Below are positions 1 to 38,957 of a stretch of 38,957 nucleotides of DNA, one piece after another. Made by a program: the position numbers and the translations under genes. The notes beneath the pieces were generated by a model that saw nothing but the letters and a program-made list of their open reading frames with translations, was not told where the DNA came from and searched no databases. The first letter of the stretch is position 1; the number at the start of each line of letters is the position of its first letter. Source of the stretch: an uncultured Mediterraneibacter sp. (GTDB lineage: Bacteria; Bacillota; Clostridia; Lachnospirales; Lachnospiraceae); NCBI GenBank assembly GCA_944384505.1, contig CALWTQ010000034.1:1-38957 (forward strand). The letters run 5' to 3'.

Positions 1-216
1 GGGTTTCCACCTGCCAAACATTACGCCCTCTCTGAGCGCACGAGCGAGTTGCCCGGAGCGCCGCTTTGCACTTAAACATCTCTTCGGCCTGTTAGATTTT
101 CCGGATTCTGGAACGGAACATCGCACGGCTGTCCCCTTTCACAGAATACGTATCGCAAACCATCCGCTCCGCTTCCGGACGTAAGTCACAGGAAATGTTA
201 GTGCGCTAAATAGCTG
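1..216 (+). repeat. Giant palindromic repeat, copy A (right half only)
   Basis: From about position 35 to 216 the sequence matches the right half of the large repeat seen complete at 1172-1930: the apical motif GAGCGAGTTGCCCGGAGC, the arm with AACATCTCTTCGGCC, and the terminal GCGCTAAATAGCTG. The first 34 bases do not match the left arm of the other copies, so the breakpoint lies at the apex of the third hairpin. The copy may be a half-element or a recombinant, or it may continue differently to the left of the window. It ends 8 bp before the stop codon of the DUF5131 gene. Confidence 0.8.
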
Positions 217-224
217 TTGAACTG

Positions 225-1103
225 TTAGACCGTACATTTCCCGCAGTCGGAACACCCATTGCAGGTCATTCGGCTTCCACACTCCCGGCAGGTCACGGGA
301 TGATAATGGGGAACATACAATTCTTCGCCGGGGATCTCATATCCCCATTCGTCTGTCAGATGGAATACAATTTCCTTTCCCTTCCGGCTCAGTCCTGAAC
401 GGTACGCCTGCTGCGACTGTGTCCTTTTGTCAGGAATTTTGTAAGTTTTTTCTCCTTTTATAAAATACGTTCCTGTCTCAATGAAATCAAAAGTAATGTC
501 ATACTCCCGGCATTGATCGCTTAAAAGCTTTACCCATTCATATCTGCACGGGCGGGATCCGTCATAATTTTCTCCTCCACATATTACCTGCTCAATCTGC
601 CCCTCCGGGAGATATTTTTCAAGGTTCACCGGACCAACTAACGGCGCTGTCATAATCCCTTTATGCTTAAACGGCAGCCTGAACAAAATCGGAATTCTCT
701 CATCTGCCCGTCTCTGATTCTCACATGTCACATTAAAGAAAATATGATCCCATCCTTCTCCCCAGTCGTAGGGCAGACAGAACGAAACTCTTTCCGGCCG
801 CTTTGTCAGGAGGAAAAACTTCACATCTCTGCGCTCTCTCATAATCGACCAGGCTTCCTCCCGCCACGCATCCGCTTCCTCCAGAAAAAAGTCTGACGTC
901 ATACAGACCCGTATCATCTCTCCGCTCTTTACCTTATAGCGCCCTTCCCTGTCCTTCTGAAGAGGATAACGGAACCCGTTCTTCGTCCTGTAGATCCGGC
1001 TCCCGTCCTGGTCCCTCATCCGGTCCAGGAAGTACATATAACAATTCTCACATCCCTCCGAACACTTCCTGCAGCCGTGCCAGGGATTCCAGATATCATG
1101 CAT
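225..1103 (-). CDS. DUF5131 family protein (phage Gp37/Gp68-like)
   Basis: A 292-residue protein starting with the family hallmark: Trp-Asn-Pro-Trp-His-Gly-Cys at residues 5-11, then the cluster CSEGCENCY. This matches the DUF5131/Gp37-Gp68 family, whose cysteine-rich start resembles radical-SAM-like proteins; the biochemical role is not established. The motif FFLLTKRPER and a conserved CGGEN near residue 175 also fit the family. An additional Cys-rich tail (CRECGSRMTCNGCSDCGKC) could bind metal. The ATG is preceded by GGAGG at six-base spacing. Such genes are common on phages and accessory islands. Here it is alone, with repeat copy A 8 bp past its stop and copy B 68 bp before its start. The function of this gene in the cell is unknown. 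Confidence 0.85.
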   Translation of the reverse strand: MHDIWNPWHGCRKCSEGCENCYMYFLDRMRDQDGSRIYRTKNGFRYPLQKDREGRYKVKSGEMIRVCMTSDFFLEEADAWREEAWSIMRERRDVKFFLLTKRPERVSFCLPYDWGEGWDHIFFNVTCENQRRADERIPILFRLPFKHKGIMTAPLVGPVNLEKYLPEGQIEQVICGGENYDGSRPCRYEWVKLLSDQCREYDITFDFIETGTYFIKGEKTYKIPDKRTQSQQAYRSGLSRKGKEIVFHLTDEWGYEIPGEELYVPHYHPVTCRECGSRMTCNGCSDCGKCTV

Positions 1104-1171
1104 TGCAGTTCCTCCATATCAATCATACTTCTATATTTTAACGTGTCACTCGTTCATTGTATAGATTTTTC

Positions 1172-1930
1172 CAGCTATAAAGTTCACTAACGTCCTTTTG
1201 CAAAACGTCCGAAAACAACTCCTTTGCCAAGACGTATTCTGCGGGGATGGAGGACGGCGACGGGCTTCGCTCCAGGGGATAAGGGAAACTAGGAAGTTCC
1301 GGCCACGGATTAAAAGCAGGGACAGACGGAGAGCAACTCGCTTCGCTCGGACAAATCTCTCCGTCTGCCCCAACATCCGTAACCGGAACTTCTAGTTTCA
1401 CTAATCTCCTTCCGAAGGCGCCCATCGCCATCCTCCATCCCCGCAGAATCTTTCTCGAAATGGGGCTGTTTTCTGGGCTTTTCAATCCGGAAGTTAGTGA
1501 ATATATAGCTGCTACAAGCAGCAGGCGCGGCCGGAAGACTTTCGCAATGGTAAGCCTCCAAGCCGCGCCAGTTGTGCGTTTCAGCCTATTTGGGCAATGA
1601 CATTCCGACAGGGAACACGCAGGAAGCGGAGCGGATAGTTTGAGTATACTTTCTGGGGAAGGGGACAGCCGGGAGATGTGACTTTGGAGGAATCCGCTGA
1701 AAATCTTGAAGGGCGGAGAGATGTTGTTAAGCGGCGCGCAGGGATTGTCTGAGCAGAGCGAGTTGCCCGGAGCGCCGCTTTGCCCTTAAACATCTCTTCG
1801 GCCTGTTAGATTTTCCGGATTCTGGAACGGAACATCGCACGGCTGTCCCCTTTCACAGAATACGTATCGCAAACCATCCGCTCCGCTTCCGGACGTAAGT
1901 CACAGGAAATGTTAATGCGCTAAATAGCTG
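1172..1930 (+). repeat. Giant palindromic repeat, copy B (full length, 759 bp)
   Basis: The copy starts CAGCTATAAAGTTCACTAAC and ends GTTAATGCGCTAAATAGCTG, which are imperfect terminal inverted repeats. It has three parts. Hairpin 1 (1172-1510) pairs for example the GGGGATGGAGGACGG segment near 1240 with CCATCCTCCATCCCC near 1430, and 1285-1310 with 1376-1400. Hairpin 2 (about 1520-1570) pairs GGCGCGG with CCGCGCC. Hairpin 3 (about 1580-1930) pairs GGGGACAGCCG at 1661-1671 with CGGCTGTCCCC at 1840-1850. The apices carry CAACTCGCTTCGCTC and GAGCAGAGCGAGTTG, near reverse complements of each other. Open frames inside are by-products of palindromic, stop-poor sequence and resemble no protein. The element may be mobile or a structured RNA. 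Confidence 0.9.
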
Positions 1931-2007
1931 GTGATCTAAATAGATGAACTATTTGTAGGGAAATGTTACAATAGCTCCTGTACGCCAAAAAAATATTTGA
2001 ATTTATG

Positions 2008-2035
2008 TGAACCGATTTCCGGCTCATGACGAATA
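2008..2035 (+). promoter_or_regulatory. Candidate ECF-type promoter of the sigma operon
   Basis: TGAACC (2008-2013), a 16-bp spacer, then CGAATA (2030-2035). This is the general -35/-10 layout used by ECF sigma factors (GAAC near -35, CG-rich -10). It lies about 58 bp before the sigma gene start, which would make the operon autoregulated. The match is by eye and short, so it is tentative. Confidence 0.4.
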
Positions 2036-2092
2036 TAAAGTGAACGGAGCAAAACAAATTTCTTAGAAAGCCCCGGTAATGGAGGTGAAACT

Positions 2093-2626
2093 TTGGATGC
2101 ACTGGAAATAGAACGATGCATTGATCAGTTCGGCACTGATATATACAGATTCTGTCTCAGACTGTGTACTGACCGCTCAGACGCAGAGGATCTTTACCAG
2201 CAGACTTTTTTGAAGGCGTTGGAAACGGACTGGACTCTGGACTGGAACCAGAATCCAAAGGCGCTGTTCTTTTCTCTGTCCTGTCAGCTATGGAAAAGTG
2301 ACAGACGTAAACAGGCCCGCAGGAACGCAATTGCCCCCTCCTACGTTCTGGACGATGAGACAGCCTGCACCCTTCGTTCTCCTGACGACACCGAAGAGTC
2401 TTATATGCGTTCAGAGCTGATATATAAAGTCAGGACTGTCATAGAGGAACTTCCGGATAAATTCCGAATCCCTCTCACATTATTTTATCTGTCTGACCTG
2501 CAGGTGGATCAGATAGCCCAGGTAATAAATAAGCCGCCCGGGACTGTAAAAAGCCGGCTTCATAAAGGGCGGAAATTAATTAAAAAAAGATTGGAGGAAC
2601 TCGGTTATGAAGAAGGATTTTTCTGA
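2093..2626 (+). CDS. RNA polymerase sigma factor, ECF (sigma-70) family
   Basis: A 177-residue ECF sigma factor that would direct RNA polymerase to a small regulon. Region 2 (about residues 8-75) contains the DAEDLYQQTFLKAL segment; region 4 (about 115-170) contains the HTH with QVDQIAQVINKPPGTVKSRL. The length is normal for two-domain ECF factors. The start is TTG, chosen because GGAGGTG lies five bases upstream and no ATG fits. The gene overlaps the next by 20 bp and opens a three-gene operon with two membrane proteins, the usual sigma/anti-sigma arrangement. A TGAACC-N16-CGAATA box upstream suggests self-activation. The inducing signal is unknown. Confidence 0.88.
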   Translation: MDALEIERCIDQFGTDIYRFCLRLCTDRSDAEDLYQQTFLKALETDWTLDWNQNPKALFFSLSCQLWKSDRRKQARRNAIAPSYVLDDETACTLRSPDDTEESYMRSELIYKVRTVIEELPDKFRIPLTLFYLSDLQVDQIAQVINKPPGTVKSRLHKGRKLIKKRLEELGYEEGFF

Positions 2627-2984
2627 TACAAAACTGGACGAACTCATTCGTGAATCAATGAAGACGACCGATGAACCGTCCGTCATTCTCAATAATACGC
2701 TCAAAGCCAGCCTGTACAGCAGGGAGGCAGCCAGCCGTAAAACAGCCCGGACACGGCCGCTCTTCCTCTGGTATCTCCCTATGATTTTAAATGTCGTCAT
2801 ATTTGCCCTTCTGGCGGCCGCGGCGTTTATAGGGATCCAAAATCCTTATCTTTCATTTTTTGCCGCAGGGATCTGCATTTATGCCGGGCTGGCAGGTATT
2901 GTGCTTACTGCGGTCGGCATGAAACGTTCGTGCCTGAAAGATGATCTGACACTTTATATCCATGAAAGAGGTGAAACTGTATGA
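2607..2984 (+). CDS. Small membrane protein, probable anti-sigma partner
   Basis: A 125-residue protein with a soluble N-terminal part (about 1-48) followed by two predicted membrane helices (about 52-72 and 76-98) and a short charged tail. It overlaps the ECF sigma gene by 20 bp and the next gene by 4 bp, so translation is probably coupled. In this position, a protein with a cytosolic N-terminus and membrane anchor is usually the anti-sigma factor that holds the sigma factor at the membrane. No zinc anti-sigma motif (HxxxCxxC) is visible, so the assignment rests on context and topology. Confidence 0.6.
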   Translation: MKKDFSDTKLDELIRESMKTTDEPSVILNNTLKASLYSREAASRKTARTRPLFLWYLPMILNVVIFALLAAAAFIGIQNPYLSFFAAGICIYAGLAGIVLTAVGMKRSCLKDDLTLYIHERGETV

Positions 2985-3868
2985 AAAACAGAAAAAAACT
3001 AATTTCAACTGCCGCCGTCATCATACTTTTACTTCTTATTATGGCCCGCTTTATTTTATATTTTTTTAAAAGCGATGGATTCAGCGGACTTTCCATGCTT
3101 CTTCCCGCCCTCCTGCTCCTCGTTTTGCTGACCGCAGTGTGCATGTCCGCGTCATTTGCGGCCTGGGTATATCAGGACTGCAGAAAACGCGGGGATGATC
3201 CGATATTATGGGCCGTTGTCGTATTTGCCGCCACACCCTTTATCGGACTGCTGGTCTATTTTCTCCGGCGGCCAGAGCCCAGTCGGGCATGCCCTGCCTG
3301 CGGCCATCAGATTTCCCTGCGGGCTAAATACTGTGAAGAATGCGGAACATATATTGAAGATAAGGAGGTTTATAAAACCATGAATGAAAAAAGAACCCAC
3401 CATTTAAAATACCTTATATCCGGAACAATCTGTATGATATTAATGCTGGTCTGCCTGACCGGATTTATCGTGACAGCTGCCTCAGGCTATGGCATTAACA
3501 CTGACGCCACCGCAGATAAACGAGTATGGAATACCGGTATCATCACTATGAACTCCAACTCTTATCTGAACGGTGTATGGAAGCTTGACTTCCGCCACGC
3601 CAGCGATGGATTTACAGCTGAGGAAAAAATGGTAATCCATGATCCGAAGACAGAAGTATTATATGCGGACATCTCCTGCGGTACTGTTCCTGAGAACAGC
3701 TCCCTCACCCTTTGGCTCGTACAGGATGAGACTGTCAGATCTATGGATGTAACAGATCTTTCACAGCCGCTGGAATATTCCCTCAGCGATTTTTCAGAGG
3801 GGAAAATCTACGTCCGTCTTCAGATCAACGGCGTGGAAGATACTGTATCTGAAATATATATTGAATGA
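2981..3868 (+). CDS. Zinc-ribbon membrane protein of the sigma operon
   Basis: A 295-residue protein. N-terminal helices at about 6-28, 38-60 and 70-92 are followed by a zinc ribbon (CPACGH near 104 and CEECG near 117), another membrane helix at about 142-164, and a C-terminal domain of about 120 residues rich in beta-type sequence that would lie outside the membrane. The YQDCRKRGDDPILWAVVVF segment resembles small membrane proteins that often carry zinc ribbons in Firmicutes. It is translationally coupled to the preceding gene (4-bp overlap). It could sense an envelope signal for the sigma factor or be a target of it; the sequence does not say which. Confidence 0.65.
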   Translation: MKNRKKLISTAAVIILLLLIMARFILYFFKSDGFSGLSMLLPALLLLVLLTAVCMSASFAAWVYQDCRKRGDDPILWAVVVFAATPFIGLLVYFLRRPEPSRACPACGHQISLRAKYCEECGTYIEDKEVYKTMNEKRTHHLKYLISGTICMILMLVCLTGFIVTAASGYGINTDATADKRVWNTGIITMNSNSYLNGVWKLDFRHASDGFTAEEKMVIHDPKTEVLYADISCGTVPENSSLTLWLVQDETVRSMDVTDLSQPLEYSLSDFSEGKIYVRLQINGVEDTVSEIYIE

Positions 3869-3918
3869 TAATATCCAGCGGGGCTGCTGTAATCTAACCA
3901 GTAAATCCGCACAGTCAA

Positions 3919-3973
3919 ATCCCCGATACATGCATATAGAACATCAGAGCAAAACGATGCATGCATCGGGGAT
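3919..3973. repeat. 17-bp inverted repeat after the sigma operon
   Basis: ATCCCCGATACATGCAT at 3919-3935 pairs with ATGCATGCATCGGGGAT at 3957-3973 with one mismatch around a 21-base loop. There is no T-run on either strand directly after the stem, so it is not a clear intrinsic terminator. It may be a transcript-stabilising stem or a protein site. The rest of 3974-4077 shows nothing I recognise. Confidence 0.55.
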
Positions 3974-4077
3974 GAGCTGGTACAGTGAATAATCTGTTTA
4001 GAATGTAACTCATTCACTTTCTGGCCCGGTCAATCTCCCGTCTTCTCCAGCAGGCCGTAAATCTCATACGCGGCATT

Positions 4078-4147
4078 AAATGTCAAAAACATTTGACATT
4101 TTGGCTGCGCCATGTTATGGTTGAAATGTAAAAAGTTTTTGACATTT
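4078..4147 (+). promoter_or_regulatory. Promoter with two AATGTC-type palindromic operators
   Basis: A near-perfect palindrome at 4078-4101 (half-sites AAATGTCAAA and TTTGACATTT) covers a -35 box TTGACA at 4093-4098. The -10 box TATGGT lies 17 bp downstream at 4116-4121. A second, weaker copy of the palindrome (AAATGTAAAA...TTTTTGACATTT) spans 4124-4147, over the expected transcription start. The genes that follow encode a membrane protein and a Cro/CI-type HTH protein, so autorepression by that protein is the simplest reading. Confidence 0.65.
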
Positions 4148-4171
4148 TTTTAGAAAGGAGCGATTTTTATT

Positions 4172-4468
4172 ATGAGTACACTTTCCATTTTACTTCTTAT
4201 ATTCCTCATCATGATTTTAGCATTGATTGCGCTGGATATCGCCATGGTTATCTCTCTTGTCAGACCCGGCGATGAGCGCAGGCAGTTAATTGTCTGGAAA
4301 TCCAGCTCATATACGCTCCTTGGCATAACCGGCAGCCTTATTCTCAACGTTATTGAAAATATTATAAATAATGATCCCATGACTGTAAATCCATTTACCA
4401 TGCTTGGAGCTTCCGCTGTCATCTATTTTATCCTGCTTCTCTTCTTCAAAAAAAGGTATGGTGGATGA
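4172..4468 (+). CDS. Small hydrophobic membrane protein
   Basis: A 98-residue protein with three likely membrane helices (about 4-30, 46-64 and 73-92) and short polar links; it ends in basic residues (KKRYGG). No family is certain. It starts at ATG after AAAGGAG and is followed one base later by an XRE-type regulator. Membrane protein plus small HTH pairs of this layout are frequent in Clostridia, where the HTH usually controls its own operon. The function of the membrane partner is unknown. Confidence 0.6.
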   Translation: MSTLSILLLIFLIMILALIALDIAMVISLVRPGDERRQLIVWKSSSYTLLGITGSLILNVIENIINNDPMTVNPFTMLGASAVIYFILLLFFKKRYGG

Positions 4469-4469
4469 T

Positions 4470-4658
4470 ATGAAAAACAAAATCCGGGAAAGACGAAAGG
4501 AACTGGGGCTTTCACAGGAAGAACTTGCCAGGAGATGCGGCGTATCCCGGCAGACTGTAAATGCTATTGAAAATAACAAATATGATCCCACGCTTTCTCT
4601 TGCATTTAAACTGTCAGAAGAACTCCATCTTCTGGTCGATGAACTTTTTGACGCATGA
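4470..4658 (+). CDS. Small XRE/Cro-CI family DNA-binding protein
   Basis: A 62-residue protein that is almost wholly one HTH_3 domain: RERRKELGLSQEELARRCGV then SRQTVNAIENNKYDPTLSLA, as in the short YozG/YgzD-like regulators. The ATG at 4470 lies one base after the previous stop; an in-frame ATG at 4458 is an alternative. The gene's last codons (Phe-Asp-Ala-stop) lie in the left arm of a perfect palindrome. It probably represses the operators at 4078-4147. The neighbouring histidine kinase gene is convergent. Confidence 0.8.
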   Translation: MKNKIRERRKELGLSQEELARRCGVSRQTVNAIENNKYDPTLSLAFKLSEELHLLVDELFDA

Positions 4659-4706
4659 TAAATGCCCTCCTGAAAATCAGGAGGGCATTTATCATGCGTC
4701 AAAGAG
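4644..4706. terminator. Bidirectional terminator overlapping two convergent stop codons
   Basis: Two 30-base arms (4644-4673 and 4677-4706) are reverse complements with one mismatch around an AAA loop. The strongest part pairs ATAAATGCCCTCCTGA with TCAGGAGGGCATTTAT. The stop codons of the HTH gene and of the convergent histidine kinase gene both lie inside the arms, so the two unrelated proteins end in the same residues (LFDA). T-rich flanks on both strands fit termination in both directions. Confidence 0.85.
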
Positions 4707-5597
4707 CAGGTCAAATTCGATTCGTACCGTAAAGATATCTCCATCCAGAGATGCGCTGATCTCCCCATTCATCCGTTCCGCAAGTCCTTTGGCTATGGAC
4801 AGGCCCAGTCCAGTAGAAGTGTGCGTCCTTGCGGAATCCGCTTTATAGAATCTCCCGAACACCCGGTCTATATCGATTTCTTCCGGATGTTCCACGTCAT
4901 TGGAGCAGCAAAAGACTGCCCTGTTGTTCTCCCGGCGCAGCTCCATTTTAATCTTCATTTTTCCATGCACCAGAGCGTTTTTCACCAGATTCTGCAGGGC
5001 GCGGCGCGCCGCTTCCACATTTCCGTCTATGAACAGGCGCTCTTCGCTGAAATTTATCTCTGGTTCGATTCCTTTATTCTGAAATTCGTCGTAAAAAGAA
5101 AAAACCGTATCAAACACGCACTTCCCGAAGTCCATGCGCTCTGTCTCCAGTTCATAATCTCTGTCCTGCAGCCTGGTATAAGTAAACAGCTCCTCCAGCA
5201 AATCTTTCAGACTGGAAATCCGCGACTGTATGATCCCGATGTATTTTCTGCGCTCTTCTTCTGCATCACTCTGCAGAAGGAGCTGAAAGTATCCGTCCAG
5301 CGAGGTAAGCGGCGTGCGGATATCGTGGGATAAATTTGTTATAGTTTCTCTGAGGCGGGTCTCATTTTTCAGAGTTTTCTCCCTGCTCTGTCTTGACCGG
5401 TCGATCACATCGTTGATGCCGTCGATCAGTTCATTCAGCTCGGGCAGAGGCAGGTCCGAGGTCAGCCGCAGATTCGTTCGGTTGTCTTTTAGGAACTTCA
5501 ACTGGCGGCTGATCGCTCTGATCTGCCGCCGGTAAAGAATCAATATAACTGTAAGTATCACTGCCGCAGCCCCTGCTGCCAACGCTAAGATTACCAT
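4692..5597 (-). CDS. Sensor histidine kinase
   Basis: A 301-residue membrane histidine kinase. One N-terminal membrane helix (about 2-22) and a HAMP-like linker precede the HisKA motif NLSHDIRTPLTSLDGYF with phospho-accepting His near 91. The ATPase N-box NLVKNALVHG follows near 204-213, and the G-box TGLGLSIAKGLAERM near 262-276. With a single N-terminal anchor and no extracellular domain, it probably senses through the adjacent ABC transporter or inside the membrane. The start ATG has GGAGGAG five bases upstream. It is the last gene of a leftward set: response regulator, ATPase, permease, kinase. Its C-terminal codons are in the palindromic terminator. Confidence 0.9.
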   Translation of the reverse strand: MVILALAAGAAAVILTVILILYRRQIRAISRQLKFLKDNRTNLRLTSDLPLPELNELIDGINDVIDRSRQSREKTLKNETRLRETITNLSHDIRTPLTSLDGYFQLLLQSDAEEERRKYIGIIQSRISSLKDLLEELFTYTRLQDRDYELETERMDFGKCVFDTVFSFYDEFQNKGIEPEINFSEERLFIDGNVEAARRALQNLVKNALVHGKMKIKMELRRENNRAVFCCSNDVEHPEEIDIDRVFGRFYKADSARTHTSTGLGLSIAKGLAERMNGEISASLDGDIFTVRIEFDLLFDA

Positions 5598-5687
5598 AAC
5601 TGCTCCTCCGGAATCTGATGCATTGTATTACTTAAAATATAATTGTGTCGGTACACCGGCATACTGTTTCGCCGCACTGAATATAGT

Positions 5688-6557
5688 CTACCGTACATCC
5701 TGCTTTTTTACTGCCAGCGCAGCCAGAGCGATGCAGACTGCCACAAAGGCTGCTCCTACCACCGCGGCGCGGGTCAGGATCTCGGGAGACGCATTTATCC
5801 CCGCGAGCCCCATATTTCCGTCCAGCATATACTTGTTGATATCAAAGTTCCAGGACGGCCGTATCTCCGCTATTCCCCTGTTTATGAGAGAATATACCGG
5901 AATGGAGAACCGCATTACGATCAGGATTCCCGCTGTCATGCCAAAGGCCGAGCTCTTGGTCAGCGTACACAAAAGCAGGATCAGCGCAGCGAATCCCAGA
6001 TTCAGCAGATACTGCGCGCCGAGAAACGGAAGCATCTCCGTCACCGCGCCCAGAACAAATCTTTCTCCCCAGAAGATTTCTCCTGTCAGAAAAGTGAAGA
6101 TGGTAAAGAGCAGCATCATAAGGAAGACCTGCACCGCGGAGGCGGTAAACTTTGAGACTGCGAGCACGCCTCGGTTTTTCAGCTGTCCGGCTATGTTTTT
6201 GATATATCCGTTTTTGAAATCCGCGCTGCCGAATACGGCCGCGAAAATAATGCACAGCAGAGTAAGGACTCCGCTCTTGATCTGGATACTGAGCATCTCT
6301 CCCGCGTCAATGTTTCCGCTCACCCACTCCGGATCTGATTCGGCGTAAATTCCAAGCTGAAGTTCTTCACTTGAAGAATCCTCATTTTTCTCCTGAACCG
6401 ATTCCTGCGCATACTGAGGGTCTTCGGCCATTGCGCTGACGTCTATATTTGCCATGGAGACGGTGAAAACGGCAGCCGCCGCGGCGAAGATAAGAATTAC
6501 CCATGTGGAAACCGAGTGAAACATCCTGTAAAGATCCATTTGTATCAGATTAAGCAT
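5688..6557 (-). CDS. ABC-2 type transporter permease (immunity/resistance type)
   Basis: A 289-residue permease: one helix near 15-40, a polar loop of about 70 residues, then five hydrophobic segments to the C-terminus. This is the topology of the permeases paired with BcrA/lantibiotic-immunity ATPases. The start is ATG at 6557, nine bases inside the longest frame, because GGAGG lies eight bases upstream; the gene then overlaps the ATPase gene by 8 bp. Its products would form an exporter with the ATPase encoded just upstream. The loop has an acidic, serine-rich stretch (QEKNEDSSSEELQ). The substrate cannot be read from sequence. Confidence 0.82.
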   Translation of the reverse strand: MLNLIQMDLYRMFHSVSTWVILIFAAAAAVFTVSMANIDVSAMAEDPQYAQESVQEKNEDSSSEELQLGIYAESDPEWVSGNIDAGEMLSIQIKSGVLTLLCIIFAAVFGSADFKNGYIKNIAGQLKNRGVLAVSKFTASAVQVFLMMLLFTIFTFLTGEIFWGERFVLGAVTEMLPFLGAQYLLNLGFAALILLLCTLTKSSAFGMTAGILIVMRFSIPVYSLINRGIAEIRPSWNFDINKYMLDGNMGLAGINASPEILTRAAVVGAAFVAVCIALAALAVKKQDVR

Positions 6558-7464
6558 TGACCGCACCTCCTGTCAGATTTAAATAATAGTCTTCGAGAGC
6601 CTCATTTTTCACTGTAATTCCCAGTGTTCTGATCTTATTCTGCGCAAGGGCAAATGTGATCTCCCCGCTGTCATTCAGCCGTTCAAAAATGTGGATCGTA
6701 TCCGGATCCACCACCTTATACTGCGTGATTCCTATACCGTCCAGCACTGTACAGGCTTTGCGCGTGTCGTCTGTTTTCAGCTCAATCCGCTCGCTGCACC
6801 GCTCCAGCAGCTCCTCCCGAGTCAGTTCCTGGAGCAGGACGCCGTCGTGAATGATTCCATAATGCGTAGCGATTTTAGAAAGCTCCTCCAGGATATGGCT
6901 GGAGATAATCAATGTGATGTTCCGCTCCCTGTTGAGCCGTGCCAGAGTATCCCGCACCTCGGCAATGCCCTGGGGATCCAGGCCGTTAATGGGCTCATCG
7001 AGCACAACCAGGTCCGGACTGCCCACAAGCGCGAGGGCGATCCCGAGTCTCTGCTTCATTCCCATGGAAAAGTTCTTTACCTTTTTTCTTCCAGCCCCGG
7101 AGAGTCCGACGATATCCAGAAGCTCACTGACTTCATCCTTTCTGCGCACTCCCATAGCCAGACATTTTAATTTCAGATTATCTGAAGCGGACATATTCGG
7201 ATAAATGCCCGGCGACTCAATCAGCGTTCCGACCCGCGACAGATACCGGTACGCTTCTTTCCCGCTTTTCCCAAACAGAGTGAAATCTCCCTGTGTAGGA
7301 GCCGCGAGACCGCTGATCATCTTTAAAAGCGTGGTCTTTCCCGCTCCGTTTCTCCCGATCAGGCCGTAGATATCACCCTGACGGATATGAATATTGACTG
7401 ATTTTACTGCCTTATGCCTGCCGTATTGTTTAGTCAGGCCGTTTGTATTTAACAGATATTCCAT
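6550..7464 (-). CDS. ABC transporter ATP-binding protein (BcrA-like)
   Basis: A 304-residue ATPase with Walker A GRNGAGKTT (about 37-45), signature FSMGMKQRLGIALAL (about 132-146), Walker B LVVLDEPINGLDP and the H-loop ISSHILEEL. The roughly 85-residue C-terminal extension is typical of DrrA/BcrA-type drug or peptide exporters. ATG follows GGAGG by nine bases. It is coupled to the permease and lies after the response regulator gene. Such four-gene sets usually respond to cell-wall-active peptides or lantibiotics. Confidence 0.9.
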   Translation of the reverse strand: MEYLLNTNGLTKQYGRHKAVKSVNIHIRQGDIYGLIGRNGAGKTTLLKMISGLAAPTQGDFTLFGKSGKEAYRYLSRVGTLIESPGIYPNMSASDNLKLKCLAMGVRRKDEVSELLDIVGLSGAGRKKVKNFSMGMKQRLGIALALVGSPDLVVLDEPINGLDPQGIAEVRDTLARLNRERNITLIISSHILEELSKIATHYGIIHDGVLLQELTREELLERCSERIELKTDDTRKACTVLDGIGITQYKVVDPDTIHIFERLNDSGEITFALAQNKIRTLGITVKNEALEDYYLNLTGGAVNA

Positions 7465-7532
7465 AGATTCATGCCTCCTTTGCTTTACGCTTTTTATCTT
7501 ATCTTTGTGATACTAATAAAGAGCAAAGCAAA

Positions 7533-7549
7533 GTTTAAGAAATGTTAAA
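7533..7549 (-). promoter_or_regulatory. Possible response-regulator direct repeats
   Basis: On the minus strand two TTTAAC/TTTAAAC-like motifs lie about 11 bp apart between the response regulator and the ABC ATPase genes, close to an AT-rich possible -10 (GATAAGAT). OmpR-family regulators bind direct repeats with this spacing. Short and AT-rich, so tentative. Confidence 0.3.
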
Positions 7550-7558
7550 GTCTTCCGG

Positions 7559-8245
7559 TTAATCTGTATGTTTCAGCCGGAAACCGATCCCCCACACGGT
7601 CTCAATGTATTCATCATCTGTAACAGCCTTTATCTTTTTCCTGATATTGCTGATATGTACATTGATCGTCTTGTCCTCTCCGATATAAATATCATCCCAC
7701 GCGTAATCATAGATATCCTGCTTGGAAAACACTTTGTTCGGATGGGTGAGAAGAAGTTCCAGAATCTTAAATTCCTGCTTTGTCAGATCCAGCTTCGTCC
7801 CTTCGACTGACACCTCATAAGAATCCGTATAAATCCTCATCTCCTTAAAGGAAAGTACATGCGCTCTGTCCTGCCCTTCATTCCCGGCGAAGCGGCGGAT
7901 CTGCACGCCCACCCGGGCAATAAACTCCTGGATGTCAAAGGGCTTTGTCAGATAGTCCTCAGCTCCGGAAGTGAGAAGCCCAACCTTGCTGTCAATGCTG
8001 TCCTTAGCGGACACCACAATGACCGGGATATTCTGCTTCTCTTTGATCTGAGGGAGCAGATCTTCCCCGTCAAGCCCCGGAAGCATCAGGTCCAGTACCA
8101 CCAGGGAGAAGATGTCCCGGTCGATATAGATCAGTCCCTCCGTGCCTGAGAAAGCCTGTGTACATTCATATCCGGCCTTTTTCAGTGCATCCGCCATCAT
8201 ATTGTTAATATCTGTATCATCTTCGATAATTAAAATTCTGCTCAA
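7559..8245 (-). CDS. OmpR/PhoB-family response regulator
   Basis: A 228-residue regulator. The receiver domain has the acidic pair (IEDD, residues 7-10), phospho-acceptor Asp near 52 (VVLDLMLPGLDG) and the KPF switch near 101. The winged-helix domain runs from about 130, with KLDLTKQEFKILELLL and the recognition segment TINVHISNIRKKI. TTG at 8245 is the chosen start, since GGGGAGGG lies about eight bases upstream and the conserved fold begins right there. A longer frame to 8314 exists but would add residues before the domain. It is the first gene of the leftward ABC/kinase set and is likely partnered with the kinase at 4692-5597. Confidence 0.9.
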   Translation of the reverse strand: MSRILIIEDDTDINNMMADALKKAGYECTQAFSGTEGLIYIDRDIFSLVVLDLMLPGLDGEDLLPQIKEKQNIPVIVVSAKDSIDSKVGLLTSGAEDYLTKPFDIQEFIARVGVQIRRFAGNEGQDRAHVLSFKEMRIYTDSYEVSVEGTKLDLTKQEFKILELLLTHPNKVFSKQDIYDYAWDDIYIGEDKTINVHISNIRKKIKAVTDDEYIETVWGIGFRLKHTD

Positions 8246-8373
8246 GCCAGCGCCCTCCCCGCCAGACGAATCCACGCGCCTTATCTGTAACCCGCGTGTG
8301 AAAGCATCCTGCATTTTTTATACGATCAAAATCCCCCTGCCCTGCGCAGGCAGAACAGGAAGATTCTAACGAG

Positions 8374-8402
8374 ATTATACTCTGCTTTCGTCCTATGTGG
8401 AA
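8374..8402 (-). promoter_or_regulatory. Promoter of the response regulator gene
   Basis: On the minus strand TTCCAC (8397-8402), 17 bp, TATAAT (8374-8379). The -10 is perfect, the -35 four of six. It yields a leader of about 120 bases with a GC hairpin (CTGCCTGCGCAGGGCAG). Confidence 0.55.
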
Positions 8403-8413
8403 GAAAAAAATCA

Positions 8414-9763
8414 TCATTTTGCAGCAGTTATATCTTTTTCATCCCTCCTCTCCTTCCCTTTCAGCTCCCGTCTGCCCACGAAACACGCCACAGCCGCTGC
8501 CGCAATATGGCTGATCAGCACTGCGCACCAGATCCCGTTCAGGCCGCACCCTGCACCGGAAAGCGCCCACGCCAGAGGCATTCTCACAATCAGATAGTAG
8601 AATACCATGCAGAAGAGACTTTTCATCGGTTTCCCCATTCCGTTTACAGCTCCCAGGAAGCAGTTTGTCACAGTATTTAAAATATAGCCCGCACCGATGA
8701 TCAGAAAATAAGTCCTCACTATCTCCGCCGCTTCTTCGCTGTCTATAAACAAGCCGGAAAGCCTGCGTGCAGACAGGACAACCAGTACCGACAAAACAGC
8801 CAGCAAAACGCCGCCGTACAAAAGCGCTGCTCTGATATAATCTTTTGCCCGGTCACTCCGCTTCGCGCCAACGCACTGTCCTACAACCGCAGTCAGCACC
8901 ATATTCAGCGCCATAGCCGGATAAAACAGAATCGTCTCCAATTTCCCGGTGATCCCATATGCGGCGATCGCGCTAATCCCGTATCCACTTACTAGGGAAG
9001 TCAGGAAACTGGTACTGATCGCCGGTATACTCTGCTGAAATGCCGAAGGAATCCCCTTCGCGAACAGCGGCACAATCCAGCTGCGCCGGAAAGCAAAAAG
9101 ACGTACCGCGAACAGCTTTTTCTTCCACAGATAAAATAACATAAACACAAGGCATAAGCTCTGTGACAGAAGCGTTGCCGCAGCTGCTCCCCTAAAGCCC
9201 ATCCACTGGATAAAGAGCGGATCCAGCACCGCATTTAAAACCGTACAGATCAGCATCGCCGCAACCTGAAACATCGTATTTCCGAAACTGCGCAGCACCG
9301 CCGTAAAATAGCAGTACAGATATACTGAAAGATATCCCAGAAGATAGATAGAAAGATAATCATAAGCCATCCCGTATGTCTCTGCCGGCGTCTTAAGCGC
9401 TGTCAGAATCGGCTTTAACAATATCTCCAGAAGCACCGTTACTCCCAGTGAAAACAGGATTGAGACAATCAGAGAGGTCGTCACAATACTCTCCGCCTTA
9501 TCCTGATCTCTCGCTCCCACAGCCTGAGACAGCAGAATCGAAATCCCATTTGTGGCGCCCATGGCAATCGAATTCAGAATAAGAATCAGCGGCGTGGAGC
9601 CCGTAAGCGCCGCATACGCCGTCTCTCCCATCAGGTTTCCGATCCAGAGACTGTCCACCAGGTTATACGCCATGTTGAGGAACATAGCCGCCACCATGGG
9701 AAGCGACACCGCAAGCAGACATTTCTTCGTATCTCCTGAAATAAAATCCATTTCAAAGTTCAT
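8414..9763 (-). CDS. MATE family efflux transporter
   Basis: A 449-residue, twelve-helix multidrug/oligosaccharide-type antiporter. The N-terminus (FISGDTKKCLLAVSLPMVAAMFLNMAYN in part) and the NLVDSLWIGNLMG motif are typical of MATE proteins of the DinF/NorM superfamily. The start ATG at 9763 is favoured over the ATG six bases upstream because it leaves eight bases after GGAG. A 17-bp palindrome (AATGAATATTATTCATT) just upstream matches the one at the promoter of the neighbouring tetR gene, so the exporter is probably repressed by that TetR. The transported compound is unknown. Confidence 0.92.
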   Translation of the reverse strand: MNFEMDFISGDTKKCLLAVSLPMVAAMFLNMAYNLVDSLWIGNLMGETAYAALTGSTPLILILNSIAMGATNGISILLSQAVGARDQDKAESIVTTSLIVSILFSLGVTVLLEILLKPILTALKTPAETYGMAYDYLSIYLLGYLSVYLYCYFTAVLRSFGNTMFQVAAMLICTVLNAVLDPLFIQWMGFRGAAAATLLSQSLCLVFMLFYLWKKKLFAVRLFAFRRSWIVPLFAKGIPSAFQQSIPAISTSFLTSLVSGYGISAIAAYGITGKLETILFYPAMALNMVLTAVVGQCVGAKRSDRAKDYIRAALLYGGVLLAVLSVLVVLSARRLSGLFIDSEEAAEIVRTYFLIIGAGYILNTVTNCFLGAVNGMGKPMKSLFCMVFYYLIVRMPLAWALSGAGCGLNGIWCAVLISHIAAAAVACFVGRRELKGKERRDEKDITAAK

Positions 9764-9784
9764 TTTCATCTCTCCTTTCAAATG

Positions 9785-9801
9785 AATGAATATTATTCAT
9801 T
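9785..9801. promoter_or_regulatory. TetR operator upstream of the MATE gene
   Basis: Perfect 17-bp palindrome AATGAATATTATTCATT, 22 bp before the MATE start codon. The same half-sites recur at 10476-10492 before the tetR gene. A TTTACA box about 16 bp upstream of TATTCA suggests that the operator covers the -10 region. Confidence 0.75.
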
Positions 9802-9853
9802 TTAATCCTGTAAAGAAACCCTGCTCCAAAAAACAGGGCATCTGTATCCATAT

Positions 9854-10423
9854 CTATAAGTTTTTCAACACATCGGTCAGAAAATCTTTAATCCTCCTGA
9901 CGCGTTCTTCCCTCGGAATCTCCTGATCCAGCAGAATTCCCAGCTGTCCGTACACGCAGAAAGAAGCTGCTGCCCGGGTATCCCGGATATGGGTCTCCCC
10001 GCGCCCATTTGCCTCTTCCAGAAGCTTCTGTACAACAGGCTGCATTTTCTCACAGATACTCATGGACAGCTTCATATGGATTTCTCTGCTGCCCGGTCCG
10101 TGAAACACCTTTTTCATATATCCATTGTCCTGCTCCGCCTCAAGAAAAGTAGGCATCTGCTCCACCGTCTCAAGCAGAGTCAGCCCCGGCTTTTTCAGAA
10201 TTTCCTTCATCTGATCGGCCTGGATCTGTGCATACTGGTCAACCGCAGTGTCGAACAGGATTTCCTTGGAAGGGAAATACCGATAGAAAAGACCCTGAGC
10301 CACATTCATCTCCTTCGCGATGTCGGAAATAGACGTCTTCTCATAGCCCTTCTCATAAAACAGGCGCATCGCCGTATCGATGATCTCCTGTTTCCTCTCG
10401 GCAGGTTCTTTAGAAATGCGCAT
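9854..10423 (-). CDS. TetR/AcrR family transcriptional regulator
   Basis: A 189-residue repressor. The N-terminal HTH (about 10-55) reads RKQEIIDTAMRLFYEKGYEKTSISDIAKEM in overlapping parts and ends in the classic LFYRYFPSKEILF; the rest is an all-helical ligand domain. I chose ATG at 10423, with GGAGGAAAGG upstream, because the longer frame to 10495 runs through the promoter. It lies upstream of and in line with the MATE gene, and both have the same palindromic operator. Autorepression and control of the exporter are inferred. Confidence 0.88.
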   Translation of the reverse strand: MRISKEPAERKQEIIDTAMRLFYEKGYEKTSISDIAKEMNVAQGLFYRYFPSKEILFDTAVDQYAQIQADQMKEILKKPGLTLLETVEQMPTFLEAEQDNGYMKKVFHGPGSREIHMKLSMSICEKMQPVVQKLLEEANGRGETHIRDTRAAASFCVYGQLGILLDQEIPREERVRRIKDFLTDVLKNL

Positions 10424-10448
10424 TATCCTTTCCTCCTTCCCGGAAAAA

Positions 10449-10492
10449 AGTATAGCACTGTGGAATACAAAAGTCAATGAATAATATTCACT
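10449..10492 (-). promoter_or_regulatory. tetR promoter with operator
   Basis: Minus strand: TTGACT (10472-10477), 17 bp, TATACT (10449-10454). The 17-bp palindrome AATGAATAATATTCACT (10476-10492) overlaps the first bases of the -35, matching 15 of 17 positions or so of the MATE operator. Good evidence for autoregulation. Confidence 0.75.
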
Positions 10493-10506
10493 CACTTATA
10501 GCAGTA

Positions 10507-11265
10507 CAGCTATAAAGTTCACTAACGTCCTTTTGCAAAACGTCCGAAAACAGTACCTTTGCCAAGATGTATTCTGCGGGGATGGAGGACGGCTCAGGGC
10601 TTCGCTCCAGGGGATAAGTGAAACTAAAAGCTGCGGCGACAGACTAAGTACAAGGACTGCCGGTGGACAACTCGCTTCGCTCAGACAATTCCACCGTCAG
10701 CCCTAACGTCTGTCACCGCAGCTTTAACTTTCACTAATCCCCTTTCGAAGGCGCCCGTCGCCATCCTCCATCCCCGCAGAATTTTTCTCGAAATGAGGCT
10801 GTTTTCTGGGCTTTTCGAGCCGGAAGTTAATGAATATATAGGCTGCCACAAGAAGCAGGCGCGGCCGGAAGACTTTCTCAGCCAAAACCCCTCAAGCCGC
10901 GCCAGTTGTACGTTTCAGTCTGTTTAGGGCAATAACACTTCCGTCTAGAAAAGTGTAGGAAGCGGAGCGGATGTTTGAAACGTAAGTTCTTGGAGAGGGG
11001 CGTGTGGGGACTGTGACTTTGGAGGAATCGGATGGAAGATCTTAGAAGTCGGAGAGCTGTTGTTAAGCGGCGCGCAGGGATTGTCTGAGCGTAGCGAGTT
11101 GCCCTGCACGCCGCTTTGCACTTAAACAGCTCTTCGACTTCTTAGATCCTTCCCGGATTCCGGAACGGAACAGTACACACACGCCCCTCTCCAAGAACAC
11201 GTTTCAAACATTCGCTCCGCTTCCGGACGTATTTTGGCGGAAATTGTTATTGCGCTAAATAGCTG
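10507..11265 (+). repeat. Giant palindromic repeat, copy C (full length, 759 bp)
   Basis: Same length and architecture as copy B. It begins CAGCTATAAAGTTCACTAAC (with CAGTA just before it, as in copy E) and ends GCGCTAAATAGCTG. The mid-stem of hairpin 1 (about 10621-10645 with 10707-10732, AAAGCTGCGG with CCGCAGCTTT) differs in sequence from copy B but is equally well paired. In hairpin 3, AGAGGGGCGTGTG (10994-11006) pairs with CACACGCCCCTCT (11178-11190), again unlike copy B. A single-base compensatory pair is C11057-G11129, against A1721-T1793 in B. It ends 5 bp before the stop of the GyrI-like gene. Confidence 0.9.
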
Positions 11266-11270
11266 ATCCG

Positions 11271-11903
11271 TTATCTTCTGACCGGCTGCCTGATTATGGT
11301 TTTCAGATTCTCCGGCCTGCATCTTCGCACATCGCTTAAATAAATCTCATGGTGATATCTGTGATCGGAAAAATCCGGTTTATATCCCTGTTCTTCGATA
11401 TACCGATTCATCTTTTCTACTGTCTCCGGCTCATCATCATAAGGACCGACATGCATACATTGAACGCACAGTCCTTCCTCATAAGTCAGATATTCAACTT
11501 TAGAAAAGTCCGTTTCTTTTTTCTCCGTGGCTTCCCTCAGCGCCCAGTCGAATTCTTCTTTTGTTACAAATTCCGGCAGACGGATCAGGGAGATCCACTG
11601 GAAGTCTTTCTTCCTGCTGTAATCCACTCCCTGCATCCCATCCTGCCACCAGAATCCCTCCAGCGGAGGAACCACGTAGTCAAAATACCCGTCCATTTTG
11701 TGACTGCCCATCTTGCTCATTTTAATTGTGTAGGCCACTCCGTATAGAAGACCGATCGACTTCTTATAATCGCCTTCCGCCTCGTTCGGGTCGCCTTTGC
11801 CGCGCACCGCCAGAAAATTCATAGACGGGATCTCAATAATCTGCGGCTTCTTCGGCGGCAGATAGAACTCTTTGTACTCCTTCTTGTAATCAAACGCTGC
11901 CAT
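11271..11903 (-). CDS. GyrI-like small-molecule-binding domain protein
   Basis: A 210-residue cytosolic protein matching the long GyrI-like family: start MAAFDYKKEYKEFY, then IPSMNFLAVRGKGDPNEA, LLYGVAYTIKMSKM, DYVVPPLEGFWW, and near the C-terminus ISDVRR-type ending (YLSDVRRCRPENLKTIIRQP). GyrI-like/SHV2 domains bind small hydrophobic molecules and some are hydrolases or drug sponges; the ligand here is unknown. It is the last of three leftward genes (GyrI-like, TfoX-like, GyrI-like) and starts three bases after the TfoX-like gene. Repeat copy C lies directly after its stop. Confidence 0.85.
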   Translation of the reverse strand: MAAFDYKKEYKEFYLPPKKPQIIEIPSMNFLAVRGKGDPNEAEGDYKKSIGLLYGVAYTIKMSKMGSHKMDGYFDYVVPPLEGFWWQDGMQGVDYSRKKDFQWISLIRLPEFVTKEEFDWALREATEKKETDFSKVEYLTYEEGLCVQCMHVGPYDDEPETVEKMNRYIEEQGYKPDFSDHRYHHEIYLSDVRRCRPENLKTIIRQPVRR

Positions 11904-11906
11904 GAT

Positions 11907-12263
11907 TTACGCCTCCTTACTTGTTCCTTTGTTTCTTCTCGTCCGGGCTTTCCGCTTCGGTTCTGGCTCCGGCAGAGCCTCCCATGTGGCCCGCGCCAGC
12001 TCCACAAGCAGTTCCCGGTCATCAATATCCTCGATCAAAAAATAGTCTTTTGCCCCATCATAAGGCGGCGCTTTCGGCACATCCGTGAAAGCCGCCTCCG
12101 TTTCCGGAATGATTTTCACAAAGAGCTGATCACCGCAGATCACTCCAAGAAATTTTCCATCGCAGTACCATCCGTATTCTCCAAACATCTTCTGATACGA
12201 CACCAGTCCCGCATCTCTTAACTGTTCCATCGCATATTCAACGAATTCCTTACTTGACGCCAT
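11907..12263 (-). CDS. TfoX/Sxy N-terminal domain protein
   Basis: A 118-residue protein made of one TfoX-N domain: MASSKEFVEYAMEQL, then YQKMFGEYGWYCDGKFLGVICGDQLFVK, and a KAPPYDGAKDYFLIEDIDD segment, ending in a basic tail (KRKARTRRNKG). Stand-alone TfoX-N proteins are common in Firmicutes and are not proven competence regulators. It sits between two GyrI-like genes with gaps of 3 and 13 bp, so the three are cotranscribed. The role is unknown. Confidence 0.85.
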   Translation of the reverse strand: MASSKEFVEYAMEQLRDAGLVSYQKMFGEYGWYCDGKFLGVICGDQLFVKIIPETEAAFTDVPKAPPYDGAKDYFLIEDIDDRELLVELARATWEALPEPEPKRKARTRRNKGTSKEA

Positions 12264-12276
12264 GTTTTTCCTTCCT

Positions 12277-12762
12277 CTACTCCTCCTTCAGCCCGATGTA
12301 AATATGAACCTCTGCGTGTTCCATATCTTCATTCTGATATTCCTCAAAATCACAGATATACGTCCTCGGAAGATCCGTCTCCCAGATTTCCTGCCACGCC
12401 TCTGAAACTGCTGCCGGGGAAGTACGCATATCACACACGATTTTAAACCTTGCATACCTTCCGGCAGGGATTTTACGCACCTCATATTTCTCTGTTCTCT
12501 CGCCGTTTCTGCTGCCAGCCTTTTCATCCACCGCACAACAGACCATAATCGTATAATCGTCGTCCACGCCGCCGGCATACTCTGTATAAAGTCCAATAGC
12601 CTTACAATCAGCCTTGTCCTTTATATTTTCATAAATACCTTTCTGATAGAAACTTTTCCACAGACCGCCGATCACCATTCCCATATCCGGCGCATTATTA
12701 TTTGTTCGTGCAGAAATTCCCTCCACCGTTTTCTCTTCCAGATTTACAATTTCATAATTCAT
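12277..12762 (-). CDS. GyrI-like / AraC effector-binding domain protein
   Basis: A 161-residue protein of the AraC-E-bind/GyrI type: start MNYEIVNLEEKTVEGISART, central GLWKSFYQ, AIGLYTEYAGGVDDDYTIMV, IPAGRYARFKI, and the ending HAEVHIYIGLKE, all characteristic. The ATG lies after AAAGGAG. It has no DNA-binding domain. It is the first of the three-gene leftward set and lies directly downstream of the YafY/WYL regulator; a shared CATCAGTATG motif upstream of both suggests common control. Confidence 0.85.
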   Translation of the reverse strand: MNYEIVNLEEKTVEGISARTNNNAPDMGMVIGGLWKSFYQKGIYENIKDKADCKAIGLYTEYAGGVDDDYTIMVCCAVDEKAGSRNGERTEKYEVRKIPAGRYARFKIVCDMRTSPAAVSEAWQEIWETDLPRTYICDFEEYQNEDMEHAEVHIYIGLKEE

Positions 12763-12810
12763 ATTCCTACTCCTTTCGCTTTGTCTGACTCATTCTATCA
12801 GAGCAAACAG

Positions 12811-12824
12811 GACATCAGTATGTC
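12811..12824. promoter_or_regulatory. Operator-like palindrome between yafY-like gene and GyrI gene
   Basis: GACATCAGTATGTC is a palindrome with a CATCAGTATG core (12813-12822) identical to the core of the palindrome in the yafY-like promoter at 13758-13773. It overlaps the end of the yafY-like frame, about 50 bp before the GyrI-like start. A candidate site for the WYL regulator. Confidence 0.55.
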
Positions 12825-13731
12825 ATGAATTAGAATATTGTTCCTCCAGTTTCTTCCCAAGCTCAGATAGTTTTTCCCGAAGCGGCTCAGGTTCCAGAAG
12901 CTCTGCCCCTCCCCGGAAAGACAGTATCCATCCGATGATACTCTCCTCATCCGTAAATCCAAAGGAAAACACAAGCCTTCCGTCCTCCTGTACGGTAAAG
13001 CTGTCCGGACCGTATTCCTCTACCAGACGCCAGCGAAATTCCGGTTCTATCAAAGCTTTCACGTGATAAACGTGTGGAAATATCCGCTCATTGGACAAAT
13101 CCGGCAAGGGGGCTTTCCTCTTTTCAAACATTTCCCCTGCATGTAGTCCTATCATCCGGTTCAGCTTAAACAACCGGTAATCTTCACGTTCCGTACAGTA
13201 TCCCCACACATACCAGTTCGCCCACTGAAAGATCAGGTAATACGGCTCGACTTCTCTGACACTCTCCCCGTTTGGGGAATAGTATTGAAAGCAAATCTTC
13301 TGCCTCCTGTCCATTGCTTCCCGGATCAGCTGGATCTTCGGAGCCAGAGTCTCCTTATACCAGGAGGACAGATCAATCAGTATATTCTGCCCGCCCGGCA
13401 TGAGTGTGGATGATCCGGCGGAGAGTTTCTCCATAAGCTGAGCCACCTGATTCGTACCGCTGACACTGTCCAGGCTCCGCAGCCCCGCCAGAATCTCCTG
13501 CATATCCGACGAAGTCAGAAGCGTACTGTCTATCTTATATCCTTCCATAATAGATATCCCGCCGTTTACGCCCTGCGTCGTCCTCAGCGGGATGCCCGCC
13601 CGGCACAGTTCTTCAATATCCCGATTGATCGTACGGCGCGAGACCTCAAACTTTTCCGCAAGATAAGGTGCGGTTACTTTGTCCTTCTGGAGAAGGATGG
13701 AGAGTATTCCTATCATACGGTCTATCTTCAT
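12823..13731 (-). CDS. YafY/DeoR-like HTH regulator with WYL domain
   Basis: A 302-residue regulator. The N-terminal HTH_11 (about 1-55) contains KVTAPYLAEKFEVSRRTINRDIEELCRAGIPL in parts. The WYL domain (about 140-220) contains ICFQYYSPNGESVREVEPYYLIFQWANWYVWGYC in parts, though the exact tripeptide is degenerate (ANWYVWGY). A WCX-type C-terminal wing follows. Such proteins bind ligands or nucleic acid through WYL and usually regulate neighbours. It has a promoter whose -10 is covered by a palindrome, and the same core recurs before the downstream GyrI-like gene, so it probably controls both. Confidence 0.88.
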   Translation of the reverse strand: MKIDRMIGILSILLQKDKVTAPYLAEKFEVSRRTINRDIEELCRAGIPLRTTQGVNGGISIMEGYKIDSTLLTSSDMQEILAGLRSLDSVSGTNQVAQLMEKLSAGSSTLMPGGQNILIDLSSWYKETLAPKIQLIREAMDRRQKICFQYYSPNGESVREVEPYYLIFQWANWYVWGYCTEREDYRLFKLNRMIGLHAGEMFEKRKAPLPDLSNERIFPHVYHVKALIEPEFRWRLVEEYGPDSFTVQEDGRLVFSFGFTDEESIIGWILSFRGGAELLEPEPLREKLSELGKKLEEQYSNS

Positions 13732-13757
13732 AAATGTAATCCTTCCTTAACTGCTAC

Positions 13758-13793
13758 TGTCATCAGTATGACATAGTTTCAAAACTTTTTCAA
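13758..13793 (-). promoter_or_regulatory. yafY-like promoter with operator over the -10
   Basis: Minus strand: TTGAAA (13788-13793), 17 bp, CATACT (13765-13770). The palindrome TGTCATCAGTATGACA (13758-13773) covers the -10 box, and its core is repeated at 12813-12822. This suggests autorepression. Confidence 0.65.
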
Positions 13794-13824
13794 AACTTTG
13801 ACAATTTAATATCCTGCGAAGTAC

Positions 13825-13853
13825 TTGACCTGTATCTAATCGCATGATATTAT
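13825..13853 (+). promoter_or_regulatory. Candidate promoter of toxin cassette 1
   Basis: TTGACC (13825-13830), 17 bp, TATTAT (13848-13853). The transcript would begin near 13860, about 90 bases before the toxin start. A second, weaker -10-like TTTAAT at 13880-13885 is the position conserved in all three cassettes. Confidence 0.5.
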
Positions 13854-13952
13854 TCGTATATACGTATTCCAAAATCCAATTTAATATATTTACATCGGGA
13901 GCCGTTGAGGTACTATGCCAGCCGCCTGACAAAAGGAAGGAGGCTGGTGTTT

Positions 13953-14042
13953 ATGGTTACATATCCTGATCTGTTCACATTTGTAATCATGCTCTGTACT
14001 GTTATAACCCTTGTTGTAACGATTTTCAGACACAAAAAATAG
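13953..14042 (+). CDS. Putative holin-like small toxin 1 (29 aa)
   Basis: The peptide begins MVTYPDLFTFVIML, continues as one membrane helix (to about residue 25) and ends in FRHKK. Length, a single helix and a Lys-rich tail fit the Hol_Tox/putative holin-like toxin family of type I toxin-antitoxin loci, which insert into the cytoplasmic membrane. AAGGAGG lies nine bases before the ATG, but it is half of a 10-bp stem that would mask it. An antisense RNA gene faces it from the right. Too short for ordinary gene callers, but supported by two paralogues in the next 1.2 kb. Confidence 0.82.
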   Translation: MVTYPDLFTFVIMLCTVITLVVTIFRHKK

Positions 14043-14075
14043 TGCCCCTGCTCTGGTAAAGTAAGGCACTATTTT
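14036..14075. terminator. Bidirectional terminator of cassette 1
   Basis: AAAATAGTGCC (14036-14046) pairs with GGCACTATTTT (14065-14075), and A/T runs on each side give U-tracts on both strands. It starts within the toxin's last codons and would end both the toxin mRNA and the antisense RNA. Confidence 0.8.
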
Positions 14076-14125
14076 GATCAACATCCACCGGCGGCCGGTA
14101 TGCACCGGTCAACGGCTCTCGGTTT
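14036..14125 (-). ncRNA. Predicted antisense antitoxin RNA 1
   Basis: A consensus minus-strand promoter, TTGACA (14155-14160), 17 bp, TATAAT (14132-14137), points at the toxin gene and would start RNA near 14125. The RNA runs about 90 bases to the shared terminator, so it overlaps the toxin mRNA at its 3' end, as in txpA/RatA-type pairs. No open frame of note. The promoter is clearly stronger by consensus than the toxin's, as expected for an antitoxin. Confidence 0.7.
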
Positions 14126-14289
14126 AAATATATTATAGGCACAATTCCCGAATGTGTCAAACGAATTTTAATCCATGACAATTCGATCACCAGGGCTGTG
14201 CAGAACTGATTTATTTAATATATTTACCCAGGGAGCCGATGGGGCAATATGTGGCCGCCTACTCAATAAGAGAAAGGAGGCTGGTGCTT

Positions 14290-14385
14290 ATGTATGTTAC
14301 ATACAGCGATCTGTTTACATTTGTAACTATGCTGGTTGCTGTTATAACCCTTGTTCTAACTATCAATAAGCATAACAAAAAATAG
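14290..14385 (+). CDS. Putative holin-like small toxin 2 (31 aa)
   Basis: The peptide starts MYVTYSDLFTFVTMLVAV, has one membrane helix, and ends in INKHNKK. It is the most divergent of the three paralogues (one extra residue after Met and an Asn/Lys-rich tail) but keeps the TY-DLFTF start and the AVITLV core. AGGAGG lies nine bases upstream, inside the conserved masking stem. Confidence 0.8.
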   Translation: MYVTYSDLFTFVTMLVAVITLVLTINKHNKK

Positions 14386-14416
14386 CGCCCTCACCTGGTC
14401 AGTGCAGCGCTATTTT
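14379..14416. terminator. Bidirectional terminator of cassette 2
   Basis: AAAATAGCGC (14379-14388) pairs with GCGCTATTTT (14407-14416). Compared with cassettes 1 and 3 (TAGTGCC with GGCACTA), a T-A pair has become C-G on both arms, a compensatory change that supports the fold. Confidence 0.8.
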
Positions 14417-14471
14417 GTAATGCATTTTTGCCGAGGTGGCTAGGTATCAGCTAGCTATCGGCTCCCTTGTT
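14379..14471 (-). ncRNA. Predicted antisense antitoxin RNA 2
   Basis: Promoter on the minus strand: TTGACA (14501-14506), 17 bp, TATAAT (14478-14483); start near 14471 and end at the shared terminator. The first bases (AACAAGGGAGCCG) are nearly those of the toxin mRNA leader in the same cassette. Confidence 0.7.
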
Positions 14472-14545
14472 AAATATATTATAGACAATCTTCATATAGG
14501 TGTCAAACGAATTTTAAGCCGAAAACGCCTGAAAGGAAAGCAGAT

Positions 14546-14887
14546 ATGATAATCAGTGAAAAAATATTTACACTTCTTGAACAGAAAAAAATGAACCAGA
14601 AAGAATTTTCCGAAAAAACCGGAATCTCACAAAGTACAATCAGCGACTGGAAAAGAAAACGTACCAATCCTTCTGCTGATAAAATAATGAAAATCTGCGA
14701 GGTTCTGTGCATCTCCCCTTATGAACTGCTATCTGAAGAACCCACTGTCGATTCCGAGGTTTCTCCGGATTATAGTATCGTTCTCAACAGCGAAGAACGT
14801 CTGCTTCTGGAACATTACCGGAATTTTTCATCACAGCAGAAGAATCGCCTGCTGGGATATCTTCAGGCATTGCAGGAACTAAATTAA
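14546..14887 (+). CDS. XRE family transcriptional regulator
   Basis: A 113-residue protein. Its N-terminal HTH_3 (about 5-60) includes KMNQKEFSEKTGISQSTISDW and ISPYELL; a C-terminal tail of about 45 residues ends in a helix (SQQKNRLLGYLQALQELN) of the type seen in small regulators with dimerising tails. The ATG follows GAAAGGAAAG. It lies between toxin cassettes 2 and 3, about 60 bp after the antisense promoter of cassette 2, and is transcribed rightward. No clear promoter of its own is seen. Its target is unknown. Confidence 0.82.
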   Translation: MIISEKIFTLLEQKKMNQKEFSEKTGISQSTISDWKRKRTNPSADKIMKICEVLCISPYELLSEEPTVDSEVSPDYSIVLNSEERLLLEHYRNFSSQQKNRLLGYLQALQELN

Positions 14888-15027
14888 AACACATTGAAGA
14901 TCAAGATATAATCTGCAAACGCTTAATTCCGTATATACGTATTATGTATTTGCTTATAATATATTTACCCAGGGAGCCGTTGGGGCGCTATTCCAGCCGC
15001 TGGACGCAAGGAAGGAGGCTGGTGCTT

Positions 15028-15117
15028 ATGGTTACATATCCTGACTTATTCACATTTATAATCATGCTTTGTGCTGTTATAACCCTTGTTGTAACGATTT
15101 TCACGCATAAAAAATAG
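15028..15117 (+). CDS. Putative holin-like small toxin 3 (29 aa)
   Basis: The peptide starts MVTYPDLFTFIIMLCAV and ends in FTHKK, with one membrane helix. It differs from toxin 1 at only a few residues, several by conservative change (V/I, T/A, R/T). AAGGAGG lies nine bases before the ATG in the masking stem. Strong paralogy among three copies is the main evidence that the peptide is real. Confidence 0.82.
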   Translation: MVTYPDLFTFIIMLCAVITLVVTIFTHKK

Positions 15118-15155
15118 TGCCCTCACGTCCTGGTAAAACTGAGGCACTATTTTTA
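15110..15155. terminator. Bidirectional terminator of cassette 3
   Basis: AAAAATAGTGCC pairs with GGCACTATTTTT, and a one-base bulge allows extension by CTCA/TGAG. T-runs lie on both strands. Confidence 0.8.
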
Positions 15156-15205
15156 GTACTTATTTACCGGCGGTCAGGTGTACGCTGACCAACGGCTCCC
15201 TTGTT
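15110..15205 (-). ncRNA. Predicted antisense antitoxin RNA 3
   Basis: Minus-strand promoter TTGACA (15235-15240), 17 bp, TATAAT (15212-15217). It lies 7 bp after the stop of the leftward MFS gene, so MFS transcripts that read through could also run into the cassette in the antisense direction. Confidence 0.7.
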
Positions 15206-15246
15206 AAGTGTATTATAGTCAATAATCTCGTATGTGTCAAATATTT

Positions 15247-16512
15247 TCACTTTGCATCATCCCGGGTTCCCCCTGAAAATGCAGCTCTCACTCCCATCGC
15301 CACAAGCCCCGTACCTGCCCCTGCCATAATCCACTGCAGCGGCATCTTATCCGCCATTGCTCCGAACACAAGCATTCCCAGCGGCATAAATCCGGAATAC
15401 GCAGAGCTCATCAGCCCGAATACTCTTCCCTGCATGGACAGCTCTGTCTTCTCCTGAAGCTTGGTCGTAATCGACGTCTGTACGATCGTCAGCGCGATCC
15501 CGTACACAAACATCTGCCCCAAATATAGGAGAAACTCTCCGGTCAGGCTCATTCCCACAGCCATCGCGCCGAAAACGATAAGTCCTGCAGTCAGAAGGAT
15601 ATCCCCTCTTCCGCCCTGCCTCCATCTGCTGAACTGCCTGCTGAACCTTCCGCAGACATTCATGATCACTCCGCCCAGCACCATTCCTGCAAACCCGGTC
15701 ACTTCCACTGCTGTCAGATATCCGTATCCATTTCCAAACACGCGGCTGACCAGAAGCCCGGCCAGATACCCTGCCGGAACGCTTAAGAATACAAATCCGC
15801 TATAAATTACAAGCAGTTTACCAATCTCACTGTTTGACACAGCATACCGGATTCCTTTTCTGATATCCTCCAGAACAGAATCCGCAGTCCCGCTTTTCCC
15901 GGTATACGGCAAATCCCCCTGTTCCTTTGGAAAAGGAAGACAGAGAACAATGCCAATCCCCACTGCCGCAGTGATAATATCAACAAAAAGTGTATCCCTC
16001 AGGCTCCCAAATGAAAGCAGTGTCCCTGCTGCTGCCGGCGCCGCGAACTGTACCAGTGACTGCATGACAGCGTTCATACCGTTATAGCGCATCAGCTCTT
16101 CCTTTGGCACGATCTGGGGTATCACTGCATTGACAGCCGGAGTCTGTATCCCCGCTCCCACAGAACGAAGCGCTGACATGACCAGCAGACAGGTCAGCAT
16201 CACGGTATCCGTCTTCATATACGGCATCGCCAGAATCATAAGAAATGTAACACCTGCCGTCAATGCATCCGCTCCCGCGATCAGGGCTTTTCGGCTGCAG
16301 CGGTCCGCCCACGCTCCGCCCGGAAATGAAATCAGGAACTGGGGAAGGTAAGAACAGACACTGAACGCTCCGACCCACATTCCGGAGGATGTTGCCAGCG
16401 TCACATACCAGACGACCGCCATCTGGACAAGAGTTGATCCAAGCAGGGTAATACACTGGCTCCCAAGAAACAGGGCCGCGGTCCGCTTCCATTGTTTTCT
16501 ATGTCCTTTCAT
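15247..16512 (-). CDS. MFS transporter (DHA3/MefA-like efflux)
   Basis: A 421-residue, twelve-helix major facilitator. Motif A-like FPGGAWADRCSRKALIAGADAL in parts (about 58-80) and the N-terminal FLGSQCITLLGSTLVQMAVVW are typical of DHA3-type exporters such as Mef or the enterobactin exporter group. It overlaps the upstream AraC-GNAT gene by 14 bp, so the two are coupled; the substrate is probably a drug or secreted metabolite. Its stop lies next to the antisense promoter of toxin cassette 3. No clear terminator is seen between them. Confidence 0.9.
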   Translation of the reverse strand: MKGHRKQWKRTAALFLGSQCITLLGSTLVQMAVVWYVTLATSSGMWVGAFSVCSYLPQFLISFPGGAWADRCSRKALIAGADALTAGVTFLMILAMPYMKTDTVMLTCLLVMSALRSVGAGIQTPAVNAVIPQIVPKEELMRYNGMNAVMQSLVQFAAPAAAGTLLSFGSLRDTLFVDIITAAVGIGIVLCLPFPKEQGDLPYTGKSGTADSVLEDIRKGIRYAVSNSEIGKLLVIYSGFVFLSVPAGYLAGLLVSRVFGNGYGYLTAVEVTGFAGMVLGGVIMNVCGRFSRQFSRWRQGGRGDILLTAGLIVFGAMAVGMSLTGEFLLYLGQMFVYGIALTIVQTSITTKLQEKTELSMQGRVFGLMSSAYSGFMPLGMLVFGAMADKMPLQWIMAGAGTGLVAMGVRAAFSGGTRDDAK

Positions 16513-17368
16513 CCTCTCTGACCTCCTGGATTTTCGGAGGACACACAGATCTCTGGGTGGGATAGCCGAATTCTATCAGCAGTTCCCGCTCAGCAAATCC
16601 CAGACTCTTCAGCTCTTTCCTGTATCCGGTGTCCGCTCTGTCATCTTTCCTGTAGGTGGTAATGCTGATCTCCCGTCCCGGCAGATATTCTTCCATCAGA
16701 ACATCCAGAAGAATCTTCTGGACACCCCGCTTCCGATACTGCGGATGCACCCCCAGAAACTCAATACTGCCGGATGCACAGGAAAAAGCCATTGCTCCGA
16801 TCACCAGCCCCTCTCTTTCCATCACAAGAGCGCTTTTCTGCCGGATGAATTCCCGCAGTTTCTCTATGTAATCTGCTTCATCCAGATACGGATACCCATC
16901 GATCACCAGATGAACCAGCTCCATCCATCCTGGAATATCTCTTATCTCTGCCAGACAGACATTTCCCCTGTCCGATTCAACCTTATCGTTCTCTGCTGCC
17001 CTTCTGCTCAGATGGAACTTTAACTGCAACGGATAGAACTCCCTGTTCCTCCGGTACTCTGCGGGAGGGGATTTGTACATGGCTTTAAACGCATCGGTAA
17101 AAGACTGCTGGCTTTCGTATCCGCAGGCCAGCGCGGTCTCCAGTATGGATCTCTCCGAAAAGACAAGAAGCTTCGCCGCCTCTGTCAGGCGGCGGCGCAC
17201 CGCATAATCATGGATCGTCATCCCAACCGTATCCGCAAACATCCGGTGCAGATGATATCTGGAATAATGCAGACTCGATGCAACGGATTCCAGATCAAGC
17301 CGCTGATCCAGATGCGTTTCGATATACTCAATGGCCCTTTCAATTGCGTCAACCGTGTGAACATCCAT
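16499..17368 (-). CDS. AraC-type regulator fused to a GNAT acetyltransferase domain
   Basis: A 289-residue fusion. The AraC HTH pair (about 5-105) contains RLDLESVASSLHYSRYHLHRMF and ACGYESQQSFTDAFKAMYKSPP in overlapping pieces. The second half (about 150-280) is a GNAT fold with the acetyl-CoA loop in LGVHPQYRKRGVQKILLDVL. ATG at 17368 is preceded by AAAGGAGGACGC; the longer frame to 17428 would place the SD inside the coding region. The 14-bp overlap with the MFS gene suggests that it controls that exporter and may acetylate or sense its substrate. Confidence 0.88.
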   Translation of the reverse strand: MDVHTVDAIERAIEYIETHLDQRLDLESVASSLHYSRYHLHRMFADTVGMTIHDYAVRRRLTEAAKLLVFSERSILETALACGYESQQSFTDAFKAMYKSPPAEYRRNREFYPLQLKFHLSRRAAENDKVESDRGNVCLAEIRDIPGWMELVHLVIDGYPYLDEADYIEKLREFIRQKSALVMEREGLVIGAMAFSCASGSIEFLGVHPQYRKRGVQKILLDVLMEEYLPGREISITTYRKDDRADTGYRKELKSLGFAERELLIEFGYPTQRSVCPPKIQEVREDERT

Positions 17369-17467
17369 CTGTGCGTCCTCCTTTCTCCATGACAGGATAA
17401 CAGAAATGAGAGCGTTTCTTTTCATCATTCTTGCGGCGTTGAATCTATAAATATTAGAAATTTGTAA

Positions 17468-17496
17468 CGCCCACAGGCTGCTGTGTCCTGTGGGCG
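17468..17496 (-). terminator. Hairpin after the Rrf2 gene
   Basis: CGCCCACAGG and CCTGTGGGCG form a perfect 10-bp stem with a 9-base loop, 7 bp past the Rrf2 stop. The T-run on the minus strand is poor (ATTT), so termination may be weak. Confidence 0.6.
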
Positions 17497-17502
17497 CTGC
17501 CG

Positions 17503-17961
17503 TTACTTGATTTCCTTCGAGGTTTCTTCTGATCCTAAGCAGGCATGAAAGTCCTCAATCATTGATTCCAGCGTGACGCTTTCCATCGCGCTGCGAACTC
17601 CATCCTCAATTTTCTGGTATGGTTTCTGCAGTACGGCACGGATATTCTGGGCAACCGGGCACGCCCGTCCGTCACAGGGATGGATGCCAATCAGAGAAGA
17701 AATTCCGTCCGGCTCAAGGGCCTGATAAATCATATACAGTGTAATCTCAGACGGAGGCCTGCATAATTCGGTCCCGCCGGTGCCACGGGTCACTGTAATA
17801 ATACCGGCCTTTTTCAATGCGCTGAACACATTACGGATGACCACTGGATTACATCCGGTGCTTTGAGCCAGCAGATTACTGGTGACTTTGACCCTCCCCT
17901 TTGCCTCATTTATAAATATCAGGCAGTGTACTGCCACCGAACATTTCATACTAAGCTGCAT
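17503..17961 (-). CDS. Rrf2 family transcriptional regulator
   Basis: A 152-residue Rrf2-type regulator: MQLSMKCSVAVHCLIFI start, winged HTH with SNLLAQSTGCNPVVIRNVFSALKKAGII in parts, then the wing TVTRGTGGTELCRP. It has Cys residues in the usual sensing region (HPCDGRACPVAQN) but with only two close together, not a certain Fe-S ligand set. The start is ATG at 17961 with AGGA six bases upstream. It is divergent from the ferredoxin-type gene at 18338, and Rrf2 members often control divergent redox genes, so this pair is probably a regulatory unit. Confidence 0.87.
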   Translation of the reverse strand: MQLSMKCSVAVHCLIFINEAKGRVKVTSNLLAQSTGCNPVVIRNVFSALKKAGIITVTRGTGGTELCRPPSEITLYMIYQALEPDGISSLIGIHPCDGRACPVAQNIRAVLQKPYQKIEDGVRSAMESVTLESMIEDFHACLGSEETSKEIK

Positions 17962-18038
17962 GATAAATCCTTTCATAATCCGTGTAACAGACAAGCATGC
18001 GCTATTCGTAAAACCGAACTGCGTACAAGTTGTAAATG

Positions 18039-18067
18039 TTGACTTTACATCAAGCGCGTGCTATACT
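18039..18067 (+). promoter_or_regulatory. Rightward promoter in the Rrf2/ferredoxin intergenic region
   Basis: TTGACT (18039-18044), 17 bp, TATACT (18062-18067). TGTAAA-N-TTTACA-like half-sites flank the -35 (GTAAATGTTGACTTTAC), and another TTTTACATTC/ATGTAA set lies downstream near 18077-18096; they are candidate Rrf2 sites. It precedes the small relic at 18141 and the flavodoxin/ferredoxin gene. Confidence 0.6.
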
Positions 18068-18140
18068 ACACAGAGATGTAATTTTTCATTTTACATTCAC
18101 TCATTTTACACGCTTTACAGCGGAAATGCAAGGGGAACCC

Positions 18141-18284
18141 ATGATTAGCACGAAGTACGGTTTTACGAAATGCAAAGGCAAAAGAACCGATTCTTCAGGC
18201 CGGGGCGGTTTGGAAAAGGCGCAGGATGCGCTCCAGCTTGTGGCACATGGGCATACGGAGGGAAAGGTCATCATTCAGCTTTAA
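18141..18284 (+). pseudogene. Truncated C-terminus of a zinc-type alcohol dehydrogenase/quinone reductase
   Basis: A 47-codon frame whose second half (AQDALQLVAHGHTEGKVIIQ) is the standard C-terminal end of MDR-family dehydrogenases. Nothing of the catalytic or NAD domains precedes it. It begins with an ATG after AAGGGG and has its own promoter, so a short peptide could be made, but the match to a family tail makes a deletion relic more likely. The Rrf2/MDR pairing may be ancestral. Confidence 0.6.
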
Positions 18285-18337
18285 CAACATGATATGGATT
18301 TTTTAGTAATTAAAAAATATAAAGGAGGATGTTTGAA

Positions 18338-19099
18338 ATGAAACTTTATGAGATTTGTTTTAGCCCGACTGGAGGGACAAAAAAGGCAGCGGATATGCTG
18401 GCAGACAAGCTAACCGGTGAAATCCGTCCGATTGATCTGACAGACAGCGAAACGGTTTTCTCCGATATATCTCTGGAGGAAGGCGACCTTGCGGTAATTG
18501 CTGTCCCTTCCTATGGCGGGCGCGTGCCGCAGCCGGCAGCAGAGCGTCTGGCTGCCATCCAGGGGAATGGCGCAAAAGCCGTCCTGCTCTGCGTCTACGG
18601 CAACCGGGCGTATGAGGATACACTTGTGGAATTACAGGATATCGCAAAGCAGGCCGGATTTCGTGTCATCGCCGCCGCTGCCGCCATAGCAGAGCACTCC
18701 ATTGCCCGCCAGTTTGCCGCAGGACGTCCGGATGAACAGGATCGGGAGCAGCTTCATACATTCGCAGAAAAAATCCAGAACAAATTGGATGCAGAGAATA
18801 TTTCTGAGCCGGAAATTCCGGGGAATCGCCCTTATAAACAAGGCGGTGGAGCCGGTATGGTGCCAAAGCCTGACAAAAACTGCGTAAAGTGCGGATTGTG
18901 CGTGCAGGAATGCCCGGTGCAGGCTATAGACCTCCATAACCCGAAGGAGGTTGACGGGAAAAAGTGTATCTCCTGTATGCGCTGCGTGTCGGTCTGCCCG
19001 CATTACGCGCGAAAGGTAAACGGTATGATGCTGGCTGCCGTTGGCATGGCACTGAAGAAATCATGTGCCGAGCGGAAAGAAAATGAACTATATATTTGA
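18338..19099 (+). CDS. EFR1-type flavodoxin/4Fe-4S ferredoxin protein
   Basis: A 253-residue electron-transfer protein. The N-terminal flavodoxin-like half begins LYEICFSPTGGTKKAADML (phosphate loop). The C-terminal half has two 4Fe-4S clusters: CVKCGLCVQECPV near 187 and CISCMRCVSVCPH near 210. This is the EFR1-family layout, common in Clostridia. I start at ATG 18338, eight bases after AAAGGAGG, not the ATG at 18329 that overlaps the SD. It is likely regulated by the divergent Rrf2 gene. The partner enzyme is not in this window. Confidence 0.88.
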   Translation: MKLYEICFSPTGGTKKAADMLADKLTGEIRPIDLTDSETVFSDISLEEGDLAVIAVPSYGGRVPQPAAERLAAIQGNGAKAVLLCVYGNRAYEDTLVELQDIAKQAGFRVIAAAAAIAEHSIARQFAAGRPDEQDREQLHTFAEKIQNKLDAENISEPEIPGNRPYKQGGGAGMVPKPDKNCVKCGLCVQECPVQAIDLHNPKEVDGKKCISCMRCVSVCPHYARKVNGMMLAAVGMALKKSCAERKENELYI

Positions 19100-19108
19100 C
19101 CTGTTTCC

Positions 19109-19258
19109 AGGAACCCTTAGAACAGGGTAACCGGGACGGTTATTTTTCACCATAATAATAGGAATTCTGCACATGCTCTGTGCTCTTAATTACAAAGATG
19201 CAGCACATCACATGTCAGAATTCCTTTTTCACAGCATTATACATTCATTCGACAGGTA
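19109..19258 (+). pseudogene. Relic of a duplicated tetR gene end and its downstream region
   Basis: 19109-19138 matches the tetR coding segment at about 20018-20050 (for example CAGGGTAACCGGGACGG against GAGGGCAACCGGGACGG). It is joined straight to 19139-19258, which matches the tetR-MFS intergenic region at 20315-20434 for about 120 bp. The rest of the tetR C-terminus is missing. It is thus a decayed second copy of the tetR-exporter unit after a deletion, and it now sits after the ferredoxin gene. Confidence 0.65.
19160..19228 (+). terminator. Terminator hairpin (copy 1)
   Basis: GGAATTCTG (19160-19168) pairs with CAGAATTCC (19215-19223), followed by TTTTT. The homologous hairpin at 20336-20405 has GGAATCCTG with CAGGATTCC, so one base pair has changed on both sides. 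It would stop ferredoxin-gene transcripts. Confidence 0.75.
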
Positions 19259-19436
19259 TCTGATTTATAAAAAGAGGGACTTCCTTATGGCTAATTCTAC
19301 GTTTTTTACTGCCTGGATAATTGAGCTTGGGCTGTAAATTGATTGAATTTGCATCCCATTCATCAATTATAATAATAAACTTGTCTCCTGCTGCATCGCT
19401 GGTATCGCTCAGAACACTAATATTTTCCGTCAAAAT
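19245..19436 (-). pseudogene. Fragment resembling an AAA-ATPase-like (PF09820 type) protein
   Basis: The minus-strand frame contains DKFIIIIDEWDA, the Walker B-like signature of the predicted AAA-ATPase family abundant in Clostridia and Bacteroidetes. Only about 25 residues around it look family-like; the sequence after it does not. The upstream (right) side is cut by repeat copy G. It is too short to act and is read as a relic. Confidence 0.45.
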
Positions 19437-19552
19437 GTGTCCGGAAGCGGAGCGGATGTCTAAAACGTACAACTGGCGCGGCTTGAGGGCTTTCCTCTGC
19501 AGAAGCCTTCCGGCCGCGCCTGTTTCTTGCAGCAGGTATATATATTGACAAC
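19436..19552 (-). repeat. Giant palindromic repeat, copy G (inverted relic)
   Basis: The only copy in reverse orientation. GTCCGGAAGCGGAGCGGATG (end of hairpin 3) is joined, apparently at a short GAAACGT-like repeat, to the central hairpin (TGGCGCGGCTTGAGG...CCGGCCGCGCC), then to GCAGGTATATATATTGACAAC, the equivalent of the internal GCAGCTATATATTCACTAAC end of hairpin 1. Most of both long hairpins is gone. Its right edge forms the -35 box of the next tetR gene. Confidence 0.75.
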
Positions 19553-19598
19553 ACCCCCTCCTCGCTGTATAATCAAACCAATACATACCAAACGAATG
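19545..19598 (+). promoter_or_regulatory. tetR promoter and operator
   Basis: TTGACA (19545-19550), 17 bp, TATAAT (19568-19573): a consensus promoter. ATACCAAACGAATG (19585-19598) lies over the start region; its reverse complement with one change, CATTCGGTTGGTAT, is at 20421-20434 before the MFS gene. The pair is the likely TetR operator set. The -35 falls within the edge of repeat copy G. Confidence 0.75.
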
Positions 19599-19619
19599 TT
19601 AATAAAAGGAGGGGATCTT

Positions 19620-20276
19620 ATGGCCCGAAACAAATATCCGGAAGTCACCGTTGAGCGCATCCTGGACGCGGCGCAGAAGCTCTTTCTGGAAAAGGGATAT
19701 GAACACACCACCATCCAGGATATTGTTGAGGAACTGGGGGATCTGACAAAAGGCGCTGTATACCATCATTTCAAATCAAAAGAAGAGATCATGGACGCAG
19801 TGGGCGACCGGATGTTCTTTACAGACAATCCATTCGAGGCAGTCCGGGAGCGCTCAGACTTAAACGGCCTTGAGAAACTCCGGGAAGCGATTCGGATCAA
19901 CCAGACAGATGCCCGCCGCACGGACTTAAATATCCAGTCCATCTCCATCTACAAGGATCCCCGCCTGCTCATGGGAATGATCGACTCCAACAGACGGATC
20001 TTGACGCCCTATTTTCAAGAACTTTTAGAAGAGGGCAACCGGGACGGCTCGATGCATACGGAATATGTCAGAGAGATCGCCGAACTGCTTCCGCTTCTTA
20101 CAAGTCTCTGGATGCTGCCCTCGGTCTTTCCTGCAGCCAAAGATGAGATGAAACGCAAATTCATCTTTCTCGGGGATATGCTGGATAAGATGGGGGTTCC
20201 GCTCTTCGATGACGCCACCTCCAGGCTGGTGGATGACTTCTTTGATAAGATACCAGATGCGGAAACGGAGAAATAA
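19620..20276 (+). CDS. TetR/AcrR family transcriptional regulator
   Basis: A 218-residue regulator. The HTH (about 10-58) includes VTVERILDAAQKLFLEKGYEHTTIQDIVEEL in parts and TKGAVYHHFKSKEEIM. The remainder is a helical ligand-binding domain. The ATG at 19620 follows AGGAGG by eight bases. The gene is followed, after a terminator hairpin, by an MFS exporter with the same operator motif, so it probably represses itself and the exporter. A partial duplicate of its 3' region lies at 19109-19258. Confidence 0.9.
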   Translation: MARNKYPEVTVERILDAAQKLFLEKGYEHTTIQDIVEELGDLTKGAVYHHFKSKEEIMDAVGDRMFFTDNPFEAVRERSDLNGLEKLREAIRINQTDARRTDLNIQSISIYKDPRLLMGMIDSNRRILTPYFQELLEEGNRDGSMHTEYVREIAELLPLLTSLWMLPSVFPAAKDEMKRKFIFLGDMLDKMGVPLFDDATSRLVDDFFDKIPDAETEK

Positions 20277-20335
20277 TCCCTCAGGCTTTGCAGGGTAAAT
20301 ATATCACAAACTATTTATTTTTCACCGTAATAATG

Positions 20336-20405
20336 GGAATCCTGTACATGCTATATGCTCTCAATTACAATGATACAGCACATCATATGACAGGATTCCT
20401 TTTTT
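20336..20405 (+). terminator. Terminator hairpin (copy 2) between tetR and the MFS gene
   Basis: GGAATCCTGT (20336-20345) pairs with ACAGGATTCC (20390-20399), followed by TTTTTT. Compensatory difference from copy 1 at 19160 supports a real RNA stem. It would separate tetR transcription from that of the exporter. Confidence 0.8.
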
Positions 20406-20420
20406 ACAGCATTATACATT

Positions 20421-20434
20421 CATTCGGTTGGTAT
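20421..20434 (+). promoter_or_regulatory. Probable TetR operator before the MFS gene
   Basis: CATTCGGTTGGTAT is the reverse complement, with one change, of ATACCAAACGAATG at 19585-19598 in the tetR promoter. A related CATTCGACAGGTAT remains in the relic at 19245-19258. A possible weak promoter TTATAC-N17-TTAATT surrounds it. Confidence 0.6.
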
Positions 20435-20464
20435 TTAATTAATTAAAAAAGGAGGCTCATTATT

Positions 20465-21727
20465 ATGTCAGAAAAGAACTTAAAACCACATCTGTTCACC
20501 CGCAATTTTACTCTCCTCATTCTCGGCCAGGTCAGTTCCCTGATTGGCAATTATACTTTGAAGTTTGCCCTGTCCATGTACATTCTGGAACAGACGGGAT
20601 CCGCATCCGTCTACGCCGGACTGATGGCCCTCTCCCTGATTCCGATGATTCTTCTCTCTCCTTTCGGCGGAATCCTTGCCGACCGGGCGAACCGGAGGAA
20701 TATCATGGTGACGCTGGATACTCTCTCTGGGATTACCGTACTGTCCGCTGGGGTCCTGTTCCATTGTGGAAATGATCTCATCCTGACTGGAGCTCTTCTC
20801 ATCGCTCTGTCTGTCCTGGGCTCCTTTGAATCTCCTACTGTTCAGGCATGCGTGCCGCAGATGCTCACCGGCGAACAGATCGTACAGGGGAATGCCGTCG
20901 TCAATCAGATCCAGGCGGCCGCCTCGCTGATTGCGCCATTCTCGGGAAGTATCTTCTACACTGCATTTGGCATACGCCCTGTTCTCTATGCATCGGCCGC
21001 ATGCTTTCTTCTGACTGCGCTTCTGGAGTGCTTCATCCATCTGGAATACCGCAAATCCGGGAAAAAGCAGCAGATAACAGAAGTCATAAGAGAAGATCTG
21101 GGCGAAAGCATTCGTTTCCTGCGCCGGGAGCAGCCCGACATCGCAAAGCTCCTCTTTCTCGCCGCACTGATCAGCATGTTCCTGACCGGGATTCTAGTGG
21201 TCGGATTCCCTTATCTCGTCCGCACGGTTCTGGGACTTTCTGCGGAGCATTACGGAGCGGCGGAAAGTGTCATGGGAGTGGCGGCTATCCTGGGCGGTCT
21301 TGCCATCAGCATCTTTGCCGTAAAGATGCGCCCACGGTATATGCCGCTGTTTATCATCGCCGCGGGGATTACGCTCCTTCCGGCAGGCATCGGCTTTCTC
21401 ATTCCTGCCGGTTCAGCCGGCAGATATGGGGTTCTGATGATCTCCTTTGGCTGCTGCCAGGTGATCTGCAGCATGTTCTCCATCTATGCCATGTCTCTCA
21501 TCCAGCAGAAGACGCCAGAACACCTGACAGGGAAAATCATGTCCTTTGTCTACACGATTTCCCTGTGTGCGCAGCCGCTGGGACAGATGATTTACGGTGT
21601 GCTCTTTGATGTATTTTCAGACAATGTTTGCCTGGTGCTTGTTCCAAGCGGAGCGCTTATCTGCGCTGCCGGCATCATGACAATTCCGTTTTTCCACAGA
21701 TTTCAGTACAGCTGCGCAGGATTGTGA
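20465..21727 (+). CDS. MFS transporter (DHA3-type drug efflux)
   Basis: A 420-residue, twelve-helix exporter: FTRNFTLLILGQVSSLIGNY start, then SPFGGILADRANRRNIMV (motif A region). It is of the same broad DHA3/MefA group as the MFS gene at 15247 but only distantly similar. The ATG follows AAAAGGAGG. It is regulated, by inference, by the TetR just upstream, with one operator in front of each gene. The substrate is unknown. Confidence 0.9.
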   Translation: MSEKNLKPHLFTRNFTLLILGQVSSLIGNYTLKFALSMYILEQTGSASVYAGLMALSLIPMILLSPFGGILADRANRRNIMVTLDTLSGITVLSAGVLFHCGNDLILTGALLIALSVLGSFESPTVQACVPQMLTGEQIVQGNAVVNQIQAAASLIAPFSGSIFYTAFGIRPVLYASAACFLLTALLECFIHLEYRKSGKKQQITEVIREDLGESIRFLRREQPDIAKLLFLAALISMFLTGILVVGFPYLVRTVLGLSAEHYGAAESVMGVAAILGGLAISIFAVKMRPRYMPLFIIAAGITLLPAGIGFLIPAGSAGRYGVLMISFGCCQVICSMFSIYAMSLIQQKTPEHLTGKIMSFVYTISLCAQPLGQMIYGVLFDVFSDNVCLVLVPSGALICAAGIMTIPFFHRFQYSCAGL

Positions 21728-21777
21728 TATGAGATCGCAGGATTGTAATAGACTTCCCACTATCCATACATTATAAT
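21715..21777 (+). promoter_or_regulatory. Promoter of the second MFS gene with 21-bp-spaced direct repeats
   Basis: TAGACT (21749-21754), 17 bp, TATAAT (21772-21777). Directly upstream is an 11-bp exact direct repeat, CGCAGGATTGT, at 21715-21725 and 21736-21746: a 21-bp period (two helical turns) ending two bases before the -35. This is the placement expected for an activator. The first repeat overlaps the end of the preceding gene. Confidence 0.6.
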
Positions 21778-21791
21778 GAGCAGTACTGTAT

Positions 21792-21843
21792 TTAGGGATA
21801 TGGCCCTGTTCATTGCTATTCACGGCCCCCTAATCTATAACAC
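21792..21843 (+). other. Leader hairpin before the second MFS gene
   Basis: TTAGGG and GGCC on the left pair with GGCC and CCCTAA on the right, with a four-base bulge and a 28-base loop. No T-run follows; it lies in the expected 5' leader, 28 bp before the start codon. It may affect mRNA stability or translation. Confidence 0.4.
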
Positions 21844-21870
21844 ATAATTTGTAACAGGAGGTTTCGCAGT

Positions 21871-23076
21871 ATGTTTCATCTTCTTTTAGCTATTATATAT
21901 CTTGCATTTATCAGTCTGGGGCTGCCGGACTCCCTGCTGGGTTCCGCCTGGCCGTCTATGTACCCTGAATTTGACGTTCCGGTTTCCTACGCCGGAATAA
22001 TCTCCATGATCATTGCCGCCGGTACAATCGTGTCCAGCCTGCAGAGTGATCGGCTCACCCGCCGGCTTGGCACCGGCAAGGTGACGGCTCTCAGTGTTGC
22101 GCTGACTGCGGCGGCACTGGCCGGATTTTCTGTTTCCGGCTCCTTCTGGATGCTCTGCCTCTGGGCCATTCCCTACGGGCTGGGCGCAGGCAGCGTAGAT
22201 GCGGCGCTGAACAATTATGTTGCGCTTCATTATAAGAGCTGGCATATGAGCTGGCTTCACTGTATGTGGGGCGTCGGGGCCACGCTTGGCCCATTTATCA
22301 TGAGTTATGCGCTTTCCGGCTCTGCCGGCTGGACTGGCGGATACCGCTATATCAGCGTGATACAGATCGTACTGACAGCTGTTTTATTCCTGAGTCTTCC
22401 TCTTTGGAAAAGGCAGGACGCCGGACAGGCGGGAGCAGACATTGAAGAGCCTAAAGCGCTCACATTAAAAGAGATTATACGGATTCCGGGAGCGAAGGAA
22501 GTCATGATATGCTTCTTCTGCTACTGCGCGCTGGAGCAGACAGCGATGCTGTGGGCCGGAAGTTATCTGTCTCTTTACAAAGGGATGTCCGCGGAAAGTG
22601 CGGCAGGCTTCGCCGGCACATTTTTTATCGGAATCACAGCCGGCCGTGCGATCTCGGGATTTATTACCATGAAGTTAAATGACACCCAGATGATCCGGCT
22701 GGGACAGGCCCTGATCGCCCTTGGCGCACTCGCTTTACTCCTTCCGGGCTCCTATGTATTATCTCTGATCGGTCTGTCTTTAGTGGGCCTGGGCTGCGCG
22801 CCTGTTTACCCATGCATCATTCACTCTACTCCGGATCATTTCGGAGCGGATAAGTCGCAGGCCGTCATCGGTGTCCAGATGGCCAGCGCCTATGTGGGAA
22901 CCTGTCTGATGCCCCCGCTTTTCGGCCTGATTGCGAATCATATCTCCGCAGGGCTGCTGCCGGTCTATCTGCTTCTGTTTTTGGGCCTGATGGTTATTAT
23001 GCATGAGGCTTTGACAAAGAAAACTGCCGCGCACCGGAAATGCATCCGTCAGGAGAAGACTGCCATTTCACTTTAA
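21871..23076 (+). CDS. MFS transporter (FucP/YfmI-like sugar or metabolite permease)
   Basis: A 401-residue, twelve-helix major facilitator, distinct from the other two here: LLAIIYLAFISLGLPDSLLGSAWP start, GTGKVTALSVAL and the GAGSVDAALNNYVALHY motif with MSWLHCMWGVGATLGP, which recall the FucP/fucose-permease-like group with roles in sugar or metabolite transport. The ATG follows AGGAGG. It has its own promoter with a direct repeat, and ends 11 bp from the convergent response regulator. The substrate is unknown. Confidence 0.88.
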   Translation: MFHLLLAIIYLAFISLGLPDSLLGSAWPSMYPEFDVPVSYAGIISMIIAAGTIVSSLQSDRLTRRLGTGKVTALSVALTAAALAGFSVSGSFWMLCLWAIPYGLGAGSVDAALNNYVALHYKSWHMSWLHCMWGVGATLGPFIMSYALSGSAGWTGGYRYISVIQIVLTAVLFLSLPLWKRQDAGQAGADIEEPKALTLKEIIRIPGAKEVMICFFCYCALEQTAMLWAGSYLSLYKGMSAESAAGFAGTFFIGITAGRAISGFITMKLNDTQMIRLGQALIALGALALLLPGSYVLSLIGLSLVGLGCAPVYPCIIHSTPDHFGADKSQAVIGVQMASAYVGTCLMPPLFGLIANHISAGLLPVYLLLFLGLMVIMHEALTKKTAAHRKCIRQEKTAISL

Positions 23077-23087
23077 CAGGCAGAACT

Positions 23088-23684
23088 TCACATACTGATA
23101 TATCCCATACGAAGCGCTTTGGTGACAGCTTCTATGGAGGAGGACACTTCCAATTTTTCATAAATATGCTGTAAATGATTGGACAGTGTCCTCTCACTGA
23201 TGTAGAGCTTCCCGGCTATTTCTTTTCTCTTTTCACCGCCGGCGAGCATCTGCAGTATCGTCTTTTCCATATCGGTCAGTTCTTCGATCATACAGCTGCT
23301 GTCACTTGACGGAAAGCAGGTCTTCCCCTGGTAGACTGCGCGCAGCGCCCTTAAGAGCCCTTCCGGGCTTATATTTTTATTAAGAAATCCTGACATCCCC
23401 AGCTTTCTTGCCTCATACCGGTAAACCGGCAGATCATATCCTGTCAGAATGATAATCTTTACCCCGGGCGCCTCCCGGCGCAGCCTTCGGGCGGCAGACA
23501 GTCCGTCCCCGCCGCTCATCTTCCCGAGATTGATATCCATCAGAACAATATCTATTCCCTTTTCCTCCGTCAGCCGGGCCAGGGAATCTATATTCCGCAC
23601 AGTATAAAAGCTGCTGATCTCACTGTATTCTTCCAGAGCAATCGCCAGGCTCTCAGCGAAAAGCTCATGATCGTCAACTAACAA
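23088..23684 (-). CDS. NarL/LuxR-family response regulator
   Basis: A 198-residue regulator. The receiver starts LVDDHELFAESLAIAL, with Asp near 50 (IVLMDINLGK). The LuxR-type HTH lies at about 138-195: LTDMEKTILQMLAGGEKRKEIAGKL in parts, and ISERTLSNHLQHIYEKL. The start is uncertain: TTG at 23684 is used, but the fold suggests a few more residues (ILIN), which would need an ATT or ATC start after GGAGAGGA. It overlaps the histidine kinase gene by 11 bp and so is coupled to it. Confidence 0.88.
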   Translation of the reverse strand: MLVDDHELFAESLAIALEEYSEISSFYTVRNIDSLARLTEEKGIDIVLMDINLGKMSGGDGLSAARRLRREAPGVKIIILTGYDLPVYRYEARKLGMSGFLNKNISPEGLLRALRAVYQGKTCFPSSDSSCMIEELTDMEKTILQMLAGGEKRKEIAGKLYISERTLSNHLQHIYEKLEVSSSIEAVTKALRMGYISM

Positions 23685-25239
23685 AATGTTGATAAGAATC
23701 CTCTCCTCTCATCAGAAAACTGATTTCTGTTCTTGTCCCTTCCGGCAGATTGTCCGCGGCAGACATCGTTCCGCCCAGCTCTGTGATCTGTTCTCTCACA
23801 GAGAGAAGTCCCTTATGCCAGATGCCGTTATCCTCTTTCCCGGGCCTGGCCGCCGTATTCTTCCCATTGTCACGGACACAGAGGTGTAACGTATCATTCT
23901 CCACATACAATGTGACCCATGCCCGGTCCCCGTCTGAATGTTTGTACACGTTTGTCACCAGTTCTTTGATGAGCCGGTATACCAGCACATCATATGGCTC
24001 CGGGATAAAGATTGTATCCGGGCATTCGAGTGTCACGCTGATCTCTCTTTGGGCAAATACGGCGGAAATGCTTTCGATCAGCTGATCGAGATTTTCTTTC
24101 AGCGTCAGGCTTTTCGATATGACAGGATGATAGTCCTGCATCTGGTTCCGGATGCGGATATTCAGCCCTTCCAGCGTCCGGGTGATCAGCTCCCTTACTT
24201 CCGACCGGTCACTTTTCCCCGCCATATTTTTCACTGCCAGAAGATCCTGGAGGACCTCATCATGAAGGAAACCGGCGAATTCTTTTTTCAGCTTTTCCTC
24301 ATGGCGCAGTCTGCTGACAGCGTATGCATACTTGCTTTCCCTGGAAATGACGCCGCTCTCCCGCTTTAAGTTTTCTCCCAGAATCAGATTGAGCAGGAAT
24401 ACGGCGGCCAGAAAAAAGTTAATCACTGCCAGAAATCCTGCGAACGTCCACCCGGCTGCAATACAGAGACCGGCGGCCAGGGCGGCGGAAGCTCCGCAGA
24501 TAAAGAGCTGCTGCTTCCATGTAATGATGGCGGAGATCGGAAGTCCGTTCGTCTCTTTCATCACAATTCCGTGCACACTCATGGAAAAAATGAGCGCCAC
24601 GATATAAATTCCGAAGTTTTCAATATGGTCTTTCACGTTCGCTGTTGCGGTGTAATAAATCAGGAAAAGCAGGATTGTGACTGACAGCGATAATAATACC
24701 GGCTTTCTTTCCTTTCGCAGCACATAACTGACTCGTTTCCAGTGCAGCGCAGCAATATACAGAAAACATAACACGCTGCCCGCAAATTGAATCCCGTAGG
24801 CACAGGCATAGATCCATTCACCGAGAAATACTCCGGCCGCCGATGTCAGGAAAGCCAGGATCAGAAAGATATCCGCAGCTTTCTTAAACCTGTATTTGTA
24901 CCCCTGGAAGAGAAAAAGGAGGCAGAATCTGACAGAAAGATACAGCGCGGCCGGACCGAGCAGCCGGAACAGCCGGTCAGATATGCTTACGGGATTTACG
25001 CTCAGCATAAGATACCAGCCATCCACTGCCAGAAGGCCGCAGAAAAGGTACAAAATCCTGCTCTCCTTCACGCTGCTGGACACGATATAGACGATATCTC
25101 CCAGAAACAGCACCGTCAGCACAAGGGGCACTGTGTTCTGGATTGCCCCGGGATCACAGCCGGCAGCTAACCGGGCCATGAAGCAGACAGCCAGAAAATG
25201 ATTCGCAAAAAATATTCCTTTCACCATCTTCCCTTTCAA
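23674..25239 (-). CDS. Membrane histidine kinase (NarL-type partner)
   Basis: A 521-residue kinase. Eight or so membrane helices fill about residues 8-290, followed by a HisKA_3-like segment (EEKLKKEFAGFLHDEVLQDL, His near 326) and an HATPase_c domain with N-box KELVTNVYKHSDGD, then GIWHKGLLSVREQITELGGTM. TTG at 25239 is chosen because AAGGAGG lies seven bases upstream; the longer frame to 25290 begins inside the permease gene end. Together with the downstream response regulator it forms a two-component system next to the FtsX-type ABC transporter. Confidence 0.88.
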   Translation of the reverse strand: MKGKMVKGIFFANHFLAVCFMARLAAGCDPGAIQNTVPLVLTVLFLGDIVYIVSSSVKESRILYLFCGLLAVDGWYLMLSVNPVSISDRLFRLLGPAALYLSVRFCLLFLFQGYKYRFKKAADIFLILAFLTSAAGVFLGEWIYACAYGIQFAGSVLCFLYIAALHWKRVSYVLRKERKPVLLSLSVTILLFLIYYTATANVKDHIENFGIYIVALIFSMSVHGIVMKETNGLPISAIITWKQQLFICGASAALAAGLCIAAGWTFAGFLAVINFFLAAVFLLNLILGENLKRESGVISRESKYAYAVSRLRHEEKLKKEFAGFLHDEVLQDLLAVKNMAGKSDRSEVRELITRTLEGLNIRIRNQMQDYHPVISKSLTLKENLDQLIESISAVFAQREISVTLECPDTIFIPEPYDVLVYRLIKELVTNVYKHSDGDRAWVTLYVENDTLHLCVRDNGKNTAARPGKEDNGIWHKGLLSVREQITELGGTMSAADNLPEGTRTEISFLMRGEDSYQHFVS

Positions 25240-25286
25240 AAGCCATGCCTCCTTACTTCTTATTCTGCGTTCCGCCGCTGTTTTTC

Positions 25287-27380
25287 TCATATACGGGTGC
25301 TCAGCTCATCGTTCTGCCCGATGGCTGAACAGTTCATCGTTCTGTCCAATGGCCAAACTGTCGCGCAGCAGGACTTCACCGTCAAGATATAGTATACAAA
25401 ATATATCAGTGCAGTCAATAAAACAGCGATTCCCACAGGGACATACTGACTCCATGAACTGCCCAGAAGATTCTGCATGAGCCCGGCCTTATACACCATG
25501 GATGCAAAGATACAGTCCGCCAGCCCCAGAAGAAAGGGAATAGCGAAAAAGGCACGGATCTGTCTTCGGATGATTTTCCTGATCTTTGATCTCCTGTACC
25601 CGATCTTTTCCAGGATCTCATAGTCTGCCTTCGAATCCTCGGCCGCGGACCTGTTGTTAAAATATAAGATGCTGCCCGCCGCGATAAAAAACAGGATCAC
25701 AAGGAATCCGATGAGGAGAAACGTGGAGCTGTTCATATAGATCAGTTCATTGATCCTGTGGGAATGTCCCTGGAGGTAAGGGCTTCCGTCCAGATAGTCC
25801 GACAGTGCCTGATACAGCGCTTCATTGTCCTTAAGCGCGCTTCCGTTTAAGCTTGCGACCCTCACATCCGGCGTCTGCCCCCTGCTGATCGCGCTGTAAA
25901 GCTCATCGCTGACGACCAGAGTCCCGACGCTGTTCGCAAAAGAGATCACATTGTCCAGGGACAGTTCTTTTACTGTTACCTCCGCACTGCCGTTCGCAAA
26001 GTCCAGAACATACTGTCTGCCTGCTTCCGGTTCTTCCTGTTCGTCCGGCTGGTATTTTAGAAGAATGCACTCATTCCCCGACAGCGGCGCATATCGGTCT
26101 GCCGCTTTATTTTTCCCCTGTTCCTCCAATAGTCTCCGGTACTGTGAATAGGAGATGCATTCAAAGCCGGCCTCTCTTAGGATCTCTTCTCCCTGCGCCC
26201 CGTTCATTGACGATCCCAGGCTGTACTCCACAGGCAGATGGTCAGAATCTGACGTAACTCTGTAGAGATCCGTAATTGTAATCTCTGTATCCGCGGCATC
26301 CGGCGCATATCTTTCCGCCAGATCAATTATGTCCTCTTCCCGCATTCCGTCCCCGATCCTGAACTCAATCTCCGAGGGAGCCACACGGGAGACGGCGGCA
26401 ATCGGATAATACAGCGTGAGCGCCATAACGGAAGATACTGTTAAAACCGCCGCTGACAGCAGGGTCAGCATAATCAGTGTTCTTGAATTGGAGCGGATGC
26501 GGTAGATAAAGCCCGGAGTGGTGACGATCTTCATGTCTGTGTAAAAGCTTTTCTTATGCCTTTTACTCCTCTCCATCACATACGGAAGGAAAAAGGCAAT
26601 GAACAGCACGGTTCCCGCAGTAACCAGAAAGAGCGTCAAAAGTCCGGTCTGGTAGAATCCGGCCCTGATCCAGACAGACCTGCTGCCCCTTAAAATATCC
26701 AGAGACAGTCCATAACCGGACAGGATCATAAGGAATCCCGCCGCAGCGGGCAGCTTATGAAATTTCATTTTCTTCTCAGCGCTTTTTTCAAACCGCACCA
26801 GGTCCATCAGCGACGACCGCCAGAGGAATCTCCCGTTGGATATCACCAGGATCACAAGCACTGCCGCCACAAATACTGCCGTCTGCGCAACAGCGGAGGG
26901 ATCCAAAAACGAGAGTTCTGACTGGCGGATCCCTAAGCGCAGCAGGCCGTTGATCAGACATACGATTCCCCTGTATGCCAGAGCGCCCATGAGGATTCCG
27001 AAGAGAAAGGCCAGGCAGCAGATATAAATATTTTCCGAGATGAGCAGTTTCAGAATATCCGCCTTCCTGTAGCCGAGCAGCGCATAAATCCCCAGTTCTT
27101 TTGTCCGTCTGCGCAGGAAAAACCGGTTGGAGTATGCCATGTAAAAAATCACAAAAGCCATAAGAAATACGGAAATCGTACTGCACATTGTCTCCACCCT
27201 GCCATCTGAGGATATCTTATCCAGGATGATTCTGCTCTTGGAAAATGAAGTAAATGAGAAGAAAACCGCGATGACAAAAGCTGCTGACACAAAATATAAT
27301 AAATAAAATGAAACATTCTTTTTCAAATTCCGGTATGCGATATAAAATGCATTCATTTCATAATTCATTTCACGCTTCAT
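25287..27380 (-). CDS. FtsX-type ABC permease (BceB-like)
   Basis: A 697-residue permease with ten predicted membrane helices and a large extracellular domain of roughly 220 residues (about 330-550) between helices 7 and 8, the layout of BceB/VraG-type peptide-antibiotic detoxification pumps. FtsX-like segments: AYRNLKKNVSFYLLYFVSA at the N-terminus, and the C-terminal YEILEKIGYRRSKIRKIIRRQ. The start is ATG at 27380 with GGAGG eight bases upstream, two bases after the ATPase stop. BceB-type pumps usually pair with an intramembrane-sensing kinase; here the kinase is a multi-helix NarL-type one. Confidence 0.9.
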   Translation of the reverse strand: MKREMNYEMNAFYIAYRNLKKNVSFYLLYFVSAAFVIAVFFSFTSFSKSRIILDKISSDGRVETMCSTISVFLMAFVIFYMAYSNRFFLRRRTKELGIYALLGYRKADILKLLISENIYICCLAFLFGILMGALAYRGIVCLINGLLRLGIRQSELSFLDPSAVAQTAVFVAAVLVILVISNGRFLWRSSLMDLVRFEKSAEKKMKFHKLPAAAGFLMILSGYGLSLDILRGSRSVWIRAGFYQTGLLTLFLVTAGTVLFIAFFLPYVMERSKRHKKSFYTDMKIVTTPGFIYRIRSNSRTLIMLTLLSAAVLTVSSVMALTLYYPIAAVSRVAPSEIEFRIGDGMREEDIIDLAERYAPDAADTEITITDLYRVTSDSDHLPVEYSLGSSMNGAQGEEILREAGFECISYSQYRRLLEEQGKNKAADRYAPLSGNECILLKYQPDEQEEPEAGRQYVLDFANGSAEVTVKELSLDNVISFANSVGTLVVSDELYSAISRGQTPDVRVASLNGSALKDNEALYQALSDYLDGSPYLQGHSHRINELIYMNSSTFLLIGFLVILFFIAAGSILYFNNRSAAEDSKADYEILEKIGYRRSKIRKIIRRQIRAFFAIPFLLGLADCIFASMVYKAGLMQNLLGSSWSQYVPVGIAVLLTALIYFVYYILTVKSCCATVWPLDRTMNCSAIGQNDELSTRI

Positions 27381-27382
27381 GA

Positions 27383-28135
27383 TCAATTCCTCCCCGTATC
27401 CATTTCCGCGACCTTCTCAATGATTCTCTCATAAAACTTCTGTCTCTCATCCCGGTTTCTGCGCAGTTCTTCCACAATGCGCCCGTCCCTGAATATCAAA
27501 ATCCGGTTCGCATAACTGGCAGCATACGGATCATGCGTCACCATCAGTATCATGGTCCGCAGATCACGATTCGCCTCATACAAAGCCTTTAACAGCTCCG
27601 TCGCCGAGGCAGAATCCAGAGCGCCAGTAGGCTCATCCGCGAACAGGATGCCCGGCTTTTTTATGACTGCCCTGGCGGCGGATACCCTCTGTCTCTGCCC
27701 GCCCGATAATTCGCCCGGATATTTGTCTAACTGGGAGGCAATTCCAAATCTTTCCGCCAGACTGCGCACCATATATTCGATTTTCTTTGGAGGAATCTTC
27801 TGCAAAGTGAGCGGTACGGAAATATTCTCCCGCACCGTAAGACTGTCCAGGAGAAAATATTCCTGGAAAATAAACCCCAGATGGTCTCTGCGGAAATCCG
27901 CCGCCTCAGAATCACTCAGCTTCTCCAGGTTCACATCATCGATCAGCACATTCCCCTCTGTGGGCCGGTCGATCGTGGACAATACGTTCAAAAGCGTCGT
28001 CTTCCCGGATCCGGAGGCGCCCATAATCCCGATAAATTCCCCTGCCTCCGCCTCAAAGCTTACCTTGTGAAGGCTCGGTTTCTGTCCCTTTGTGTATATT
28101 TTTGTCACTTCATTTACTTTCAGAATTGTACGCAT
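27383..28135 (-). CDS. ABC transporter ATP-binding protein (BceA-like)
   Basis: A 250-residue ATPase of the MacB/LolD/BceA type: Walker A GASGSGKTTLLN, Q-loop FQEYFLLDSLTV, signature LSGGQRQRVSAARA, Walker B ILFADEPTGALDS, H-loop VTHDPYAASYANR. It has the short C-terminal extension typical of BceA. The ATG follows GAAAGGAGAA. It starts a leftward operon: ATPase, permease, kinase, regulator. The substrate is likely a peptide antibiotic, by family and context. Confidence 0.92.
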   Translation of the reverse strand: MRTILKVNEVTKIYTKGQKPSLHKVSFEAEAGEFIGIMGASGSGKTTLLNVLSTIDRPTEGNVLIDDVNLEKLSDSEAADFRRDHLGFIFQEYFLLDSLTVRENISVPLTLQKIPPKKIEYMVRSLAERFGIASQLDKYPGELSGGQRQRVSAARAVIKKPGILFADEPTGALDSASATELLKALYEANRDLRTMILMVTHDPYAASYANRILIFRDGRIVEELRRNRDERQKFYERIIEKVAEMDTGRN

Positions 28136-28152
28136 GACTCATTCTCCTTTCC

Positions 28153-28222
28153 CCTTCCCGTCACCGGGAAGTCCCATTGATGCTTTCTCCTTCCCGTTAC
28201 CGAAAAATCCCATTGATACTCT
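28153..28222. repeat. Two tandem 36-bp units upstream of the ABC operon
   Basis: Unit 1 (28153-28188) and unit 2 (28189-28222) share CCTTCCCG, ACCG and TCCCATTGAT in order. They lie in the expected leader of the BceA-like gene, between a possible -10 (TATAAT on the minus strand near 28254-28259) and the start codon. They could be a duplicated regulator site. Confidence 0.55.
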
Positions 28223-28307
28223 GCGGCCGCCGGGCAGCTCCCGTACAATTCGGATTATACTGTCTGATCCGTAGGAATGCATGAGTAAATCACGCATACT
28301 GTTACAA

Positions 28308-28336
28308 TTGAAGCCAGAATATTTTTATGCTATAGT
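28308..28336 (+). promoter_or_regulatory. Promoter of the LysR gene
   Basis: TTGAAG (28308-28313), 17 bp, TATAGT (28331-28336), about 80 bp before the LysR start. The intergenic region is shared with the divergent ABC operon. Confidence 0.6.
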
Positions 28337-28418
28337 GAAATCACATTGATTCAACATGACACTTAGCTAAACATTTATGGTACCGGGCAAAGCCCCGGCT
28401 GTGATCTGGAGGATTTTT

Positions 28419-29315
28419 ATGGAATTACGCGTACTAAATTATTTTCTTGCCATTGCAAGGGAGCAGAGTATTGTACATGCTGCGGAATCCCTTCACCTCT
28501 CTCAACCCACCCTCTCCACTCAGATCAAAAATCTGGAGCAGGAACTCGGGAAACAGCTTTTTATCCGCGGGACAAAAGGCTCCCGGAAAGTCACGCTGAC
28601 CGAAGAAGGGATGATTCTGAGAAAACGCGCGGAAGAAATCCTTGAACTGGTTAAAAAAGCAGAAACCGAAATCAAAATGAACGATGATATTGTCGTGGGA
28701 GACATCTACATCGGCACAGGAGAAACGGATGGAGTCCGTCTGATCGCAAAAGCCGCAAAACTGCTGCAGAATCAGTATCCGGGCATCAGCTATCACATTT
28801 CCAGCGGAAATGCGTCTCTCGTGTCCGAATATCTGGATAAGGGTTTAATAGATTTTGGTATTGTGTTTGGAGATGTGGACCTGACAAAATATAACGCCCT
28901 TGATCTGCCTTATGAAGACACGTGGGGGATTCTCATGCGCAGGGATTCGACCCTTGCGGAAAAGGACAGCATCACACCAGAAGATCTGTACGAGGCGCCG
29001 CTGATCCTGTCCCAGCAGGAGGCCCAGGGCGGGATTCTGACTAAGTGGATCGGACGGGAACCTTCCCAGCTTAATATCACCGCCACCTATAATCTGATCT
29101 TCAACGCTTCCCTTCTTGTAGATGAAGGTCTGGGATACGCTATCGGGCTTGACAAAATCATCAATACAACCGGTGACAGCAATCTGTGCTTCCGTCCTCT
29201 TAACCCACAGCTGACCGCCAGTATGAGCATGATCTGGAAGAAATATCAGGTATTCTCAAAACCGGCGGAAAAGTTTTTAGAAGTGCTCAGGGAATCTGTT
29301 GTAAGTGTAGTATGA
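28419..29315 (+). CDS. LysR family transcriptional regulator
   Basis: A 298-residue regulator: HTH_1 at about 1-60 (MELRVLNYFLAIAREQSIVH, then AAESLHLSQPTLSTQI and LEQELGKQLF), then a periplasmic-binding-like effector domain. The ATG at 28419 follows GGAGG by six bases; the frame upstream is not family-like. It is divergent from the BceA-like operon and followed by a bidirectional terminator. Its target is not clear: LysR genes usually control a divergent neighbour, but an ABC/two-component operon would be an unusual one. Confidence 0.9.
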   Translation: MELRVLNYFLAIAREQSIVHAAESLHLSQPTLSTQIKNLEQELGKQLFIRGTKGSRKVTLTEEGMILRKRAEEILELVKKAETEIKMNDDIVVGDIYIGTGETDGVRLIAKAAKLLQNQYPGISYHISSGNASLVSEYLDKGLIDFGIVFGDVDLTKYNALDLPYEDTWGILMRRDSTLAEKDSITPEDLYEAPLILSQQEAQGGILTKWIGREPSQLNITATYNLIFNASLLVDEGLGYAIGLDKIINTTGDSNLCFRPLNPQLTASMSMIWKKYQVFSKPAEKFLEVLRESVVSVV

Positions 29316-29324
29316 AATATAGTC

Positions 29325-29375
29325 AAAAACGCCGTTTCGAATTACCGTTTCCGACAATTCAAAATGGCGTTTTTT
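29325..29375. terminator. Bidirectional terminator between LysR and the 122-aa gene
   Basis: AAAAACGCC (29325-29333) pairs with GGCGTTTTT (29366-29374), and an inner GAATT/AATTC pair extends it. U-tracts lie on both strands; it lies between two convergent stops. Confidence 0.8.
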
Positions 29376-29386
29376 CTTTCTGTTTT

Positions 29387-29755
29387 CTATTTCACTCCCT
29401 TTGTCAGCGGAATCAGGCACAGCAGCAGGATGATGCCGGCAATTCCAACTATGATTCCGATGATCATATTGCTCCATACCATTGTCAGGCACATCCCAAT
29501 TCCAAGCGTAAGCGCTCCGACGATCCCCAGCAGCACTGTCCCGATCATTTTTCCTGACAGCTTAACCGGACTCTTATTCTCCATCTTCCTCCATACGAGA
29601 ACCATAATCAGCAGTACCACCGCGCCGGCCACGCCCAGCACAACTCCCTGATTAAAAGCATTCCATTCCGAAATCAGCGCCATGCACATTCCCAGCGCAA
29701 ACAGAATTCCTCCGATCGTTCCTAAAATCATTGCCACAAAACTACTCTTCTTCAT
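29387..29755 (-). CDS. Small four-helix membrane protein
   Basis: A 122-residue protein with four membrane helices arranged as two similar halves: each half starts with a Gly-rich segment (MILGTIGGILFALGMCMALI and VLLGIVGALTLGIGMCLTMV) followed by VVLGVAGAVVLL or IIVGIAGIILLL, so it looks like an internal duplication. Homologous proteins are common in Firmicutes as uncharacterised membrane proteins. The ATG follows GGAGAGG. Alone in its unit, with its own promoter. Function unknown. Confidence 0.8.
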   Translation of the reverse strand: MKKSSFVAMILGTIGGILFALGMCMALISEWNAFNQGVVLGVAGAVVLLIMVLVWRKMENKSPVKLSGKMIGTVLLGIVGALTLGIGMCLTMVWSNMIIGIIVGIAGIILLLCLIPLTKGVK

Positions 29756-29795
29756 GATGATTTCCTCTCCTTTTTATTATTTACTTTGTTTTCAT

Positions 29796-29824
29796 GATAT
29801 AAGAATATATCTCATTCTTTTGAA
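29796..29824 (-). promoter_or_regulatory. Promoter of the 122-aa gene
   Basis: Minus strand TTCAAA (29819-29824), 17 bp, TATATC (29796-29801). The spacer holds an inverted repeat (AAGAAT and ATTCTT) that could be an operator. Confidence 0.45.
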
Positions 29825-29879
29825 AAATGTTTCGCTTTTGTTTCTGAAATATTAATTTGAAATTGTAAAAGAACCCTCT

Positions 29880-30476
29880 TCAGGATTCTTTTCTCCTGGA
29901 AGCGTAATAAATCATGCTGGCCCCCAGCAACGCTATAAGTATACAGACTGCCAGTCCGGTGATCCCGTTCATCCGGCTGGCATCAATACTGCTTGTTTTC
30001 TGAAACGAGGCGAGCGTCGTTATCTTATAAAACGTATATGCCGCTATGGATATGACCATGATTTCCGAGTGTGTTTTTGCTGTTCCTTTGGCTATTGTCA
30101 GCAGAACGACTCCGCTTAGTGCCAGATTCAACAGCAGAAGAAGGATCCCGTCTGTACGGATGACTGACAGTTCTTTCTTCCGTATCTGTTTTGGATCCTC
30201 CATACGGGATATTTTTCTCTCTGTATTTACCGCACAGTAGCGCATGATCCCCAGCAGACTATAGTAAACGGCCATAGTAATAAACCATGCAGACTGATTC
30301 ATAATACCGATAACGCCATTGTATATCGTGTAGGCTACATTGATTATGAATGACGGCATAGTTGTCAGGATCGTCCGAAATGTATAATCCTCAAGGAAAC
30401 GCGCCCCGAAAGCCGTTTTTTTATCGTCATGATCAGTCTTTCTATAATTCCATTCCTCAAAGCTCTGCATAAACAT
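29880..30476 (-). CDS. Hypothetical membrane protein, possibly a frameshifted remnant
   Basis: A 198-residue frame with five likely membrane helices (about 38-58, 63-85, 111-131, 136-157, 170-192) and no recognised domain. No good ribosome site precedes the ATG at 30476. Immediately upstream, in another frame (about 30460-30570, minus strand), lies GWILPYFIHKKMPQMVGIII then a hydrophobic run with two Cys, which reads like the preceding helix of the same protein. A frameshift near 30460-30480 may therefore have split a larger gene, and this may be a pseudogene. I do not recognise the family. Confidence 0.5.
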   Translation of the reverse strand: MFMQSFEEWNYRKTDHDDKKTAFGARFLEDYTFRTILTTMPSFIINVAYTIYNGVIGIMNQSAWFITMAVYYSLLGIMRYCAVNTERKISRMEDPKQIRKKELSVIRTDGILLLLLNLALSGVVLLTIAKGTAKTHSEIMVISIAAYTFYKITTLASFQKTSSIDASRMNGITGLAVCILIALLGASMIYYASRRKES

Positions 30477-30662
30477 ATACAGGCTGCAGTCAGAGAAACA
30501 GCTGCAAGGACATATATGATAATTCCCACCATCTGCGGCATCTTCTTATGGATAAAGTATGGAAGAATCCACCCTCATTTGACACTACCCTGGTCTTATC
30601 TTTCTGCCTTAATATATGCCTTTTAATTGTTTACAAAATATTTGAAAATTGTTTCAGAATTA

Positions 30663-30690
30663 TTAAAAAGAGACAGGCCATAAGCCTGCC
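30663..30690 (-). terminator. Terminator after the HEPN gene
   Basis: On the minus strand GGCAGGC, loop, GCCTGTC (30672-30690) followed by TCTTTTTAATAATT. The stem has one G-T pair. Confidence 0.65.
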
Positions 30691-30711
30691 CATAATATAA
30701 AATCCCTTTTA

Positions 30712-31176
30712 TTAACGTTCAGCTTCTTTATCAACATGGGCTGGGTTACTATTCTCCATTTTTTGTATTATTTCTATAGTAAACTCCCGCGCTGTTTCAA
30801 CAGCCTTCCATGCATCATCGATATCTGTTTCATCAGCAATGAAGCTATCTTCTCCAGGATATCGTGTTGTAAAATAAAAGCCGTCAATAGCCTGCATGGC
30901 ATTTCTTTCATCATCGGTAATTTCCAGACCCATATCACTCTTTAAATACTTGATGAGTTTATGCAGACTGTGAGTATGCAGAGTAGATTCTTTCTTCATG
31001 TGTTCGAATTCATCTTCTGGAAACGCATACTCATTTATAACATGTTTCAGATATCTCTCACAAATGCTTTGTCCCATTGCCGCAAGAGCCGGCCTTTTCA
31101 TCCCAGCTGCATATGTTTCCTTGAAAAAATTGTAATCATTTTCAGCAAATTCAAAATAATTATTCAGGCTCACCAT
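30712..31176 (-). CDS. HEPN domain protein (MNT-HEPN pair)
   Basis: A 154-residue helical protein of the HEPN type: AAGMKRPALAAMGQSICERYLK near 24-45, the Leu/His-rich STLHTHSLHKLIKYLK near 73-88, and FYFTTRYPGED. HEPN proteins of such pairs are RNases or binding partners for the nucleotidyltransferase. The strict RX4-6H catalytic motif is not clear here: ERYLKHVI is the best candidate. It overlaps the nucleotidyltransferase gene by 7 bp, so both are cotranslated. A toxin-antitoxin role is inferred from this arrangement. Confidence 0.82.
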   Translation of the reverse strand: MVSLNNYFEFAENDYNFFKETYAAGMKRPALAAMGQSICERYLKHVINEYAFPEDEFEHMKKESTLHTHSLHKLIKYLKSDMGLEITDDERNAMQAIDGFYFTTRYPGEDSFIADETDIDDAWKAVETAREFTIEIIQKMENSNPAHVDKEAER

Positions 31177-31547
31177 AACTTTTCACCGTCCTTTCTTATG
31201 TTAGTGAAAAAAATCGTATTATCCGTCTTCCATTTATTCCCGATCACAAGCTTTACTTCTATCTCCGGTAATGAGTCGTCAAGCTGGCTCAGCCTTCCCC
31301 GAAGTTCGGATATCATCGCTGCTTTCCTTTCTACTGATTCAAATGCTTCGTCCAGTTCAAGGAGCAGATCCACATCGCTTCCATATGACTGCTCATTCCT
31401 GGCACAGCTTCCATATAAATATATCTGCCGGACATATGGCGCAATATCAGCTTTTTTAATTTCTGACAAAGCATAATCAACCGCTTTATCACTTCTTTCT
31501 TTATATAGCTTACGCACATCCGCGCTGTTCTTATTCCCAACAAGCAT
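31170..31547 (-). CDS. Minimal nucleotidyltransferase (MNT) domain protein
   Basis: A 125-residue protein with the polymerase-beta-like motif GSCARNEQSYGSDVDLLLEL near residues 47-66: GS followed by two catalytic Asp. A third Asp/Glu is in IEVKLVIG. Small proteins of this family (MntA-type) modify the paired HEPN protein, for instance by AMP transfer, to neutralise it. ATG at 31547 with GAGGAG eight bases upstream; a promoter TTGTTA-N17-TAAAAT precedes it. Confidence 0.87.
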   Translation of the reverse strand: MLVGNKNSADVRKLYKERSDKAVDYALSEIKKADIAPYVRQIYLYGSCARNEQSYGSDVDLLLELDEAFESVERKAAMISELRGRLSQLDDSLPEIEVKLVIGNKWKTDNTIFFTNIRKDGEKLW

Positions 31548-31581
31548 TATACCGTCTCCTCAGCATATCGCGTTTTTATTG

Positions 31582-31610
31582 ATTTTACCACACACGTCTT
31601 GGAATAACAA
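31582..31610 (-). promoter_or_regulatory. Promoter of the MNT-HEPN operon
   Basis: Minus strand TTGTTA (31605-31610), 17 bp, TAAAAT (31582-31587), 35 bp before the MNT start codon. Confidence 0.6.
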
Positions 31611-31624
31611 CTTTGCACCGCATC

Positions 31625-32901
31625 TCAATTGCGCGTATCTGACAAGTTTGGTAAAAGTACTGCTTTTATACACATTGCCATAGACACAGCTCCCGCATCC
31701 GGGGTCCCGCAGCTTCTCTTAGCCTGAGGGCGCGCCCGTCCTACTTTGGGAAGCAGCTCTGCGGTTGCCCTGGCAGCCTCCTCAGCTGTTTCTGCGCCTT
31801 TTGTCCACGCTTCGCGGATGCTCAGACCTTCCTCTGCCGCATTTTCCAGCTTCTCAGCGAATGGGATCAGCGTATCCAGCATTGTTTTATCTCCCCGTTT
31901 TGCATTTCCCAGTTCCTGCATCCTGTCTGCTGCTGCCTTTGCGGCCCACGCTCTTCCCGCAGCGCACAGTACGCTGCCCACTCCTGCGCCGCCTTCTGCG
32001 GTGTCGGCCGCTGCTTCATAAGCATGTGTCACTCCTTTGACCATACCCCGGCCGTGATCACCGTCTCCTGCCACAGAGTCAATTCTCGCCAGTTCTTCTT
32101 CCGATGCAATAATTTGATTCTTCATTTTCAGAAGTCCGTCCACAACAATTCCTTCCATATCAAGGCTTGTCACTAGCTCTCCGACCTGGGGATCTACCAG
32201 GGTATATCCCTTTCCTTTGAGCACCTCGGAAACTGTCTTCCAGACTACAAATAATTCTTCGTATTTTGTAGAGCCAAACCCGTCCAGTATGACTGCGATC
32301 CGTCTGCTCTTATATTCCGGCACATCCTCCAATATCTTCGAGATTAGAAGCTCTCCGAGCTCTGATGCTGATGCAAGATCACTCTCATACACGCCAGGCT
32401 CTCCGTGGATTCCCTGACCCACTTCCATCTTCCCGTCCGGCACTTTAAAGGGCGGTTCGGAAGCTCCCGGCATTGTGCAGCCTTTCAGCCCCACGCTCAT
32501 CGTGCGAGTAGAATCATTGGCTTTTTGGGTCAGGCGGACGATCTCATCAAAGGGACATCCTGCTGCGGAAGCTGCCCCGGCAACTTTAAAAACAGTAAAC
32601 GTACCGACATTTCCACGCCGTTTCCGTTCTCTACAGCCTTGGCCACATGATAAACGTCGTCTGTGGACGGGGAGGTAAATACATTTCCCACAACCGCAGC
32701 GTCCATAAATCCTGAACCAACGACACCGCAAAAGGCCGGGTAATGTCCTGAACCGCCGCCGTTTATGACGGCTACTTTGCCCTCCGGGGTTTCTGTAGCC
32801 CTTGCCACCCCGCCCGGCACTTCTACAATATAGTCCGGAAATGCAGCGGCATATCCTTTTAACATATCTTCACGAAACGTTTTTGGATCATTGTATAACA
32901 C
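31625..32901 (-). pseudogene. Dihydroxyacetone kinase-family gene (DhaK-DhaL fusion), broken
   Basis: Frame 1 (GTG at 32901 after GGAGGAG) encodes the DhaK start, with VINGGGSGHYPAFCG and GNVFTSPSTDDVYHVAKAVENGNGV. At about 32612-32620 the family match jumps to another frame that continues GNVGTFTVFKVAGAA, GIHGEPGV (the substrate-binding His), then the DhaL domain with SVAGDGDHGRGM and a GTPDAGA end at 31625. About 50 residues are missing between, including the region holding the catalytic Asp of DhaK (Asp109 in E. coli numbering). The junction shares CGGCGTG with the expected sequence on both sides, so a deletion by short repeats is likely. It probably gives no active full-length enzyme. It followed kdgT in the same operon. 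Confidence 0.85.
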
Positions 32902-32956
32902 TGTCTTTCTCCTCCATTATATCCTGTTGTCTAATAACCCGCTGTTTGGTCTCCTG

Positions 32957-33728
32957 CTATTTGACTACTCTTTCCTTACTGAAATCCTGTCCCGGAAGCG
33001 GATACTTCGGGCATCCGAATTTCTTCGCCCACCAGGAGGCGATAAACGGCACCAGGATCGCGGTAAATACTGTAGACGCCGCAACCTGAGTCGTCGCCGC
33101 CGCAACAAAGGGCTCCCAGTGTGAATCCCATGAATGGAAGTGTGATCGTTCCGATCGGGGCAAGGAATTCTTTAAAATCTTTGTCAAGATTTCCGATAAC
33201 CATACCGACTACAATCGGCACAAGCGCTGCGATCAGGTCTTTCGGTGAGAACTGTGCAAGCCCTGATGCCCCCAGTGCGATCAGTGTAAATACCGGGCCG
33301 TCATTGAGCGTCAGGATCGGGTGACAGGCAACGTCTGTCTCATCTCCGTACTCCTGCATAAGCGACAGATAGATCGAAGTGTTGCTGTTCGTCACCGCAC
33401 AGATAATCGCCAGGGCCGAAAGTCCGAACACACCGCCCGGCCCGAAGATCTTGCCGACTGCAATACCGATTCCGGCGCCGATCAAGAACTTGGAGAGCAG
33501 CAGGATGCCGCCTCTCTTAACTACCTTCGGGATCTCTTTGACTTCCAGATGAGAACCCATACAGAACAGAACCAGTGCGACGATAGTCGTTGAACCGGCT
33601 GAGGTAAACAGCGCGGTTGTAAAAGAACCAATCTGGAAAATACTCGGAACAAATGTGTTTAATACTGCGGATAAAAGCATGGGAATAACCATTAACCCTG
33701 CCGGAATCTTCTTTAAAAATTTAAGCAT
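32957..33728 (-). pseudogene. kdgT: 2-keto-3-deoxygluconate permease, broken by internal deletion
   Basis: Start ATG at 33728 (GGGTGG eight bases upstream), MLKFLKKIPAGLMVIPMLLS, then VPSIFQIGSFTTALF, CAVTNSNTSIYLSLM and PFMGFTLGA: KdgT-type permease. After LGA near 33120 the frame shifts and family similarity resumes as PFVAAATTQVAAS and ends ...FGCPKYPL at 32957. Roughly 70 or more residues, at least two helices, are lost. The neighbour dhaKL-like gene carries the same kind of lesion. Normal KdgT is about 310-330 residues, so what is left cannot be a complete transporter. Confidence 0.85.
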
Positions 33729-33810
33729 ATCTAATACCACCCTTCTGAATCAAAACCTTTTATAACCCAGGTTACAGCCGGGAATCCTTAGAGAAGGACT
33801 CCGTTTTTGA

Positions 33811-34276
33811 AAATCATAAGTTCAATAATGTTCGAATGCAAAACGTTCGAAAACAGGGGCTATTTCTGAGAAGTATTCTGCGGAGATGAAGGATGGCTCT
33901 GGATTCCGCTCCAGTTCTACGTTTCAGCCTGTTTAGAGTAATAACACTTCCCTCTGGAAATGCGCAGGAAGCGGAGGGGATGTTTGAAGCGTAAGTTCTT
34001 GGAGAGGAGACGTGTGGGGACTGTGACTTTGGAGGAATCTGATGGAAGATATTAGAAGTCGGAGAGCTGTTGTTAAGCGGCGCGCAGGGATTGCCTGAGC
34101 GGAGCGAGTTGCCCGGAGCGCCGCTTTGTATTTAAACATCTCTTCGGCCTGCTAGATTTTCCGGATTCTGGAACGGAACATCGCACGGCTGTCCCGTTTC
34201 ACAGAATACGTATCGCAAACCATCCGCTCCGCTTCCGGACGTGAGTCATAGGAAATGTTAGTGCGCTAAATAGCTG
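33811..34276 (+). repeat. Giant palindromic repeat, copy D (internally deleted chimera)
   Basis: Hairpin 1 starts like copy F (ATGCAAAACGTTCGAAAACA) and is cut after CGCTCCAG, joining at a shared CCAG to the TTCTACGTTTCAG that follows the central hairpin, so hairpin 1's second arm and hairpin 2 are missing. Hairpin 3 has a left arm of the copy C type (GGAGAGCTGTTGTTAAGCGG) but a right arm of the copy B type (AAACATCTCTTCGGCC, CACGGCTGTCCC), so the arms pair less well. The end, TAGCTGAACTGTTA, mirrors the CAGTACAGCTAT start of copies C and E. It lies between kdgK and kdgT. Confidence 0.85.
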
Positions 34277-34283
34277 AACTGTT

Positions 34284-34321
34284 AAAAAAATCCGGAAGAC
34301 GGCCTCTCCATCTTCCGGATT
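34284..34321 (-). terminator. Terminator of kdgK
   Basis: AATCCGGAAGA pairs with TCTTCCGGATT (perfect 11-bp stem, 11-base loop), followed on the minus strand by TTTTTTT. It lies 14 bp past the kdgK stop and just before repeat copy D, so kdgK is probably not cotranscribed with kdgT. Confidence 0.9.
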
Positions 34322-34335
34322 CTCTGCTATTTCAA

Positions 34336-35433
34336 TTATCTCTGTACTCTGGCTCCTGCGCCGCCCATGATCGCTTCTACTTCTTTCTTGCTTGCCATGG
34401 TCGTATCTCCCGGTGTTGTCATTGCCAGTGCTCCGTGCGCAGCGCCGTAATTTACTGCCAGCTCTGCATCGCCTGTCGTCATCAGTCCGTAGATCAGGCC
34501 GGAAGCGAAAGAATCTCCGCCGCCTACACGGTCCATGATCTCCAGTCCCTTGTAGTCTTTTGCCTTATAGATTTCTCCGTCTGCCCAGCAGATTGCGCTC
34601 CAGTCGTTTACTGTAGCTGTTTTAACCTCACGGAGTGTTGTTGCCACTGCCTTGAAGTTCGGATATGTCTTTGCAGCTTCGTTGATCATCTTTTTGTAGC
34701 CGTCCAGATTCAGCTGTTTGAGATCTGCGTCATTTCCCTCGATCTCAAATCCGAGGCATGCTGTAAAGTCTTCCTCGTTGCCGATCATAACGTCTACATA
34801 TTTTGCGATCTCCTTATTTACTTCCTGAGCCTTCTCCTGTCCGCCGATTGCGCTCCACATAGAAGGACGGTAGTTCAGGTCATAAGAAACAACTGTTCCG
34901 TATTTCTTTGCTGTCTTAATCGCCGCCAGGACTGTCTCGCAGGACTGCTCTGACAGAGCAGCATAGATACCGCCTGTATGCAGCCAGCGCACGCCCAGCT
35001 CGCCAAAGATGTAATCAAAATCAAAGTCTTCCGGCTTTGCCTTTGAAATCGCTGTGTTCGCACGGTCTGAGCATCCTACCGCCCCGCGGATACCGAATCC
35101 TCTCTCAGTAAAGTTGATACCATTGCGGCAGATTCTTCCGATTCCGTCTGTCTTCACCCATTTGATCAGAGATGTATCCACGCCTCCCTGGAGGATGAAG
35201 TCCTCCATCAGCTTTCCGACCTCATTATCTGCAAATGCTGTGATAACAGCAGTGTTCATGCCAAAGCATCTTCTTAATCCGCGGACAACATTGTACTCTC
35301 CGCCGCCTTCCCATGCGCGGAACTGTCTTGCGGTACGAATTCTGCCCTCACCCGGATCAAGGCGAAGCATAACCTCTCCCAGTGATACCGCATCAAATCT
35401 GCAGTCTTCTTTTGCTCTTAAATTCAGATCCAT
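34336..35433 (-). CDS. kdgK: PfkB-family sugar kinase, probable 2-keto-3-deoxygluconate kinase
   Basis: A 365-residue ribokinase-fold kinase: SLGEVMLRLDPGEGRIRTA start, the substrate-binding GGGEYNVVRGLRR, SYDLNYRPSMW, and the C-terminal PfkB signature RVGGGDSFASGLIYGL with the catalytic Asp. KdgK phosphorylates 2-keto-3-deoxygluconate on the way to pyruvate and glyceraldehyde-3-phosphate; the neighbouring kdgT relic supports that substrate. The ATG at 35433 has AGGAGGAAAG upstream; the longer frame to 35523 runs into the promoter. It has a promoter, a palindrome and a good terminator of its own. The pathway partner eda is not in the window. Confidence 0.88.
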   Translation of the reverse strand: MDLNLRAKEDCRFDAVSLGEVMLRLDPGEGRIRTARQFRAWEGGGEYNVVRGLRRCFGMNTAVITAFADNEVGKLMEDFILQGGVDTSLIKWVKTDGIGRICRNGINFTERGFGIRGAVGCSDRANTAISKAKPEDFDFDYIFGELGVRWLHTGGIYAALSEQSCETVLAAIKTAKKYGTVVSYDLNYRPSMWSAIGGQEKAQEVNKEIAKYVDVMIGNEEDFTACLGFEIEGNDADLKQLNLDGYKKMINEAAKTYPNFKAVATTLREVKTATVNDWSAICWADGEIYKAKDYKGLEIMDRVGGGDSFASGLIYGLMTTGDAELAVNYGAAHGALAMTTPGDTTMASKKEVEAIMGGAGARVQR

Positions 35434-35537
35434 AGTCTTCTTTCCTCCTCTTTCTTTGGCTCTGTTTTTTCGTAACTTGTTTGACACTATACTTAAATAA
35501 AATATAGATATAAAGCTTCTCAAAGCCTCTATGTAAT

Positions 35538-35589
35538 AGGATAGTATGTAATTCAGATTTTAGCAACAATAAATTTGTAAATATTTACA
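35538..35589 (-). promoter_or_regulatory. kdgK promoter with upstream palindrome
   Basis: Minus strand: TTGCTA (35561-35566), 17 bp, TATCCT (35538-35543). The perfect palindrome TGTAAATATTTACA (35576-35589) lies ten bases upstream of the -35 and could be a regulator site. The leader is about 100 bases. Confidence 0.6.
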
Positions 35590-35603
35590 TTTTCGAAACA
35601 GTA

Positions 35604-35858
35604 CAGCTATAAAGTTCAATAACTCCCTACTTGTAGAAACGTCCGAAAACAACACCTTTACAGAAACGTATTCTGCGGGGATGGAGCTGTTTTCTGGGCT
35701 TTTCATTTCGGGAGTCAGTGACTATATAGCTGCCAGAAGTGTGGCGCGGCTGGAATAAATTTCCCAGCCGAAAGCCCTCACGCCGCGCCAGTTGCGCTTT
35801 ACAGCCTATTTAGACAGTAACATTTCCGACAGGAGATGCGCAGGAAGCGGAGCGGATG
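35604..35858 (+). repeat. Giant palindromic repeat, copy E (truncated)
   Basis: Starts CAGTACAGCTATAAAGTTC like copy C. The two arms of hairpin 1 are joined near the base (the outer part ATTCTGCGGGGATGG runs straight into GCTGTTTTCTGGGCTTTTC), so the apex is lost. The central hairpin is complete (GTGGCGCGGCTGG with CCAGCCG...CGCCGCGCC). Hairpin 3 stops after GGAAGCGGAGCGGATG, where unrelated sequence begins. Confidence 0.85.
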
Positions 35859-35960
35859 TAAACGCTTCCACAGTTTTCTCTGCGCCTGTGTCAAGGGCCA
35901 TCTGAACAGTTCCGCCCATCATCGCAGGATTAAAATCTGTTCTCACATCTTTTCCGGTTG
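35859..35960 (-). pseudogene. Short coding relic next to repeat copy E
   Basis: The minus-strand frame reads STGKDVRTDFNPAMMGGTVQ then MALDTGAEKTVEAF before running into the repeat. It looks protein-like (no stops, balanced composition) but I do not recognise the family. It is probably a gene end left by a rearrangement at the repeat. Confidence 0.35.
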
Positions 35961-36038
35961 ACAGTTTTCAAGCTTCCTGAGAATATGTGACGATATCAGA
36001 ACCGTACAGCCGTACTTCTGAGCAAGATCTGTAAGGAT
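35946..36038 (-). pseudogene. Fragment of an ABC transporter ATPase
   Basis: The minus-strand frame encodes LTDLAQKYGCTVLISSHILR then KLE, matching the D-loop-to-H-loop region of drug-type ABC ATPases (LISSHIL with the switch His). Nothing else of the ATPase is present, and the frame is cut on both sides. Region 36041-36142 shows no further recognisable coding. Confidence 0.5.
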
Positions 36039-36142
36039 CTATTTTTGAAGCGCTTTCTTCTTCCATCCGCCGGTATTCTGTCCTGCGCACTGGCACCATG
36101 TTCATCCTTCTGCGTCTATCATATTTGAAATCAGGTCCGCAA

Positions 36143-38761
36143 TCAATGTATTTTGCCGCACAGAGTCTCCCCTGTCTGCTCATTATTCCAGTACCACAGA
36201 TCTGCCGGCTCTGTCACCCGGAACATATCGGACAGCTCTTCCCGTCCCGGACAGATCCGTAAAAAGAGATTGTCACATCCGGCAAACATTTCTTCCCTGT
36301 ACTGCTCCGTTCTCTCATCTCCCCACAGAGCGCAGTAGAAGATTCCCGCCTCCACAAGATCCTGGAACATATGGCTTCCATAGCTTAACTCCGGCATGTA
36401 TCCGGCCCGTCTGTCCGAGACTTCGCAGATACCGCTAAAGCCCGATATCTGCGCAAAGCTGACAGGAACTCCAAGCTCCGGGGAAGAAGTCCCCACCCGG
36501 CCCGGCGTCATAAGAAGGAGATTCTTCTCCTTCCCCTTATACCAGGCGTTAATCTCTCCCACTGCTTCCGCTGCCTGGGGTTTCAGCGCATAAGGATACT
36601 CGTAGTAAGCCTTTGCATCGATCTGGACAACCACATCTATCTTCTCTTTCACAGAGCTTCCCATCGCAGAATCCTTCAGACGGAAAAATGTATCTTCCTC
36701 TGAAATATCCGGAAGTTCTGCCGCACTGCCCTTGGCCCCGGTGTAAAGAGGCCTGCACTGGAGCAGATTGACGACAAAAGCGCCTTGTTCATCCAGATTC
36801 ACCGTATATTCAATATCCACAGGATTTCCATAGGCCTGATCCAGAACTTTGAGTACGCTCTGCATCAGGGCAGTAAATTCCTTATTCTCAAGAAGCCCCT
36901 GACAGGTCGTAAACCAGACCTGTCTCCACCGGTTCATCCGTTTCAGCGCGTTCTCCGCCTCATAATCCCTCTCCATAACCGCCTTCTTAAACCAGAGGGG
37001 AAGGCTCTCAAGAAGCGTGTCTGTCTCCACACTCTTTAGTTTATTCTCCTTTGTGTCCAGCACATCCATAACCCGCTGGGAAAATCTGTGCCGGTCTGCT
37101 ACACTGCCGTGCATGGGAACAGCCGGACGGTCCAGATTCGCAAGTCTCGGATAGTCGTGATCCGGCCGGTCCACGGCCCTGGTGCCAAGCCCGGCCACAA
37201 TACGCAGGAGGCCCGCGGAGGGATCCATGTATTTATTCCAGCGGTAAGAGCTGTAGCTGTAGCCGACTCCCGCCGCAGCCGGAAAGAACAGATCCCCATG
37301 ATAGGATCCTGACACGCGCTGAACCAGCACCGCCATCTGCTCATCGCTGTGCTGCAGTCCCCTCTGCATTCTGTATTCCAGGGCGGAAATATCCATTGTG
37401 CTTGCATAGACCGTCCGTACAGCTGATTCAAAGGCTTCCAGGCGTTCCTCCGGATTTCCCTGATTCACGCAGAATACGGATTCATATTTTCCCGCAAACG
37501 CATTCCCAAAGCCATCCTCCAGGAAGCTGGAAGACCGGACGATAATCGGGCTCTGGCCGAAATATTCCAGGACAGAGCGGAACTTTTCCCGGATATCAGG
37601 CGGGAAACTGCCGGACAGAAGAGCCTCTTTGAGCGCGCCGGCCTTTTCAAAATACCCTTCGTCTGTCCTCTGGGCGATCCGTGTCTCCCAGCAGTTGTTG
37701 GACACAATATACGTATAGAACACATCCGACCCGATGTAATAGGAATCATGGGGTTCAAAGAAAGGCCTGTACTGCGGAAGTTCCGTTTGAATGATCTTCC
37801 TCGCCAGCAGCATGCCGCATGCCTTGCCTCCGACAGAGCCGCTTCCGATCATGCGGTCTCTGAGCTGGAAGTAATCTTTGGGCCTGAAATACTTCTTTAT
37901 CATTTCCTTCAGACGTATATCCCGTGTCATCGTACTTTCTATGATCTGATTCTCCGTCTCGTCACTGAACACGCCTCTCTGGTAATCCAGCTTCGCCAGG
38001 GCGAAAAAACGGTCATGGCTGTCATAATTCTGATCCTGATTCTGCGCCTCTTCCTCTTCCACAAGCTGATAATAACGGCTTAAAGCTACGCCGCCGTCCA
38101 CTGTGCTGAATGCGCATTTTTCTGACAGCGAAAGGATATCTGCCTCTTGTGCATCACTCTCCTCAGGCAGATAAAAGCCGCAGGAATACGGCAAAAACAT
38201 TCTGTTTGAATACCGATTCCAGACCTTCAAAGGATGCAGATACATCTGATCACCGTGATACACATCAATGAGAAGCTGTGTCGTATCCCTGATCCGCGCC
38301 ACTGCGTCAAAAGAATGCCGCCCCCGAAGAAGCGGAAAATACGCTACCGTATCAAGCCGGAACAAATAGGGGCAGGTCACACGGAAGAAATTCCCCATCA
38401 TCAGATCCGTATACCATACCGACTGGAGCGCGGACAGACTGTCGAACACATAGAACGCATCCCGTCCCTCCTCAGTAATCCTGTTGTAAATATCAACAGT
38501 AAACGCTTCAAACCCTTTATCTGGATCAAACTCACAGATCTTAAGCCCCGGCTGCGGTTCTAGGAGAGGCTTTTGTCCCGCGAAGTGCATGTAGATCAGA
38601 TTTCTCCCGTCCTTAACCGCCTGTTTCACAAACGGCACAGCAAAAAATTTAAAATCCTCCAGATCCGACACACTCCAGACCACATTATCTCCCATCCGGA
38701 TATAATTCAACAGTTCATCCATTCCCGGCAGACCACTCTTAATCTTATCAAACGCTCCCAT
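36143..38761 (-). CDS. KaiC-like N-terminus fused to PEP/pyruvate-binding domain
   Basis: An 872-residue protein. The first 230 residues resemble a RecA/KaiC-type domain (SGLPGMDELLNYIRMGDNVV, and FYVFDSLSALQSVWYTDLMM, a Walker B-like strand), but no Walker A GxxxxGK is seen, so it may not hydrolyse ATP. From about 300 to 700 is a PPDK_N/PEP-synthase-type ATP-grasp domain: GSGSVGGKACGMLLARKI, SPIIVRSSSFLEDGFGNAFAGKYES in parts, and DIEYTVNLDEQGAFVVNLLQ with CRP. The phosphohistidine and PEP-binding domains of true PEP synthase are absent. A C-terminal region of about 170 residues follows. Family members are called PEP/pyruvate-binding domain proteins; function unknown. The leader holds a hairpin and three tandem SD-like repeats. 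Confidence 0.85.
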   Translation of the reverse strand: MGAFDKIKSGLPGMDELLNYIRMGDNVVWSVSDLEDFKFFAVPFVKQAVKDGRNLIYMHFAGQKPLLEPQPGLKICEFDPDKGFEAFTVDIYNRITEEGRDAFYVFDSLSALQSVWYTDLMMGNFFRVTCPYLFRLDTVAYFPLLRGRHSFDAVARIRDTTQLLIDVYHGDQMYLHPLKVWNRYSNRMFLPYSCGFYLPEESDAQEADILSLSEKCAFSTVDGGVALSRYYQLVEEEEAQNQDQNYDSHDRFFALAKLDYQRGVFSDETENQIIESTMTRDIRLKEMIKKYFRPKDYFQLRDRMIGSGSVGGKACGMLLARKIIQTELPQYRPFFEPHDSYYIGSDVFYTYIVSNNCWETRIAQRTDEGYFEKAGALKEALLSGSFPPDIREKFRSVLEYFGQSPIIVRSSSFLEDGFGNAFAGKYESVFCVNQGNPEERLEAFESAVRTVYASTMDISALEYRMQRGLQHSDEQMAVLVQRVSGSYHGDLFFPAAAGVGYSYSSYRWNKYMDPSAGLLRIVAGLGTRAVDRPDHDYPRLANLDRPAVPMHGSVADRHRFSQRVMDVLDTKENKLKSVETDTLLESLPLWFKKAVMERDYEAENALKRMNRWRQVWFTTCQGLLENKEFTALMQSVLKVLDQAYGNPVDIEYTVNLDEQGAFVVNLLQCRPLYTGAKGSAAELPDISEEDTFFRLKDSAMGSSVKEKIDVVVQIDAKAYYEYPYALKPQAAEAVGEINAWYKGKEKNLLLMTPGRVGTSSPELGVPVSFAQISGFSGICEVSDRRAGYMPELSYGSHMFQDLVEAGIFYCALWGDERTEQYREEMFAGCDNLFLRICPGREELSDMFRVTEPADLWYWNNEQTGETLCGKIH

Positions 38762-38769
38762 CAGACACC

Positions 38770-38799
38770 TCCTGAAATCTCCTAAAATCTCCTGAAAAT
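38770..38799 (-). other. Three tandem decamers carrying SD-like AGGAG
   Basis: Minus strand: TTTTCAGGAG, ATTTTAGGAG, ATTTCAGGAGG in a row directly before the start codon (GGAGG then TGTCTG then ATG). Only the last is at normal spacing; the other two lie 10 and 20 bases farther upstream. Confidence 0.6.
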
Positions 38800-38838
38800 A
38801 AAAAAGACAAAGAGAGCCGTTTCAGACCCCTTTGTCCG
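38800..38838 (-). terminator. Hairpin with T-run at the very start of the leader
   Basis: Minus strand: GGACAAAG (38837-38830), 17-base loop, CTTTGTC (38812-38806), TTTTTT (38805-38800). The stem is only 7 bp, so it is weak. It begins at the predicted transcription start and so would act as an attenuator of the 872-residue gene, unless it ends a transcript from the right. Confidence 0.5.
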
Positions 38839-38843
38839 TTTTC

Positions 38844-38872
38844 ATTATAAATCATCAGAACCGAAAAAACAA
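38844..38872 (-). promoter_or_regulatory. Promoter of the KaiC/PEP-pyruvate-binding gene
   Basis: Minus strand: TTGTTT (38867-38872), 17 bp, TATAAT (38844-38849). A start at G 38837 would place the hairpin at +1. The promoter is 8 bp from repeat copy F. Confidence 0.6.
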
Positions 38873-38880
38873 TGTGTCTC

Positions 38881-38957
38881 CAGCTATAAAGTTCACTAAA
38901 GTCCGGATGCAAAACGTTCGAAAACAGGGGCTATTTCTGAGACGTATTCTGCGGAGA
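38881..38957 (+). repeat. Giant palindromic repeat, copy F (cut by window end)
   Basis: CAGCTATAAAGTTCACTAAA, then ATGCAAAACGTTCGAAAACA and ACGTATTCTGCGGAGA, the first 77 bp of hairpin 1. It is nearer to copy D than to B or C in this part. Its length and state beyond the window cannot be judged. Confidence 0.85.

What the first reader, a model, noticed from the sequence alone, without database searches (positions are those of the whole stretch)
1172..1930. Family of giant nested-palindrome repeats, seven copies in 39 kb
Copies or fragments lie at 1-216, 1172-1930, 10507-11265, 19436-19552 (inverted), 33811-34276, 35604-35858 and 38881-end. The two full copies are both 759 bp and have three parts: long hairpin (about 340 bp), short GC hairpin (about 50 bp), long hairpin (about 350 bp). 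Ends are imperfect inverted repeats, CAGCTATAAAG...CTAAATAGCTG. No protein, transposase or known IS end is seen. All copies lie between genes, often within 10 bp of a stop codon. It could be a non-autonomous foldback/MITE element or a large structured RNA. I know of no described element with this design, but I cannot search.
Basis: partly seen in the sequence, partly recalled or inferred. Interest (0 to 1): 0.85.

Follow-up and report, generated by a model that had tools for sequence, protein, structure and literature searches.

The report
Giant mobile double-hairpin DNA repeat
Well over a hundred copies of a 759-base noncoding element made of two huge hairpins are scattered through the genome of a gut bacterium, often just after the end of a gene, and what moves them is not known.

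Summary
The repeat is real and not confined to the window. Its genome (genus Mediterraneibacter, inferred from record titles) holds an estimated 140-210 copies. A full copy is an inverted pair of hairpins (340 and ~354 bp) around a ~65-bp GC-rich centre. Relatives carry the same design with different sequences at other sites: 7 of 7 cleanly testable copies have no orthologous copy in at least one relative. No target duplication or Rfam match was found. 24 of 48 copies have an ORF stop within 12 bp, against 11.4% of intergenic points.

New here: each hairpin carries a strand-specific core (ATTGTCTGA - mini-hairpin - GAGTTG plus an interior loop) found across the genus and in a second Lachnospiraceae genus. 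Stems covary heavily, and wobble pairs favour the core's strand (108 G-T against 23 A-C cells), so a folded single strand (RNA or ssDNA) appears selected. All 55 close core pairs are divergent.

Best reading: a giant REPIN-like non-autonomous element, spread in trans by an enzyme that recognises folded hairpins; a RAYT-like protein is only a weak candidate. Mobility is well supported; mobiliser and RNA-versus-ssDNA are open.

The parts
1172..1930 (+). full-length element (759 bp), reference copy
   Evidence: genome matches
1172..1511 (-). left long hairpin (element 1-340); its conserved core reads on the - strand
   Evidence: consensus folds to -192.6 on - and -176.6 kcal/mol on +
1333..1356 (-). 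apical core of the left hairpin; this copy has the variant ATTTGTCCGA before the GCGAAGC tip and GAGTTGC
   Evidence: sequence; motif set
1512..1576 (.). centre with short GC-rich hairpin (element 341-405)
   Evidence: fold; 23 shared pairs
1577..1930 (+). right long hairpin (element 406-759); conserved core on the + strand
   Evidence: consensus folds to -185.4 on + and -165.4 on -
1743..1766 (+). apical core of the right hairpin (GATTGTCTGA..GAGTTGC)
   Evidence: sequence; pattern counts
10507..11265 (+). second full-length element; its two cores are divergent with tips 412 bp apart; 5 bp from the stop of an ORF of 211 codons on the - strand
31..216 (+). fragment of a right hairpin (element 577-759) at the window start
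19458..19549 (-). centre segment alone (element about 322-415), inverted
33811..34276 (+). internally deleted copy (element 9-104 joined to 391-758)
35604..35858 (+). internally deleted copy (element 1-81 joined to 289-465)
38881..38957 (+). start of a copy (element 1-75) cut by the window end

Best explanation
A non-autonomous mobile element that works like a REPIN but is about ten times longer. Two long hairpins in inverted orientation form one unit that reaches new intergenic sites, without visible target duplication, through an enzyme supplied in trans that recognises the folded single strand at the conserved core (apical ATTGTCTGA/tip/GAGTTG plus the GTTAA / TTTGYNTTTA interior loop). Shown: high copy number, lineage-specific spread, empty orthologous sites, the strand-specific core, divergent pairing at fixed spacing, and preference for the first bases after stop codons. 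Inferred: that the folded strand is the substrate of transfer, that it is ssDNA rather than RNA, and that a HUH (Y1, RAYT-like) enzyme does it. At two sites (L037:3751-4512, L046:3836-4596) the element stands where a relative has a terminator-like hairpin straight after the stop codon, so resident copies may also serve as 3'-end modules; that is inference from two sites.
For: Copy number: 232 left ends (control 0) and 204 core motifs (control 1); 1.11 and 1.47 per full copy give about 210 and 140. Lineage-specific: own full copies average 85% identity to each other, 69% to G057 and G033 copies, 83% to the G056 copy. Empty sites: for 7 of 7 cleanly aligned copies (L037 x2, L035 x3, L046 x2) at least one of G057, G033, G056 lacks the copy; no profile hit lies in the intervals of L081-L085, junctions read. 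Strand-specific core: 46 divergent hairpins, 34 pairs, 32 with at least 2 and 23 with at least 3 Watson-Crick types, 108 G-T against 23 A-C cells; G-T exceeds A-C at 23 pairs and the reverse at 4, while slid pairings give 226-261 G-T against 122-205 A-C. Inside the genome: 279 compensated double changes against 27 uncompensated, slid versions 19-47 compensated. Doublets: 55 of 55 core pairs closer than 700 bp are divergent, tips 408-422 bp apart in 54 and 533 in one, in six genomes. Stop codons: 24 of 48 against 11.4%. No TSD. RAYT-like gene in 25 of 32 genomes with the core and 13 of 26 without (Fisher p 0.03). The REPIN design (inverted REP doublet, compensatory changes, RAYT) was read in passages of PMC3116915.
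Against: No GTAG-type guide was identified. No core or hairpin hit lies in the 20 RAYT-like loci fetched from relatives (15 of 21 loci passed my ORF filter), and in the window's genome the nearest copy is about 2.2 kb from the gene. Of 9 genomes with at least 12 cores, 4 (G020, G033, G037, G042; 75-91% complete) show no RAYT-like gene; the association ignores phylogeny. No clear strand bias: core on the G-rich strand in 24 of 63 single cores, p 0.08; an earlier subset gave 4 of 20. Flanks show no target word, only weak AT-rich trends and a weak AACTGTT on the right. T-runs beyond the element are not enriched (8 of 26 against 17 of 70), so a simple insertion into the stem of a terminator is not supported. 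G-T tolerance suits RNA at least as well as ssDNA.
Confidence: 0.45

Rival explanations
1. Mobile structured RNA: the core strand of each hairpin is transcribed, folded and copied back into DNA by a reverse transcriptase acting in trans, like a bacterial SINE. The same RNA may have a cellular role.
For: Wobble pairs and better folding energy follow the core strand in both hairpins; conserved interior loops and tip; no TSD.
Against: The two cores of a unit lie on opposite strands, so no single transcript carries both. Only two promoter-like sites (shuffles mean 0.7), both outside the element at 1122-1163, in 1100-2000. No Rfam match. No reverse transcriptase was searched for.
Confidence: 0.2
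2. Classical MITE-like foldback element moved by an unseen transposase that recognises the terminal inverted repeats (CAGCTATTTAGTTC...GAACTAAATAGCTG).
For: Conserved termini within a genome (first 20 bases 94.5% conserved); some left ends carry a second, outer terminus 14-18 bp away (L009, L010, L014, L025 of 38).
Against: No target duplication in 38 copies. Termini differ between species while the internal core is kept. No element with these ends and a transposase was met in the 40 stretches and the window examined, about 0.4 Mb of 3.95 Mb; the rest of the genome was not screened for one.
Confidence: 0.2
3. The pairing is kept passively: template switching between arms during replication repairs the palindromes, and copies spread by ordinary recombination without a dedicated enzyme.
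For: Template switching is reported to create and maintain hairpins (PMC8794818, listing and start of abstract only). Strand-neutral compensated changes dominate inside the genome (single-sided G-T 137, A-C 192).
Against: Strand-blind repair does not explain the G-T excess on the core strand (108:23 against 1.2-2.1:1 in slid controls), the conserved unpaired loops, or dispersal to over a hundred sites.
Confidence: 0.1

Closest known systems
REPIN / REP doublets with RAYT (TnpA-REP) transposases
   Same: Hundreds of intergenic copies, inverted doublet as the unit, compensatory changes, conserved strand-specific hairpin motif, no own gene (passages of PMC3116915).
   Different: REPs are 21-65 nt and REPIN 16-mers stand about 71-110 bp apart (passages); here each hairpin is ~340-350 bp and tips are ~410 bp apart. 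No GT[AG]G guide identified and the RAYT-like gene is not flanked by the hairpins.
BIMEs (bacterial interspersed mosaic elements)
   Same: Mosaic of palindromic modules in alternating orientation, over 100 copies (start of abstract of PMC2817692).
   Different: Module size and a single fixed divergent pair instead of arrays.
MITEs / foldback elements (recalled)
   Same: Terminal inverted repeats, non-autonomous, internal deletions.
   Different: No target duplication in 38 copies; conserved internal core rather than conserved ends across species.
Palindrome-associated elements of IS200/IS605 (PATE; name seen in the search term and listing, content recalled)
   Same: Hairpin-based, no TSD, Y1 enzyme.
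   Different: No fixed target tetranucleotide to the left of the element.
Large bacterial hairpin/structured RNAs in Rfam
   Same: Long conserved structure with invariant loops.
   Different: No family reaches gathering score in the window or in 10 loci of relatives; the permissive scan gave only microRNA-type hairpin models.

Membership tests
REPIN/REP-RAYT | inverted doublet of a conserved palindromic motif as the repeated unit | tested here: met
   55 of 55 core pairs closer than 700 bp divergent; single-core copies also exist (63)
REPIN/REP-RAYT | REP of about 21-65 nt with a GT[AG]G tetranucleotide at the foot of the hairpin | tested here: not met
   hairpins are ~340-350 bp; no such tetranucleotide is conserved at the ends in the alignments inspected; by inspection, no dedicated search
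REPIN/REP-RAYT | RAYT gene in the genome | tested here: inconclusive
   RAYT-like gene in 25 of 32 core-positive and 13 of 26 core-negative genomes; best NCBIfam hit REP_Tyr_transpos at 70.6 bits, below its cut-off of 80
REPIN/REP-RAYT | RAYT gene flanked by the REP elements | tested here: not met
   no core or profile hit in 20 loci of relatives; nearest own copy about 2.2 kb away
MITE | terminal inverted repeats | tested here: met
   CAGCTATAAAGTTC / GCGCTAAATAGCTG or GAACTTTATAGCTG ends
MITE | target site duplication | tested here: not met
   38 copies: matches at the junction 5 at k=2, 0 at k=3, 1 at k=4, 0 at k=5-9
MITE | ends shared with an autonomous transposon | not tested
IS200/IS605 derivative | insertion 3' to a fixed tetra/pentanucleotide | tested here: not met
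   no conserved word in 38 left flanks
Rfam RNA family | match at gathering score | tested here: not met
   0 in the window and 0 in 10 loci
Group II intron | intron RNA domains recognised by the Rfam models | tested here: not met
   no such family in the gathering scans or the permissive scan of 1100-2000

The most novel reading that the evidence does not exclude
A new class of bacterial mobile element: a palindrome of two giant hairpins whose folded single strand, read through a conserved apical core and interior loops, is itself the transposition substrate, with termini free to change between species and insertion aimed at the first bases after stop codons. Different subfamilies re-use the same site in different species (ends of a G029-type element at the site of an own-type copy) and may take the place of native terminators.
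Probability: 0.3. Interest if true: 0.85.

Novelty: new variant of a known kind. Interest (0 to 1): 0.7.

Why it matters
Elements of this size and number (an estimated 140-210 copies of 759 bp in 3.95 Mb) would make up a few per cent of a gut commensal's genome and break its assembly. They offer a large natural covariation data set for a hairpin recognised in one strand, and a direct test of whether HUH-type enzymes can spread structures far larger than REPs. If resident copies act as 3' ends of genes, a mobile element is re-writing terminators. I found no description in the nine searches of an open-access library; subscription journals and ISfinder were not covered.

Tried and rejected
Rfam, gathering and permissive: nothing but microRNA-type hairpin models at weak scores. 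Phage and plasmid collections, distant blastn: no match. Target duplications: none. T-run beyond the element as a trace of a split terminator: not enriched. Replication-strand bias: 4 of 20 shrank to 24 of 63 and, for element orientation, 27 of 63: not claimed. Gene orientation: 12 of 26 same as the gene: none. Autonomous partner: a 673-bp insert in one copy (L011) is an IS200-type Y1 element sitting in the spacer; I take it as incidental. Y1 family across the genus led to the RAYT-like protein, tested as candidate: weak association, no flanking hairpins. Own copies are not monophyletic in the tree when rooted on a G057 copy (the single G056 copy is the likely cause, not checked); G057 plus G033 copies group together, G057 alone does not. 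My gene-distance listing for single hairpins was too noisy to use.

Full report
Observation. Each strand folds far better than shuffles (z -16.6 and -30.1; 20 shuffles each). The core motif (below) occurs 204 times, control 1. A full copy yields on average 1.11 left ends and 1.47 core motifs (38 copies), which gives about 210 and about 140 elements. Many listed left ends lie within a few hundred bases of contig ends, as expected when repeats break an assembly.

Anatomy. 38 full copies from 40 stretches plus the window align to a 759-base consensus, mean pairwise identity 85% (76-98%). Positions 1-340 and 406-759 are long hairpins, 341-405 a GC-rich hairpin. Read on opposite strands, the two long hairpins are homologous. 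Inside the genome, 196 pairs common to both strand folds show 279 cells with compensated double changes and 27 with uncompensated ones; pairings slid by 1-3 columns show 19-47 compensated. Taken over both hairpins there is no strand preference among one-sided changes (137 G-T, 192 A-C), but split by hairpin there is: left A-C 135 against G-T 80 as written on +, right G-T 145 against A-C 93. Left folds better on - (-192.6 against -176.6), right on + (-185.4 against -165.4). Both preferences point to the strand that bears the core.

The core. Across the genus the hairpins share GTTAA-stem-GATTGTYTGA-(2-3 bp tip)-GAGTTGC-stem-TTTGYNTTTA, while stems are rewritten. In 46 divergent cores (chosen as less than 85% alike within a genome, up to 8 a genome, from 168 found) RNAalifold gives 34 pairs; 32 have at least two and 23 at least three Watson-Crick types; 108 cells are G-T, 23 A-C and 85 other mismatches out of 1,562. 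G-T exceeds A-C at 23 pairs and falls below at 4; slid pairings give 226-261 against 122-205. Not every genome shows it: G029 has 5 and 5, the single BRZHT core 0 and 2. The tip itself changes in matched pairs (GC..GC, GT..AC, AC..GT, CC..GG, GGC..GCC), mostly around a GAA-like triloop. From memory, d(GCGAAGC) is an unusually stable DNA mini-hairpin, a hint towards ssDNA and no more. Template switching can also produce compensated changes (PMC8794818, listing only), but a strand-blind process does not give the wobble excess or the invariant loops.

Doublets. Among the fetched loci every pair of cores closer than 700 bp is divergent (55 of 55, in G000, G020, G033, G042, G056, G057), with tips 408-422 bp apart in 54 and 533 in one; 63 other cores stand alone. 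G029 carries hairpins of about 370 bp with other termini (AAATCTGAGTTTG...CAAACTCAGATTT) and other palindromic modules beside them. Terminal sequence is thus free to change while the core stays.

Distribution. By DNA similarity 22 of 58 genus genomes match, by core pattern 32 of 58 (one control hit in all, so genomes with one hit may include chance). Among 397 genomes spread over the family (334 genera) 10 have the exact pattern; by the paired tip only G000, G044 and G171 (another genus, 2 copies) look real, the other 7 single hits have unpaired tips, and reversed controls hit 3 times. One scan of named genomes gave 17 stretches; titles name Candidatus Mediterraneibacter vanvlietii (contig lengths equal those of G057), Ca. 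M. stercoripullorum (a contig length equal to that of G052), another Mediterraneibacter, three contigs of rabbit-gut Lachnospiraceae and one contig labelled Mucispirillum. No phage or plasmid record matches.

Mobility. Own copies are 85% alike, 83% to the one G056 copy, 76% to a G042 copy, 69% to G057 and G033 copies; G057 and G033 copies form one group. Seven own copies in three loci could be placed against relatives: L037:3751-4512 and 15243-16003, L035:2956-3358, 7143-7903 and 11393-12154, L046:3836-4596 and 12041-12618. At each, at least one relative has both flanks joined without the copy (for example 72 bp in G057 where the own genome has 775). No profile hit lies in those intervals of L081-L085. 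An eighth, the window copy at 10507, is absent in G056 but the region is rearranged. At L046:3836 G056 has a textbook terminator straight after the stop codon, where the own genome has the element; at the same place G057 shows the two ends of a G029-type element on two contigs (only ends seen, no core checked). At L037:3751 G057 and G033 have a terminator-like hairpin. At the other sites the intergenic sequence aligns poorly and no terminator replacement can be claimed.

Sites. 24 of 48 copies have an ORF stop within 12 bp against 11.4% of 21,687 intergenic points (binomial p 5e-11; copies are related, so the p-value is indicative). 26 such flanks have distances 0-9, most often 5 (8 of 26); orientation to the gene is 12 same of 26; T-runs beyond the element are not enriched. 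No target duplication appears. Flanks lean to AT and to AACTGTT on the right. In 4 of 38 copies (L009, L010, L014, L025) a second, outer copy of the terminus lies 14-18 bp further out; I have no explanation for it.

Mobiliser. No convincing ORF lies in the element; mechanical ORFs in it run through the arms. Y1 transposases occur in 49 of 58 genus genomes; a 255-aa RAYT-like protein (best NCBIfam hit REP_Tyr_transpos, 70.6 bits, cut-off 80) or its ~260-aa relative in 38 of 58. 25 of 32 core-positive and 13 of 26 core-negative genomes have it (p 0.03; at 90% completeness or more 17 of 21 and 6 of 15, p 0.017). Four of nine core-rich genomes lack it, and none of 21 RAYT-like loci shows a core within the stretch fetched apart from the own locus, 2.2 kb away. 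So it is a candidate, not a finding. Other enzymes (DDE, IS110, reverse transcriptases) were not searched.

Comparison. The closest described kind is the REPIN (passages of PMC3116915 read): an inverted doublet with compensatory changes, in hundreds of intergenic copies, moved by a RAYT. Size (REPs 21-65 nt, passages of PMC6006769), the missing guide tetranucleotide and the missing RAYT neighbourhood fail the membership test, so I say it works like a REPIN, not that it is one. A survey of stem-loop repeat families in bacteria lists families mostly of 31-200 bp (passages of PMC2267715).

Verdict. Real, mobile, lineage-specific, and selected as a folded single strand; mechanism inferred. New variant of a known kind, with a fair chance of being a kind of its own.

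Noticed in passing
L011:1205-1878 (own contig C15): An IS200-type Y1 transposase element sits inside the spacer of one copy (element 1-417 and 420-760 on either side).
   Followed up: partly
L043:5765-6532 (own contig C50): Single-copy RAYT-like Y1 protein (255 aa), with relatives in 38 of 58 genus genomes, not flanked by the hairpins.
   Followed up: yes
L180:2061-2195 and L179 near G057:C94:22275: G057 shows the ends of a different hairpin subfamily (ATCTGAGTTTG / CAAACTCAGAT) at the site of the own copy L046:3836-4596.
   Followed up: partly
L009:4298-4313, L010, L014:4274-4287, L025 (left flanks of copies): A second, outer terminus (CAGCTATTTAG-like) 14-18 bp outside the element start in 4 of 38 copies; unexplained.
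   Followed up: no
L158-L171 (G029), upstream of the hairpins: Further palindromic modules (AATCTCGCGATTT...AAATCGCGAGATTG, some with an inserted small hairpin GGCGGAGTAAGC...) are nested beside the core hairpin.
   Followed up: partly
L131: A contig labelled Mucispirillum carries the exact core; possibly a mis-binned Lachnospiraceae contig.
   Followed up: no
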